From contig NZ_JACYXM010000008.1 in the NCBI RefSeq assembly GCF_014843005.1, positions 62,001-126,000 of the forward strand: DNA of 64,000 nucleotides, written 5' to 3'. Every line of letters starts with the position of its first letter. The first letter of the stretch is position 1. This document shows, one piece after another, positions 1 to 64,000 of this stretch. Under the pieces are notes generated by a model. It had not been told where the DNA came from. It did no database searches and saw nothing but the letters and a program-made list of their open reading frames with translations. The position numbers were made by a program, and so were the translations under genes. This DNA is from Rhodanobacter sp. DHG33 (lineage in GTDB: Bacteria > Pseudomonadota > Gammaproteobacteria > Xanthomonadales > Rhodanobacteraceae).

Positions 1-928
<928 letters not shown>

Positions 929-1077
929 GTCGTGTCTGGGTACGGTGGGGAGCCACGCATTATGCCAGCCATGGCCATGGCTCCGTCCGGCAACGCCAGC
1001 TTGGCGCGATGCAGCTTGACGACTCCGGCCGGCGTCGTCAGGCTCGAACCATACTGTCACGCACGGGGAATGTCGCC

Positions 1078-1545
1078 ATGAAACATGCTGTCCGTCTCGC
1101 CCTCGCCTTCGGCCTGCTGCTGGGGACGGGAGCTGTTTCCGCCGCCGACGTGAGCACGCCGGTCGGCACCTGGAAGCAGGTGGACGATGTCTCCGGCAAG
1201 CCGACCTCGATCCTGCAGATCACCGAGTCCAATGGCCAACTGCAGGCCAAGGTGCTGCAGGTGATGAACGCCTCGCCGGAAGACGTCGCCCGCGACGGCA
1301 ACCCGCCGAAGTGCACCCAGTGCGACGGCGCGCGCAAGGACCAGCCCATCATCGGCATGACCATCATGTGGGGCGTGACGCGGGACTACGACGTGTGGGA
1401 CGGCGGCAGGATCCTCGATCCCAAAAACGGCAAGGTCTACAAGGTGAAGCTCACGCTGAAGGACCACGGGCAGAAGCTCGACGTGCACGGCTACATCGGC
1501 TTCTCCCTGCTGGGACGCAGCCAGGTGTGGGAACGCACCGAGTAA
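1078..1545 (+). CDS. DUF2147 family exported protein
   Basis: Protein of 155 residues with a clear signal peptide (MKHAVRLALAFGLLLGTGAVSA, cut before ADVST), so periplasmic or secreted. The mature part has DUF2147 hallmarks: GTWKQVDD at the start, a CTQC pair near residue 82, IIGMTIMWG, GGRILDPKNGKVYK, and a C-terminal GYIGFSLLGRSQVWER. The family is a small beta-barrel-like fold with no proven reaction. The reading frame is open further upstream, but the ATG at 1078 gives the signal peptide immediately, so that start was chosen. A hairpin just after the stop suggests a single-gene transcript. Confidence 0.88.
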   Translation: MKHAVRLALAFGLLLGTGAVSAADVSTPVGTWKQVDDVSGKPTSILQITESNGQLQAKVLQVMNASPEDVARDGNPPKCTQCDGARKDQPIIGMTIMWGVTRDYDVWDGGRILDPKNGKVYKVKLTLKDHGQKLDVHGYIGFSLLGRSQVWERTE

Positions 1546-1560
1546 TTCCCGGCACGTGCA

Positions 1561-1585
1561 GCGCACTCTCGGCTGGAGAGTGCGC
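1561..1585 (+). terminator. Hairpin after the DUF2147 gene
   Basis: A perfect 10-bp stem (GCGCACTCTC pairing with GAGAGTGCGC) with a 5-nt loop starts 15 nt after the stop codon. No T-tract follows, so it may be a factor-assisted terminator or an mRNA-stabilising end. Confidence 0.5.
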
Positions 1586-1735
1586 GGAAGAACGCTTCAC
1601 GAGCCTCTCACGCCGCGACAGCACAGCGCATCACAACGCGCGACATGAGCCGCACGCTGTCATCCAGCCGTCGCCGATCCGCAATCGTCTCCCCGGCACT
1701 GTCCCGCCCTTCTCACACCACGAAGGGAGCGGGGT

Positions 1736-3538
1736 ATGCGACATCAACGCAAGTCGAACATGGGCGTGCTGCTGGCGGCGGCCTGCCTTGGCGGACTGTT
1801 CGCCACATCGGCCTCCGCCGGTGCCAGCAGCAACCTGCTGGTGAACGGCAGCGGCGAATCGGGCACCTGCACCGCCGACTGGTCGGCGGTGAATACCGTG
1901 CCGGGCTGGACGGTGACGCAAGGCAGTCCGTCGACCGTGTGCTACTCGATCGGCAGCTTCAGCACGCCGGGCAACGCCTCGGGCGGCAACGCCTTCATCG
2001 CCGACGGCCCCTATGGCGATTCCGCGCTGCGCCAGAACGTGGACGTGTCCAGCGCCGCCGGCGCCATCGACGGCGGCACCATCACCTACTCGCTTTCGGG
2101 CTGGCTCGGTGGCTACACCACCTACAACGGGCAGGCCGTGGTCACGGCGACCTTTCTCGACGCCAACGGCAAGCCGCTGGGCACGCCCGCGCAGCTTGCC
2201 GGCGCGAACGCATCCGCGCGCGGCGACAAGACCGGCTTCCTGGCCAAATCGGCCACCGGCAATGTACCGGCAGGCACGCGCACGATCTCCGTGCTGTTGC
2301 AGTTCAACGACACCTCGGCGTCCTACAACATCGGCTATGCCGACAATCTCTCGCTGACGCTGTCCACGCCGGTCACGGCGGCCACCCTGCAGGCGCCGCC
2401 CTCGCACGTACCGGCCTTCGACCACGTCTTCATGGTGATGATGGAAAACACCGACTACGACGCGGTGATCGGCGACACCACCGACGCTCCCTTCATCAAC
2501 AGCCTCGCCAACCAGGGCACGCTGCTCGACAACTACAGCGGCGTCTACCACCCCAGCGACGAGAACTACCTGGCGATCGCCGGCGGCGACACCTTCGTGA
2601 AGGGCGCGATCTACTACCCGAACATCAAGGTCACGGCGCAGCACATCGGCGACCGGCTCGAAGCCATCGGCAAGACCTGGAAGGCCTATGAGCAGGGCAT
2701 GGGCACGCCGTGCAATACCAGCAACAACAACGACAGCTACTACGAACCGGACGACGCGCCGTTCATCAACTTCACCGACATCTCCTCGAACCCCACGCGT
2801 TGCGCGGCGCATCTGTTCGACACCACCCAATTGACCACCGACCTGCAGTCGGCCGCCAGCACGCCGAACTTCTCCTGGATCGCCGCGGACGACTACTACG
2901 ACGGCGAGTCCTCCGGCAACGGATCGGCGCAAAGCCTGCAGGTGCAGAACGGCTGGTTGCAGCAGACCCTGCAGCCCATCTTCAATTCGCCGGCGTGGAC
3001 GCAGCAGCGCTCGCTGCTGATCCTCACCTGGGACGAATCGGAATCCACCAGCGGCAACCACATCGCCACCATCCTGGTCGGCTCGCCGGGCGCGGTGCAG
3101 GCCGGCTACACCAGCAATGCCAGCTACAACCATTTCAGCGTCGGCCGCACCATCGAGAACGCGCTGGGCATCGCGCCGCTCACCAACAACGACCAGTACG
3201 CGCAGCCGATCAACGACGCCTTCGTCGCCACCGCCGCCGTGACCACGCCCAGCCTCGCCAGCACCATGCCTAGCGTGAGCCAGGGCACCTACGTGCACTT
3301 CGACTACGCCACGCCGGCCAGCCGGCTCAACGGTGAGAACTGGGTCGGCATCTACGCCGCAGGCAGCGGCCCCGGCAACGGCAGTTCCGCGAGCTGGCAG
3401 TACGCGCCGAACGGCAGTGGCACGGTGACGTTCGATACCTCCAGCCTGTCGCCGGGCACGTACAACGTCTGGTACTGCTACGACGATGGCTACACCGTGT
3501 TGGCCGGCCCCGTCACATTGACCGTGACCAGCCACTGA
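1736..3538 (+). CDS. Secreted phosphoesterase (phospholipase C / acid phosphatase family, PF04185 type)
   Basis: Protein of 600 residues with a signal peptide ending at ATSASA-GASS. Residues about 30-215 form a beta-rich, carbohydrate-binding-like module (NLLVNGSGESG opening). The catalytic domain follows, with DHVFMVMMENTDYD near residue 225, then DAPFINSLANQGT, YSGVYHPSDENYLAIAGGDT, NFSWIAADDYYDG and LLILTWDESEST. These are the metal-site and active-site blocks of the phosphoesterase family that includes bacterial phospholipases C and AcpA-type acid phosphatases. The last 95 residues look like a separate beta-sandwich. An AGGGAGC ribosome site precedes the ATG. Substrate (phospholipid or phosphomonoester) cannot be told from sequence. 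It stands alone between hairpins, followed by another secreted hydrolase. Confidence 0.85.
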   Translation: MRHQRKSNMGVLLAAACLGGLFATSASAGASSNLLVNGSGESGTCTADWSAVNTVPGWTVTQGSPSTVCYSIGSFSTPGNASGGNAFIADGPYGDSALRQNVDVSSAAGAIDGGTITYSLSGWLGGYTTYNGQAVVTATFLDANGKPLGTPAQLAGANASARGDKTGFLAKSATGNVPAGTRTISVLLQFNDTSASYNIGYADNLSLTLSTPVTAATLQAPPSHVPAFDHVFMVMMENTDYDAVIGDTTDAPFINSLANQGTLLDNYSGVYHPSDENYLAIAGGDTFVKGAIYYPNIKVTAQHIGDRLEAIGKTWKAYEQGMGTPCNTSNNNDSYYEPDDAPFINFTDISSNPTRCAAHLFDTTQLTTDLQSAASTPNFSWIAADDYYDGESSGNGSAQSLQVQNGWLQQTLQPIFNSPAWTQQRSLLILTWDESESTSGNHIATILVGSPGAVQAGYTSNASYNHFSVGRTIENALGIAPLTNNDQYAQPINDAFVATAAVTTPSLASTMPSVSQGTYVHFDYATPASRLNGENWVGIYAAGSGPGNGSSASWQYAPNGSGTVTFDTSSLSPGTYNVWYCYDDGYTVLAGPVTLTVTSH

Positions 3539-3549
3539 GCATCATCCGG

Positions 3550-3587
3550 GCCCATCCCGCTTTCCTTCGCCGGAAGGTGGGATGGGC
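3550..3587 (+). terminator. Terminator-like hairpin after the phosphoesterase gene
   Basis: A long stem begins 12 nt after the stop: GCCCATCCC pairs with GGGATGGGC, extended inward by a further imperfect 7 bp (one G-T and one T-G wobble). The following bases are only mildly T-rich. Confidence 0.6.
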
Positions 3588-3930
3588 TTCCACGATTACG
3601 CGTTTTGAACGCTTCTTCGCTCGCCCGGATGCGAAACGGGTATGCCATTTTTTCATGATCGATGCACTGGACCGGGTCGCCGATTCGAGCGCATGCTCCC
3701 GAAGCCGTCGGCCAGCAGGCCGGGCACCGGGGCATTGTCGATTTTCAGTCAGCGCGACCGCTGTATGTGGCTGCGTCGGGCCCATACAGCGATCCGATGA
3801 CTCTTTCGCTGGCACACGTTCGACGCAAGGGAGGCAGACCTAGACCGATCTATCCAATTCAAACGATCTGTTTCATCACAGGGGACAGGGGACTCGTTTT
3901 TTTCATCAGGTATTTCTTGGGAGAAAAGAC
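3588..3930 (+). other. Noncoding interval upstream of the S53 peptidase
   Basis: About 340 bp without a convincing gene; the short open frames here lack ribosome sites and family features. The last 80 bases are visibly more AT-rich than the rest and probably hold the promoter and leader of the peptidase gene, but no confident -35/-10 pair was found. Confidence 0.5.
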
Positions 3931-6225
3931 GTGAAAACTGAACATGTGATGTTGGGTGTATCCATTGCCGCCGCGCTCGCCACCTTGCCGGCGATCGCCT
4001 TGGCTCAAGCTTCGTCCGCGCTGGCCGGCCTGAATACGGTCGAGGCGCCGCGCGTCACCCAGACTGTCGACAATCGCGTCGTGTCGATGCTGGGCAATAC
4101 CCACCTGGCTCTGCTCAATAGCGTGAAGCCGACCGGTCCGGTGGCGGATTCGCTGCCCATGAACCACATGCAGCTGGTCCTGCAGCGCAGCGCCTTGCGC
4201 AAATCGGCACTGGAGTCGTTGATCGCCGCACAGCACGATCCTTCGTCGTCCAAATTCCATCGATGGATAACGCCCGCCCAGTTCGGCGAAAACTTCGGCG
4301 TCGCCGACGCGGACATCAATGCCGTGAAATCGTGGCTCGTTTCACAGGGCTTCACCGTCAACGGGGTGTACCCGAACAAGTCGCAGATCGATTTCAGCGG
4401 CACGGCCGGCCTGGTGCGCCAGGCATTCCACACGCAGGTGAACCGCTACACCGTCAACAGCGTCAGCCACGTGGCCAACGCGAGCGACATCAGCATTCCC
4501 TCGGCGCTGCAGAGCGTGATCGTCGGCGTGGCGGGCTTGAACGATTTCCGACCGCAGCCGTTGCACGTGGCCCCGCAGGTCGGCCGCTTCAATGCCGGCA
4601 AGCACAACTTCACGCTGCAGAAAGCGTCCGCGTCCGCCACGAACTCCCAGGCCAACCCGATGGCGGTGGCGTTCACCAATGGCGCCCGCGGCTTCGCGCC
4701 GTACGACCTCAACACGATGTACAACACCACGGCGCTCTACAACAAAGGCCTTACCGGCAAGGGCATTTCCATCGCCGTGGTCGAGGACAGCGACATGGAC
4801 GTTTCGGACTGGCCCAACTTCGTCAGCCAGTTCAACCTCGGCAGCTACGGCGGCACGTTCAAGCAGTTCCAGCCGCAGCTGACGCCGGCCACGGGCAACT
4901 GCACCGATCCCGGCAATGCCACGGGCGACGGGGAAAGCATCGAGACCGTGCTGGACTCGGAGTGGTCCACGGCGATGGCACCGGGTGCCGACATCTGGGT
5001 GGCGACCTGCAATGACGCCGGCAGCACCAACTTCTTCGGCGGCGTGTATACGGCGGCCAACAACCTGATCAACGGCACTACGCGGCCAGACATCATCAGC
5101 GCGAGTTACGGATACGGGGAAGGCTATACGGATGCCGCCAGCAAGACGGCGATCGACCTGATGTGGGCCCAGGCCGATGTGGAAGGCATCTCGGTCTTCG
5201 TTTCCACCGGCGATTCCGGTGCCAACCCGAGCTTCAACGGCTCCATCATCAATGGCGTCGGCGTGGACGCCAATTCGTTCGCCACCTCGCCCAATGTCAC
5301 CGGCGTCGGCGGATCGGATACGGCCGACGTGCTCGACGGCACGACCAAGAAATACTTCAGCAGCACGCTCAATGCCGTGTACGGCTCGGCGCTGTCTTAT
5401 GTGCCCGAGATCACCTGGAACGAGTCCTGCGGCAACACCACGGCGGCCCAGCAACTGGTGGGGCTGACGGCACTGCAGTTCTGCAAGAACGCGCTGATCT
5501 ACGACCCGTACGGCTACTACGCGACATCCGAGAGCGGCAGCGGCGGCCCCTCGTCGGTCGACCGCAAGCCGGCCTGGCAGCGGCAGGTGCGCGGAGCGGC
5601 CAAGGACCAATCGCGCGACCTGCCCGACGTCTCGCTGTTCGGCGGCTCCTATGGCGGATATTCGTGGGTCATCCTCTGCACCGGCGACTACCCGTGCGCA
5701 AAGAACTTCACGACGCCGGTGGTGCTGGAGGGTGGGACGTCCCTGTCGTCGCCGATGTTCGCCGGCATCCAGGCGTTGATCGACCAGGGCCTGTCCAAGG
5801 CCGGCCTGCCCGCGGGCCAGGGCAATGCCGCGCCCACGCTGTACGCACTGGCGAGGAGCGAATACGGGGATGCGACGGGAGCCACTCCGGCCACGCTTGC
5901 GCAATGCAATGCCGACAACGGCACCAAGGGCACCGGCAAGTGTGTGTTCCACAACATCACCGGAGGAGGCAATTCGACGCAGTGCATCGAGGTGGCAGCG
6001 TTTGCCGAGACTACGCCGGATTGCTACTTCTACGGCACGATAGCGAACTTCGAGGGGGCCTACGGCTCCACCAAGATCGGACTGACCTCGACCAGCGCAA
6101 CGAAGTACAGCCCGACCACCGCGGCCTATGCCGCGCAACCCGGCTGGAGCTTCGCCAATGGCCTGGGCTCGGTGAATGCCACCAACCTGTATTCGGCCTG
6201 GATGGCCTTCGTGAATGCACCGTAG
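3931..6225 (+). CDS. S53 family serine-carboxyl peptidase (sedolisin/kumamolisin type), secreted
   Basis: Protein of 764 residues starting at a GTG with GGGAGA upstream. A signal peptide (to about residue 24) is followed by a Pro-kumamolisin activation domain (about 40-200) and the S53 catalytic domain. The Glu-x3-Asp pair is in SIETVLD (E338, D342) and the nucleophile in GGTSLSSP (S604), giving the Glu-Asp-Ser triad of sedolisins, which cleave proteins at acidic pH. The propeptide is normally removed by self-cleavage after export. A 70-residue Cys-containing insertion follows the catalytic Ser. With the preceding phosphoesterase it forms a pair of independent extracellular hydrolases separated by terminator-like hairpins, so not an operon. 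Confidence 0.92.
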   Translation: MKTEHVMLGVSIAAALATLPAIALAQASSALAGLNTVEAPRVTQTVDNRVVSMLGNTHLALLNSVKPTGPVADSLPMNHMQLVLQRSALRKSALESLIAAQHDPSSSKFHRWITPAQFGENFGVADADINAVKSWLVSQGFTVNGVYPNKSQIDFSGTAGLVRQAFHTQVNRYTVNSVSHVANASDISIPSALQSVIVGVAGLNDFRPQPLHVAPQVGRFNAGKHNFTLQKASASATNSQANPMAVAFTNGARGFAPYDLNTMYNTTALYNKGLTGKGISIAVVEDSDMDVSDWPNFVSQFNLGSYGGTFKQFQPQLTPATGNCTDPGNATGDGESIETVLDSEWSTAMAPGADIWVATCNDAGSTNFFGGVYTAANNLINGTTRPDIISASYGYGEGYTDAASKTAIDLMWAQADVEGISVFVSTGDSGANPSFNGSIINGVGVDANSFATSPNVTGVGGSDTADVLDGTTKKYFSSTLNAVYGSALSYVPEITWNESCGNTTAAQQLVGLTALQFCKNALIYDPYGYYATSESGSGGPSSVDRKPAWQRQVRGAAKDQSRDLPDVSLFGGSYGGYSWVILCTGDYPCAKNFTTPVVLEGGTSLSSPMFAGIQALIDQGLSKAGLPAGQGNAAPTLYALARSEYGDATGATPATLAQCNADNGTKGTGKCVFHNITGGGNSTQCIEVAAFAETTPDCYFYGTIANFEGAYGSTKIGLTSTSATKYSPTTAAYAAQPGWSFANGLGSVNATNLYSAWMAFVNAP

Positions 6226-6249
6226 TAGCTCGATGCGCTGACGCGATTT

Positions 6250-6275
6250 CCCTTGGCGGGCATCCCCGCCAAGGG
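6250..6275 (+). terminator. Hairpin after the S53 peptidase gene
   Basis: A perfect 11-bp stem (CCCTTGGCGGG with CCCGCCAAGGG) and 4-nt loop lies 24 nt after the stop. There is no strong T-run. The rest of the gap to metG (to 6497) shows no gene. Confidence 0.6.
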
Positions 6276-6497
6276 TTCGGCGCCTGCCGGGCGCCCCGTG
6301 CAGCCGCCCTTGTGTACTTGTCGCTCCGCGGAGTTGCGCAGCAAGCGGGCGATGATCGCGCACATCCCCATGCCAGGAACACGCTGCGGCGCGCCGTCTT
6401 GCGATGCCGTCCGAGACCGGTGCCGCTCCCCTGCGTCGAAGTAGGCGGCCAATCCCGCATGCCATAATTGCGAACCCGCCCACCTCTACGAGACGCC

Positions 6498-8600
6498 ATG
6501 TCCCGCCGCCTGCTCGTCACCAACGCCCTGCCCTACGCCAATGGCCCGCTGCACATGGGCCATCTGCTGGGCTATATCCAGGCCGACATCTGGGTGCGGG
6601 CGCAGCGCATGATGGGCAACGACGTGGCCTATGTCTGCGCCGACGACGCCCACGGCACGCCGATCATGCTGGCCGCCGAAAAGGCCGGGATGACGCCGGA
6701 AGCCTTCATCGCCGGCATCCGCGTGGGCCACGAGGCTGACTTCGCCGCGTTCGGCGTGGCCTTCGACCACTACCACTCCACGCACTCGGACGAGAACCGC
6801 GAGCTGGCTTCGCTGATCTACACGCGGCTGCGCGACGGAGGCTACATCGCCAAGCGCAGCATCCAGCAGCTGTTCGATCCCGAGAAGCAGATGTTCCTGC
6901 CGGACCGCTACATCAAGGGCACCTGCCCGAAGTGCGGCACGCCCGACCAGTACGGCGACAACTGCGAAAACTGCGGCGCCACCTATGCACCCACCGACCT
7001 CATCAACCCCTATTCGGTGATGTCGGGCGCCACGCCGATGCTGAAGGATTCGGAGCATTACTTCTTCGAACTGGGCAAGTTCGAGAACCTGCTGCGCGAC
7101 TGGTTCGCCGGCAAGTACTCCAACGGCCGCCCGGTGGCGAACGCCGGCGTGGCCGCCAAGCTGCGCGAATGGCTGGACGGCGGACTGAAAGACTGGGACA
7201 TCTCGCGCGACGCGCCCTACTTCGGCTTCCCCATCCCCGACGCGCCGGGCAAGTTCTTCTACGTGTGGCTGGACGCGCCGGTGGGCTACCTCGCCAGCTT
7301 CAAGGCGCTGTGCGATCGCACCGGCCTGAAGTTCGACGACTACCTCGGCGCGGACAGCAGCGCCGAGATACACCATTTCATCGGCAAGGACATCATCAAT
7401 TTCCACGGCCTGTTCTGGCCGGCGATGCTGCATGGCGCGAACCTCCGCACGCCCACCGCGCTGCACGTCAACGGCTACCTCACCGTGAACGGCGCGAAGA
7501 TGTCCAAGTCGCGCGGCACCTTCATCCAGGCGCGCACCTATCTCGACGCCGGGCTCAACCCGGAATACCTGCGCTACTACTTCGCCAGCCTGCTCAACGA
7601 CACGCCGGTGGACGTGGACCTCGACCTCAAGGCCTTCGAGGAGCGCGTCAACTCGCACCTGGTCGGCAAGTGGGTGAACATCGCCAGCCGCACCGCGGGC
7701 TTCGTGCACAAGTTCTTCGACGGCAGGCTGGCCAACGAATACGACGCGAAGCACACCGCCCTGTGGCGGGACCTGCTCGCGCACTACGAGGGCATCGAAG
7801 CGCTGTACGAAGGCGGCGAGTTCGCCGAACTCACCCGCCGCTTCGTGCTGATGGCCGACCTCATCAACGGTCACATCGCCGAGAAGGCGCCGTGGGCGAT
7901 GGCCAAGGACGAGGCGCGCCGCGCCGAGCTGCACCAGGTGTGCTCGTTCGCACTGGCCGCCTTCCGCCTGCTTGCCGGCATGCTCAAGCCCATCGTGCCC
8001 GCCACCGTGGCCGCCGCCGAGCAGTTCCTCGCTGCGCCCATCGCCAACTTCGCCGAGGCGCGCAGCGCGCTGCACGGCCACGCTATCCACGCCTTCGAAC
8101 CGCTGCTCGCACGCCTCGATCCCAAGCTCGTCGAAACGATGATCGAAGCCTCCAAGGAATCGCTGGGCGCAGCAGCACCCGCCGCCGAACCACCCAAGAA
8201 AAAGCCCATGAACGACACCGCCAAGCCTGCCGCCGCTCCCGCCGAAGCACACGCCACAACTACGCCGGCCACGATCGCCATCGACGATTTCGCCAAGCTC
8301 GACCTGCGCGTGGGCAAGGTGCTGGCCTGCGAGTTCGTGGAAGGCTCGGACAAGCTGCTGCGCTTCGAACTGGATGCCGGCGACCTCGGCAAGCGGCAGA
8401 TCTTCTCTGGCATCCGCGCCGCCTACGGCGAGCCCGAAAAGCTGGTCGGTCGCAACGTGGTGTTCATCGCCAACCTCGCGCCGCGCAAGATGCGCTTCGG
8501 CCTCTCCGAGGGCATGATCCTCTCCGCTGGCGACGGCGGCAGCGACCTGTTCCTGCTCGACGCCGACCAGGGTGCCAAGCCGGGCGCCACGGTACGCTGA
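6498..8600 (+). CDS. metG: Methionyl-tRNA synthetase
   Basis: Charges tRNA-Met in the cytosol. 700 residues. The class I signature is PLHMGH (HIGH motif) near residue 16. The zinc knuckle CPKCG...CENCG lies near 144-162, and KMSKS near 335. A C-terminal EMAP-II-like tRNA-binding domain (DFAKLDLRVGKVLACEFVEG, from about 597) is joined by an Ala/Pro/Lys-rich linker (about 555-590). This is the long, dimeric MetRS type of gammaproteobacteria. The ATG at 6498 was chosen because the protein then begins MSRRLLVTNALPYANG as in the family; the open frame extends upstream without conserved sequence. Confidence 0.97.
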   Translation: MSRRLLVTNALPYANGPLHMGHLLGYIQADIWVRAQRMMGNDVAYVCADDAHGTPIMLAAEKAGMTPEAFIAGIRVGHEADFAAFGVAFDHYHSTHSDENRELASLIYTRLRDGGYIAKRSIQQLFDPEKQMFLPDRYIKGTCPKCGTPDQYGDNCENCGATYAPTDLINPYSVMSGATPMLKDSEHYFFELGKFENLLRDWFAGKYSNGRPVANAGVAAKLREWLDGGLKDWDISRDAPYFGFPIPDAPGKFFYVWLDAPVGYLASFKALCDRTGLKFDDYLGADSSAEIHHFIGKDIINFHGLFWPAMLHGANLRTPTALHVNGYLTVNGAKMSKSRGTFIQARTYLDAGLNPEYLRYYFASLLNDTPVDVDLDLKAFEERVNSHLVGKWVNIASRTAGFVHKFFDGRLANEYDAKHTALWRDLLAHYEGIEALYEGGEFAELTRRFVLMADLINGHIAEKAPWAMAKDEARRAELHQVCSFALAAFRLLAGMLKPIVPATVAAAEQFLAAPIANFAEARSALHGHAIHAFEPLLARLDPKLVETMIEASKESLGAAAPAAEPPKKKPMNDTAKPAAAPAEAHATTTPATIAIDDFAKLDLRVGKVLACEFVEGSDKLLRFELDAGDLGKRQIFSGIRAAYGEPEKLVGRNVVFIANLAPRKMRFGLSEGMILSAGDGGSDLFLLDADQGAKPGATVR

Positions 8601-8610
8601 CGGCAAACGC

Positions 8611-9066
8611 ATGCGATGCGCCCACCGATCCTACGACCTTGCCGAGGCGGAGATCGTCGCTGGCCTGCTACGTGAGGAAGGGTGCATCGCCTTCGTTTTC
8701 GAAAATGGCCTGTCTCGGCTCAAGTGGTATCAGGTGATCGCATTCGGCGGATTCATGGTCATGGTGCCTGATACATACCTGGCGCAGGCACGCGATGTCC
8801 TTGATCACTGGCGGCGTGGTGACTATCGCCTCGACTGCGATGATTGCTGCCCTCGCTGCCAGAGTAGCGACATCGAAGAAAACCCAAACTATCGCGGGTG
8901 GGCTTTCTTTTTCGGATGCGTCCTCGGCCTACCGATATGGCCAGCACTCAAATGGCGGGAGCGTTGCAAGTCGTGCGGTCACCACTGGAGAGCGGTTCCT
9001 CCTGATACCTATGCCGAATTGAGCAAGCCGGCAACCAGGCCCGAAACGCGTGAGCACCATGGCTGA
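8611..9066 (+). CDS. DUF2007-like protein with a zinc-ribbon-like Cys cluster
   Basis: About 151 residues from the ATG at 8611; an in-frame GTG at 8572 would overlap metG. Residues 1-70 look like the DUF2007 'putative signal transducing' domain, with the pattern [23 protein letters not shown] and [15 protein letters not shown]. Residues about 75-110 hold C-x3-CC-x2-C (CDDCCPRC), a short hydrophobic stretch ([15 protein letters not shown]), then CKSCGHHW. The paired cysteines suggest a zinc ribbon interrupted by a hydrophobic loop. Codon use is less GC-biased than its neighbours (for example aaccc aaactatcg). It ends 8 nt inside the next gene, so the two may be translationally coupled. Function unknown. 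Confidence 0.7.
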
Positions 9067-9670
9067 CCCCTTTCATCTCGCCAACCGCATAGACGCCCTG
9101 TTGCCGCAGACCCAGTGCGAGCAATGCGGCTACCACGGCTGCCGCCCCTACGCGGAGGCCATCGCGCGCGGCGAAGCGGAGATCAACCAGTGCCCGCCCG
9201 GCGGCGCGACCGGCATCGCGAAGCTGGCGATGCTGCTCGACCGCCCGGCGCTGCCGCTCAACCCTGCCAACGGCGTGGAGAAGCCGCGCATGCTGGCGCG
9301 GGTGATCGAGGACGAGTGCATCGGCTGCACCAAGTGCATCCAGGCCTGTCCGGTGGACGCCATCGTGGGGGCGGCCAAACTGATGCACACCGTGCTTGCC
9401 GACGATTGCACCGGCTGCGAGCTGTGCGTGCCTGCCTGCCCGGTCGACTGCATCGTGCTGGAACCGATGCCGGTCGAACTGATCGACCAGCCGCATGCCG
9501 ACGCGGCGCGCGAGCGCTTCCGTCAACGCGAGGCACGCCTTGCCCGCGAAGCCGCCGAACACGAGGCGGAACTGGCAGCGCGCAAGGCCGCGGTGGCCCC
9601 CACCGTATCCGCCAACCCGGTGCTGGCCGCCCTGGCGCGCGCCCGCGCCAAACAGGACAAGTCGCCATGA
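9059..9670 (+). CDS. rnfB: RnfB-like ferredoxin (orphan, no membrane anchor)
   Basis: 203 residues. An N-terminal four-cysteine Fe-S domain (C20, C23, C28, C45 in [16 protein letters not shown]...NQC) is followed by two ferredoxin [4Fe-4S] motifs: C87, C90, C93, C97 ([12 protein letters not shown]) and C117, C120, C123, C127 ([12 protein letters not shown]). This is the domain order of RnfB, the ferredoxin subunit of the Rnf/Rsx complex. The N-terminal membrane helix of true RnfB is absent, and no rnfA, C, D, G or E lies nearby. An Ala/Arg/Glu-rich tail (about 150-203) is probably helical. Its stop overlaps the nth start (ATGA). The electron partner is unknown. GTG at 9050 is an alternative start. 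Confidence 0.85.
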
Positions 9671-10305
9671 AGCGCGCCGATGTGGTCGAGCTGTTCACGC
9701 GCCTGCGCGAACTGAACCCGCACCCCACCACCGAGCTTGCCTACACCACGCCGTTCGAGTTGCTGGTGGCCGTGGTGCTCTCCGCGCAAGCCACCGACGT
9801 GGGCGTCAACAAGGCCACGAAGAAGCTCTATCCCGTAGCGAACACGCCGCAGGCCATCCTCGAGCTGGGCGAGGATGGCCTGAAGAAGTACATCAGCACC
9901 ATCGGCCTGTTCAACGCCAAGGCAAAGAACGTGATCGCGCTCTGCCGCATCCTCGTCGAGCAGCATGGCGGCGAAGTGCCCCGCATGCGCGAAGCGCTGG
10001 AAGCGCTGCCCGGCGTGGGCCGCAAGACCGCCAACGTGGTGCTCAACACCGCCTTCGGCGAGCCCACCATCGCGGTGGACACGCATATCTTCCGCGTCTC
10101 CAACCGCACCGGCCTCGCCCCGGGCAAGGACGTGCGCGCGGTGGAGGACAAGCTGGAAAAGGTGATACCCGCCGAGTTCAAGCAGGACGCGCACCACTGG
10201 CTGATTCTGCATGGCCGCTACGTCTGCAAGGCGCGCAAGCCGGATTGCCCGGGCTGCGTCATCCGCGACCTGTGCCGCTACAAGGACAAGACCTTGGCGG
10301 ACTGA
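9667..10305 (+). CDS. nth: Endonuclease III (DNA glycosylase / AP lyase)
   Basis: 212 residues, the standard length. It removes oxidised pyrimidines from DNA and nicks at the abasic site. The helix-hairpin-helix [11 protein letters not shown] carries the catalytic Lys (K120), and [11 protein letters not shown] holds the catalytic Asp (D138), the same numbers as in E. coli. The C-terminal C-x6-C-x2-C-x5-C ([17 protein letters not shown]) binds a [4Fe-4S] cluster. It overlaps the preceding RnfB-like gene by 4 nt, so both are almost certainly one transcript. Confidence 0.97.
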
Positions 10306-10380
10306 ACCGGCCGGCGCAACGCGTCGCCAACGCCGAATGATGTACAAACGGAGCCTCGCCCACCAAGGAGGAACCGTTCC

Positions 10381-10809
10381 ATGCGAACCACTACCGCACG
10401 ACTGCTGCTTGCCGCCTCGCTCGCCGTTGCCTTCGCCGGCACGGTTTCGGCGCAGGACCTGGGCTCGCTGCAGAATGCCGCCGGCAGCCTGCTGGGCCAG
10501 AAGGGTTCCGGCTCGGCGCTTCCCTCGGTTTCCTCGCTGGGCAGCGCGCAGAACGCGGCAGGCGTGCTGGGCTACTGCCAGTCGCACGGCTACCTGCCCA
10601 GCGCCACCGACACGCTCAAGGAGAAACTGCTGGGCAAGTTCGGTGGTCAGTCCGAAGCCACACAGGACAGCGGCTACAAGCAAGGCCTCAGCGGCGTCCT
10701 GCAGGGCGGCAACGGCCAGAGCTTCAACCTCGGCAACCTGAAGGGCACGCTGGCCAAGCAGATGTGCAAGCACGTGGCGGACAAGGCGGTATCGTCCTTC
10801 ATGCACTGA
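10381..10809 (+). CDS. DUF2501 family exported protein
   Basis: 142 residues with signal peptide ending VSAQ-DLGSL. The mature protein has the DUF2501 (YjjA-type) pattern: short glycine-rich start, NAAGVLGYCQSHGYL, DTLKEKLLGKFGG, and an amphipathic end with MCKHVADKAVSSF. The two cysteines (in GYCQS and QMCKH) could form a disulfide. AAGGAGGAACCGTTCC gives a near-perfect ribosome site before the ATG. The family has no assigned function. A strong hairpin follows. Confidence 0.85.
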   Translation: MRTTTARLLLAASLAVAFAGTVSAQDLGSLQNAAGSLLGQKGSGSALPSVSSLGSAQNAAGVLGYCQSHGYLPSATDTLKEKLLGKFGGQSEATQDSGYKQGLSGVLQGGNGQSFNLGNLKGTLAKQMCKHVADKAVSSFMH

Positions 10810-10830
10810 GCGCCCGGCCCGTGCGCGTAG

Positions 10831-10858
10831 GGAACGGCGAGCCCGGGCTCGCCGTTCC
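10831..10858 (+). terminator. Perfect 28-bp palindrome terminator
   Basis: GGAACGGCGAGCCC followed directly by its reverse complement, then TCCCCC. It lies between the DUF2501 stop and the response regulator, and can fold on either strand. Confidence 0.65.
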
Positions 10859-10942
10859 TCCCCCGGGGGTTCTTAAGGCTGGTGTAAGGCTGCGGCCCCA
10901 AGATGCAGCCATCATGCTCCCGCAGCCACCACGGACAAGCCC

Positions 10943-11608
10943 ATGCACATCATGCTGGTCGAGGACGATGCCGAACTCGGCGAGGCCATCCGCCATGTCC
11001 TCGTGCAGCAGTCCTGCGCGGTGACCTGGCTGCGCAACGGCCGCGAGGCCATGCTGGGGCTGGACGACCAGAGCGCCGACCTGGTGCTGCTCGACCTCGG
11101 CCTGCCGGACCGCGACGGTTTCGACGTGCTCGCCGAAGCGCGCCGCAAGGGCATCCGCACGCCCATCCTGGTGATGACCGCGCGCGACGGCCTCGAAGCC
11201 CGCGTGCGTGGCCTCGACCTCGGCGCCGACGACTACCTGGTCAAGCCGTTCCACCTGGAAGAACTGTCGGCGCGCATCCGCTCGCTGATCCGCCGCACCC
11301 GCGGCCTCGCCGACAACATCATCGAAGCCGGCGACCTGCAGATGAACCTCGCCTCCGGCGAAGTGACCTTCCGCGGGGCCGGAGTCACGCTGACGCGCCG
11401 CGAGTTCGCCCTGTTGCGCGCGTTGATGGAACGCGCGGGCCGCATCGTGCATCGCGAGACGCTGGAAAACTCGGTGTACGGCATCGACAACCCGGTGGAA
11501 GGCAACGCGCTGGAGGTGCAGGTGCACTGGCTGCGGCGCAAGCTCAGCCCGGATACCATCCGCACCGTGCGCGGCATCGGCTATATGCTGCCGCGGGAAC
11601 CCAAGTGA
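10943..11608 (+). CDS. OmpR/PhoP family response regulator
   Basis: 221 residues. The receiver domain has the acidic pair D8/D9, the phospho-acceptor D51 (LLDLGLPDRDG), T79 and K101 (VKPF). A winged-helix DNA-binding domain follows (about 125-219; LTRREFALLRALMERAG and VQVHWLRRKL). It resembles QseB/PmrA-type regulators. Its partner kinase gene begins 10 nt downstream. The signal and target genes are not visible; the efflux operon 1.9 kb downstream is a possible target only by position. Confidence 0.93.
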   Translation: MHIMLVEDDAELGEAIRHVLVQQSCAVTWLRNGREAMLGLDDQSADLVLLDLGLPDRDGFDVLAEARRKGIRTPILVMTARDGLEARVRGLDLGADDYLVKPFHLEELSARIRSLIRRTRGLADNIIEAGDLQMNLASGEVTFRGAGVTLTRREFALLRALMERAGRIVHRETLENSVYGIDNPVEGNALEVQVHWLRRKLSPDTIRTVRGIGYMLPREPK

Positions 11609-11618
11609 ACGCCTCCGG

Positions 11619-13004
11619 ATGAAACCGCTCAGCCTGCGCCATCGCCTCACCTGGCTGATCATCGCAGTGATGGTGGTGGTGCTCATCCCACTGGGCATCA
11701 TCAGCTACCAGCGCGAGCGGCGCGAGATGAACGAGCTGCTCGACGGCCGCCTCGCGGAAGCCGCGCGCACGTTGGGCGTGCTGATCGAAAACAGCAGCGC
11801 CGACGCGGACCATGCCGCCATCGCCACCGATGCCGACATCGGCCATGCCCTCATCGTCGCCGTGCACCGCCACAACTACGAACCCGACGTGGGCTTCCAG
11901 GTCTACGACGGCCACGGGCGGCCCATGGTGAGCACCGCCAACTTCGCCAACCTGCCGCCGCCCCGCCCCGAGCAGGCCGGCTTCGGCAAGATCACGCTGG
12001 ACGGCTATCTGTGGCGCACCTTCGTCCTGCAGAACCGCGCAGGCCTGCGCATCCGCATCGGCGAGCGCTACGACAACCGCCTGGACATCGACCGCGGCCT
12101 GATGCTGGAACACGGCCTGCCCCTGCTGATCGGCCTGCCGCTGCTCGCGCTGCTGGCGCTGTGGGCGGTGCGCCGCGGCCTGCGGCCGCTGGACGAACTC
12201 ACCGGTCAACTGGCCGAGCGCACGCCCGGCAGCCGCCAGCCGGTGGCGATCGAACTGGCGCCGGAGGAAATCCGCCCCCTGATCGCCACGCTCAACCACC
12301 AGCTCGAACGGCTGGAGGACGCCATCGAACGCGAGCGGCGCATGACCGCCGACATGGCGCACGAACTGCGCACGCCGCTGGCGGCCACCATGCTGCAGCT
12401 GGACAGCGCCGCCATCGCCACCCGCCCTGACGATGCGCGCGCCGCCCTGCAGCACGCGCGGCAAGGCGCCTCCCGGCTGGCCCGGCGCATCGAACAGATC
12501 CTCTCGATGGCGCAGCTCGAAGCGGGCGCGGCGGCCACGGAGCGTTCGCCGCAGGACCTGGCCGCCATCGTCACCTCGGTGATCGAGGAACTCGCGCCGC
12601 TGATCGCCGACAAGGACATCACCCTCAGCCTGCTGCACGACGGCACGCCGCTGCACGTGCCCGGGCACGAGGTGGCGCTGACCGCGATGCTGCGCAACCT
12701 GATCGAAAACGCCATGCGCTACGTGTCGCAGGGCGGCCAGGTGGAAGTGGCGCTGAGCCGCACCGCGGATACCGCCATCATCGACATCAGCGACGACGGC
12801 CCCGGCATCCCCACCGAGCATCGCGAGACGGTGTTCGAACGCTTCCGCCGCGAAACCCACGATGCCGCCGGGGGCTACGGCGTCGGCCTCAACATCGTGC
12901 GCCGCGCCGCCCAACTGCACGACGCCAGCATCGACCTGCTCGATTCGCCGTTCGGGCACGGCCTGCGCGTAAGAGTGGAATTCCGGCTGGAAGAAACGGG
13001 CTGA
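11619..13004 (+). CDS. Sensor histidine kinase, QseC/PmrB-like
   Basis: 461 residues. TM1 at about 12-30 (LIIAVMVVVLIPLGIIS), a periplasmic sensing region of about 130 residues, TM2 at about 168-188 (GLPLLIGLPLLALLALWAV), then a HAMP-like linker. HisKA has MAHELRTPLAAT with phospho-His at about 248. The HATPase domain shows NLIENAMRYV (N box), DDGPGIP (G1) and GVGLNIVRRA (G2). It phosphorylates the regulator encoded just upstream. The sensing region has no recognisable domain. The 400 bp that follow are noncoding. Confidence 0.93.
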   Translation: MKPLSLRHRLTWLIIAVMVVVLIPLGIISYQRERREMNELLDGRLAEAARTLGVLIENSSADADHAAIATDADIGHALIVAVHRHNYEPDVGFQVYDGHGRPMVSTANFANLPPPRPEQAGFGKITLDGYLWRTFVLQNRAGLRIRIGERYDNRLDIDRGLMLEHGLPLLIGLPLLALLALWAVRRGLRPLDELTGQLAERTPGSRQPVAIELAPEEIRPLIATLNHQLERLEDAIERERRMTADMAHELRTPLAATMLQLDSAAIATRPDDARAALQHARQGASRLARRIEQILSMAQLEAGAAATERSPQDLAAIVTSVIEELAPLIADKDITLSLLHDGTPLHVPGHEVALTAMLRNLIENAMRYVSQGGQVEVALSRTADTAIIDISDDGPGIPTEHRETVFERFRRETHDAAGGYGVGLNIVRRAAQLHDASIDLLDSPFGHGLRVRVEFRLEETG

Positions 13005-13149
13005 AAGCCTTTTCAAAATTCCCCGCATAGCCACACAGCATTGCCAGGCCCGGGGCTTAAAGCCCTACCCCCAAGATATGGCGCGGCCGCATCGTCTATC
13101 GCCTAGATGCGCTCTGCTCCAACATCCTCGACGCGACCCGTTTATAGCT

Positions 13150-13325
13150 CCGGCGTATCAAGCCAGGTCATTTCTGTTGGTTCCCTCTCTTGGCTCCGGG
13201 TATCCCGTCCTTCGAGCGAGGCTTGCTGTTCGCCACCGCTCTCGGCGATGGCGTGGTCCGGCAAACAGAAGGAACTCGTGCGCCGGTAGACGACTGAAAC
13301 CTCTCTGTAACCTGCAAAGACGCGG
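13150..13325 (-). repeat. Decayed single arm of the 19.4-kb inverted-repeat element
   Basis: Read on the minus strand, 13325 to about 13250 resembles the left arm of the element at 19356-19906: TTGCAGGTTACAGAGAGG versus TTGCAAGTTACAAAGCGG, then TACCGGCGCACGAGTTCC versus TGCCGGCGCCCGAGTTAC, and TTCTGTTTGCCGG versus TCTCTTTGCTGG. The internal hairpin has lost its pairing. Sequence to about 13150 (AGAGGGAACCAACAGAAA) looks like further remnant. It occupies most of the 458-bp gap between the kinase and the efflux operon, where I see no gene. Confidence 0.55.
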
Positions 13326-13462
13326 AGCGCCTGCGCCTGGTGCAAGAAACTGAATCTCGGATGCGATCGAAAGCATCCAAAAGGTTCGCATAAGGATGCC
13401 CTGCCAGCATGTCGTGCAGCTCAGAAGACCGAACTGCCGCCCCGCCTTATCCGGAACACGAC

Positions 13463-16400
13463 ATGCTAGGCCTCGTCCGTACCGCACTCGCGCGCCCGCT
13501 CACGTTCATCGTGCTGGCGATCGTGATCCTGATCATCGGCCCGCTGTCGGCAATGCGCACGCCGACGGATATCTTCCCCAACATCGGCATCCCGGTGATC
13601 GGCGTGGTGTGGTCGTACAACGGCCTGCCGCCCGACCAGATGTCCGGTCGCGTGATCTATTACTACGAGCGCCAGCTCACCACGGCGGTCAACAATATCC
13701 AGCACATCGAATCGCAGTCGCTGCCCGGCGCCGGCATCGTGAAGATCTTCTTCCAGCCGGGCACGGACATCCGTACCGCCACCGCGCAGGTCACCTCGAT
13801 CTCGCAGACGGTGGTGAAGCAGATGCCGCCGGGCATCACGCCGCCCACCATCATCAACTACAACGCCTCCACCGTGCCGGTGCTGCAGATGGCGTTCTCC
13901 GGCAAGGGCCTGTCGGAAGCGAAGATCCGCGACATCGCGCAGAACGAGGTGCGTCCGACCCTGGTGTCGGTGAACGGCGTGGCGATTCCCACGCCCTACG
14001 GCGGCAAGCAGCGCCAGGTGACGCTGGACCTGGACCCGCAGGCGCTGGCCGCCAAGGGCCTGTCGGCGCAGGACGTGGCGAACGCGCTGGCGGCGCAGAA
14101 CCAGATCATCCCGGTCGGCACCGCCAAGATCGGCACCTACGAATACCACGTGCAGCTCAACAACAGCCCGACCGCGATCGACACGCTCAACAGCCTGCCG
14201 ATCCGCACCGTCAACGGCGCCACCATCACCATCGGCGACGTGGCGCACGTGCGCGACGGCTCGCCGCCGCAGAACAACGTGGTGCGCGTGGACGGCCAGC
14301 GCGCGGTGCTGATGCCCATCCTGAAGACCGGCAGCGCCTCGACGCTGGCGGTGGTCGCGGGCGTGAAGAAGCTGCTGCCGCTGATCAAGGAGACGATGCC
14401 GAAGTCGCTGAAAATCTCCCAGCTCGCCGACCAGTCGGTGTTCGTGAAGGACGCGGTCACCTCGGTGGCGCGCGAAGGCATCATCGCCGCGCTGCTGACC
14501 TCGGTGATGATCCTGGTATTCCTCGGCAGCTGGCGTTCCACGGTGATCATCGCGGTGTCGATCCCGCTGGCGGTGCTGTCGGCCATCGCGCTGCTGGGCG
14601 CCTTCGGGCAGACGCTCAACGTGATGACGCTGGGCGGCCTGGCGCTGGCCGTGGGCATCCTGGTGGACGACGCCACGGTGACCATCGAGAACATCAACTG
14701 GCACATGGAACAGGGCAAGGAGGTGCGCACTGCGATCATGGACGGCGCCAAGCAGATCGTGACGCCCGCCTTCGTCTCGCTGCTGTGCATCTGCATCGTG
14801 TTCGTGCCGATGTTCATGCTGGACGGCATCGCCGGCTTCCTGTTCCGGCCGATGGCCCTGGCGGTGATCTTCGCGATGATCTCCTCGTTCGTGCTGTCGC
14901 GCACCCTGGTGCCGACGCTGGCGATGTACCTGCTGAAGTCGTACCACACCGAAAAGGGTACGGGCGACCATCCGGAAAACCCGTTCATCAACCACCACGA
15001 AGGCGACCAGCATCACCGGCGCGGCCACGGCGCCTTCGTGCGCGGCCTGGTGGCGTTCCAGCAGAGGTTCGAACACGGCTTCACCCGCGTGCGCGATGCC
15101 TATTACGCCTTGCTGGCGACGGCGCTGAAGCTGCGCTGGGTCTTCGTGGGCGGCTTCCTCGCCTTCGTGCTCGCCTCGTTCGCGCTGGTGCCCTTCCTCG
15201 GCCGCGACTTCTTCCCCTCGGTGGACGCGGGTGCCATCGCGCTGCACGTGCGTGCGCCGATGGGCACGCGCATCGAGGAAACCGCGGCGGAGTTCGATCA
15301 CATCGAAGCCGCGATCCGCAAGATCATCCCGCCGGACCAGCTGAAGACGATGATCGACAACATCGGCCTGCCGCTGTCCAACACCAACCTGATCTACAGC
15401 AACACCGGTTCGATCGGCCCGCAGGACGGCGACATCCAGATCGTGCTCGGCGAGGGCCATTCGCCCACCGATGGCTACGTGGCCAAGCTGCGCAAGCTGC
15501 TGCCGCAGGAGTTCCCCGGCACGACGTTCTCCTTCCTGCCGGCGGACATGACCAGCCAGATCCTCAACTTCGGTGCGCCGGCGCCGCTGGACATCACCGT
15601 CACCGGCCGCAACAGCGCCGAGAACGAGGCGTATGCCACGAAGATCATGCGCAAGCTGCGCGACGTCCCCGGCATCGCCGACGTCCGCCTGCAGCAGAGC
15701 ACCAGCTACCCGCAGATCAACGTGAAGGTGAACCGCACCCGCGCCGACACGCTGGGCATCACCGAACGCGACGTCACCAACAGCATGGTCGCCTCGCTGG
15801 CCGGCTCCAGCCAGGTGGCGCCGGTGTTCTGGCTCGATCCGCGCAACGGCGTGTCCTATGCGGTGGTCGCCTCGACGCCGCAATACAAGATGGATTCGAT
15901 GCCCGACCTGCTGCGCCTGCCGGTGACCGCCTCGGCCGGCAAGAGCAGCCAGGTGCTCAGCAACATCGCCACGTTCACCCGCGGCCCCAGCGCGGCGGTG
16001 GTCACGCACTACAACATCCTGCCGACCTTCGACATCTACGCCTCGGTACAGGGCCGCGATCTCGGCGGCGTCGCCGGCGACGTGCAGAAGGTGCTGGACC
16101 AGTTCGCCAGCAGCCGGCCGAAGGGCACGCTGGTCACGCTGCGCGGTCAGGTACAGACCATGAACACCGCCTTCGGCGGCCTGCTGTTCGGCCTGCTCGG
16201 CGCGGTGGTGATGATCTACCTGCTGATCGTGGTGAACTTCCAGTCCTGGCTGGACCCGTTCGTCATCATCACCGCCCTGCCCGCCGCGCTGGCCGGCATC
16301 GTGTGGATCCTGTTCGTCACCCACACCACGCTGTCGGTGCCCGCGCTCACCGGCGCCATCATGTGCATGGGCGTGGCCACCGCAAATTCCATCCTCGTAG

Positions 16401-16702
16401 TGAGTTTCTGCCGCGAGCGGCTGGCCGAGCACGGCGACGCGTTGAGGGCCGCGCTGGAGGCCGGCTTCACCCGCTTCCGTCCGGTCTGCATGACCGCCCT
16501 GGCGATGATCATCGGCATGCTGCCGATGTCGCTGAGCCACGAGCAGAACTCCCCGCTGGGCATCGCCGTGGTCGGTGGCCTGATGTTCGCCACCTGCGCC
16601 ACGCTGGTCTTCGTACCGGTTGTCTTCAGCATCGTCCACGGGCGCGAACAGCACGCGCCCTCCGCCGTTCCGCAGCTCGGAGAAGCTTCCCATGTCGCAT
16701 GA
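13463..16702 (+). CDS. RND efflux transporter, inner-membrane permease
   Basis: 1079 residues from the ATG at 13463, giving MLGLVRTALARPLTFIVLA, the usual cytoplasmic tip plus TM1 (LTFIVLAIVILIIGPL). An ATG 54 nt upstream would add an unusual leader. The two-fold repeat of RND pumps is visible: periplasmic porter domain (about 40-330), TM2-TM6 with LAVGILVDDATVTIEN in TM4 (the proton-relay Asp pair), a second large loop, and TM7-TM12 ending GGLMFATCATLVFVP. A His/charged loop (EGDQHHRRGHG) sits before TM7. Its gene end overlaps the adaptor start by 11 nt. Drug versus metal substrate cannot be told; no metal-pump methionine cluster was recognised. Confidence 0.93.
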   Translation: MLGLVRTALARPLTFIVLAIVILIIGPLSAMRTPTDIFPNIGIPVIGVVWSYNGLPPDQMSGRVIYYYERQLTTAVNNIQHIESQSLPGAGIVKIFFQPGTDIRTATAQVTSISQTVVKQMPPGITPPTIINYNASTVPVLQMAFSGKGLSEAKIRDIAQNEVRPTLVSVNGVAIPTPYGGKQRQVTLDLDPQALAAKGLSAQDVANALAAQNQIIPVGTAKIGTYEYHVQLNNSPTAIDTLNSLPIRTVNGATITIGDVAHVRDGSPPQNNVVRVDGQRAVLMPILKTGSASTLAVVAGVKKLLPLIKETMPKSLKISQLADQSVFVKDAVTSVAREGIIAALLTSVMILVFLGSWRSTVIIAVSIPLAVLSAIALLGAFGQTLNVMTLGGLALAVGILVDDATVTIENINWHMEQGKEVRTAIMDGAKQIVTPAFVSLLCICIVFVPMFMLDGIAGFLFRPMALAVIFAMISSFVLSRTLVPTLAMYLLKSYHTEKGTGDHPENPFINHHEGDQHHRRGHGAFVRGLVAFQQRFEHGFTRVRDAYYALLATALKLRWVFVGGFLAFVLASFALVPFLGRDFFPSVDAGAIALHVRAPMGTRIEETAAEFDHIEAAIRKIIPPDQLKTMIDNIGLPLSNTNLIYSNTGSIGPQDGDIQIVLGEGHSPTDGYVAKLRKLLPQEFPGTTFSFLPADMTSQILNFGAPAPLDITVTGRNSAENEAYATKIMRKLRDVPGIADVRLQQSTSYPQINVKVNRTRADTLGITERDVTNSMVASLAGSSQVAPVFWLDPRNGVSYAVVASTPQYKMDSMPDLLRLPVTASAGKSSQVLSNIATFTRGPSAAVVTHYNILPTFDIYASVQGRDLGGVAGDVQKVLDQFASSRPKGTLVTLRGQVQTMNTAFGGLLFGLLGAVVMIYLLIVVNFQSWLDPFVIITALPAALAGIVWILFVTHTTLSVPALTGAIMCMGVATANSILVVSFCRERLAEHGDALRAALEAGFTRFRPVCMTALAMIIGMLPMSLSHEQNSPLGIAVVGGLMFATCATLVFVPVVFSIVHGREQHAPSAVPQLGEASHVA

Positions 16703-17870
16703 ACACGCCCCGCCGGCGAACCCGCGCACGCTGCGCCTGCGCCCGGCGGTCACCGGCCTGCTGGTGGTCGCCGCCATTGCCGCCGCGATCGGCCTGGTGG
16801 TGCGCGCGCACGAATACCACCAACTGGTGACGCAGACCGATGCCGAGGCGGTTCCCACCGTGGCGCTGGTCGCGCCGCTCGGCTCGGTCGGCAAGCACGC
16901 CATGACCCTGCCGGGCCATATCGACGCATGGATCGACTCGCCCATCCACGCCCAGGTATCCGGCTACGTGAAAAGCTGGAACAAGGACATCGGCAGCCAC
17001 GTCGAGGCCGGCGAGACGCTGGCGGTGATCGACACGCCCGAGCTCGACCAGCAGTACGAACAGGCCAAGGCCGTGCTGGCGCGCGCGCAGGCCAATGCGC
17101 AGCTCGCCAAGGTGACCAGCCAGCGCTGGCAGCATCTGCTCAGCTCCAATTCGGTGTCCAAGCAGGAAGCCGACGAGAAGGCCAGCGAAGCGGCGGTGGC
17201 CGAGGCCAACGTGCTTTCCGCCAAGGCCGACGTGGACCGCCTCGCCGCGCAGGAAGCGTTCCGCAACGTCACCGCGCCGTTCGCCGGCACCGTGACCGCG
17301 CGCAACACCGACATCGGCGACCTCGTCACCTCCGACAACCCGTCCGCGCTGCCGCTGTTCACCGTGGCCGACACACGCAGGATGCGTCTGTACGTGGCGG
17401 TGCCGCAGCGCTACGCGTCGTCCATCCGCCAGGGCATGACCGTCACGCTGACCGTGCCCGACCATCCGGGCAAGACCTATCACGGCACCCTGATCGGCTC
17501 GTCCGAAGCGGTGAGCCAGGCCTCCGGCTCGCTGCTGGCGCAATTCGAAGTCGCCAACGACAACGGCACGCTGCTGCCCGGCGACTACGCCGACGTGCAA
17601 CTGCCGCTGACCACCAGCCAGGCCATCACCAGCGTGCCGTCCACCGTGCTGATCTTCCGCGCCCAGGGCCCGCAGATCGCCGTGCTCGGCACGGACAACA
17701 AGGTGGTGATGCGCGACGTGCACATCGCGATGGATCTGGGTGGCGTGCTGGAGATCGACCGCGGCCTGCAGCCGGGCGACCGCATCATCGACAACCCGCC
17801 CGACTCGCTGGCCGCCGGCGACACCGTGCGCGTGGCCTCCGCCAAGGAGTCGTCGCATGGCGAGCAATGA
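16692..17870 (+). CDS. RND efflux periplasmic adaptor (membrane fusion protein)
   Basis: 392 residues. One N-terminal TM (about 18-37, VTGLLVVAAIAAAIGLVV) anchors it. The lipoyl half-motifs are at about 93-125 (VSGYVKSWNKDIGSHVEAGE) and about 195-215 (VTAPFAGTVTARNTDIGDLV). Between them lies an alpha-hairpin coiled coil (about 115-190), and a beta-barrel and membrane-proximal domain follow. It bridges the permease and the outer-membrane channel. It overlaps the permease gene by 11 nt and the next gene by 14 nt, so the three are one operon with translational coupling. Confidence 0.93.
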   Translation: MSHEHAPPANPRTLRLRPAVTGLLVVAAIAAAIGLVVRAHEYHQLVTQTDAEAVPTVALVAPLGSVGKHAMTLPGHIDAWIDSPIHAQVSGYVKSWNKDIGSHVEAGETLAVIDTPELDQQYEQAKAVLARAQANAQLAKVTSQRWQHLLSSNSVSKQEADEKASEAAVAEANVLSAKADVDRLAAQEAFRNVTAPFAGTVTARNTDIGDLVTSDNPSALPLFTVADTRRMRLYVAVPQRYASSIRQGMTVTLTVPDHPGKTYHGTLIGSSEAVSQASGSLLAQFEVANDNGTLLPGDYADVQLPLTTSQAITSVPSTVLIFRAQGPQIAVLGTDNKVVMRDVHIAMDLGGVLEIDRGLQPGDRIIDNPPDSLAAGDTVRVASAKESSHGEQ

Positions 17871-19317
17871 AGCCGTGCGCCGGTTGCGGCCGGCTGCGCT
17901 GGCGCTGGCACTCGGCGGCCTGCTGGCCGGCTGTTCGCTGGCACCCACCTACAAGACGCCCGTCGTGCCGGTACCTGCCGCCTACAAGGAAGGCACCGGC
18001 CTGTGGACGCGCGCCGCTCCCGCGGACATGAGCTCGCGCGGCGACTGGTGGACGATGTTCAACGACCCGGAACTGGACAAGCTCGAACAACTGCTCGATG
18101 CGAATAGCCCGTCGCTCGCGATGGCGCTGGCCCGTTACGAGCGCGCCAGCGCATTCGAAAGCGAGGCGCGCTCGGGCCTGTTCCCGCACCTCGGCGTCGG
18201 TGGCGGCACAAGCGACGATCGCCAGTCGAACAATCGCCCGCTGCGCGGCTCCAACCAGCCCAACGAATACGACGACGACAGCGCGCAATTCGGCGCCGGC
18301 TACGAATTCGACCTGTGGGGCCGCATCCGCAACGAAGTCGCCGCCGGCCACGCGCAAGCGCAGGCCGCGCAGGCGGATCTGGCCTCGGCCAAGCTCAGCC
18401 TGGAAGCCCAGCTGGCGAACCAATACATCCAGCTGCGCGGCTACGATTTCCAGGCGAAAATCCTGCAGAGCTCGCTGAAGGCCTACCAGCAGGGCCTCAC
18501 GCTCACCCGCAACCGCATGCAGGGCGGCATCGCCTCCGGCCTGTCGGTGGCGCGCGCGCAGAACCAGCTGTCCGACGCCCATGCCCAGATCGACGAAGTG
18601 GCGGCCCAGCGCGCGCTGACCGAACACGCCATCGCCACCCTGATCGGCGTGCCCGCGCCCGACTTCGCGCTGCCCGCCTCGCAGCAGAAAATACCCGCGC
18701 CGACCATTCCCGCTTCGGTGCCGTCCACCTTGCTGCAGCGCCGGCCCGACATCGCCGCCGCCGAACGGCGCACCTTCGCCGCCAACGCCGACATCGGCGT
18801 GGCGCGCGCGGCGTTCTTCCCCGACATCGGCATCTCGGGCATGTACGGCTGGCAGGACACCGGCGAAGGCAACCTGTTCTCCTTCGGCAACCGCACCTGG
18901 GCGCTCGGCCCCTTCGTCTCCCTCCCCCTGTTCGACGGCGGCCTGCGCCGCGCACGGGCACGACAGGCACATGCCGAGTTCGACGAAGCTTCCGCGCAAT
19001 ACCGGCTGACCGTGCTCGACGCCTTCGAGCAGGTGGAGGACAACCTCGCGCTGTTCACCCGCCTGACCCACGAAGCCCACGACGAAGACGCTGCCGCCAG
19101 CTCCGCCCTGGCCGCCCAGCAGATCGCCACCAACCGCTACACCGAGGGCATCATCAATTACCTCGATGTGGTCACCGCGCAGACCGCCTACCTCAACGCA
19201 GAGCGTGCCGCGCAGCAGGTGCGCACGCGCAGGTTGCAGGCCAGCGTGGCCTTGGTGCGTGCGCTGGGTGGTGGATGGAAGGTGGCGATGCTGGAGAAGC
19301 CGCCTGCCAAGCTGTGA
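17857..19317 (+). CDS. RND efflux outer-membrane factor, NodT/OprM-type lipoprotein
   Basis: 486 residues. The signal peptide ends in the lipobox LLAGC, so Cys is lipidated after cleavage. The two OEP repeats of the TolC fold are visible (WWTMFNDPELDKLEQ; ARAAFFPDIGISGMYGW; a second GIINYLDVVTAQTAYLNAER). Trimers form the outer-membrane exit duct of the pump encoded just upstream. The ATG at 17857 was chosen because it gives the lipoprotein signal directly. No hairpin terminator follows before the repeat element that starts 39 nt later. Confidence 0.93.
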   Translation: MASNEAVRRLRPAALALALGGLLAGCSLAPTYKTPVVPVPAAYKEGTGLWTRAAPADMSSRGDWWTMFNDPELDKLEQLLDANSPSLAMALARYERASAFESEARSGLFPHLGVGGGTSDDRQSNNRPLRGSNQPNEYDDDSAQFGAGYEFDLWGRIRNEVAAGHAQAQAAQADLASAKLSLEAQLANQYIQLRGYDFQAKILQSSLKAYQQGLTLTRNRMQGGIASGLSVARAQNQLSDAHAQIDEVAAQRALTEHAIATLIGVPAPDFALPASQQKIPAPTIPASVPSTLLQRRPDIAAAERRTFAANADIGVARAAFFPDIGISGMYGWQDTGEGNLFSFGNRTWALGPFVSLPLFDGGLRRARARQAHAEFDEASAQYRLTVLDAFEQVEDNLALFTRLTHEAHDEDAAASSALAAQQIATNRYTEGIINYLDVVTAQTAYLNAERAAQQVRTRRLQASVALVRALGGGWKVAMLEKPPAKL

Positions 19318-19355
19318 GGGGTTGTCGGGTTCTCTATCGCGGTATTGAATGTGTG

Positions 19356-19906
19356 TTGCAAGTTACAAAGCGGTTTCGGACGCCTGCCGGCGCCCGAGTT
19401 ACTTCTCTTTGCTGGCCCAAAGAGAAGTAACCCAGAGAAATGGCCTAGTGGAATCCGCCGGAACTACAAGCGGGCGGTGTCGAGGAAATTGGAACTACGT
19501 TCGGCGATACGTCCTGCACAGCGGCCACCCCTCGCCGTATCTGGGAACTGAGAGCGACGGCGAGATCCTAGGGCGCTTCGCTCTGCCCTGCTCTGTTTGG
19601 TTTAGCTCTGCTCTGGCTGTGGTTTCTGCGCGCTGGGAGCGCGCTGCTTTTCGGGGCCCCTATGCGGCGGTGAGGCGGGGACGATCAGGCCGCGCAGCGG
19701 GCATCGCCATGGATGGCGATGCCTTTTCGACCGGGCAGGAAGCCCGGCCGAAAAGCCCGGCCCCGCCTCACGGACTCGGAGGGCAGGATGCCCGGAGAGC
19801 GCCGCATCGGGGTGCTCTTTCTCTTTGGCTACTTTCTCTTTGAGCACGCAAAGAGAAAGTAGCTCGGCCGCCGGCAGGCGGACGAAATCGCTTTGAAACT
19901 TGCGAA
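19356..19906. repeat. 551-bp noncoding element with 85-89 bp inverted terminal repeats and nested hairpins
   Basis: The left arm (19356-19440) and the reverse complement of the right arm (19818-19906) share roughly 85% of bases, from TTGCAAGTTACAAAGCGG through GCCTGCCGGCG to AGAGAAA. Each arm contains its own perfect 14-bp hairpin with a 6-nt loop: 19398-19431 (GTTACTTCTCTTTG arm) and 19829-19862 (CTACTTTCTCTTTG arm). The middle has a GTGAGGCGGGG/CCCCGCCTCAC stem (19670-19680 with 19761-19771). This encloses GGCATCGC/GCGATGCC (19700-19723) and CTTTTCG-CCGGGC/GCCCGG-CGAAAAG (19723-19755) hairpins; GCGCGCT-GGG-AGCGCGC lies at 19628-19644. The open frames inside are not conserved-looking and follow the palindromes. 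No transposase. It resembles dispersed palindromic repeats I recall from Xanthomonadales genomes, but no family name is asserted. Confidence 0.8.
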
Positions 19907-19937
19907 GCCCAAGGCCAAAAACACAAAAGCCAAAAAG

Positions 19938-19966
19938 CAAACGGCGGGCATCATGCCCGCCGTTTT
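19938..19966 (-). terminator. Terminator of the porin gene
   Basis: An 11-bp stem (AAACGGCGGGC with GCCCGCCGTTT) around a 5-nt loop lies 55-83 nt beyond the porin stop. On the minus strand it is followed by a T-rich run (GCTTTTTGGCTTTTG), the form expected for intrinsic termination. Confidence 0.8.
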
Positions 19967-20020
19967 CCGTCCCTGGGTCGAACTCCCTTACGATAACTTT
20001 TGCGCTATCCGTTGCCCCGA

Positions 20021-21712
20021 TCAGAACGGGTAGAAGCGGAGGCTGGTGAACACCATGTTGTCCGGAGCGGACGGTGCGTTGCCGTTGATGTCGCTGTACA
20101 GCTTGCGCGTCACGTGCGAGACCTGGGTACCGAACTGCACCTTGCCGAACTTGCCCTGGTAGAACTTCCACCAGAAGCCGATCGACTGTTCGGCGATCTG
20201 GCGGGTCTGACCCGTGCAATCGGTCGGCGCGCCGTAGATCAGGCACTGGCTGTTGTTGTAGCCGAGCGCCGCGGCACCGTAGCCGAACGGCAGTCCGTTC
20301 GCGCCCGCGGTCGTGTAGCTGTCCTGCTGTTCGCGACCGCCGGTGGCGTACACGTCGAGCGCGTCGGTGGCATGCCAGGTCAGCGTGCCGAGCAGCATGT
20401 TTTCCTTCAGCGGATGCGGTGCGCCGCTCGGATCGTAGGTGATGTCGTTCAGGCCGGCCGTGCCGTAGCGGCCGATGCCCTTGCCGGTCATGCCCGAGAA
20501 CTGGAAGTCCAGCACCTTCGGAACCAGCGGCAGCACCATGCCGACGCCGAAGCCGCCGCCGTGCGCGGTCTGGTTGCTGGTGGCGCCCGGGCCGCCGTTG
20601 GCGGTGGTCGGGGTGACGCGCGTGGTGAACTCACGCGAGATGCCGAACACTTCGTAGTGACCCCAACCCGGATCGGCTGCGAACTTCAGGATGATGTCGG
20701 GGAACTTGTTGAGCGACACCGAGTTGAGGCTGTCGTAAAGGCTGCCGGCGCCGACCGTCGCGGTCGTCGACGAATAGCCCTTCGAGCCCGGACCCGCCAC
20801 GGAGCCGATACCGGCCGTCTGCGGATTTTCAATCGAGAGGCCCAGCCACCACATCTTGTCCCAGTCCTTCACGATGCGCAGCTGTGCCTGGCGGGCCCAG
20901 GTGAAGCCCACCTGGTACTGGGCGTCGATGGTGGGCGGCAGCACTTCCTTCAGCGGGGTGATGCCCTGGCTGTCGAGGGTCAGCAGCGACCAGGCCTGGC
21001 CGGCCAGCAGGTGCAGGCCGTAGTCGTCCCAATCCACGTTGGTCCACAACTGGCGCATGCGCAGGTTGAACGAGTTGCTCTCGTTCATGTTCGCCGTCTG
21101 GGCGCCACCGAGGAAGTCCGTCTCGTAGTAGCCGGTCACATGGGTGGTGTCGTTGATGTTGCCCTGCGCCATGATCGAGATGCGGCTCTGGCGCGCGCTG
21201 TACAGGAACTGGCTGTTGCGAGCGTTGGTGACCGGGTAGGAGGTGGTCGCGCCGCTGCTGGTGTTGATCGGCGCCGAGCTGGTGCCGCCCATGAACGGAA
21301 TGGCGGTGAACTTGGTGGCCACGTCATCGGCGGTGTCGCGCGAGCGGTACGCCGTTTCGGCCGCCAGGAAGCCGCCGAAGGTCCACTTGATGCCGCCGGA
21401 TCCGCCCAGGGTGTCGCCGAGCTTGGTCGCCACGGTCTGCTGGGCCTGCTGCACCTGGGCCTGCGTCGCCTGCACCTGCTCCTGGGTAGCCTGCACGGTC
21501 TGCGCCGTCTGCTGCTGCGCCTGGGTCTGCGCCTGGCTCTGCGCCTGCAGATCGTCAACCTTCTGCTGCAGCGCTGCGATCTCGGCCTTCATCTGCGCAA
21601 GTTCGCTGGCGGTCAGCGTCACTTTCTGATTGCCGGATGTCTGGGCCATCGCCGAGACGCTGGTTACGCCCAGACCAGCGGCAATCGCCACTGCGAGGAT
21701 CTTGGAACGCAT
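20021..21712 (-). CDS. Outer-membrane porin with N-terminal coiled coil (DcaP-like)
   Basis: 563 residues. The signal peptide ends SAMA-QTSGN. Residues about 30-95 are a Gln/Ala-rich coiled coil (repeated QAQTQA and QATQEQVQ units), followed by a beta-barrel beginning KWTFGGFLAAETAYRS and ending in a C-terminal Phe (SLRFYPF), the outer-membrane insertion signal. SARQSRISI, NSFNLRMRQLW and LLAGQAWSLL match the pattern of trimeric DcaP-type channels. The ATG at 21712 was chosen for its GGAGAAATAAC ribosome site and signal peptide. Its nearness to pst suggests, but does not show, a role in anion uptake; no Pho box was seen upstream. Confidence 0.82.
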   Translation of the reverse strand: MRSKILAVAIAAGLGVTSVSAMAQTSGNQKVTLTASELAQMKAEIAALQQKVDDLQAQSQAQTQAQQQTAQTVQATQEQVQATQAQVQQAQQTVATKLGDTLGGSGGIKWTFGGFLAAETAYRSRDTADDVATKFTAIPFMGGTSSAPINTSSGATTSYPVTNARNSQFLYSARQSRISIMAQGNINDTTHVTGYYETDFLGGAQTANMNESNSFNLRMRQLWTNVDWDDYGLHLLAGQAWSLLTLDSQGITPLKEVLPPTIDAQYQVGFTWARQAQLRIVKDWDKMWWLGLSIENPQTAGIGSVAGPGSKGYSSTTATVGAGSLYDSLNSVSLNKFPDIILKFAADPGWGHYEVFGISREFTTRVTPTTANGGPGATSNQTAHGGGFGVGMVLPLVPKVLDFQFSGMTGKGIGRYGTAGLNDITYDPSGAPHPLKENMLLGTLTWHATDALDVYATGGREQQDSYTTAGANGLPFGYGAAALGYNNSQCLIYGAPTDCTGQTRQIAEQSIGFWWKFYQGKFGKVQFGTQVSHVTRKLYSDINGNAPSAPDNMVFTSLRFYPF

Positions 21713-21910
21713 GTTATTTCTCCACTTGGTCGAATTGAGCCGCAACGGTTGCACCACTGAAGCCCCTGGCAACCAAGCGGGGTCGACGTAAAGAATGCGT
21801 TGGCCGCTTTACTGCCATGTGGATGTTTTGTTACAGATCGAAGACAGCGCGCCGCCGTAAGGACGGCTGGCCGCTCACGGCCGGTACGCGGCGGCTGATA
21901 TGCTTTACGC

Positions 21911-22567
21911 ATGGGGTTACTGAACAACATGGCCAGCCGCATGGCCGATCGTTTCCGCGGCTTTCTTCCGGTGATCGTCGACGTGGAGACCGGCGGCTTC
22001 GACGCCGAACGCGATGCCTTGCTGGAAATCGCCGCGGTCACCGTGGGCATGGACGCGCAGGGTTTCGTACACCCCCTGCCCGCCGTGCATGCCCACGTGC
22101 ACCCTTTCCCCGGCGCCAACCTCGACCCGCGCGCGTTGGAAGTCACCGGCATCGACCCGGACAACCCGCTGCGCGGCGCACTCGACGAGCAGCTCGCGCT
22201 GGAGCACGTCTTCAAGGCGGTGCGTGTCGCGGTGCGCGACAGCGGCTGCCAGCGCGCGATCCTGGTCGGCCACAACGCCGCGTTCGACCTGGGCTTCGTC
22301 AACGCCGCGGTGCGCCGCACCGGCAACAAGCGCAACCCCTTCCACCCCTTCAGCTGCTTCGATACCGCCACGCTGGGCGGCCTGGCCTATGGGCAGACCG
22401 TGCTGGGCAAGGCGGTGCAGGCCTCCGGCCGCAGCTTCGACACGCGCGAGGCGCATTCGGCGATCTACGACGCCGAGATCACCGCCACGCTGTTCTGCGA
22501 CATCGTCAACCGGTGGCGCCAGCTGGAAATGCTGGAGCGCGAACACGTCAGTCTGGATGCGGGCTGA
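21911..22567 (+). CDS. rnt: Ribonuclease T
   Basis: 218 residues. A DEDDh 3'-5' exonuclease that trims the 3' ends of tRNA and other stable RNAs. Motifs: Exo [11 protein letters not shown] (D24, E26), Exo [18 protein letters not shown], Exo [16 protein letters not shown] with the catalytic His and Asp. The long family block [20 protein letters not shown] distinguishes RNase T from the DNA polymerase epsilon subunit. The gene is divergent from the porin gene with 198 bp between. Confidence 0.93.
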
Positions 22568-22584
22568 GCGCTTTTCCTTGCGGC

Positions 22585-22602
22585 CTGTCATCTGACTGCA
22601 AC
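22585..22602 (+). promoter_or_regulatory. Candidate Pho box upstream of pstS
   Basis: CTGTCAT CTGA CTGCAAC: two 7-mers at 11-bp spacing, as in the PhoB box (CTGTCAT-N4-CTGTCAT). The first half is exact, the second matches 4 of 7. It lies 85 bp before the pstS start, the expected place for a phosphate-starvation promoter. Confidence 0.6.
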
Positions 22603-22686
22603 ATTCATCTCATTTCATTGCAACACGCCAGCGCTGCAATGGCGGGCAACCGGGCGCACGCCCCGTGCACACCAAGGAGCCACCAC

Positions 22687-23718
22687 GTGTTCACCTCTTC
22701 CCGTTCCATGTTCCGCCTCGGCGCCATCGCCTTCGCCGCCGCCTGCGCGCTGGGCAGCCTGTCCGCGCAAGCCACCGACATCACCGGCGCGGGCTCCAGC
22801 TTCGTGTATCCGGTGATCTCGAAGTGGTCCGCCGCTTACGCCGAGAAGACCGGCAACCAGATCAACTACCAGTCCATCGGCTCGGGCGGCGGCATCGCCC
22901 AGATCAAGGCCGGCACGGTGGATTTCGGCGCCAGCGACATGCCGCTGGACGAGGCCACGCTCGCCAAGTTCGGTTTCGCCCAGTTCCCTGACGTGATCGG
23001 CGGCATCGTGCCGGCGTTCAACGTCACCGGCGTCGCCCCCGGCAAGCTGGTGCTGGACGGCAAGACGCTCGCGGGCATCTTCCTCGGCACCGTCAGCAAG
23101 TGGAACGACCCGGCCATCGCCGCGCTGAACCCGGGCGTCAGGCTGCCCGACGCGAAGATCACCGTGGTGCACCGCTCCGACGGTTCGGGTACGACGTTCA
23201 ACTTCAGCGACTACCTCTCCAAGGTCGACGCCACCTGGAAGTCCAAGGTCGGCGAAGGCACGGCGGTGAACTGGCCGACCGGCATCGGCGGCAAGGGCAA
23301 CGAGGGCGTGTCGGCGTACATCCGCCAGATCCCCAACTCGATCGGCTACGTGGAATACGCCTACGCGCTGAAGAACAACATCGGCTACGCGGTGATGAAG
23401 AACGCCGCCGGCAAGGTGGTGCAGCCGAACACGGCCAGCTTCCAGGCCGCTGCCGCCACTGCCGACTGGGCGAGCGCGAAGAACTTCAACCTGCTGATGA
23501 CCAACGCGCCGGGCGCCGACGCGTGGCCGATCACCGCCACCTCCTGGGTGATCGTGTACAAGCAGCCGAAGAACGCCGCCAACGGCAAGGTCATCCTCGA
23601 CTTCTTCAAGTGGTCCTACGAGAACGGCCAGGACGCCGCCCGCTCGCTGGACTACGTGCCGCTGCCCGCCAACCTGGTCAGCCAGATCGAGAATTACTGG
23701 AAGACCGAGATCAAGTAA
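22687..23718 (+). CDS. pstS: Phosphate ABC transporter, periplasmic phosphate-binding protein
   Basis: 343 residues from the GTG at 22687, with AAGGAG 8 nt upstream; ATG at 22708 is an alternative. The signal peptide ends SAQA-TDITG. Phosphate-contacting blocks: TGAGSSFVYPVISKW, IGSGGGIAQIKAGTVDFGASD, HRSDGSGTTFNFSDYL, GKGNEGVSAYI. It delivers phosphate to PstC/PstA. It is the first gene of a pstSCAB-phoU block and lies behind a candidate Pho box. A hairpin-bearing 131-bp spacer to pstC may lower expression of the downstream genes relative to pstS. Confidence 0.96.
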   Translation: MFTSSRSMFRLGAIAFAAACALGSLSAQATDITGAGSSFVYPVISKWSAAYAEKTGNQINYQSIGSGGGIAQIKAGTVDFGASDMPLDEATLAKFGFAQFPDVIGGIVPAFNVTGVAPGKLVLDGKTLAGIFLGTVSKWNDPAIAALNPGVRLPDAKITVVHRSDGSGTTFNFSDYLSKVDATWKSKVGEGTAVNWPTGIGGKGNEGVSAYIRQIPNSIGYVEYAYALKNNIGYAVMKNAAGKVVQPNTASFQAAAATADWASAKNFNLLMTNAPGADAWPITATSWVIVYKQPKNAANGKVILDFFKWSYENGQDAARSLDYVPLPANLVSQIENYWKTEIK

Positions 23719-23849
23719 GTCGCAACAAGGCCCCTCTCCCGCCGGGAGGGGGGTTGCGGTGAGGGTTCGCGCCGAACGCGCGGACCCGCATCCGGTCCTT
23801 CGGGCCACCTTCTCTCACGGGAGAAGGAAAACCTCCTCGCGAACATCGC

Positions 23850-24821
23850 ATGGCACCGACTCCCGCCCATCAACTCGCCTCCGACGCCGACCGGCGCAGC
23901 CACCGCGACGCGCGCCACGACGCGTGGTTCCGCCGGCTGCTGAAGGGCTGCGCCCTCCTGGTGCTGGCGACCCTGCTCGGCGCCGCGCTGTCCACCCTGT
24001 GGGGCGGCCGCGAGGTGCTGTTCAAGGACGGCTTCCATTTCCTCACCAGCTCGACCTGGAACCCGGTCGCCGACGACTACGGCGCGCTTGCGCCGATCTA
24101 CGGCACCCTGGTCACCTCGCTGATCGCGCTGGTGCTGGCGGTGCCGGTGAGTTTCGGCATCGCCCTGTTCCTCACCGAGATCGCGCCCAACTGGCTGCGC
24201 GGACCGGTCGCCACCGCCATCGAACTGCTGGCCAGCATCCCTTCGATCATCTACGGCATGTGGGGCCTGTTCGTGTTCGTGCCGTTCATGGCGAGCATCG
24301 AGCCGACGCTCTCCGACACGCTGGGCAAGGTGCCGCTGATCGGCAAGCTGTTCGACGGCCCGCCGCTGGGGCTGGGCCTGCTCACCGCGGGCATCGTGCT
24401 GGCGGTGATGATCCTGCCCTTCATCTGCGCGGTGATGCGCGAGGTTTTCCAGACCGTGCCCACGCGGCTCAAGGAATCCTCCTATGCGCTGGGTTCGACC
24501 ACGTGGGAAGTGGTGTGGGACATCGTGCTGCCCTACACGCGCTCGGCGGTGATCGGCGGCATCTTCCTTGGCCTGGGCCGCGCGCTGGGCGAGACGATGG
24601 CGGTGACCTTCGTGCTCGGCAACGCCTACGATCTCAGCGGTTCGCTGCTGATGCCCGGCACCTCGATCTCCTCCTCGATCGCCAACGAATTCAACGAGGC
24701 GGTGGGCACGCACCGCTCGGCGCTGATCGCGCTGGGCTTCCTGCTGTTCGTGGTGACCTTCATCGTGCTGCTGATCGCGCGCCTGATGCTGCGCCGGCTG
24801 TCGCGCCGGGAGGGCAACTGA
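23850..24821 (+). CDS. pstC: Phosphate ABC transporter permease PstC
   Basis: 323 residues. Six TM segments, the first at about 32-50 (CALLVLATLLGAALSTLWG). The binding-protein-dependent permease (EAA) loop reads LKESSYALGSTTWEVVWDIVLP near 210-230. FNEAVGTHRSALIALG precedes the last TM. It forms the inner-membrane channel with PstA. Its stop overlaps the pstA start by 1 nt (TGATG). Confidence 0.95.
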   Translation: MAPTPAHQLASDADRRSHRDARHDAWFRRLLKGCALLVLATLLGAALSTLWGGREVLFKDGFHFLTSSTWNPVADDYGALAPIYGTLVTSLIALVLAVPVSFGIALFLTEIAPNWLRGPVATAIELLASIPSIIYGMWGLFVFVPFMASIEPTLSDTLGKVPLIGKLFDGPPLGLGLLTAGIVLAVMILPFICAVMREVFQTVPTRLKESSYALGSTTWEVVWDIVLPYTRSAVIGGIFLGLGRALGETMAVTFVLGNAYDLSGSLLMPGTSISSSIANEFNEAVGTHRSALIALGFLLFVVTFIVLLIARLMLRRLSRREGN

Positions 24822-25690
24822 TGGCCGCCTCGATCTATCTGCGGCGCCGCATCGTCAACGTGATCGCGCTGGTGGCGAGCGCCTGCGCCACCCTGCTGGG
24901 CCTGGTGTTCCTGGCCTGGATCCTGTGGACGACGCTGAAGAGCGGCGTGGGCGCAATCGGTCCGCACCTGTTCACCCGCATCACCGCGTACGCCGACCAG
25001 GGCGGCCTGTCCAACGCCATCGTCGGCAGCCTCATCATGGACGTGATGGCGCTGCTGATCTGCGCGCCGATCGGCGTGCTCGCCGGCACCTTCCTCGCCG
25101 AATACGCGAACCGCACCCGGCTCGGCGCCATCATCCGCTTCCTCAACGACATCCTGCTGTCGGCGCCGTCCATCGTGCTGGGCCTGTTCGTGTACGTGAT
25201 CGTGGTGCTGCCGATGTCCAGCCTCACGCACGGCGCGGTGTCGTTCTCCGGCTTCGCCGGCTCGGTGGCGCTGGCCCTGATCGGCCTGCCGGTGATCGTG
25301 CGCACTACCGACGAGATGCTGCAGTTGGTGCCGGGCACGCTGCGCGAGGCCGCGCTGTCGCTGGGCATTCCGCAGTGGAAGATGACCGTGCAGGTGCTGA
25401 TGCGCGCGGCCACCTCCGGCATCGTCACCGGCGTGCTGCTGGCGCTGGCGCGCCTTGCCGGCGAGACTGCGCCGCTGCTGTTCACCGCCTTCGGCAACAA
25501 CTTCATGACCGTGCACCCGCTGGACAAGATGGAAAGCCTGCCGGTGGCGATCTACCAGTACACCAACGATCCCAGCCCCGACCTGCACGCCATCGCCTGG
25601 GCCGGCGCGCTGCTGATCACGCTCTTCATCCTCGCGCTCAGCCTGCTGACCCGACTGCTGTTCTCCCGCCACAAGGTGCGTTATGACTGA
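24821..25690 (+). CDS. pstA: Phosphate ABC transporter permease PstA
   Basis: 289 residues. Six TM segments; the EAA loop is [20 protein letters not shown] near 180-200. [21 protein letters not shown] and [21 protein letters not shown] are typical PstA blocks. The ATG at 24821 overlaps the pstC stop; the end overlaps pstB by 8 nt. Confidence 0.95.
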
Positions 25691-26483
25691 CCTCGCCGCC
25701 CACGCCGCGGCTCCCGCGATCGCCGCGGCGCACACCAAGATCGCGGTGCGCGACCTGCACTTCTACTACAACGGTGCCCATGCGCTGAAGGGCATCGACA
25801 TGGAGATCCCGGAGAAGCAGGTCACCGCGATCATCGGCCCCTCCGGCTGCGGCAAGTCCACCCTGCTGCGCATCTTCAACCGCATCTACGCGATCTACCC
25901 GAAGCTGGAGGCCAAGGGCGAAGTGCTGCTGGACGGCGAGGACATCCTCGACCCGAAGTACTCGATGAACCGCCTGCGCAGCAAGGTCGGCATGGTGTTC
26001 CAGAAGCCGGTGCCGTTCCCGATGACCATCTTCGAGAACGTGGCCTACGGCATCCGTCACCACGAGAAGCTCGGCAAGGCCGACATGGCCGAGCGCGTGG
26101 AGCAGGCACTGCGCCGCGCCGCGCTGTGGGACGAGGTGAAGGACAAGCTCAACAAGAGCGCGCTCGGCCTCTCCGGCGGCCAGCAGCAGCGCCTGTGCAT
26201 CGCCCGCGGCATCGCGCTGAAGCCCGAGGTGCTGCTGCTCGACGAGCCCACCTCCGCGCTCGACCCCATCGCCACCGGCCGCATCGAGCAGCTGGTGGAG
26301 GAGCTCAAGCCCGATTACACCATCGTGATGGTCACCCACAACATGCAGCAGGCCGCGCGCGTCTCCGACCGCACCGCCTTCATGTACATGGGCGACCTGA
26401 TCGAATTCGACGTCACCGAAAAGATCTTCACCAAGCCCTCGAAGAAGCAGACCGAGGACTACATCACCGGCCGCTTTGGTTAA
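25683..26483 (+). CDS. pstB: Phosphate ABC transporter ATP-binding protein
   Basis: 266 residues, cytoplasmic ATPase of the Pst importer. Walker [10 protein letters not shown] near residue 58, Q-loop [19 protein letters not shown] (family-typical), signature LSGGQQQR, Walker [13 protein letters not shown], switch His in [11 protein letters not shown]. The overlap with pstA indicates coupled translation. Confidence 0.97.
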
Positions 26484-26576
26484 CCATGGCGATATGCCCT
26501 TTCCTCTTGGGGAGAGGGTTGGGTTGAAGGGCCACTCCGCGACACCCTTCCCGACTGGACACTACGGAACTCGACC

Positions 26577-27308
26577 ATGAGCACTGGCAAAGAGCACATC
26601 ATCAAGAGCTACGACGACGAACTGGCCCGCCTCACCGGCGAGCTGGTGCGCATGGGCGAGCTGGCGGTGAGCCAGCTGGAAGCCGCCATCGACGTGGTGG
26701 AGCGCCGCGACGAACGCGCCGCGCAGCACGTGGTGGGCAACGACGACGCGATCGATCAGCTCGAACAGGAAATCAGCCACGACGTGGTGCGACTGCTCGC
26801 GCTGCGCGCGCCGATGGCCGGCGACCTGCGCAACGTGTTCGCCGCGCTGCGCATCGCCGCCGACATCGAGCGCATCGGCGACTACGCCGCGAACGTGGCC
26901 AAGCGCTCCATCCCACTGTCGATGGCCGCGCCGATCAATCCCACCAGCGGCCTCGCCCATCTCGCCGAGCTCGCCGCCGCCGAAGTGCGCAACGTGCTGC
27001 AGGCCTACCGCGACCGCGACGCCGAACGCGCCTACCAGGTGTGGGAGGACGACGTGGAGCTGGACGACGCCTATACCGGCTACTTCCGCCAGCTGCTCAC
27101 CTACATGATGGAAGACCCGCGCAACATCACGCCCTGCACCCACCTGCTGTTCATGGCCAAGAACATCGAGCGCATCGGCGACCACGCCACCAACATCGCC
27201 GAGAACGTGTGGTACCAGGTCACCGGCGAGCCGCTTACCACGCAGCGCAACAAGCGCGATCTCACCGCGAATCCGGAGCTGCCGAAGCTGGGCGATCGCA
27301 AGGACTGA
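26577..27308 (+). CDS. phoU: PhoU, negative regulator of phosphate signalling
   Basis: 243 residues, all-helical with two PhoU repeats. Each carries the metal-binding E/D-rich block (LRIAADIERIGDYAANVAKR near 97-116; LFMAKNIERIGDHATNIAENV near 190-210). It links Pst transporter activity to the PhoR kinase. It is the last gene of the pst block, 93 nt after pstB; the spacer contains a weak CCTCTTGGGGAGAGG repeat. Confidence 0.96.
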   Translation: MSTGKEHIIKSYDDELARLTGELVRMGELAVSQLEAAIDVVERRDERAAQHVVGNDDAIDQLEQEISHDVVRLLALRAPMAGDLRNVFAALRIAADIERIGDYAANVAKRSIPLSMAAPINPTSGLAHLAELAAAEVRNVLQAYRDRDAERAYQVWEDDVELDDAYTGYFRQLLTYMMEDPRNITPCTHLLFMAKNIERIGDHATNIAENVWYQVTGEPLTTQRNKRDLTANPELPKLGDRKD

Positions 27309-27444
27309 CCGCTACGGTCTTGCGACCGGGGCGCCGGAAGATTCGCCCCGCCAATGGGTTCGCAAAAACACCGCGGACGGCTTGCGGCGGTCCGGGCAAA
27401 GGCCGCACACTGCGCGGCGTCCCGCCGTCAACAGCCATGCCTTT

Positions 27445-28566
27445 ATGCGCGTTAACGGCGGCCTGCCTTTCCCGCCGAGCGACGCCGTGGCCCCTACTCC
27501 TTCGTTTGCCGCGACCGAGACCACCCTGTTGCCGGGCACGCCTTCCTCTTCATCCGCCGGCCCGCAACGGTTGTTGTCCGTGGTGATCTGCACGCTCAAC
27601 GAACACGAGTCCATCGGACCCGTGCTCGACGAGCTGGAGCAGGCCCTGGCCGGGGTCCCGCACGAAGTCATCGTGGTGGACGATTCCCTGGACGAACGCA
27701 CCGCCGATGCCGTGCGCCAGCAGCGGAGCGCAAGCCCCCTGCATCTGGTACGGCGCAAGGGTGCACGCGGCCTGTCCTCGGCAGCCATCGCCGGCTGGGA
27801 CGCGGCGCACGGCGACGTGCTGGCCATCATGGACGGTGACGGCCAGCACGATCCCTCCATGCTGCGCCGGCTGCTCGAACGGATGGAGCACGACGGCGCC
27901 GACCTCGCCGTCGCCAGCCGCTATCTCGAAAGCCGCCGCTCCGGCCTGAATCCGATGCGTCACGCGGTCAGCCGCACGGGCACCCGGCTCAGTTCCCTGC
28001 TGCTCGGCATCCCGTTGGCCGATCCGCTGAGCGGCTGCTTCCTGATGCGGCGGAGCTGGTACGAGCGGGTTCGGCCCCGGCTGTCGGGCCTGGGTTTCAA
28101 GATCCTGATCGACGTGGCGGCATCGACCTCCGAGCGTCCCGTGGTCACCCAACTGCCGACCGAGTTGCGCCAGCGGCTGGGCGGCGAGTCCAAGCTGAGC
28201 CTGCGGGTCGCGCTCGATCTGTTGATGCTGCTGGTGGAAAAGCGCAGCCACGGCCGCTGGACAGCGCCCCGGCAGATCACGCTGCTGCGCTGCGTGGCGG
28301 CCTGGGTAGTGCAGCTCGCCGCATGTGGCCTGTTGGTCGCGGCCGGCGTGCACACGCCATGGGCCTTGCTGCTGGGGATCCTGCTGTCCTTGCCGCTGGC
28401 ATGGCCCATGCCCGTACTGCGCCGCATGCTGCGCCCGATGGTGTGGGTCGTGTCCATCATGGGTCTGGCCTTGATCACGCGTTATCTGGGGCTGTCCTGG
28501 GGAGTCGCGCTGACGGCGGTCACCCTGCTCGGCAGCCTCATCGTCATGCCGTGGAGCAATGCCTGA
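27445..28566 (+). CDS. GT2 family glycosyltransferase with C-terminal membrane domain (dolichol-phosphate-mannose-synthase-like)
   Basis: 373 residues from the ATG at 27445; the frame is open from an upstream TTG. Catalytic GT-A domain: SVVICTLNEHESIGPVL, EVIVVDDSLDERT (nucleotide-binding Asp), KGARGLSSAAIAGWDAAHGDVLAIMDGDGQHDP (metal-binding DGD), GFKILIDV. The last 110 residues form about four TM helices. Enzymes of this type move a sugar from a nucleotide to a polyprenyl phosphate at the inner membrane. It overlaps the next gene by 8 nt, so the two are probably an operon: one loads the lipid carrier, the other transfers the sugar. Acceptor unknown. Confidence 0.88.
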   Translation: MRVNGGLPFPPSDAVAPTPSFAATETTLLPGTPSSSSAGPQRLLSVVICTLNEHESIGPVLDELEQALAGVPHEVIVVDDSLDERTADAVRQQRSASPLHLVRRKGARGLSSAAIAGWDAAHGDVLAIMDGDGQHDPSMLRRLLERMEHDGADLAVASRYLESRRSGLNPMRHAVSRTGTRLSSLLLGIPLADPLSGCFLMRRSWYERVRPRLSGLGFKILIDVAASTSERPVVTQLPTELRQRLGGESKLSLRVALDLLMLLVEKRSHGRWTAPRQITLLRCVAAWVVQLAACGLLVAAGVHTPWALLLGILLSLPLAWPMPVLRRMLRPMVWVVSIMGLALITRYLGLSWGVALTAVTLLGSLIVMPWSNA

Positions 28567-30511
28567 TGCGGCGCTCATCCAGCGGGCCCGCAGCCACGAC
28601 CACCGGATCCACTCCATGAACGCACCTCGCGGCGCAACCCATCCGCAGCGATGGCCCGTTTTCGTCTTCGGTGCGATAGCCGTCCTCGCCATGCTCGGCG
28701 CCTTCGTCGGTCTGGGCCGCAGCAGTCTGTGGATCGACGAGCTGTTCACCCTGCACCTGGTGCATCACGACCTCGGGCTGAAGGAAGTCTGGCGTCGCGC
28801 GCTCACCGATACGCAGCCTCCGCTCTACGACGTGCTGCTGTATGCCTGGACCCGGCTGTCCGGCTACGCGCCGTGGGCCATGCGCCTGCCCAGCGCGGTA
28901 AGCGCGGTGGCTGCGATCGTGGTGTTCGGTTATGGCGCGCGCAAGCTGCGGTTGGCCAGCCCGGCGGCGATCGCGTTCGCCTGCGCCGTCGCGGCGCTGT
29001 CCGGCTTCTGGTTCCAGCAATCGCAGAACATCCGCAGCTACGCCCTGAGCATGCTGCTGGCCGCGGTGCTGCAGCACACGGTGTGGCGGGTGCAGGCGGC
29101 GATCCGCGACGGCCTGCCCGTCCTGTCATGCCAGCGGAGGCTTTACCCCTTGCTGGCGGTGGGCCTGCTGGCCAGTTTCAACCATTCCTACCTGCTGCTG
29201 GCGACCGGCTTTGCGATGGCTCTGTTGCTGCTGCAGTTGCCTGCCTGGCGCCCGCGCATCGTGCTGATGCTGGGTGGCTTGCTGATTCTGCTGCTGAACG
29301 TCGCCTACTACCGCCAACTGATGCACGACACGCATCAGGACCTGCATCACCTATGGTTCCGCAACGACATGGGGTTCTTCGCCGCGCAGACACACCAGGC
29401 GATCGATGCCCTCGCCACGCGATGGGTGGAAGTGGGCCTGGTCGTGCTGCTGTGCTCCCTGCTGTGGCGCCGTCTGCAGGGCGAACCGGCCGAGGCCGAA
29501 CCTTTGCGCGGGGCGCGTCAGGCCACCCTGCTAAGCACTTGCGTGCTGCTGGGCGTCGCCGTCTTCGGCATCGCCGTGTCGCTGCTGGTCGCGCCTTCGT
29601 ATTCGGACCGCAACCTGTTGACCTGCGCACCGTTCGCGTGGTGGCTGCTGGCCCGCCTGTACGACGTGGCCGGACCCCGGCCCGGTGCGCGCCGCATCTG
29701 GCCGGCCGTCGTCTTCCTTGCCATTGCGCTGGCCAGCCATCTCCCCGTGCTGCGCGGCCGGCTGGTCGAGCGCAACGAGGCCTGGCAGGAGTCGGCGCAC
29801 TACGTGGCCTCGCTTTCCGCCTGCCGCCAGCAGCCGCTGCTGGTGATACTGCCCTTCAAGTTCGGACCGCCCGAGGACAGTTTCCGGCGTCTCGCCGAAC
29901 GGGATTTCTACGGCCATTTCCTGACCACCTCGCCGTTGACGGCGATGACCCCGGCCGAACTGGGCAGCCCGTCGCCGGCGCTGTCCGTGCAATGGCAGGC
30001 GCGGGCACAACAGTTCGACCAGGGCGGCTGCGGCGTCCTCGCCTGGGGCGTGCACGACCTGAACGAGGACGACGTGCAGCAGCTGGCGCTGGATCTGGCG
30101 CGCCAACCGGGCATCGCACCGCGCACCGTCGAGGTGCTGACCTTCGAAAGCCATTACCGGCGCCGCCTGCAATGGCCCTCGCACGCCACGGCCTATGTCC
30201 TGCAACTGCGGCCGGCGTCCGCCGAATCCATGCCGGTGACGACCGCAGGCACCGCCTCGGCCGACATCAGCCAGCACTGGCTGGTCCAATACCTGGGTAC
30301 CGCGCCGGGCAGCGCCGTCCCCGTCGACCTGTTCAGAGTCCGCCGCTGGCCGGCCCATGGCCAGGCCACCGAGGACTACCTTGCGCAACGGCGGCTCGCC
30401 TGCAGCGCCACTGTCGAAGAGGATCGCCAGGACGTATGGCACGACCCGCGCCTGCCTGCCTGCGGCGGCTTCCTGCCGTCTACGCTGGAAGCCAGCCAGC
30501 TGAAGCCTTGA
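28559..30511 (+). CDS. GT39/ArnT-like integral membrane glycosyltransferase
   Basis: 650 residues from the ATG at 28559, which overlaps the previous stop; ATG at 28616 is a plausible alternative. TM1 is at about 33-52 (VFVFGAIAVLAMLGAFVGL), then the first periplasmic loop SSLWIDELFTLHLV with the catalytic-type acidic pair, and DTQPPLYDVLLYAWTRLSG, both typical of lipid-phosphosugar-dependent GT-C enzymes. About 9-10 more TM helices run to residue ~400, then a soluble periplasmic C-terminal domain of about 240 residues. It probably transfers a sugar from the polyprenyl carrier made by its neighbour. The acceptor is not evident. Confidence 0.82.
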   Translation: MPDAALIQRARSHDHRIHSMNAPRGATHPQRWPVFVFGAIAVLAMLGAFVGLGRSSLWIDELFTLHLVHHDLGLKEVWRRALTDTQPPLYDVLLYAWTRLSGYAPWAMRLPSAVSAVAAIVVFGYGARKLRLASPAAIAFACAVAALSGFWFQQSQNIRSYALSMLLAAVLQHTVWRVQAAIRDGLPVLSCQRRLYPLLAVGLLASFNHSYLLLATGFAMALLLLQLPAWRPRIVLMLGGLLILLLNVAYYRQLMHDTHQDLHHLWFRNDMGFFAAQTHQAIDALATRWVEVGLVVLLCSLLWRRLQGEPAEAEPLRGARQATLLSTCVLLGVAVFGIAVSLLVAPSYSDRNLLTCAPFAWWLLARLYDVAGPRPGARRIWPAVVFLAIALASHLPVLRGRLVERNEAWQESAHYVASLSACRQQPLLVILPFKFGPPEDSFRRLAERDFYGHFLTTSPLTAMTPAELGSPSPALSVQWQARAQQFDQGGCGVLAWGVHDLNEDDVQQLALDLARQPGIAPRTVEVLTFESHYRRRLQWPSHATAYVLQLRPASAESMPVTTAGTASADISQHWLVQYLGTAPGSAVPVDLFRVRRWPAHGQATEDYLAQRRLACSATVEEDRQDVWHDPRLPACGGFLPSTLEASQLKP

Positions 30512-30562
30512 CGGGTCTTCGACCGCCGGCTTTGACGTGCTTCCGGAGCGGCATCGGGAAGA

Positions 30563-30590
30563 CGGGCGCAGCGCGATAAGCGCTCGCCCG
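30563..30590. terminator. Bidirectional hairpin between convergent genes
   Basis: CGGGCG-C-AGCGC pairs with GCGCT-CGCCCG (outer 6 bp, inner 5 bp, one bulge). It sits between the GT39 gene and the convergent small membrane-protein gene. Confidence 0.5.
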
Positions 30591-30604
30591 GTCTCACGGC
30601 CTCA

Positions 30605-30874
30605 TCAATCGACGCTCCGCCCCATGCGCTTCAGCTGCGCTCCGCGCGCAATGCCGTAGATGCCGATGGCGATCCACGCCACCTCGAGCAGGAACGCCGA
30701 CCAGTTGAAGCTGCCGAACGTCAGCGACAGCAGCACGCCGAACGCGCCGAGGATGTTCATGAGCTGGTAGACCAGCTTGTTGCCATGCAGCTTGCGGGCC
30801 TGCAACAGGAAGTACGCCAGCAGCACCAGCAGCACGCCGATGTAGCCGGCCCAGTCGTACCAGTGGAAGTTCAT
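30605..30874 (-). CDS. Small membrane protein, CBU_0592-like
   Basis: 89 residues with three hydrophobic segments (YIGVLLVLLAYFLLQ; YQLMNILGAFGVLLSLTFG; SAFLLEVAWIAIGIYGIA). The WYDWAGYIGVLLVLLAYFLLQ opening and the N-x-LGA turn match the CBU_0592-type uncharacterised membrane family. An AAGGAG site lies 9 nt before the ATG. Its start overlaps the rlmB stop (ATGA), so it is the last gene of the rnr-rlmB operon. No function known. Confidence 0.8.
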   Translation of the reverse strand: MNFHWYDWAGYIGVLLVLLAYFLLQARKLHGNKLVYQLMNILGAFGVLLSLTFGSFNWSAFLLEVAWIAIGIYGIARGAQLKRMGRSVD

Positions 30875-31617
30875 CGCGATGCGCTCCTTTGCCTCAGTGC
30901 CTCGAACAGCACGACGCCAGTTGCCACGGAAACGTTGAGGCTTTCCATCGCACCGGGCATCGGGATCTTCGCCGTGAAATCGCAGGTCTCGCGGGTGAGC
31001 CGGCGCATGCCTTCGCCTTCGCTGCCCATCACCAGCGCCACCGGCCCCTTGAGGTCGATGCCGTAGATCGACTGGTCCGTATCGCCGGCCAGCCCGGTGA
31101 TCCACACGCCGGCGTCCTTGAGCACGCGCAGCGTGCGCGCGAGGTTGGTCACCGCGATCAGCGGCACGCGATCCGCGCCGCCCGCCGAGGCGCGGCGCAC
31201 CACGGGGGTGAGGCCCACGGCGCGGTCCTTGGGCACGATCACCGCGGTCGCATTCGCCGCCGCCGCGCTGCGCAGGCAAGCGCCGAGGTTGTGCGGATCG
31301 GTGACGCCATCCAGCACCAGTACCAATGCAGTGTTGCCGGCCTTTTCCAACAGGTCGGGCAGATCGTTCTCCACCGCCATCGCGGGGGCTTCGTACAGCG
31401 CAGCCACGCCCTGGTGGCGCGCTTCGCCGGCGAGCTTGTCGAGCTGCTCGCGCGGGCGATGGTGCACCGGGATCTTCAGCGCCTTGGCGCGTTCCGCCAG
31501 CTCATGCACGCGCGGGTTGCGCTGGCCGTTTTCGACCAGCAGTTCGCACACGCGCGCGGCGTCGTTGTTCAGTGCGCCGTCGACCGGGTTGATGCCGACG
31601 ATCCAGTGTTCGTTCAT
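30871..31617 (-). CDS. rlmB: 23S rRNA (guanosine-2251-2'-O)-methyltransferase
   Basis: 248 residues. N-terminal substrate-binding domain (WIVGINPVDGAL; HQGVAALYE) and C-terminal SpoU/SPOUT knot: LDGVTDPHNLGACLRSAAA, LVMGSEGEGMRRLT, IPMPGAMESLNVSVATG. It methylates the ribose of G2251 in the peptidyl-transferase P loop. It is coupled by a 4-nt overlap to rnr upstream, as in many gammaproteobacteria. Confidence 0.96.
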   Translation of the reverse strand: MNEHWIVGINPVDGALNNDAARVCELLVENGQRNPRVHELAERAKALKIPVHHRPREQLDKLAGEARHQGVAALYEAPAMAVENDLPDLLEKAGNTALVLVLDGVTDPHNLGACLRSAAAANATAVIVPKDRAVGLTPVVRRASAGGADRVPLIAVTNLARTLRVLKDAGVWITGLAGDTDQSIYGIDLKGPVALVMGSEGEGMRRLTRETCDFTAKIPMPGAMESLNVSVATGVVLFEALRQRSASR

Positions 31618-34136
31618 CGCTTGCCTTTGGGTTTGCGTGCGGCCTGCTTCTTCGCGGCGCGCGGTGCCTTCGATACGGTCTTGCCGCCCTGCTTTGCCGG
31701 CGTCTTTGCGCCGGGTTTGGACGGGCGCGCGGCGACGGGCGGCGGATTATCGCGCGGCGGCAGCGCCGGCAACACCACTTCCGCACGCCGGCCGGGTGCC
31801 GGCGCCGCGGGCGGCTTGCGTCCCGGCAGCGAATAGCGATCGCCCGCTGCGGCGTAGTCGTAGGCCTTGCCGCTGCGCGGCGGCGGTGCGGCGGAGGCGC
31901 GCGGCGCCGCCAGGCGGAAGTCGATCTTGCGGTCCTCCAGGCTGGCGCGCAGCACCTGCACGCGCACGTGGTCGCCCAGCCGGTACTGCGCGCCGCTGCG
32001 CTCGCCCTTCAGCAGATGGCGCTGCGGATCGAAGTGGTAGTAGTCGTTGCTGAGCTGGCTGATGTGGACGAGGCCCGAGACCTTGGACTCGTCCAGCTCC
32101 ACGAACAGGCCGAACGACGTGACGCCGGTGACCACGCCCGCGAACTCCTCGCCCACGTGCTTGGCCATCCACGCGCACTTGTAGCGCTCGTCCACGTCGC
32201 GCTCGGCTTCCTCGGCGCGGCGCTCGCGCTGCGAGCAGTGCAGCGCCATCGTGGCCATCTGCGCCGGCGTGTAGGTGTAGCCCGAGGGCTTGCCGCCGGT
32301 GAGCGCGTAGCGGATCGCTCGATGCACCAGCAGGTCCGGGTAACGGCGGATCGGCGAGGTGAAGTGCGCGTAGGCCGAAAGCGCCAGACCGAAGTGGCCG
32401 CGGTTGTCCGGTTGGTAGGCCGCCATGCTCTGCGCGCGCAGCAGCACGCTCTGGATCAGCTCGCGCTCGGGGCGTTCGGCCACCAGGCGCAGCACGTCGG
32501 CGAAATCGGCGGGGGTCACCTCCTCTACCGGCGGCATGCGCAGCTTGAACTCGCGCAGGAACTGCTGCAGGTCCTCGTACTTCTCCGCCGGCGGCGGTTC
32601 ATGCGCGCGGAACAGCGCGGGGATCTTCTTCTTTTCGAGGAACAACGCCGCCTGCACATTGGCGGCGATCATGCATTCCTCGATCAGCTTGTGCGCGTCG
32701 TTGCGCGCGGCAGCGCCCGCCGATTCCACCTCGCCGCGCTGGTCGAGGCGGAACTTCACCTCCGGCGTCTCGAAGTCGATCGCGCCGCGCTGTTTGCGCT
32801 GTGCGGCCATCGCCTTGTACAGCGCGTGCAGGTTCTCCAGTTGCGGCAGCACGTCCGCCACCGCGTCGAGTGCACCGGCCTCGCGCAGGCCCACCGCCTG
32901 CCACACCTGGTCGTAGGTGAGCCGCGCATGCGAACGCATCACCGCCGGATAGAACTTCGACTTGACCACTTCGCCGGTGGCATCCACCACCATGTCGCAG
33001 ACCATGCACAGGCGCTCGACCTTGGGGTTGAGCGAGCAGATGCCGTTGGACAGGGTCTCCGGCAGCATCGGCACCACGAAGCCGGGGAAATAGGTCGATG
33101 TGCTGCGCTCGTAGGCTTCCTTGTCGAGCGCGCTGCCCACGGGCACGTAGTGCGACACGTCGGCGATGGCGACGACCAGCCGCCAGCCGCCGCCGCGCTT
33201 CGGCTCGGCGTACACGGCGTCGTCGAAGTCGCGGGCGTCGGCGCCGTCGATGGTCACCAGCGGCAGCTTGCGCAGGTCGACGCGGCCCTCGCGCTCGGCG
33301 GCGGTGACCTCGGGTTCCACCTCGGCCGCATCGCGCAGCACTTCGGGCGGCCACTCGTGCGGCAGATCGTGGCTGGCAATGGCCATCTCGATCAGCAGCG
33401 AAGGCTGCAGGCGCTCGCCCAGCACGGCGCGGATCGCGCCCAGCGGGCCGCGGTGCGGCGTGGGCGGATCGGTGATCTCGGCCACCACGATCTGGCCGGC
33501 GCGCGCGCCCTGCGTCTCGCCGGGCGGGATCATCACGTCCTGGTGCAGGCGGCGGTCGTCGGGCGCCACCAGGGTCACACCGTTCTCGACCACCACGCGG
33601 CCCACCAGTCGCGGCGAGCGGCGCTGCAGCACTTCGGCGATCGCGCCCTGGCGACGACCGCGCCGGTCCACGCCCACCACGCTGGCCAGCACGCGGTCGC
33701 CGTGCAGCACGCCGCGCATCTGCTGCGGCGAAAGATAGAGGTCGTCGCCGCCTTCGTCGGGGCGCAGGAAGCCGTAGCCTTCGGCGTTGGCCAGCACCAC
33801 GCCGGGGATCAGATCGAGCTTCTTCGCCGGCGCGTAGCCGCCGCGGCGGCCCAGCAGCAGCTGGCCGTCGCGCACCATCGCGCCGAGGCGCTTGTGCAGC
33901 GCGAACAGGTCGTCGGGTTCATGCAGCGCCAGCGCTTCGGCGATGCGCGCCTCGGTGAGCAGTTCGCCGCGCTCTTCCAGCAGGACCAGGATGGCCTCGC
34001 GGCTGGGAATGGGGCGCTCGTAGCGCTGCGCCTCGCGCTCGGCATGCGGATCGCGCTTGGCATCGGCGCGCTTGCGCTTGCCCGCTGCCGGATTCGCGCG
34101 TTTGTCTTGCGGGTTCTTGTTGTTCTTCTTGGTCAC
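31614..34136 (-). CDS. rnr: Ribonuclease R
   Basis: 840 residues. Order: N-terminal Lys/Arg-rich leader, winged-helix domain (REAILVLLEERGELLTE), two cold-shock domains, RNB catalytic domain with IDGADARDFDDAVYAE (metal-binding Asp cluster), S1 domain (FAGVVTGVTSFGLFVELDE), and a basic Lys/Pro/Ala tail (about 745-840) that helps unwind structured RNA. It degrades structured RNA 3' to 5' in mRNA and rRNA turnover. First gene of rnr-rlmB-small membrane protein. It is divergent from tRNA-Leu with 135 bp between. Confidence 0.97.
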   Translation of the reverse strand: MTKKNNKNPQDKRANPAAGKRKRADAKRDPHAEREAQRYERPIPSREAILVLLEERGELLTEARIAEALALHEPDDLFALHKRLGAMVRDGQLLLGRRGGYAPAKKLDLIPGVVLANAEGYGFLRPDEGGDDLYLSPQQMRGVLHGDRVLASVVGVDRRGRRQGAIAEVLQRRSPRLVGRVVVENGVTLVAPDDRRLHQDVMIPPGETQGARAGQIVVAEITDPPTPHRGPLGAIRAVLGERLQPSLLIEMAIASHDLPHEWPPEVLRDAAEVEPEVTAAEREGRVDLRKLPLVTIDGADARDFDDAVYAEPKRGGGWRLVVAIADVSHYVPVGSALDKEAYERSTSTYFPGFVVPMLPETLSNGICSLNPKVERLCMVCDMVVDATGEVVKSKFYPAVMRSHARLTYDQVWQAVGLREAGALDAVADVLPQLENLHALYKAMAAQRKQRGAIDFETPEVKFRLDQRGEVESAGAAARNDAHKLIEECMIAANVQAALFLEKKKIPALFRAHEPPPAEKYEDLQQFLREFKLRMPPVEEVTPADFADVLRLVAERPERELIQSVLLRAQSMAAYQPDNRGHFGLALSAYAHFTSPIRRYPDLLVHRAIRYALTGGKPSGYTYTPAQMATMALHCSQRERRAEEAERDVDERYKCAWMAKHVGEEFAGVVTGVTSFGLFVELDESKVSGLVHISQLSNDYYHFDPQRHLLKGERSGAQYRLGDHVRVQVLRASLEDRKIDFRLAAPRASAAPPPRSGKAYDYAAAGDRYSLPGRKPPAAPAPGRRAEVVLPALPPRDNPPPVAARPSKPGAKTPAKQGGKTVSKAPRAAKKQAARKPKGKR

Positions 34137-34204
34137 GAAATTACCTTGTGTGGATGGCTGCGCCAGAGCGGCGCGGCCGAAAGAGGGAATGCGTCAACAA
34201 AGTG

Positions 34205-34233
34205 TTGACAGAAGCAGGACAGATGCCTAATCT
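34205..34233 (+). promoter_or_regulatory. Sigma-70 promoter of tRNA-Leu
   Basis: TTGACA (34205-34210), 17-bp spacer, TAATCT (34228-34233, keeping the key T, A and final T), then a GC-rich stretch before the tRNA at 34272. The consensus -35 and GC-rich discriminator fit a stringently controlled stable-RNA promoter. Confidence 0.65.
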
Positions 34234-34271
34234 ACGCGGCTCACGCAGCCCGAAAGGCACGCGCGACACCT

Positions 34272-34356
<85 letters not shown>

Positions 34357-34362
34357 ATTGTA

Positions 34363-34396
34363 GACGAAGCCCGCAGCGATGCGGGCTTCGTCGTTT
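34363..34396 (+). terminator. Intrinsic terminator of tRNA-Leu
   Basis: A perfect 12-bp stem (GACGAAGCCCGC with GCGGGCTTCGTC), 6-nt loop, followed by GTTTCTG. It begins 7 nt after the CCA end. Confidence 0.8.
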
Positions 34397-34432
34397 CTGC
34401 GATATGCACACGCCGCAACGGGTGAACCGCCG

Positions 34433-35050
34433 ATGACGCCTTCGCCGCATGTCCTCGCCGCCCGACGCCACTGGGTATTCGACCTCGATGGCACGCTGAC
34501 GGTCGCCGTGCACGATTTCGCCGCGATCCGCCAGGCGCTGGACATCCGCGGCGACGAGGACATCCTCGCCCACATCGCTGCGCTGCCCATGCACGAGGCC
34601 GATGCCAAGCGCGCGTGGCTGCTCGAACACGAACGCGGACTTGCGCAAGCTTCGCGCCCGGCCATCGGTGCGGTGGCGCTGGTGCGCTCGCTCGCGGCGC
34701 GCGGCTGCCGGCTCGGCATCCTCACCCGCAACCTGCGCGAACTGGTCCTGCTTTCGCTGGAAGCGATCGGCCTGGCCGACTGCTTCGACCCGGCCGCCGT
34801 GCTCGGCCGCGAAGATGCTGCGCCGAAGCCCGATCCGGCGGGCCTGCATCGCCTGGCCGGACACTGGGCGGTCGAACCTGCCGAACTGACCATGGTCGGC
34901 GACTACGCCTACGACCTGGCCTGTGCCCGCGCCGCCGGCGCACAGGCCGTGCTCGTGAACCTGCCCGAGAACCATTGGCCCGACCTGGCCGACTGGCACT
35001 TCGCCGACTGCAACGCCCTTGCAGCGACGCTGCACGCCGCGCTCGGCTAG
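34433..35050 (+). CDS. HAD family phosphatase (HAD-IA)
   Basis: 205 residues from the ATG at 34433; an upstream ATG would run through the tRNA terminator. HAD motif I FDLDGTLT (nucleophile Asp plus acid/base Asp), motif II LGILTRN, motif III Lys in AAPKPDPAG, motif IV MVGDYAYDLACARAAG. A small alpha-helical cap sits between motifs I and II. Typical of phosphoglycolate-phosphatase-like enzymes, but the substrate is unassigned. Its stop codon overlaps the stop of the convergent VOC gene (shared CTAG). Confidence 0.88.
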   Translation: MTPSPHVLAARRHWVFDLDGTLTVAVHDFAAIRQALDIRGDEDILAHIAALPMHEADAKRAWLLEHERGLAQASRPAIGAVALVRSLAARGCRLGILTRNLRELVLLSLEAIGLADCFDPAAVLGREDAAPKPDPAGLHRLAGHWAVEPAELTMVGDYAYDLACARAAGAQAVLVNLPENHWPDLADWHFADCNALAATLHAALG

Positions 35051-35457
35051 GTGCCCGACGCCGGCCCCTTCAGCTCGACCATGTTGCCCTGCGGGTCGTA
35101 GCAGTAGATCGAAGGCCCTTCGCCGCGCGCGCCGTAGCGCATGCCCAGCTCGCCGATGCGCACGCCATGCGCCTCGAGATGGGCCAGGATCGCCGCCTCG
35201 TCGTAATCCTCCACGCGCAGGCACAGGTGATCCATGTTGTGGCCTTCCCTGCCCGGTGCCGCGCCGCCGTAACGGCCCAGCTTGCCGTCCACGCCGACCA
35301 GGTCGATCAGCGAAACACCGGCACGCAGTTGCAGCAGGCCGATTTCGTCCTGCCGGCGCTCTTCGCGGCAGCCCAGGACATCGCAATAGAAACGCCGCAT
35401 CGCCTCGACGTCGATGGCGCGCAGCACGACATGGTCGATTTCGCCGATGCGGATCAT
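35047..35457 (-). CDS. VOC family protein (glyoxalase/bleomycin-resistance/dioxygenase fold)
   Basis: 136 residues. Paired beta-alpha-beta-beta-beta modules: IDHVVLRAIDVEAMRRFYCDVLGC with metal-ligand His, then GHNMDHLCLRVEDYDE, and GPSIYCYDPQGNMVELKG with the C-terminal Glu ligand. GGAG precedes the ATG at 35457. The pattern SIYCYDPQGNMVELKG is common in glyoxalase-like and virulence-associated VOC proteins; the substrate is unknown. Confidence 0.88.
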   Translation of the reverse strand: MIRIGEIDHVVLRAIDVEAMRRFYCDVLGCREERRQDEIGLLQLRAGVSLIDLVGVDGKLGRYGGAAPGREGHNMDHLCLRVEDYDEAAILAHLEAHGVRIGELGMRYGARGEGPSIYCYDPQGNMVELKGPASGT

Positions 35458-35513
35458 GAAGGCTCCAAGGATTGGGGAAACGGGAGCATAGCGCTCCGCC
35501 TGTCCCGCCCCTG

Positions 35514-35519
35514 TATAAT
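35514..35519 (+). promoter_or_regulatory. -10 element (TATAAT) of the glycine riboswitch transcript
   Basis: Perfect TATAAT preceded by TG, about 15 nt before the first riboswitch aptamer. No good -35 is seen at 17 bp, so it may act as an extended-type or activator-dependent promoter. Confidence 0.55.
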
Positions 35520-35533
35520 TGCCCGGGTAAACG

Positions 35534-35710
35534 CATGGTGGGAGAAGCGGCCGCTCCGCAAGAGCGCACCGCTGCCGAAGGCGCAACGCCCGTAATCGCT
35601 CAGGCCCCATACCATCCTGCGCATAGCACTCTGGAGAGAGCGGTTGAATCCGCCGCCGAAGGGGCACGAGGCTCACGCCTCCAAACTCTCAGGCAAAAGG
35701 ACAGAGGGGC
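35534..35710 (+). ncRNA. Tandem glycine riboswitch
   Basis: Two aptamers in series. The first (about 35534-35616) is closed by ATGGT/ACCAT and contains GCTGCCGAAGGCGCAACGCC. The second (about 35629-35706) is closed by CTCTG/CAGAG and contains CGCCGCCGAAGGGGCA and the hallmark CTCTCAGGCAAAAGGACAGA. These are the conserved cores of the gcvT-type glycine riboswitch. It sits directly in front of gcvP. No T-run terminator follows; the 40 nt to the ATG can fold (GCGTGC/GCACGC), so control may be at translation. Confidence 0.93.
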
Positions 35711-35749
35711 GCCCGCGTGCGGCATGCACGCAGACTTCGGACGCCCTTC

Positions 35750-38671
<2,922 letters not shown>

Positions 38672-38681
38672 ACGTGCCCCT

Positions 38682-38783
38682 CCCCTCTCCCGCCTGCGGG
38701 AGAGGGGGCGGGAAAGAGGATCGTTTTCGCTAGAACATGCTCCCTCTCTCCAAGCCTCTCTCCCGCAAACAGGAGAGAGGCTT
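38682..38783 (+). terminator. Two hairpins after gcvP
   Basis: 38682-38707: a CCCCTCTCCCGC/GCGGGAGAGGGG near-palindrome. 38752-38783: a perfect 12-bp stem (AAGCCTCTCTCC with GGAGAGAGGCTT) and 8-nt loop. The CTCTCCCGC core also occurs between pstS and pstC (about 23732-23750), so the first may be a dispersed repeat doing duty as a terminator. Confidence 0.55.
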
Positions 38784-38862
38784 CAAGCAGAAGTCCCACC
38801 ATGTAAGCTGATTCACCAATTCGCATATGAACGATGCGATGACAACCGACGAGGGGACTTGA

Positions 38863-39345
38863 ATGTCAATGGCGTCGATCAAGGTCATCAAAGGCTTCGT
38901 CGCGGATTTCGACAATGGCGGCAAGGATGGTGGCAACGTCACCGGTTTAATGGTGACCACCTTCACGGTCGGCGACCCGCCTGTAAGCTTTTGGTCGCCC
39001 CTCTCGATTGGTTCGCCCATTGCCAGTGGTGATTACGTCGCAGTGGCCGGCCAGCGCTCACTGGTGCACGGGATCGGTCAGGTGGCCTTGGCGTATCGTC
39101 GTCTTGGCAATTCGGGAAGCGCGCATTTGTTCAATGTAGCTTTCCCGATCATGTGCTTTCTATTCGGAGCACTGTGCATCTTCGGCGGCTTGCTTCTCGA
39201 ACCTGGCGGTATCGACATAGCGGCGATGGTGGCGGGAATCGCCCTAGGCTTATTCGGTATTTGGCGACTCTGGTGCATGTGTACAGCACGCAGCATGCTG
39301 AACAACATGGAGTCCGTCCTGTCCACCTATCAACATGGGCAGTGA
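38863..39345 (+). CDS. Unknown membrane protein with two TM helices
   Basis: 160 residues, not recognised. The N-terminal half is soluble and beta-like (IKVIKGFVADFDNGGKDGGNVTG..., SGDYVAVAGQRS). Two TM helices follow at about 92-110 (FPIMCFLFGALCIFGGLLL) and 118-135 (IDIAAMVAGIALGLFGIW), then a short tail with CMCTARSMLNNMES. A GAGGGGACTTGA site precedes the ATG. Base composition is lower in GC than its neighbours, hinting at acquired or fast-evolving DNA. The beta-rich part before a membrane hairpin is reminiscent of NfeD/OB-type membrane proteins, but this is only a resemblance. Confidence 0.65.
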   Translation: MSMASIKVIKGFVADFDNGGKDGGNVTGLMVTTFTVGDPPVSFWSPLSIGSPIASGDYVAVAGQRSLVHGIGQVALAYRRLGNSGSAHLFNVAFPIMCFLFGALCIFGGLLLEPGGIDIAAMVAGIALGLFGIWRLWCMCTARSMLNNMESVLSTYQHGQ

Positions 39346-39425
39346 ATAAATCCTCAGCCTGACAAAGCTCCTTTGAGCGACGCTGAAGTTCGTCTTTGTG
39401 CAAAACAGTACGGCAAACACCGTGC

Positions 39426-41393
39426 TCAGGTTGACGCGGACATTTGCGGTATCGCGCAGTGCAGACTGGCACACACCATGCGCAACAACTCCTTCTCGGT
39501 AGATGTCACGACGCCATCGGCCTTGATCGCGCACTGCAGCCCCTGGATCACGATCTCCTTGGCGACCGGCAGCAGGCGGTCGAGATCGTCCAGCGCTCGG
39601 TCCAGCCGAGCCTGCCACACGATGGGCAGCGTCTGCCAACTGAAGACTTCCCCCGGAAACGCCTGATCCATCGCCGCCAGCCACGCGCGCCGCGCCGAAG
39701 CATCGTCGTTGCTGCCGTATACCGCAACGACCGCGTAAACCAGCGAAAGACTGTCGCGGCACGCCGGCAGCTTTTTCCGGCCTTCAACGGGCGCACTGCC
39801 CGGTTTGGCGGCCTCGCGCAGATACATTCGCAACAGCCGTACCAAGCAATAGTCGTCGAGTTCCACCTGCGGGTCGACGCCAACGATCGCGTCGAGTGTG
39901 TCGCTCAATGTTTCCAGGCGACCACGCGGCAATTGCTTCAACGCGGGGAATGACAAGGCGATAAGCGGCATGCGCTGCACCGCCGACACGGTCATCTCAT
40001 CGGCAATGAGTTTATCCGTGGCAGACAGCACGTCGTCGCCGAATGCATTGGCGACGAATCGCCGTTGGCGCGCCCGCAGATCTTCGTGCTCCGACATGCC
40101 CAGCGCCAGCGCCAGGTTGAGCGCAGTTTCAGGCGTCCGCGCCGCCTCGACCAGGCTCGCCGGCATACTTTGCCGCACCGACCGCGCCTGTTGGAAATTT
40201 TCTTGCGCCGGGGTGGTGGTGACGGGTGAAGAAACTGCAACGGCTGCGACAGCAGGCACGACAGTCATCGCCGCCTCGGTGCTACCCGGCCATTCCAGCG
40301 GCGGTAACTCCCTTTTGTGTGTCTTGGCTTCGTCGCCGGCCGCCGTTGCACTGTCGTTGCCGGTGAGACGCTCGCTCATGGCGTGCTCCAGCGGCAACAA
40401 CTGCTGCTCGCGGAACCAGGGTTCCAGCGTGCGTATGCGCTGCATGAGTGGCGGATGTGTGGCGAACCACGCATTGAACTCGTCCACGTCGCCGAACATC
40501 ATGTGAGCGACTTCGTGGCGGTTCCCTGCCTGCAACAACGATCCGTCGGGAGCAACCGCGATTTTCTTCAACGCGCCAGCAATGCCAGCGGCTTGTCGCG
40601 TGAATTGCACCGCGGATGCGTCTGCCAGTGCTTCGCGTTCGCGCGCCACGGCGGCCTGGATCAAACGCCCGAAGAAATAACCGATCGACCCGATGACGAT
40701 AAAGCCGAGGCCAAAAAAATAGCCCACCACTTTGCGTTCGGCGTCGCGCTCAGAATATTCGTAACCGCCATCGCTGCTCCATGCGAACTGCCGACCGAGC
40801 ACCGACAGGGCCATGATGCCGAACAGCAATCCCATCAGGCGGATGTTCAATCGCATGTCGCCGTTAAGCACGTGACTGAATTCGTGCGCGATCACACCCT
40901 GCAGCTCATCGCGCGTGAGATTATCAAGACACCCTTGTGTGACACAGATCGTTGCATCGGACGCCGAATAGCCGGCCGCAAAAGCATTGATGCCACGCTC
41001 CTGTGGCATCACGTAAATGTCCGGCACGGGCGTGCCGGACGCGATGGCAACCTCTTCGATCACGTTGCGCAATTGTTTGAGCTTGGGATCGTCGACATCG
41101 GGTGGCACGGGAATGCCGTTGACATCCTCGGCTACCACTGAACCGCCGCCGGCGAGACTTCGAATGCGGTAGAACGCAGAACCGAAGATCACCGCCAGAA
41201 CGCCCAACGTGGTGAACGTGATCAGCCTATGCTGGTAAGCCGCGTGATCGGCCACCCTGATCCAGGGATGGCCAAATATCATGAACACCACCGCGTCCAT
41301 GGCCACCACGATGGCAACGACGGCGAGGCCGAACAGCACCACGAGAAGGCGCGTACTGCTGCGCACCTTCGCCTGCCTGGCAAAAAAATCCAC
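39426..41393 (-). CDS. M48 family metallopeptidase with C-terminal TerB-like region
   Basis: 655 residues. Two N-terminal TM helices (about 15-40, 58-72), then the M48 catalytic domain: GINAFAAGYSASDATICVTQG, zinc site VIAHEFSHVLNGDMRLN (HExxH near residue 170), two further TM helices (about 185-205, 225-245), and AREREALADASAVQFTR with the third ligand Glu. This matches HtpX-like membrane proteases up to about residue 310. The remaining 340 residues are extra: a low-complexity linker, then helical segments ending LQCAIKADGVVTSTEKELLRMVC, which looks like a TerB-type acidic metal-binding motif. It follows lemA by 51 nt on the same strand, so lemA-M48 is likely an operon. Confidence 0.88.
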   Translation of the reverse strand: MDFFARQAKVRSSTRLLVVLFGLAVVAIVVAMDAVVFMIFGHPWIRVADHAAYQHRLITFTTLGVLAVIFGSAFYRIRSLAGGGSVVAEDVNGIPVPPDVDDPKLKQLRNVIEEVAIASGTPVPDIYVMPQERGINAFAAGYSASDATICVTQGCLDNLTRDELQGVIAHEFSHVLNGDMRLNIRLMGLLFGIMALSVLGRQFAWSSDGGYEYSERDAERKVVGYFFGLGFIVIGSIGYFFGRLIQAAVAREREALADASAVQFTRQAAGIAGALKKIAVAPDGSLLQAGNRHEVAHMMFGDVDEFNAWFATHPPLMQRIRTLEPWFREQQLLPLEHAMSERLTGNDSATAAGDEAKTHKRELPPLEWPGSTEAAMTVVPAVAAVAVSSPVTTTPAQENFQQARSVRQSMPASLVEAARTPETALNLALALGMSEHEDLRARQRRFVANAFGDDVLSATDKLIADEMTVSAVQRMPLIALSFPALKQLPRGRLETLSDTLDAIVGVDPQVELDDYCLVRLLRMYLREAAKPGSAPVEGRKKLPACRDSLSLVYAVVAVYGSNDDASARRAWLAAMDQAFPGEVFSWQTLPIVWQARLDRALDDLDRLLPVAKEIVIQGLQCAIKADGVVTSTEKELLRMVCASLHCAIPQMSAST

Positions 41394-41444
41394 GGTATCG
41401 TCCCCCAGCGAGCCGACGCGACCCGACGTTTCCGGCCTAGCCGA

Positions 41445-42032
41445 TTAACCGAAGGAAACCTTGGGTGCCTCGCGCATCGTCTTGTCTTCGATATCCAGCG
41501 GACGCGCCTCGCTAAAGCCGAAACTGCCGGCGATGAAGGAGCCCGGAAAGACCTCGCAGCGATTGTTATAGGTCATCACCGAATCGTTATAGGCCTGACG
41601 CGCAAACGCCACGCGGTTTTCGGTGGAGGTGAGCTCTTCGGTGAGCTGACCGATGGTCTCGTTGGCCTTGAGGTCCGGGTAGGACTCGCTTACCGCGAAC
41701 AGACGCCCCAAGCTCTGCGTCAAACCGTCTTCGGATTCGGACAATTGCTGCATGGCCTGCGGATCACCTGGATTTCGCTTGGCGAGAGCCAAGCCGCTGA
41801 CCGCCGCATTGCGCGCCTGAATCACGGCTTCGAGCGTGCCGTGTTCGTGCGCGAGATAAGCCTTGGCGGTTTCCACGAGATTGGGGATCAGATCGTGGCG
41901 ACGCGTGAGTTGCACGTCGATTTGTGCGAACGCGTTCTTGTAGCTGTTACGCGCGGTCACGAGGCCGTTGTAAAGACCGACCACGTAAAAAACGACCAGC
42001 AGCATGATGGCCAGAAAAACGATCAACCCCAT
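41445..42032 (-). CDS. lemA: LemA family protein
   Basis: 195 residues from the ATG at 42032. A single N-terminal TM (GLIVFLAIMLLVVFYVVGLYN), then LemA helices with VTARNSYKNAFAQIDVQLTRRHDLIPNLV, AYNDSVMTYNNRCEVFPGSFIAG and F-x-EARP (SFGFSEARP). The short N-tail is probably outside with the helical domain in the cytoplasm or periplasm; topology is not settled. Often found beside M48 peptidases, as here. Molecular role unknown. Confidence 0.93.
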   Translation of the reverse strand: MGLIVFLAIMLLVVFYVVGLYNGLVTARNSYKNAFAQIDVQLTRRHDLIPNLVETAKAYLAHEHGTLEAVIQARNAAVSGLALAKRNPGDPQAMQQLSESEDGLTQSLGRLFAVSESYPDLKANETIGQLTEELTSTENRVAFARQAYNDSVMTYNNRCEVFPGSFIAGSFGFSEARPLDIEDKTMREAPKVSFG

Positions 42033-42240
42033 GACGCGCCCCCTAGGTAGGCTCCCCAAAGCCTTTCCAGAGGAGCATACCATGCCACTCCTTGCCATCA
42101 TTTTTGCTCCGTGGAATTGAATCTACGGCAACACGCCTCACGTATCAGAGGTGCGCAAGCCCATCGGGCCGTGCGGCATGTCGCGTGCCAGAATGCAGAT
42201 CCTGGCGCCATCCGTTTCCCCAGGATCGAGAGGTATCGCC

Positions 42241-44385
42241 TTGAACGCTTCCACGCTCGCCGAACCTGTCCTCCGCGCCACCACCCTGCCCCTGCCGCGC
42301 ACGCCAGACCTGCACGAGAGCGATCCGCAGCGCATGCGCCAGGCGTTGCGCGAATACTTCACCAGTACCTTCGACCGCTACGAGTCGCTGTTCAAGACGC
42401 TCGCCGTCGACGCGGCCTGGTACGAACCGCCGATCACGCTGCGCCACCCGCTGATCTTCTACTACGGCCACACCGCGACGTTCTTCGTCAACAAGCTGCT
42501 GCTGACGCGGATGATCGAGGAACGCATCGACCCGCACCTCGAGTCGGTGTTCGCGGTGGGCGTGGACGAGATGGGCTGGGACGATCTCAACGACGCGCAC
42601 TACGACTGGCCAAGCGTGGCCGAAGTGCAGGCCTATCGCGACAAGGTGCGCGCCCTGGTCATCCGCCTGATCGATGAGGCGCCGCTGGAACTCCCGCTCG
42701 GCTGGGACAACCCGTGGTGGGCCATCGTCATGGGCATCGAGCACGAGCACATCCACCTGGAAACCTCCTCGGTGCTGATCCGTCAGCACAAGCTCTCGTA
42801 TGTGAAACCGCACCCTGCATGGCAGCCCTGCGCGCAAAGCGGCGAGGCACCGGAAAACACGCTGGTGAAGGTACCGGCCGGCAGCGTGGCGCTGGGCCGC
42901 GGCATCGGCAGCGCCGTCTATGGCTGGGACAACGAGTACGGCCACCACGAGGCCGAGGTACCGGCCTTCGAAGCCAGCCGCTACCTGGTCAGCAACCGGG
43001 AGTTCGTGGCCTTCGTCGAAGCCGGCGGCTATGCGCAATCCGGATACTGGGAAGAGGAAGGCAACAACTGGCGTGAATTCGCCAAAGCCACCCACCCTAC
43101 CTTCTGGCGTCGTTCGGCCGATGGCTGGCAGCTGCGTCTGATGACCGGCGAAATGCCGATGCCGTGGGACTGGCCGGTGGAGGTGAACTACCACGAGGCC
43201 AAGGCGTTTTGCCGCTGGAAATCCGCCCACGGCGGCCAGCCGGTGCGCCTGCCCACCGAGGACGAGTGGTATCGCCTGTACGCCGAAAGCCGGCGCGGCG
43301 CGCCGGACGGCGAAACGCCGGACGCCAACCTCAACCTGACGCACTGGGCCTCGTCGTGCCCGGTGAACCGCTTCGCGCAGGGCGAATTCTTCGACGTCGC
43401 CGGCAATGCATGGCAGTGGACGGAAACCCCGATCTATCCGTTCGAAGGGTTCCAGGTGCATCCGATCTACGACGACTTCACCACGCCCACCTTCGACGGC
43501 CGCCACAATCTGATGAAGGGCGGCTCGTGGATCGCCACCGGCAACGAGGCCGAGGCCGCTTCGCGCTATGCCTTCCGCCGCCATTTCTTCCAGCATGCGG
43601 GTTTCCGCTACGTGGTGTCCAAAAACATGAAACCTGCGCCTGCCTCGCACTACGAAACCGACAAACTGCTCAGCGAATACGCCGAGTTCCATTACGGCGA
43701 CAGCTACTTCGGCGTGCCGAATTTCTCGAAGGCACTCGCCGACCTGGCAGTGGACGCGCTAGCCGGCTCGCCGAAGCGCAAAGCACTCGATCTCGGCTGC
43801 GCCTCCGGCCGCGCCAGCTTCGAGCTGGCACGTCACTTCGATCACGTCACCGGCGTGGATTTCTCCGCACGCTTCATCGGCCAGGGCGTGGCGCTGGCGC
43901 GCGGCGACAGCCTGCGCTATCTGCTACAGGACGAAGGCGAACTGGTCGAGTACAAGTCGCGCAACCTCGCCGAGCTGGGCTTGACGGATACCGCTGCCAG
44001 GGTGGAGTTCTTCCAAGGCGACGCCTGCAATCTCAAGCCGCAATTCGCCGGCTACGATTTCATCCTCGCCGCCAACCTGATCGACCGGCTGTACAACCCG
44101 GCGCAATTCCTCGAAGCCATCCACGAACGGCTGAACCCCGGCGGCCTGCTGATGATCGCCTCGCCTTACACCTGGCTGGTGGAACACACGCCGCGCGCGG
44201 ACTGGCTGGGCGGGTTCAAGAAAGACGGCGAGAGTTTCACCACGCTGGATGGCCTCGACGCCATCCTCGGCGTGCATTTCGAGCGTGTGGGCGAACCCTG
44301 CGCAGTGCCGTTCGTGATACGCGAGACGCGGCGCAAGTTCCAGCACACCCTGTCGGAGGTGACGCTGTGGCGGCGGCGCGCGTGA
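42241..44385 (+). CDS. ovoA: OvoA: 5-histidylcysteine sulfoxide synthase fused to 4-mercaptohistidine N1-methyltransferase
   Basis: 714 residues from the TTG at 42241 (GAGAGG 7 nt upstream); the frame is open to a GTG at 42151 but that leader is not family-like. It makes the C-S bond between histidine and cysteine using Fe(II) and O2, and its last domain methylates the imidazole. DinB-like domain with the three-His iron site: H77 (YYGHTAT), H168 and H172 (GIEHEHIHLETS). Formylglycine-generating-enzyme-type domain from about 207 (VKVPAGSVALGRG; GNAWQWTE; FRYVVSKN). SAM methyltransferase from about 475, with ALDLGCASGRASFELAR (514-530) and GVDFSARFIG. The three-domain order separates OvoA from EgtB. 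A PLP lyase gene follows 43 nt downstream. Confidence 0.93.
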   Translation: MNASTLAEPVLRATTLPLPRTPDLHESDPQRMRQALREYFTSTFDRYESLFKTLAVDAAWYEPPITLRHPLIFYYGHTATFFVNKLLLTRMIEERIDPHLESVFAVGVDEMGWDDLNDAHYDWPSVAEVQAYRDKVRALVIRLIDEAPLELPLGWDNPWWAIVMGIEHEHIHLETSSVLIRQHKLSYVKPHPAWQPCAQSGEAPENTLVKVPAGSVALGRGIGSAVYGWDNEYGHHEAEVPAFEASRYLVSNREFVAFVEAGGYAQSGYWEEEGNNWREFAKATHPTFWRRSADGWQLRLMTGEMPMPWDWPVEVNYHEAKAFCRWKSAHGGQPVRLPTEDEWYRLYAESRRGAPDGETPDANLNLTHWASSCPVNRFAQGEFFDVAGNAWQWTETPIYPFEGFQVHPIYDDFTTPTFDGRHNLMKGGSWIATGNEAEAASRYAFRRHFFQHAGFRYVVSKNMKPAPASHYETDKLLSEYAEFHYGDSYFGVPNFSKALADLAVDALAGSPKRKALDLGCASGRASFELARHFDHVTGVDFSARFIGQGVALARGDSLRYLLQDEGELVEYKSRNLAELGLTDTAARVEFFQGDACNLKPQFAGYDFILAANLIDRLYNPAQFLEAIHERLNPGGLLMIASPYTWLVEHTPRADWLGGFKKDGESFTTLDGLDAILGVHFERVGEPCAVPFVIRETRRKFQHTLSEVTLWRRRA

Positions 44386-44428
44386 ACCGTTTCCCCGCCT
44401 GCTGCGCATCGCGGGGAACAGCCAGGCC

Positions 44429-45634
44429 ATGACGCCGGATTTCGACCAGTCCATCGACCGCGCCGGCAGCCATGCGCTGAAGTTCGATGGACGCCGGCAG
44501 AAATTCGGCAGCGGCGATGTGCTTCCGCTGTGGGTCGCCGACATGGATTTCGCCGTGCCAACCTGCGTGAGCGATGCCGTGCTCGCGCGGGCCCGGCATC
44601 CGATCTACGGTTACACGCAATATCCGGAAAGCCTGTACCAGTCGCTGATCGCCTGGTGCGATCGCCGCCACCGCTGGCAGGTCGAGCGCGAATGGCTGGT
44701 GCCTGCTTCCGGCGTGCTGGCGTCGATGTCCGCGGCGATACAGTCCTGCACCGCCATGGGGGATCCCATCGTCGTGCAGTCGCCGGTATATCCCGGTTTC
44801 TTCCGCGCCGTGGAGGACTGCGGCCGCCGGCTGCTCCACAACCCCTTGCGCGAGACCGATGGGCGTTACGCCATGGATCTCGCCCAGCTGGAGCAATACG
44901 CACGCGACGGTGCACGTGCCCTGCTGCTGTGCAATCCGCACAACCCGGTCGGCCGGGCATGGACGCCGGGCGAACTCGAAGAAGTGCTGGGCATCGCGCG
45001 CCGCCACGGCCTCACCGTCATCTCGGACGAAGTGCACGGCGACCTTGCGCTGCCCGGCGCCAGCCATCACCCGCTGCTTGGCCTGGCACGTGCGGGCGAC
45101 CGCGTCATCGCCGTGCTCTCGCCCGGCAAGACCTTCAACCTGCAGGGCCTGGGACTGACCCTCATAGCGGCCCCGCGCGCCGACCAGCGCGATGCGCTGC
45201 GGAATGCGATCGCGGCTTCGCACCTTGGCGACGCCAATCCTTTCGCCGTCGCCGCCGGCGAAGCCGCGTGGCGCGACGGCGACCAGTGGCTCGATGCCTT
45301 GCGCACTTACCTCGCCGGCACGCGCGACTTCGTCGCCGACCGCCTGCGCACGCACATCCCCGCGATCCGCCTGGTGCCGTCCGAAGCCGGCTACCTGCTG
45401 TGGCTGGATTGCCGCGCGCTGGGCATGGACGACGTGGCACTGCGCGAATTCTTCATCCATCGCTGCAGGCTGGGCCTGAATCCCGGCGTCGACTTCGGCC
45501 CTGGCGGCAGCGGCTTCATGCGCATGAATATCGGCACGCCGCGGCGCAATATCGAGGCGGCGCTGGCAGCTATCGAGAGGGCACAGAGCCAAACATACGC
45601 GCCCCCGAATGTACGGGATATCCCGTCCCGATAA
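44429..45634 (+). CDS. ovoB: PLP-dependent C-S lyase, MalY/PatB family; probable OvoB
   Basis: 401 residues, aminotransferase fold type I. It begins with the MalY/PatB pattern (LPLWVADMDFAVP), then GYTQYPESLYQSLIAWCDRRH, LCNPHNPVGRAW, ISDEVHGDL (Asp 200 to the PLP ring) and LSPGKTFNLQGLGL with PLP lysine K234. Such enzymes cleave C-S bonds beside an amino-acid carbon. In ovothiol synthesis OvoB is exactly such a lyase, cutting the histidyl-cysteine sulfoxide to 4-thiohistidine. Position 43 nt after ovoA makes that role likely. A general cystathionine/cysteine-sulfoxide lyase is the alternative. A strong terminator follows. Confidence 0.82.
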   Translation: MTPDFDQSIDRAGSHALKFDGRRQKFGSGDVLPLWVADMDFAVPTCVSDAVLARARHPIYGYTQYPESLYQSLIAWCDRRHRWQVEREWLVPASGVLASMSAAIQSCTAMGDPIVVQSPVYPGFFRAVEDCGRRLLHNPLRETDGRYAMDLAQLEQYARDGARALLLCNPHNPVGRAWTPGELEEVLGIARRHGLTVISDEVHGDLALPGASHHPLLGLARAGDRVIAVLSPGKTFNLQGLGLTLIAAPRADQRDALRNAIAASHLGDANPFAVAAGEAAWRDGDQWLDALRTYLAGTRDFVADRLRTHIPAIRLVPSEAGYLLWLDCRALGMDDVALREFFIHRCRLGLNPGVDFGPGGSGFMRMNIGTPRRNIEAALAAIERAQSQTYAPPNVRDIPSR

Positions 45635-45659
45635 GCGCAAATTCCTCGTTCCGCTTCAA

Positions 45660-45689
45660 AAACAAGGCCCCGCATGCGGGGCCTTGTTT
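45660..45689. terminator. Bidirectional terminator between ovoB and the M1 peptidase
   Basis: A 30-nt perfect palindrome: AAACAAGGCCCCGC, ATGC-centred, GGGGCCTTGTTT. A-tract on one side and T-tract on the other suit termination in both directions. It has the same GC core as the palindrome at 55720. Confidence 0.85.
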
Positions 45690-45709
45690 CATATCACTTG
45701 CCGAAACGC

Positions 45710-48364
45710 TCAGCCGCCGTTCTTGGCCAGCCACGCATCCACCGCCGGCAGGCGATCCTTGCGGATCATCATGCGGTACTGGATGTTGGCGATCACGCTA
45801 TCCGACGGACGCCGCGCGGAAGGATCGATGGTGGCCTCATAGGCCTTGATCTTGCCGATCATCGCCGGGTCGAACGAGCTGCCGCCCAGCGCCGGGTAGT
45901 AGCGGCTGCTGGAGGTGGTGTCGACCAGCTTGTCCACCTGCGCGCGGTGCGCCATGGCGAAGTCGTAGGCCATTTCCGGATGACGCCAGGCCACGCCGCC
46001 GATCATGCCGGCGCTGTTGGTGGCACCCGGCTCGTCGGTGAGCGCGAGGTCGAGCGCACGCTGCGCCAGCGCCTTGTCCTCGGCGACGGAGAGCAGGCCG
46101 TACAAACGATCCTTGATCATCGGCGACTTCTCGGCCTTGGCTTGGGCATGCAGCTTGTCCCAGGTGGCCGCGTCGGCATGCTGCGCCACGATGGCGAAGA
46201 TGGTCTTGCGCAAGGCCGCCGGCACCGCCTTCGGATCCGTGGCCTGCGCGTCGAAGCGGCGGCGCACTTCCTTCAGCATGTCCTGGTCGCCCAGCGCGGA
46301 CAGCGCACCGATCAGCTGCGTGCGCAGCAGCGTGGTCGAGGTGCTCTCGTCCGGCTTGGCATCCCAGCCCACGCGCGCGAACACCGGCTTGAGCTGCGCC
46401 ACGGCATAGGCGCGGAAGCGATCCTGGCGTGCCTGGTCGCCGCGGTAGTACTGGTCCAGCCCCACGAGGCTGCCGGCCACTTCAGCCCAGATTTCCGGAT
46501 CGGCATTGGCCGGCGTGGCCTTGGCCATGTCGAGGAAATCCGACACCGGCTCGAGACCGGCCATGCTCTCGGCCCAGGTGTCGCTCATCAGGCCGAGCTG
46601 ATCGATCGGCGCCAGCTTGTCGAAGTCCTGCTTCAGCGCAGCGAGCTGCGCCGGCGCGTACAGCGTGCGGTAGTAGCCGCTCTGCCCCGCGTTCACCAGC
46701 ACCGGGCCGCAGCCCTGCAGCTTCAGCGTGGCGGAACCGTCCACCAGGGTGCTGGCGCTGGCATTGCCCACCACCTGCGCGATCACCGGCACGTGCCAGC
46801 GCAGCGGCTGCTTGTTCGGACGGTCCTTGGTGAACTCGCCCTGGGTGAGCTTGATGGTGGTTTCGCCGTTGCTGCACAGGGTCGAGTCCACCTTGATCAG
46901 CGGTACGCCCGGCTGCAGGGTGAAGTCGTGCGCCACCTGGGTGATGCGCTTGCCGGGAGCCGCGCCGTCCACCGCATGCCACAGGTCGTCGGACACGGTG
47001 TTGCCGTAGGCGTGGGCCTTGAGGTAGTCGTGCACGCCCCGGCGCCAGTTCTCCGGACCGACATAGGCCTCGAGCATGCGGATCACCGCCTCGCCCTTGG
47101 AATAGGTGATGGTGTCGAAGGCCTGGCTGGCCTGCTCCACCGTGTCGATCTTCTGCACGATGGGATGCGTGGTGGCCACCGCGTCGACCGACATTGCGCC
47201 TTCGCGCGTGCCCACGGTGTCGAGCACGGTGTTCCACTCCGGGTGCACCTTCTCGGTCTCGCGCTCGGCCATCCACGAGGCGAAGCCTTCGTTGAGCCAC
47301 AGGTTGTCCCACCAGTTCATGGTGACCAGGTCGCCGAACCACTGGTGCGCCATTTCGTGCGCGGCGGTGTTGAACACCTCCATCTTGTCGCCCTGCGTGG
47401 AGAACGACGGGTCGAGCAGCATGGCGTACTCGAAGGTGAAGATCGCGCCCCAGTTCTCCATCGCCGAGAAGAACTGGCTGCTGCCCGGCGCGGCGATGTT
47501 GTCGAGCTTGGGCAGCGGGTACTTGATGCCGAAGTAGTCGTTGTAGTCGTGCAGCACGGCCTTGGCCGAGTCCAGCGTGAAGGCGGCCTGTGCGCCCTTG
47601 CCCTTCTGCATGACCACGCCGATCTCGGTGCCGTCCGAGGTGGTGGTGACGCGGTCGAATTCGCCCAGGCCGAAGAACAGCAGGTAGGTCGACATCTTCG
47701 GCGTGGTCTGGAAGGTCACCTTCTCCAGGCCGTTGCCGGCGTCGGCCTTCGAAGCCACCGGCATGTTGCTCACCGCCATATCGCTGCCCGGCACGGTGAC
47801 GCTGAGGTCGAAGCTGGCTTTGTACGCCGGCTCGTCCCACGACGGGATGAAGCGGCGCGCATCGGAGTTCTCGAACTGCGTGAACAGCGCGCGCTTCTGG
47901 CCCGCGGTGGTGGGATAGTCGATGGCGAACAGGCCGTTGGCCTGGGTGCCGATGGTGCCGACGTAGTTCATCGCCAGCTTGTAGCTGCCCGGCGCGACCG
48001 GCTTGTCGAAGCTGAAGGTGGCCGTCTGCTTCTTTTCGTCCACCGCGACCTTGGCCGTCATGGCGGCGCCCTTGCCCGCCGCCGGTTCCAGCGTCACCGA
48101 CGAGAACGTCATGCCTTCGGCATTGAGGGTGATGCTGGTGCTGGGCTTGAGCACCTGCACGTCCACGGTCACCTGGCCGTCGAAGTTCAGCTTGTCCGCA
48201 TGCGGCGTGATGGCCACGGCGTAATGCACGGGCCGCACATTGCGCGGCAGCTGGGTGGGGGTGAGCGACGATTCGGCAGCCGCCGGCTGCGCCGGCATCG
48301 CCAGGGTGCTGCCGGCGGACACGGCGAGCGCCAGCGCGATCGCGGAAACCAGAGACTTGCGCAT
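45710..48364 (-). CDS. Exported M1 family aminopeptidase
   Basis: 884 residues with signal peptide (about 1-30, ALALAVSAGSTLAMPAQPAAA), so probably periplasmic. Catalytic M1 domain: exopeptidase motif SAMENWG (GAMEN variant with Ser) near 302, zinc motif HEMAHQWFGDLVT near 335 and third ligand in LWLNEGFASWM. A C-terminal helical ERAP1-like domain follows (about 530-884). It removes N-terminal residues from peptides. AAGGAGAGG lies before the ATG. Divergent from the LytS-type kinase gene with 219 bp between. Close to the eukaryote-like Zn-aminopeptidase branch rather than E. coli PepN, so no symbol given. Confidence 0.92.
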   Translation of the reverse strand: MRKSLVSAIALALAVSAGSTLAMPAQPAAAESSLTPTQLPRNVRPVHYAVAITPHADKLNFDGQVTVDVQVLKPSTSITLNAEGMTFSSVTLEPAAGKGAAMTAKVAVDEKKQTATFSFDKPVAPGSYKLAMNYVGTIGTQANGLFAIDYPTTAGQKRALFTQFENSDARRFIPSWDEPAYKASFDLSVTVPGSDMAVSNMPVASKADAGNGLEKVTFQTTPKMSTYLLFFGLGEFDRVTTTSDGTEIGVVMQKGKGAQAAFTLDSAKAVLHDYNDYFGIKYPLPKLDNIAAPGSSQFFSAMENWGAIFTFEYAMLLDPSFSTQGDKMEVFNTAAHEMAHQWFGDLVTMNWWDNLWLNEGFASWMAERETEKVHPEWNTVLDTVGTREGAMSVDAVATTHPIVQKIDTVEQASQAFDTITYSKGEAVIRMLEAYVGPENWRRGVHDYLKAHAYGNTVSDDLWHAVDGAAPGKRITQVAHDFTLQPGVPLIKVDSTLCSNGETTIKLTQGEFTKDRPNKQPLRWHVPVIAQVVGNASASTLVDGSATLKLQGCGPVLVNAGQSGYYRTLYAPAQLAALKQDFDKLAPIDQLGLMSDTWAESMAGLEPVSDFLDMAKATPANADPEIWAEVAGSLVGLDQYYRGDQARQDRFRAYAVAQLKPVFARVGWDAKPDESTSTTLLRTQLIGALSALGDQDMLKEVRRRFDAQATDPKAVPAALRKTIFAIVAQHADAATWDKLHAQAKAEKSPMIKDRLYGLLSVAEDKALAQRALDLALTDEPGATNSAGMIGGVAWRHPEMAYDFAMAHRAQVDKLVDTTSSSRYYPALGGSSFDPAMIGKIKAYEATIDPSARRPSDSVIANIQYRMMIRKDRLPAVDAWLAKNGG

Positions 48365-48583
48365 GGGTACCTCTCCTTGGAAGGGATGGTGGATAAATTG
48401 CCGCCCATGGTGGCGCCAGCGGCGGTGGCCAGGAATGGCCGGAAGTCATGCCTCCCGACCGTGTTTCGCGCCGCATTCCGCCCGTTTCGCGCCTGCCGCC
48501 TCCGCCTTGGTCGCAAGTCCGGCGAAACCCGCAAAATGGATCGCTATGCTCGCTCCCGACGATCAACCACTGGGGACAACATC

Positions 48584-49846
48584 GTGATCAAGGGTCTTTT
48601 CTTCATGGCACGCCTCGTCCTGGCCTGGCTGCTGGCGCTGCTCTTCGTCGTGATCCTGATGGTCAACACCGGCCCGCTCCGTGGCACGGAACCCCTGCCG
48701 CAGATCATCATCGTCGTGGTGCTGGCGCTGGTGATCACCGGCGCGTTCTCCCACCTGCGGCGCGTGCGCCTGATCGCCGGACACGCGAACCTGGACACGC
48801 TGGGCAACCGCCAGCGCCGGCAGATCGAACTGCCGTTCGAGGCGGGCGAGGCGTTCGACATGCTGGACGCGACGATCCGCGAGCTGCCCTACACCGAGGA
48901 AATCGAGAGCGCCCGCGACAGCCTGCAGATACGCGCCAAGGTGCGCCGCCCCAACCCCTACGGCCGCGCCGTGCTCGGCTGGCTCAACCCCTTCAGCTGG
49001 CTGGGCAGCCGGCGCAACCAGATCTTCGCCACGGTCACCCCGGGCGACGGCATCGGCAGCGTGACGCTGGTCTGCGAGCCGGAAAGCGGCGCCTGGACCG
49101 ACTGGTTCCGCGTCGACGACGGCGCCAACCTGGTCAATGCCGAGGCGATCTCCCGTGCCCTCGCCCGCCGCGTGTCCGAACGCCGCCGCCGCGAACAGCA
49201 GGCCGCCACCCAGGCCGCGACCGACAAGGAGCTGGCGCAGGCCAAACTCAACCTGCTGCATGCGCAGGTGGAACCGCACTTCCTCTACAACACGCTGGCC
49301 AGCGCGCAGTACCTCACGCGCAGCGAACCCGCGCAGGCCGACCGCATGCTCGGCCATCTCATCCAGTACCTGCGCCACTCGCTGCCCAGCGCGGAGGAAA
49401 CGCTCTCCACGCTGGGCGAGGAACTGGAACGCGCCCGCGCCTATCTCGAAATCCTGAAGATCCGCATGGGTGCGCGGCTGGACATGAAGATCGAAGTGCC
49501 CGACGCGCTGCGCGCCATCACGTTGCCGCCGATGATGTTGCAGACCCTGGTGGAAAACGCGATCAAGCACGGGCTGGAGCCCAAACCCGGCAGCGGCACC
49601 GTGTGGATCCTCGCCCGCCGCGACGGCGACAGCGTGGCGGTCACCGTGGCCGACGACGGCCAGGGCTTCGGCGCGGCCGGCGGCGGTACCGGCATCGGCC
49701 TGAAGAACGTGCGCGAACGGCTGCAGCTCGTCTACGGCCCGCGCGCCTCGCTGGCCGTGGTTGCCAACGTGCCGGAAGGCGTGGCCGCCACGCTCACCGT
49801 GCCCGCGCAGCAAGCGGCTATGGCCGCAGCGGAACCGCAACCATGA
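48584..49846 (+). CDS. LytS/AlgZ-type sensor histidine kinase
   Basis: 420 residues from the GTG at 48584 (GGGGA 7 nt upstream); ATG at 48605 is an alternative. Two N-terminal TM helices (about 8-27, 36-55) with almost no periplasmic loop, so the signal may be sensed in the membrane. A cytosolic region of about 130 residues of unknown fold follows, then a coiled segment and the His_kinase block HAQVEPHFLYNTLASAQ (H232) and HATPase motifs TLVENAIKHGLEP and VADDGQGFG. Overlaps its response regulator by 4 nt (ATGA). Confidence 0.92.
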   Translation: MIKGLFFMARLVLAWLLALLFVVILMVNTGPLRGTEPLPQIIIVVVLALVITGAFSHLRRVRLIAGHANLDTLGNRQRRQIELPFEAGEAFDMLDATIRELPYTEEIESARDSLQIRAKVRRPNPYGRAVLGWLNPFSWLGSRRNQIFATVTPGDGIGSVTLVCEPESGAWTDWFRVDDGANLVNAEAISRALARRVSERRRREQQAATQAATDKELAQAKLNLLHAQVEPHFLYNTLASAQYLTRSEPAQADRMLGHLIQYLRHSLPSAEETLSTLGEELERARAYLEILKIRMGARLDMKIEVPDALRAITLPPMMLQTLVENAIKHGLEPKPGSGTVWILARRDGDSVAVTVADDGQGFGAAGGGTGIGLKNVRERLQLVYGPRASLAVVANVPEGVAATLTVPAQQAAMAAAEPQP

Positions 49847-50613
49847 GCCGTGCAGTGATCGCCGAAGACGAACCGCTGCTGCGCGACGCGCTGAGCCGGC
49901 TGCTCGGCGAAGCATGGCCGGAGCTGGACGTGATCGCCGAATGCGAAAACGGCGCCGACGCACTCGAAGCCATCGCCACGCACCATCCGGATGTGGCCTT
50001 CCTCGACATCCGCATGCCCGGCCTCAGCGGCCTGGAAGTGGCGGCAGCGGCGGCCGAAGCCAGCCCGGGCACGCAGGTGGTGTTCACCACCGCCTACGAC
50101 CAGTACGCCATCGACGCCTTCGAACGCGGCGCGATCGACTACCTGCTCAAGCCCATCGCCGTCGAGCGGCTGGCGGCCACCGTCGAGCGGCTGAAGCGGC
50201 GCTCCACGGCCGGCCAGGTCGCCCGCGGCGACCTGGCTCTGCTGCTGCGCGAGCTGGCGCAGGGCGGCACGCACGCCAGCCAAGCGCCGCCCCTGACCTG
50301 GATCACCGCCGGCATCGGCCGCGAAACGCGGCTGATCATGGTGGACGACGTCGCCTACTTCCGCGCCGACCACAAATACACCGTGGCAATGACCGCCGAT
50401 GGCGAGGCGCTGCTGCGCAAGCCGATCCGCGAGCTGCTGGAGCAACTCGACCCGGCCGTGTTCAAGCAGATCCACCGCTCCACCATCGTCAACCTGAAAG
50501 CCATCGCCTCCATCGTGCGCGACGACAGCGGCAAAGGCACCGTGCGCCTCAAGCAGCGACCCGAGACCCTCACCGTCAGCCAGCCTTTCATGACGCTGTT
50601 CCGCAACATGTGA
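49843..50613 (+). CDS. LytTR family response regulator
   Basis: 256 residues. Receiver domain with E8/D9, phospho-acceptor D55 (VAFLDIRMPG), T83-type TTAYDQYAIDAF and K107-type LLKPI. The LytTR DNA-binding domain occupies about 150-256 (VDDVAYFRADHKYTVAMTADGE; FKQIHRSTIVNLKAI). Works with the kinase encoded just upstream. The AlgR/LytR-like pair has no obvious target in the window; the divergent M1 peptidase is one possibility by position. Confidence 0.93.
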   Translation: MSRAVIAEDEPLLRDALSRLLGEAWPELDVIAECENGADALEAIATHHPDVAFLDIRMPGLSGLEVAAAAAEASPGTQVVFTTAYDQYAIDAFERGAIDYLLKPIAVERLAATVERLKRRSTAGQVARGDLALLLRELAQGGTHASQAPPLTWITAGIGRETRLIMVDDVAYFRADHKYTVAMTADGEALLRKPIRELLEQLDPAVFKQIHRSTIVNLKAIASIVRDDSGKGTVRLKQRPETLTVSQPFMTLFRNM

Positions 50614-50631
50614 CCCATCGCGAGGTTCGCC

Positions 50632-50979
50632 ATGTACAAGCTGATCGCCATCATCCTGTTGCTGGCCGGCTGCGCTCCCGGCGAGCGGACCATCGTCGTG
50701 CGGTCGGTCGAAGACGGCCGCACCACCTTCGACAGCCGCGTCACGATCGACCTGCTGTCCGCCCGTTTCGATTGCCGCGCCAGCGCCACGGGCGAATGCC
50801 ACTATGCGCTGTTTGCGCAGGACTGCACCGGCACCCATTGCGACGCGCCGCCGCTGCGCCAGTTCGCGGTCAGTGCCGGCGACGGGCAAACCTTCGACGA
50901 CCTGCCCCACGGCGTGCAGGTGTGCATGCAGCGCGAGGCCGGACCGATGACGGCGGCCTGCCTGCATCCGCGGTCTTGA
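50632..50979 (+). CDS. Small lipoprotein, unknown
   Basis: 115 residues. Signal peptide with lipobox LLAGC (Cys 14). The mature part has six cysteines, including FDCRA, GECHY, QDCTGTHCD, QVCMQ and AACLH, suggesting disulfides in the periplasm. GAGG lies 9 nt before the ATG. It follows the response regulator by 18 nt, so may be co-transcribed. It ends 4 nt from the convergent msrA stop. No family recognised. Confidence 0.7.
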   Translation: MYKLIAIILLLAGCAPGERTIVVRSVEDGRTTFDSRVTIDLLSARFDCRASATGECHYALFAQDCTGTHCDAPPLRQFAVSAGDGQTFDDLPHGVQVCMQREAGPMTAACLHPRS

Positions 50980-50983
50980 GCGA

Positions 50984-51502
50984 TCAGCGTGTGGCGGCGT
51001 CCGTCCGGCGCGGCAAACGCCAGCCGGGCCGCACGAAATGGCAGGTGTAGCCGTCGGGATAATGCTGCAGGTAATCCTGATGCTCCGGCTCGGCTTGCCA
51101 GAAATCGCCCAGCGGCTTGATCTCGGTGACCACGCGGCCCGGCCACAGGCCGGAGGCATCCACGTCGGCCACGGTGTCTTCGGCGATGCGCTTCTGCGTC
51201 TCGTCGGCATACAGGATCATCGAACGGTAGGAGCTGCCGCGATCGTTGCCCTGCCGGTTCGGCGTGCTCGGGTCGTGGATCTGGAAGAAAAATTCCAGCA
51301 GCTCGCGATAACTGGTGCGTGCCGGGTCGAAGATGATTTCCACTGCCTCGGCATGCGTGCCGTGATGGCGATAAGTGGCGTTGGGCACGTCGCCCCCGGC
51401 ATAACCCGTGCGGGTGGACAGCACGCCCGGCTGCTGGCGCAGCAATTCCTGCACACCCCAGAAACAGCCTCCGGCGAGTACGGCGCGTTCGGTCGCCATC
51501 AT
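50984..51502 (-). CDS. msrA: Peptide methionine-(S)-sulfoxide reductase
   Basis: 172 residues. Active site [10 protein letters not shown] (catalytic Cys about residue 13), [48 protein letters not shown]. Repairs S-epimer methionine sulfoxide. It has no signal peptide, so cytosolic. No resolving Cys-rich tail is seen; only one Cys beyond the active one (TCHFV). Overlaps msrB by 4 nt (ATGA). Confidence 0.96.
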
Positions 51503-51945
51503 TCGCCCTCCACCTGGGACAGCCATGCGCCGTAGCCCTCGGCCTCCATGTCGGCGCGCGGCACGAAGCGCAGCGACGCGGAGTTGATGCAGTAACGCAG
51601 GCCACCCCGCTCGGCGGGACCATCCGGAAAGACATGCCCAAGGTGACTGTCGCCCTGCGACGAACGCACCTCGGTGCGGACCATGCCGTGCGAGGTATCG
51701 CGCAGCTCCTGGACACTGGCCGCTTCCAGCGGCTTGGTGAAACTGGGCCAGCCGCAATGCGATTCGAACTTGTCGGCGGAGGCGAACAGCGGCTCGCCCG
51801 TCACCACGTCCACATAGATGCCCGCTGCGGTGTTGTGCAGGTATTCGCCGGTGCCGGGGTATTCGGTGGCGTTCTCCTGCGTGACGCGATACTGCTCCGG
51901 CGTCAGGCGCGCCAGCGCTTCGGTTGTCTTGCGGTACACGGACAT
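51499..51945 (-). CDS. msrB: Peptide methionine-(R)-sulfoxide reductase, zinc-free type
   Basis: 148 residues from the ATG at 51945 with GGAGACC upstream. SelR domain: [43 protein letters not shown] (catalytic Cys). The two C-x2-C zinc sites of the usual bacterial form are missing ([13 protein letters not shown] where Cys is expected), so this is the metal-free subclass. Reduces R-epimer methionine sulfoxide. First gene of msrB-msrA. Confidence 0.95.
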
Positions 51946-52026
51946 GGCGGGTCTCCACTGGGGATCGGCACGAACCGAAATGGGGGCGCGCGCAATCGAT
52001 CCAAGAACCATGCCCCGACAAAAGCT

Positions 52027-52770
52027 TCAGTGCCAGCCCGCTGCCCTTGCCGCGCGCTCCTGCTCTGCATCGAAGACGTCGCCGCGCAGACGGGCATCGA
52101 CCGCAGCCTGCACCGCGGGAGGCAGGCCACTGGCGGCCTGGCGCAGTTCGCCGCCCTCGGGAGGAACCGCAGGACCCAGCACGGGCAAGGCCCAACCCGC
52201 CGTGGAGCGGCAGGCCAGTCCGGCGCGCTCCGGCGGCGTGCGCACGGTGAAGGTGCGGCAGATATGCCCGTCGTCGGCGCGAAAACTGAGACCGATCGCG
52301 ACCGGGGCTTGGGCATCCGGCTCGCTCGCCAGCGCCCGGTCGAGCGCGCGGTCGAGGACGCCGGCAGCGTAAGGAACACCGTTGCGCATGCGCACTACTC
52401 CGTCGCCGGCATTCCACCACCACAGACCTGCGGCAAGCAGTGCCACCGATGCGGCCAGCGCCGCGCCCGGCATCAACCAGCGGCGAGGCGTACGGTGCCG
52501 CGCGACACGTGCGACCCGTCCGCTCTCCACCGCGCGGGACGTGGCCGGCGCGACTCCCGGCTGCAACAGGGCGGAAAGGCGTGCAGGTACCGGTTCCTCC
52601 AGCACAGGGTCGAACGCATCCCGCAGCTGTGCGCCCAAGGCGCGCGCCTGCCGCACGCGACGGGCTAGCGCATCGTCCTGCGCGAGCGCGGCCTCGACGC
52701 GCGCGCGCGCCGCTGCGTCGAGTTCGCCATCCACGTAGGCCTGCAAGATATCGTCGTCGATCGGATTCAT
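52027..52770 (-). CDS. Anti-sigma factor, single TM
   Basis: 247 residues. N-terminal zinc-less anti-sigma domain ([22 protein letters not shown]), linker, one TM at about 101-118 ([19 protein letters not shown]), then a periplasmic region of about 125 residues with cysteines in HICRTF and LACRS. It is expected to hold the sigma factor at the membrane. The N-terminal helix pattern matches ChrR/RsiW-type anti-sigma proteins without the HxxxCxxC motif. Its start overlaps the sigma stop (ATGA). Confidence 0.88.
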
Positions 52771-53258
52771 GCGTCGCTTCCAAGATGGGCCTGCAAGGCG
52801 GCCCGGGCCCGGGCTAGACGGCTGGTGACGGTTCCCACCGGCACGTCCAGCAAGGCGGCGGCCTCGTCGTACGACAGGCCCTCGACCAACACCAGCGCCA
52901 CCACTTCGCGATGGTCCGGCGGCAGCATCGCAAGCGCCTCCGCCACCTCCAACTGCCGTACGTGCCGTGTTTCGCTGCCGTCGGCCACCGTGTCGCCCGC
53001 TTCCTCCGGCGCAAACAGATGCTGCGCCCGGCCGCGCGCGCGCAACTCGTCCCGCCAGGCGTTGCGCGCGATCGCGAACACCCACTTGTCCAGCGCGGCA
53101 TCCGGCCGCCACTGCGCCGACCGGGCCAGCGCACGCTCCAGCACTACCTGCACCAGGTCGTCGGCGTCGGCCGCCTGCCCTGCCAGCGCTCGTGCCAGGC
53201 GGCGCAGGCGCGGCAACAGTGCAATCAGCCCTTCGCGCACGGCATCGCTCGAATGCAC
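52767..53258 (-). CDS. ECF-family RNA polymerase sigma factor
   Basis: 163 residues. Region 2 ([39 protein letters not shown]) and region 4 ([44 protein letters not shown]). It is the first gene of a sigma/anti-sigma pair. Directly behind the anti-sigma gene lie msrB and msrA on the same strand (82 nt apart), and a secreted protease is divergent. These are candidate regulon members, but no ECF promoter repeat was found. Confidence 0.93.
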
Positions 53259-53377
53259 GCATCACCTTCCATTACGTCTGAAGGGGTGGATTCCTTCCCT
53301 CGGTACGCCGGCACGGTTCGAGGGCATGAAGTGGCCGCATGCTAGCATCCGGCCCCGTCGTCCCGAGGTGTCCGGTG

Positions 53378-54631
53378 ATGCCGTTGCGTCGAGCTTCCGT
53401 CCTGTCCGTTACCGTGCTGGCCGCCGTGCTCGCATGGGGCGGTAGGCCGTCTTCTGCACAAGCGCAGGTGCTGGGCCCGGTGCAGCGAGGACTGCCGCCT
53501 CTGCCGCTGCCGACCGCGCCGCTGCCAAGCGCGGTGCCCGGTGTAAACCTGCAAGGTGTCGACGACCTGTTGCGCCAGCCCTTGGCGCTCAGCCTGAAGA
53601 CGCAGGTCGATGCACTGCTGCGCGCCGAGCCGCGACGCGTCACGGTCGATCCCTCGGGCGCGCCCATCCTGCGCGGCGAGTTTCTCGCCGTGGGACTGTC
53701 GGACGCGCAACGCGACGCCTTGCAGGCACAGGGTTTCACCGTAGACCCCGAGGATGCGGCAGACGCGACGCTTGGCCTGGATTTCATGGTGCTGCACGAC
53801 ACCCGCGGACGCAGCACGAGAAAAGCCATGCGTACCCTGCAGCAGGCTGCGCCGGATGCCACGTTCACCTATCAGCATCTTTACCTCCCGGCGGGCGACG
53901 CCTACGCGACGTCCGCTGCAGGCATGCCCGACTCCGTGCCGGCGATGTCGTCCCGCAGCGTGGGGATGGTCGACGGCGGCGTCGATCCGGCCGATCCCGC
54001 ACTGACGCATGCGCACGTCCAAAGGCACGGCTGCAGCACCGTGACCGCCTCGCGACATGGCACGGCCGTGGCCGCTCGCCTCGTCGCCGGCGACCCGGAT
54101 ACCTTGTACGCCGCCGACCTGTGGTGCGGCGACGATGTCGGCGGCGCCACCTCCCGGCTGGTGGACGCTCTCGCATGGATGGATCGCGAGCGCGTGGCGG
54201 TGATCAACATCAGCCTGGTCGGCCCCGACAACCCGGTGCTCGCACGCGCGGTGCAGGCGATGATCGCGCGTGGCCATGTGCTGGTCGGCGCGGCCGGCAA
54301 CGACGGTCCCGCCGCGCCGCCGCTGTATCCGGCGTCCTATCCGGGGGTGATCGGCGTCGGCGCCGTCGATGCGCGCGGCCGGGTGCTGCCGGAATCCGCG
54401 AGCGGCAAGCAGGTGGCCTTCTGCGCATCGGGCGTGGTCGGCAGCGGTCCAGGCATGCTGCGCGGGACCTCGTTCGCGGCCCCCATCGCGGCACGCAAGG
54501 CCGCCCAGGCACTGGACACGCCGTATCCGGGCGCAGCAGCCCAGGCATTGCAGCAGCTGATCGGCGAAGCGCATGCCCTCGATACCAAGGCCGACGACGC
54601 CCGTTGCGGCCATGGGCTGCTGTCGCCCTGA
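53378..54631 (+). CDS. Secreted S8 family subtilisin-like serine protease
   Basis: 417 residues from the ATG at 53378 (GAGGTG 6 nt upstream). The signal peptide ends SAQA. A Pro/Leu-rich segment and inhibitor-like propeptide follow (about 35-175). The subtilase catalytic set is complete: D199 (GMVDGGVD), H227 (SRHGTAVAA), oxyanion N308 (GAAGNDG), S365 (RGTSFAAP). The catalytic domain is short (about 220 residues). Divergent from the ECF sigma gene with 119 bp between. Substrate unknown. Confidence 0.9.
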   Translation: MPLRRASVLSVTVLAAVLAWGGRPSSAQAQVLGPVQRGLPPLPLPTAPLPSAVPGVNLQGVDDLLRQPLALSLKTQVDALLRAEPRRVTVDPSGAPILRGEFLAVGLSDAQRDALQAQGFTVDPEDAADATLGLDFMVLHDTRGRSTRKAMRTLQQAAPDATFTYQHLYLPAGDAYATSAAGMPDSVPAMSSRSVGMVDGGVDPADPALTHAHVQRHGCSTVTASRHGTAVAARLVAGDPDTLYAADLWCGDDVGGATSRLVDALAWMDRERVAVINISLVGPDNPVLARAVQAMIARGHVLVGAAGNDGPAAPPLYPASYPGVIGVGAVDARGRVLPESASGKQVAFCASGVVGSGPGMLRGTSFAAPIAARKAAQALDTPYPGAAAQALQQLIGEAHALDTKADDARCGHGLLSP

Positions 54632-54737
54632 AACTGAACGCAAAGCAACCACGCCCGATCGACCGGGAAGGAAGCCCCGCTGCCGCACGTACTGGCCTTT
54701 GGAAGCCGCGGATTCGCCGCCGGCAAGGAGGTCCCAC

Positions 54738-55667
54738 ATGCGCAACAAGACCCTCAGCAACAAGACCCTCGGTATCGCCCTGTGCACCCTGGCCCTGGCC
54801 TCGACGACCAGTGCCTATGCGCAACACCTGGGCGGCGGTCTTCTCGGCGGAGCGGCCGGCCAACTCCACCCCGCGACGGGCCAGTTGAACGGGCAGATGA
54901 GCGGCTCCGCGCAAGGCATGGGCAACTTCGGCATGCCTGGCATCCATCCGAATGCGGCCGAACAGCGCGCCGAACGCCTGCGCAAACGCGCCACGTCGAC
55001 TGCCGCATCGACCGCCGGCACTGCCAAGCAGACCGCGGCGCAAGCCACCCATCCGTCGAACAGCCAGGCGACTGCCGATGGCAACGGCCAGCTCGGCGGC
55101 ACTGCTGGCGCTGGCGCCGCTCAAGCTGCGTTGAGTGGCAATGCTGCGGGTAGCGCGGAAACATCCGCCGCCACCACTGTCGATGGTTCCGGCGCCAGCG
55201 ATGTTGCGCATTCCGCCGTCGGCTCCGCACGCTCCACCGCCTCGATGGTCAAGCAGGGGGCCGCGGGAGCGCTCGATCGCACGCAGACCGCCGTCGGCAA
55301 CACACGCACAAGCGCCGTGAACACCGCCAGCTCGGGCATCAGCTCAGCCCGGCAGGCTGCCGCCGACGGCACCTCTTCGGTTCGCGCGCTGGGCACGCAG
55401 GCCGCCCCGTCTGCCACAGGCAGCGCGTCGGGTTCGTCTTCGCTGACCTCTCCTGCCGGCGGCAACAGCAGCAATACAGCGGCCGGTGCATCGGGCGCAG
55501 GTGCTGGCGATGGCAACGCAAGCGCCAGCAGCGGATCCGGTTCCGGCGCGAACGGTACGTCCAACGCCAACGGCCAGATCGGCGCCAGCGGCTCGCTCGG
55601 CAGCGGCGGTGTCTCCGCCTCGGCACAAGCCGGCGGCAATGCGGAGGCTGGATCGCAGGGACATTGA
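54738..55667 (+). CDS. Exported Ala/Ser/Gly-rich low-complexity protein
   Basis: 309 residues with signal peptide (SNKTLGIALCTLALASTTSAYA) and a perfect AAGGAGG ribosome site 6 nt before the ATG. No domain recognised. Residues 25-90 are Gly/Gln/Met-rich with an Arg/Glu-rich turn (EQRAERLRKRAT). Residues 100-300 are over 70% Ala, Ser, Gly, Thr and Asn, suggesting a disordered extracellular or cell-surface linker-like protein. Low complexity could also make it an over-predicted frame in GC-rich DNA, but signal peptide, ribosome site and terminator argue for a real gene. Confidence 0.72.
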   Translation: MRNKTLSNKTLGIALCTLALASTTSAYAQHLGGGLLGGAAGQLHPATGQLNGQMSGSAQGMGNFGMPGIHPNAAEQRAERLRKRATSTAASTAGTAKQTAAQATHPSNSQATADGNGQLGGTAGAGAAQAALSGNAAGSAETSAATTVDGSGASDVAHSAVGSARSTASMVKQGAAGALDRTQTAVGNTRTSAVNTASSGISSARQAAADGTSSVRALGTQAAPSATGSASGSSSLTSPAGGNSSNTAAGASGAGAGDGNASASSGSGSGANGTSNANGQIGASGSLGSGGVSASAQAGGNAEAGSQGH

Positions 55668-55719
55668 TGCGTGGCCCAAGCATGCTGCCCACGCCATACG
55701 GACCTGGGCTCATGCACAC

Positions 55720-55753
55720 AAGAAGAAGGCCCCGCATGCGGGGCCTTCTTCTT
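55720..55753. terminator. Bidirectional palindromic terminator between convergent genes
   Basis: A 34-nt perfect palindrome with arms AAGAAGAAGGCCCCGC and GCGGGGCCTTCTTCTT. It has an A-rich tract on one side and a T-rich tract on the other. It serves the Ala-rich protein gene and purA, which converge here. Confidence 0.85.
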
Positions 55754-55816
55754 GAACCGAATACGCCATCGACAAGTGGTCCGACGGCCGCATGACACAG
55801 AGCCGGGGCCCGGCGA

Positions 55817-58027
<2,211 letters not shown>

Positions 58028-58031
<4 letters not shown>

Positions 58032-59128
58032 GGCTGGCCTCCCTTGTCCGTGGCTGCAGCGCTGCCGGGCGCGGCCGATGCGGAGCCGGCCGGTGCCGGC
58101 GCGTCCGCGGCGGCGGCCGCCTTGCCGGCATCGCTGGCCATGCCATGCGCATGGCCGCCGGCCGGCAGATTGATGATGTTGCGACCGCCGGAACCGTCGA
58201 CCACCTTGGGGTTGCCGGCCGCCACGTCTTCCATCGTCTCCAGCCACAGGCGCTTGCGCGTCACCACGGGCGCGGCCTTGTATTCCTTGAGCAGCAGGTC
58301 GAAGCGCGCGGTGTCGCCCTGCGCACGCGCGATGCGCTCGGCCTTGTAGCCCTCGGCTTCGGCGGCGATGCGCGCCGCGTCGCCGCGCGCCACCGGCACC
58401 ACCTTGTTGGCATAGGCCAGCGCGGCGTTTTCGATGCTCTGCTTGTCTTCGCGCGCATTGTTGACGTCGTCGAAGGCATCCTTCACCTCGGCCGGGGGCG
58501 CGACGTTCTGGAAGCTCACTTCGGTGACGCGCAAGCCGCTGTTATAGCCGTCCAGCGTCTTCTGCAGCGTCTGCTGCGCCTGGGTCACCAGGGTCGAGCC
58601 GTCGGCGGAGAGGACCTGGTCCATGTCGCTGCCGCCGACCACCGAACGCACCGCGGCCTCGGCCGCCGCGCTTACGCTGCCGTCCGGGTCGCTCACCGAA
58701 AACAGGTACTTGTACGAATCGTCCACCTGGTACTGCACGGTGAAGTCGATGGTGATGATGTTCTCGTCGCGGGTCAGCATGGAAACGCGGTCGTTCACCG
58801 AGCGGATGCCCGTGGCCTCGACCTTGTCCACCGTCTCGACGGGATTGGGCAGCTTGAGGTGGAAGCCCGGCGACAAGGCGCGCGAGTACTCGCCGAAACG
58901 CAGCACCACGCCGACCTGGCGCGCGCCGATGATGGTGTAGCTGCTCATCAGCAGAAACACTATGAGAAGCACGATGATGGCGGTGAGAATGCCGCCGGCG
59001 CCGCGACCCGGCTTGCCGAAATGCTTGCCCAGGTTCTTCAGCCACTGGTCCGGCGAAAAGCCGCCGTTGTTGGGGCGCTGCCGATTCCAGGGATCGCGCT
59101 GACCCCCACCGGGTTCATTCCAGGCCAT
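58028..59128 (-). CDS. hflK: HflK, modulator of FtsH protease
   Basis: 366 residues. Gly/Asn-rich N-tail (MAWNEPGGGQRDPWNRQRP), TM at about 48-66 (GILTAIIVLLIVFLLMSSYTI), band-7 domain (GFHLKLPNPVETVDKVE; ITIDFTVQYQVDD), EAEGYKAERIARAQGD helix, and an Ala/Pro-rich tail of about 50 residues. Coupled to hflC by a 4-nt overlap. Separated from hflX by 154 bp that hold a weak CGGCCG-loop hairpin. Confidence 0.96.
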
Positions 59129-59282
59129 TGTCAGTCTCGTCGCTGGTGATGCCGGCAAGCCGCGCCGGAGCACATCGGGTTGAACGGAAATCGCATGTGG
59201 CGTGACTGGGCTGCATGTCGATGTGGCGGCCGGGCTTTTTCGGCCGCACAAACGGCTGGCATTCTAGCAGAGCCGGGCGAAA

Positions 59283-60674
59283 TCAGGATGTCGCACTGCC
59301 CAGCAGCCCACGCAGCAGTTCGTTTTCCGCCACGCTGCCGCCGTTGAGCGGCGCAATCACGCTGCGCGGCGCGTCGATGCGCAGGTGCCAGCCGTGCTCG
59401 TCCACCTGCTCGCCGGCGATGGCGCCGACGGCCTTGAGCCGTGCGTGCAGCCGCCCGGCCGTCAGCGGCAGGCGCAACTCCGACTGCACCCGCTCGCCGC
59501 CGAGCAATTCGCCCAACGCCTGGCGCAACAGTTCGATACCCGCACCGGTGGCGGCAGAGAGCCATACGGCCTGCGGCTTGCCGGAAGCATCGCGGTCGAT
59601 GCGGGGCTCCATCGGCCTTTCGCACCCGGTCACATCCGCGGCTGCGTTTTCCCGAGAACCTTCCTCGGCAGGGACACCGGCACTGGCGTCACCATCCCTT
59701 CCCATCAAATCGATCTTGTTGAAAACACGCAGCTGGGGCACGTCGCCCGCGCCGATCTCCTCCAGCACCTGGTCGACCACGCGGCGCAGCGGTTCGCGCT
59801 CCTCGTCAGCGGCATCGCTGACGTGCAGCAGCAAGTCGGCGTCGCGCGCTTCGGCCAGGGTGCCACGGAAGGCGGCGACCAGATCGTGCGGCAATTCGCG
59901 GACGAAGCCTACGGTGTCGGCGATCACCGCCGGGCCACAGGCTAGGTCGTCCAGCCGGCGCACGGTGGGATCGAGCGTGGCGAACAACTGGTCGGCGACA
60001 TACACGCCACCGGCGGTGAGCGTATTGAACAGGGTGGACTTGCCGGCGTTGGTGTAACCCACCAGCGCCACCCGCGGCACCGTGTTGCGTAGGCGTGCAC
60101 GACGTTGCTGGCCACGCTGGGTCTGTACTTTTTCGAGGCGTCGGGTGAGCTGCTTCACGCGCTCGGCGAGCAGGCGGCGGTCGGTTTCCAGCTGGGTTTC
60201 GCCGGGGCCGCGGTTGCCGATGGCGCCGCCGCGCTGGGCGTCCAGATGGGTCCAGCCGCGCACCAGCCGCGTGGCCACGTGCTTGAGCTGCGCCAGCTCC
60301 ACTTCCAGCTTGCCTTCGTGCGAGCGGGCGCGCTGGGCGAAAATGTCGAGGATCAGGCCGGCGCGATCGACCACGCGCGCGCTGAGATGCTTCTCGAGAT
60401 TGCGCTCCTGCACCGGGCTGAGCAGATGGTCGACCAGCACCAGGTCGGCACCCAGCGCGCGCACCATCTCGGCCACTTCGTCGGCCTTGCCGCTGCCCAC
60501 GTAGAAACGCGGGTTGGGCGCCTCGACGCGGGCGGAAACGGTACCCAGCACCTCCGCGCCGGCGGATTTGGCCAGTTCGACGAACTCGGCGGCGCGGCGT
60601 TCGGCATCCCCGCTGCCGCGTGCATGCGGGAGCACGAGGACGGCGCGTTCGCCTTTCTTCTGACGATCAAACAC
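59283..60674 (-). CDS. hflX: GTPase HflX (ribosome rescue/splitting factor)
   Basis: 463 residues. N-terminal HflX domain (FYVGSGKADEVAEMV; LSPVQERNLEKHLSARVVDR), coiled linker, G domain with ALVGYTNAGKSTLFNTLT, DTVGFVRELPHDLVAAF and FNKIDL. It has a 60-residue extension between the NKxD motif and G5 (DGDASAGVPAEEGSRENAAA), longer than in E. coli, consistent with a lineage-specific loop. Binds 50S and splits stalled or hibernating ribosomes. Confidence 0.95.
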   Translation of the reverse strand: MFDRQKKGERAVLVLPHARGSGDAERRAAEFVELAKSAGAEVLGTVSARVEAPNPRFYVGSGKADEVAEMVRALGADLVLVDHLLSPVQERNLEKHLSARVVDRAGLILDIFAQRARSHEGKLEVELAQLKHVATRLVRGWTHLDAQRGGAIGNRGPGETQLETDRRLLAERVKQLTRRLEKVQTQRGQQRRARLRNTVPRVALVGYTNAGKSTLFNTLTAGGVYVADQLFATLDPTVRRLDDLACGPAVIADTVGFVRELPHDLVAAFRGTLAEARDADLLLHVSDAADEEREPLRRVVDQVLEEIGAGDVPQLRVFNKIDLMGRDGDASAGVPAEEGSRENAAADVTGCERPMEPRIDRDASGKPQAVWLSAATGAGIELLRQALGELLGGERVQSELRLPLTAGRLHARLKAVGAIAGEQVDEHGWHLRIDAPRSVIAPLNGGSVAENELLRGLLGSATS

Positions 60675-60746
60675 TGGGTATGGCGGCCTTTGCGAGGGGA
60701 CGGAACCGGAGCAGTCCCGTCTTCATGTGGGCCGACCGGCTATGAA

Positions 60747-61025
60747 TCAAGCATCCGTGGCGTCGGTCGCCGGAGCCGCATCGACATGCGCCTCGTGCCC
60801 GTCGTGGCCGTTGCCCAAGCGAACGTTGCGGCTGGGCACCACGGTGGAGATGGCGTGCTTGTACACCATCTGGCTGACCTGGTTGCGCAGCAGCACCACG
60901 AACTGGTCGAAGGACTCGACCGTGCCCTGCAGCTTGATGCCGTTCACCAGATAGATGGCCACAGGCACGCGCTCACGGCGCAAGGCATTGAGAAAAGGGT
61001 CCTGCAGCGATTGTCCCTTGGACAT
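60747..61025 (-). CDS. hfq: RNA chaperone Hfq
   Basis: 92 residues from the ATG at 61025 with GGGGAGAACAAGAA upstream. Sm1 ([22 protein letters not shown]) and Sm2 ([14 protein letters not shown]) motifs are complete, followed by a short Asp/His/Ala-rich acidic tail ([20 protein letters not shown]). Hexameric ring pairing small RNAs with mRNAs. Between miaA and hflX, the conserved order. Confidence 0.98.
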
Positions 61026-61168
61026 TTCTTGTTCTCCCCTGAGCGGTACCCGGGCCGGGGAAAAAACGCCAGAGGCGCCCCGGCCCAACGGAAACGATGT
61101 TAACCGGGTTCAAGGGCTTGAAGGAAGTGGTTTTTCAGGCGACGGCGCACAAAAACGCGGCCGCTTCG

Positions 61169-62116
61169 CTACGCCGTTCCGAGAAACAGCTGCACGGCTT
61201 CGGCCGCCCGGACGAGCGGCGGCGCTTGCTCCGGATCGAGCACGCGCGCATCCAGCTCGGCGCGCAGCCAGGTCATCTGCCGCTTGGCCAACTGGCGCGT
61301 GGCAAAGATCGCGCGGTCGCGGAAACCGGCGGCATCGCCCTGTCCGTCCAGGTATTCCCAGCCCTGCCGATAGCCCACCGCACGGATCGCGGGCAGGTCG
61401 GCATGCAGGTCGCCGCGATCGCGCAGAGCGCGCACCTCGTCGAGAAAGCCGTCAGCGAGCATGACATCGAAGCGCTGCGCGATGCGCGCATGCAGCGGCT
61501 GGCGGTCCGCCGGCAACAGCGCCAGCTTGAGCACGCGCCAGGGAAACATTTCGTCGCGGCCACCGCGCTGCAATTCGGACAGCGGGCGCCCGCTCAGCTC
61601 GATCACTTCGAGGGCGCGCTGCAGACGCTGGGCGTCATTGGCGCCGATGCGCGCGGCGGCAGCGGGATCGAGCCGCATCAGGCGCGCATGCATGGCGGGC
61701 CAGCCGATGCGCGCGGCTTCCTCCGTCAATCGCGCCCGGATGGCCGGATCGGCTTCGGGCAATTCGGAAAGCCCGCGCTGCAAGGCACGGAAATACAGCC
61801 CGGTGCCGCCCACCAGCAGCGGCACCCTGCCCTGCGCCGTGATTTCGCGCATCGCCGCCACCGCGTCGTTGCGGAATTCCGCCGCCGAATAAGGCTGGGA
61901 CGGATCGCGGATGTCGATCAGGGCATGCGGATTGCGCGCCAGCGTGGCCGCATCCGGTTTCGCCGCGCCGATGTCGAGGCCGCGGTACACCAGTGCCGAA
62001 TCCACGCTGACCAGCCCCACTGGAAAGCGATCCGCCAGCTCGCAGGCAAGCGCGGTCTTGCCCGAAGCCGTGGGGCCCATCAGGAAGATCGCGGGGGGAC
62101 GTGCGTCGAGGCTCAT
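61169..62116 (-). CDS. miaA: tRNA dimethylallyltransferase
   Basis: 315 residues from the ATG at 62116. P-loop [14 protein letters not shown] near residue 10, [43 protein letters not shown]. It adds dimethylallyl to A37 of tRNAs reading UNN codons. The open frame upstream (45 codons) was rejected because the P-loop should lie near the N-terminus. First gene seen of the hfq superoperon; mutL is expected upstream in many gammaproteobacteria but is not here: an unrelated divergent gene follows. Confidence 0.96.
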
Positions 62117-62313
62117 GCGTGGCGAAGCGGCAACGAAGGCGCAAGCGTAGCCGAACGCACCTGCACAAAACTTCATCAATGTGAGGCAAGTGCCTGTCGC
62201 GGCGGCGCGAATCGGAGTTGTCCACACGCTTGTCCCGCGCGTATCCACATCCGCTGTGGATAGATCTGCGCCCTGCGTGTAGTCGATGCACCGCCTCGCG
62301 CGTTTGCCCCTGC

Positions 62314-63033
62314 ATGCCCAGACGCCACGCCTTCGCTTCCGCGCTCCTCGCCGCCGCCCTGCTCGCCGCCAGTACCTGGGCAGTCTCGCAGCAAGCCACC
62401 CCGTTGCCCGACTTCAACGGTCTGTGGCGCCTCAGCGACCAGGGCAGCGAGGGGCCGGACCAGGTCACTGCGATGCTCCGCACCGAACTGCGGCGCGAAC
62501 AATCGCCTACCGTGGCGCCGGCTGGCGCTTCGTCCAGCGCGAGCACGCCCCAGCCAGGCAGCCGCGGAAGTCACGGCGGCGGTCATGGCGGCATGGGCGG
62601 CGGTGGGATGGGGGGCGGCCATATGGGCGGCGGCCACGGTCGCGGCGGCAAGACGGACAGCAGCACATCGTCGGGCAATTCATCCGACGACGCCGATCTG
62701 CTCAAGCTGCCGCCCACGCTGGCCAACGATGCGGTGCTGATCGTCCAGCAGGATGCCAATGCCCTGCAGACACGGCTCGAGAACGGCGAACAGCTGGCCA
62801 TGCCGCTCAACGGCCATGACCAGCACACGCTGGACGGCAATGCCATCGCCCATCGGCAGGACGCCGGCCAAGGCCTGCAGTTCACCCTGCAGTTCAACGA
62901 CGGCAGCCATCTCGACGAAACCTGGTCGCGTTCCGCCGACGGCCACACGCTGCAGGTCACCGAGCAGTGGCAGCCCGGTTTCCTGCAGCGTCCGGTGGTC
63001 TTCCACCGCAACTACGTACGCGTGGACCAGTGA
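62314..63033 (+). CDS. Exported Gly/His-rich protein, unknown
   Basis: 239 residues from the ATG at 62314. The signal peptide ([21 protein letters not shown]) is followed by [22 protein letters not shown] Gly/His/Met repeat follows (about 88-112; units [25 protein letters not shown]), then a Ser-rich spacer. The C-terminal beta-rich domain (about 130-239) holds [19 protein letters not shown] and [22 protein letters not shown]. The repeat could bind Ni, Cu or Zn. Similar 'DFNG-W' starts occur in exported proteins of unknown role. Divergent from miaA with 197 bp between; an Xanthomonadales-specific family is likely. Confidence 0.75.
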
Positions 63034-63066
63034 TCGCCCGGCGAGCTTCCGCATGCGGCGGGGCTT

Positions 63067-63072
63067 TATAAT
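63067..63072 (+). promoter_or_regulatory. -10 element (TATAAT) upstream of tdh
   Basis: Perfect TATAAT within CTTTATAATCG, 42 bp before the tdh ATG. The -35 region is poor, so strength is uncertain. Confidence 0.5.
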
Positions 63073-63114
63073 CGCGGCTTTCCCCGCCCGTTCGGGCCAG
63101 CCACTGGATTCCCC

Positions 63115-64000
63115 ATGTCGCAGACGATGAAAGCTTTGGTGAAGCGCCACGCCGAGAAAGGCATCTGGATGGAAGAGGTGCCGGTGCCCCAGGTCGGCCC
63201 GAACGAGGTGCTCATCAAGCTGGAGAAGACCGCGATCTGCGGTACCGACCTGCACATCTACAAGTGGGACGAATGGAGCCAGCGCGTCATCAAGCCCGGC
63301 CTCACCATCGGCCACGAGTTCGTGGGCCGCATCGTGGAAATCGGCCCCGGCGTCACCGGCTACAAGGTGGGCGACCGCGTTTCGGCCGAAGGGCACATCG
63401 TGTGCGGCCATTGCCGCAACTGCCGTGCCGGCCGCCAGCACTTGTGCCCGAACACCATCGGCATCGGCGTGAACCGCAACGGCGCGTTCGCCGAGTACAT
63501 GACCATGCCGGCCTCCAACCTGTGGCCGATCCCCGACCAGATCCCGTCCGAGCTGGCCGCCTTCTTCGACCCCTACGGCAATGCCGCGCACTGCGCGCTG
63601 GAATTCGACCTGATCGGCGAGGACGTGCTGATCACCGGCGCGGGCCCGATCGGCATCATCGCCGCCGGCATCGCCAAGCACGTGGGCGCGCGCAACGTGG
63701 TGGTCACCGACGTCAACGACTACCGCCTGAAGCTGGCGGCCGATATGGGCGCCACCCGCGTGGTCAACGTGGCCAACACGTCGCTGAAGGACGTGATGAA
63801 GGACCTGCACATGGAAGGCTTCGACGTGGGCCTGGAAATGAGCGGCAACCCGCGCGCCTTCAACGACATGCTCGACTGCATGTACCACGGCGGCAAAGTC
63901 GCCCTGCTCGGCATCCTGCCCAAGGGCGCCGGCATCGACTGGGACAGGGTGATCTTCAAGGGCCTCACCCTGCAGGGCATCTACGGCCGCAAGATGTACG
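63115..64000 (+). CDS. tdh: L-threonine 3-dehydrogenase (3' end cut by window)
   Basis: The visible 295 residues of an expected ~340. Zinc alcohol-dehydrogenase fold. Catalytic zinc ligands C42 ([10 protein letters not shown]) and H67/E68 (TIGHEFVG), structural zinc with four Cys ([15 protein letters not shown]), and NAD-binding [11 protein letters not shown]. It oxidises threonine to 2-amino-3-ketobutyrate, which Kbl cleaves to glycine and acetyl-CoA. [16 protein letters not shown] is characteristic of Tdh rather than other medium-chain dehydrogenases. Confidence 0.95.

Follow-up and report, generated by a model that had tools for sequence, protein, structure and literature searches.

A probable two-gene ovothiol A operon in Rhodanobacter and its relation to ergothioneine genes in the Rhodanobacteraceae

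Rhodanobacter sp. DHG33, a member of the Lysobacterales and Rhodanobacteraceae with a genome of 3.76 Mb, carries two neighbouring open reading frames at 42241-44385 and 44429-45634 that, presumably transcribed together, very probably constitute a two-gene operon for ovothiol A. Positions are those of the window, which is the whole stretch of 64,000 nucleotides that was analysed. The three steps of ovothiol synthesis are described in the available text of PMC12631010, and the reactions proposed here are deduced from characterised homologues. The iron centre of OvoA would link the sulfur of cysteine to histidine C5, giving a sulfoxide, the downstream PatB-type PLP lyase (OvoB) would release pyruvate and ammonia and leave 5-thiohistidine, and the C-terminal domain of OvoA would methylate a ring nitrogen with SAM to yield ovothiol A. 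In the genome of the window, ovothiol would replace ergothioneine. The features of the locus are as follows.

42228-42233, plus strand: likely ribosome-binding site GAGAGG, kept at the same place in six of eight other Rhodanobacter genomes
42241-44385, plus strand: ovoA, 714 aa, TTG start, predicted sulfoxide synthase and N-methyltransferase
42358-42765, plus strand: DinB_2 domain (aa 40-175; Pfam), which holds the three iron-site histidines H77, H168, H172
42856-43614, plus strand: FGE-sulfatase domain (aa 206-458; Pfam)
43651-44376, plus strand: C-terminal methyltransferase ovoA_Cterm (aa 471-712; NCBIfam; solved relatives OvoM 9bxl and OvsM 9bxh)
44429-45634, plus strand: candidate ovoB, a 401 aa PatB-family PLP C-S lyase (NCBIfam, fold match, tree position)
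45128-45130, plus strand: codon of the PLP lysine K234, invariant in 31 lyases including that of the window
45660-45689, no strand assigned: hairpin (13-bp stem, 4-nt loop), a likely terminator between ovoB and a convergent peptidase M1 gene

By sequence, the first gene is a full OvoA, and its catalysis at histidine C5 with cysteine is predicted by homology. The protein exceeds the NCBIfam cut-offs of the equivalog model ovoA_Nterm (TIGR04344, 684.5 bits vs 400) and of ovoA_Cterm (TIGR04345, 4-mercaptohistidine N1-methyltransferase, 345.7 bits vs 170), and its DinB_2, FGE-sulfatase and methyltransferase domains all exceed the Pfam cut-offs. The top match among solved structures is OvoA 8khq (5-histidylcysteine sulfoxide synthase / 4-mercaptohistidine N1-methyltransferase), which comes from another organism and aligns with 916 bits over aa 24-712, a match that covers the three domains and the His residues. 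The methyltransferase part also resembles the solved OvoM (260 bits) and OvsM (243 bits). Furthermore, H77, H168 and H172 do not vary among 20 OvoA sequences, including that of the window, drawn from Rhodanobacter, genus g25 of the same family and family f9 of the same order, and a DLGCAxGR-like stretch of the C-terminal domain, which we take to be the SAM motif, is mostly invariant in the same set. The start codon at this place is TTG in five and ATG in one (L047) of eight other Rhodanobacter genomes, all six with GAGAGG 7-8 nt ahead of it, and the remaining two (L040, L041) have a start stretch unlike that of the window.

The lyase gene follows after 43 nt (44386-44428). Its product scores 480.6 bits with the PatB model TIGR04350 (NCBIfam cut-off 340) and is the sole protein above this cut-off in its own genome. 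The AlphaFold model (mean pLDDT 93.6) superimposes on 5z0q, 'Crystal Structure of OvoB', with TM 0.88/0.93; the two share the PatB/MalY family and fold, yet their identity is just 38%. Erwinia tasmaniensis is the source of the crystallised OvoB, according to the accessible part of PMC9103826. Since the lyase is equally near to B. subtilis PatB (6qp3, 38-39% identity; E. coli MalY, 31%), likeness alone cannot separate OvoB from other PatBs. The window lyase fits OvoB in family and predicted fold, cleavage of the sulfoxide is its predicted activity, and it is the adjacency to ovoA and the tree position, not identity, that tie it to ovoA. A sequence-only reading of this DNA had already placed both genes and the 43-nt gap where they are found here, and had named the three-His site, the FGE-type and SAM methyltransferase domains, K234 and the ovoB identity of the lyase, all of which agree with the present results. 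Its 'strong terminator' is borne out in part: the hairpin at 45660-45689 is present (z -3.95 vs 200 shuffles), whereas the T tail left after it is poor and the support comes from the hairpin alone. A consensus terminator scan gave no entry for it, probably because the stem absorbs the T run.

The gene pair is conserved within the genus. ovoA is present in 12 of 15 Rhodanobacter genomes, three of the 12 were left out of the locus reading, and ovoA and the lyase adjoin in all eight other genomes read, with gaps of 12-368 nt between aligned ends. Among 147 genomes sampled from the Rhodanobacteraceae, ovoA lies above the cut-off in 16 (Rhodanobacter 9/11, genus g25 7/10) and PatB is found at E 1e-70 in 13, with both genes together in nine, all of them Rhodanobacter. 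The only sampled members of Rhodanobacter that lack ovoA (G041, G117) lack PatB as well at E 1e-70. The same threshold gave no PatB in any of the seven g25 genomes with ovoA (L048-L054), so the lyase is not in every case a PatB, and a MAG titled Rhodanobacter (L121; OvoA 71% identical) has no adjoining PatB in the 1415 nt downstream.

Among 80 named ovoA loci, the lyase lies directly downstream in 41, ten of them with touching aligned ends, and 35 loci with at least 1400 nt downstream have no adjoining PatB; as four were too short downstream to judge, the count is 41 of 76. Across 276 genomes sampled from the class, ovoA is present in 14, PatB (E 1e-95) in 40 and both in ten vs 2.0 expected (p 9e-7, kinship uncorrected), and in nine of these ten the two genes are adjacent on the same strand. 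The same gene order is annotated in Sulfurovum mangrovi (L199) of the Campylobacterota, where ovoA (OvoA 53% identical to that of the window) is followed after 1 nt by a PatB family C-S lyase. In Rahnella and Ewingella, ovoA resides on large plasmids (L198, L200), with no adjoining lyase listed. Both carry an annotated site-specific integrase within about 3 kb of ovoA.

The position of the lyase was examined in a PatB tree of 83 rows ('quick' search type), 58 of which adjoin ovoA, and for which the loci of 30 of the 40 class PatBs were used and ten left out. The ovoA-adjacency label changes four times on the tree vs 21.8 in shuffles; most ovoA-adjacent rows had been chosen via OvoA likeness, so kinship adds to this clustering. 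One starred group of 52 rows contains the window lyase and 51 ovoA-adjacent members, and seven of the 58 ovoA-adjacent lyases fall outside it (L199, L201, L205, L206, L208, L215, L216). The four PatBs from Rhodanobacteraceae genomes without ovoA (L111-L114) also lie outside this main ovoA-linked group, and one lyase inside it belongs to a genome without ovoA over the cut-off (G434). Read from its translation, a gene resembling cysteine synthase is divergent from the G434 lyase gene (L230 5873-7171).

Three other accounts of the locus can be weighed against these data. That the first gene encodes a synthase of the ergothioneine or selenium type (EgtB, EgtB-IV, SenA, OvsA), with a product other than ovothiol, is scarcely credible. 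It does match the EgtB and SenA models and the EgtB-IV, EgtB, SenA and OvsA chains, but EgtB reaches 178.7 bits under a cut-off of 360, SenA 180.4 bits under 420 and the solved EgtB-IV 8vig 337 bits, and all four are hundreds of bits under OvoA, and these identities were rejected on the scores. The EgtB and EgtB-IV ergothioneine synthases match the N-terminal two thirds of the protein, stopping at aa 460 or earlier, and do not reach the methyltransferase domain, the presence of which itself speaks against this account. In addition, neither egtB nor egtD was detected in the genome of the window at the thresholds used (E 1e-60 and E 1e-30). The sequence-only reading would have been refuted by a closer likeness to EgtB or another sulfoxide synthase, but OvoA models and the solved OvoA lead by hundreds of bits. 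It is also quite improbable, though less so than a wrong synthase, that the pathway halts at 5-thiohistidine or yields another derivative through an inactive or outcompeted methyltransferase domain. Bacteroidota are known to have a 5-thiohistidine N-acetyltransferase, as the available text of PMC12631010 reports, but the methyltransferase domain of the window OvoA lies above its own cut-off and keeps the mostly invariant motif, and no acetyltransferase was seen among the five neighbouring proteins scanned.

The remaining account, in which OvoA is real but its neighbour is a general PatB/MalY cystathionine beta-lyase and any broad C-S lyase cuts the sulfoxide, is unlikely, yet the most probable of the three. 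It draws on the identical distance of the lyase to solved OvoB and B. subtilis PatB, on the 35 of 76 named loci that lack an adjoining PatB, and on the fact that OvoB itself is termed a broad-specificity lyase in the accessible portion of PMC12631010. Against it stand the window lyase being the only protein of its genome above the PatB cut-off, its staying beside ovoA and being absent together with ovoA in G041 and G117, and its clustering with ovoA-adjacent lyases while the four PatBs of ovoA-less family genomes lie elsewhere.

A different PLP enzyme may serve as a replacement for, or a second kind of, OvoB in family f9 of the same order. In a search of the order, 29 genomes of this family proved to have ovoA, and none of the 20 loci read has an adjoining PatB (one, L086, has less than 400 nt downstream). 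In 15 of the 20, another PLP enzyme is found downstream of ovoA, within about 30 nt in 12; the 15 loci include L083, L085, L087-L089, L093 and L096-L102. The 15 enzymes are 33-65% identical to that of L099 (L099 itself aside), and a match to the window lyase at E 1e-10 was obtained for only six of them (21-27% identity). The L099 enzyme, the sole one scanned, has GntC as its best model (221 vs a cut-off of 415) and is under every NCBIfam cut-off among the matches listed (25 of 75 families).

Upstream of ovoA, at approximately 38780-42110, the window alone carries a 160-aa ORF, an M48/HtpX-like peptidase and a LemA protein between gcvP and ovoA. Comparison with 11 loci gave no match at E 1e-3 for any of the three; of these loci, L118 and L119 repeat L045 and L044 and L121 is the further record titled Rhodanobacter. 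An ovothiol link of these genes was rejected on this ground. Of the six relatives in which gcvP was seen, five have a gcvP-ovoA interval of 233-518 nt, and in L045 it measures about 1580 nt. The parts of the block have a G+C of 0.56-0.61 vs 0.668 for the window. The LemA/M48 block is likely an insertion. LemA has been seen beside ovoA before and judged unrelated, according to the available text of PMC12631010.

The two Rhodanobacteraceae genera with ovoA differ in the placement of their OvoA. In an OvoA tree of 109 rows (FastTree), g25 sequences fall into a starred group (99) together with rows of the Azonexaceae and Rhodocyclaceae. Rhodanobacter is outside this group and lies close to rows of the Moraxellaceae and Cellvibrionaceae, at lower support (89 and 93), and f9 sequences occupy a third place. 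This placement speaks for a separate acquisition of ovoA in Rhodanobacter and g25.

The distribution of ovoA in the family runs against that of the ergothioneine genes. egtB (E 1e-60) was found in 95 of the 147 genomes, 93 of them above the cut-off, and egtD (E 1e-30) in 94, and neither was detected in any of the 16 ovoA genomes, three of the seven from g25 being less than 90% complete. ovoA and egtB thus occur together in 0 of 147 genomes vs 10.3 expected (Fisher p 1e-8, kinship uncorrected). Two Rhodanobacter genomes (G041, G117) and one of g25 (G056) without ovoA have both egtB and egtD. As ovoA and egtB are both missing in 36 of the 147 genomes, a lack of egt is not peculiar to ovoA genomes. 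A wider, hand-chosen set of 80 genomes was made up of 51 with ovoA (38 out of the 80 named ones and 13 from the class sample) and 29 class genomes without it; many of the named ones are MAGs, in which genes can be missed. Here egtB is above the cut-off in 4 of 51 ovoA genomes vs 11 of 29 without ovoA (p 0.002), and at E 1e-60 in 6 of 51 vs 12 of 29; L118 and L121, both titled Rhodanobacter and within the 51, are without egtB. The presence of egtB in some ovoA genomes makes the avoidance, which is weaker in this wider set than in the family, a tendency and not a rule. The sequence read on either side of the egt loci in G117, G041 and G056 gave no match to gcvP or pepN, so a same-site swap of ovoAB and egt was not seen. 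The family pattern suggests that ergothioneine has been exchanged for ovothiol. A broader proposal, put forward tentatively and with slightly less than an even chance of being right, is that in the Rhodanobacteraceae the two thiols fill one cellular slot and are exchanged rather than held together, ovoA having entered at least two genera independently, from separate branches of the OvoA tree, and accompanying the absence of egtB and egtD.

OvoA, OvoB and their occurrence in Proteobacteria are already known, and the Rhodanobacter pair adds another case. According to the accessible part of PMC9103826, which presents the E. tasmaniensis OvoB with its structure and refers to a survey of OvoA/OvoB in bacteria, both enzymes occur widely across aerobic Proteobacteria. 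ovoA is already annotated by name in records from other bacteria, in one case followed by a PatB-family lyase. The sequence-only reading had stressed the interest of a bacterial producer; the gene pair stands, and its novelty is below that implied. No open-licence paper was found linking ovothiol with Rhodanobacter or with PatB, nor, by title, on mutual exclusion or co-occurrence of ovothiol and ergothioneine; as far as these open-licence searches show, the exclusion of egt genes among Rhodanobacteraceae ovoA genomes is the new part. The processes behind the usefulness of ovothiol are poorly known, as noted in the available text of PMC12631010. Since close Rhodanobacter relatives carry either ovoAB or egtB and egtD, a direct test of a thiohistidine swap would be possible within one genus.
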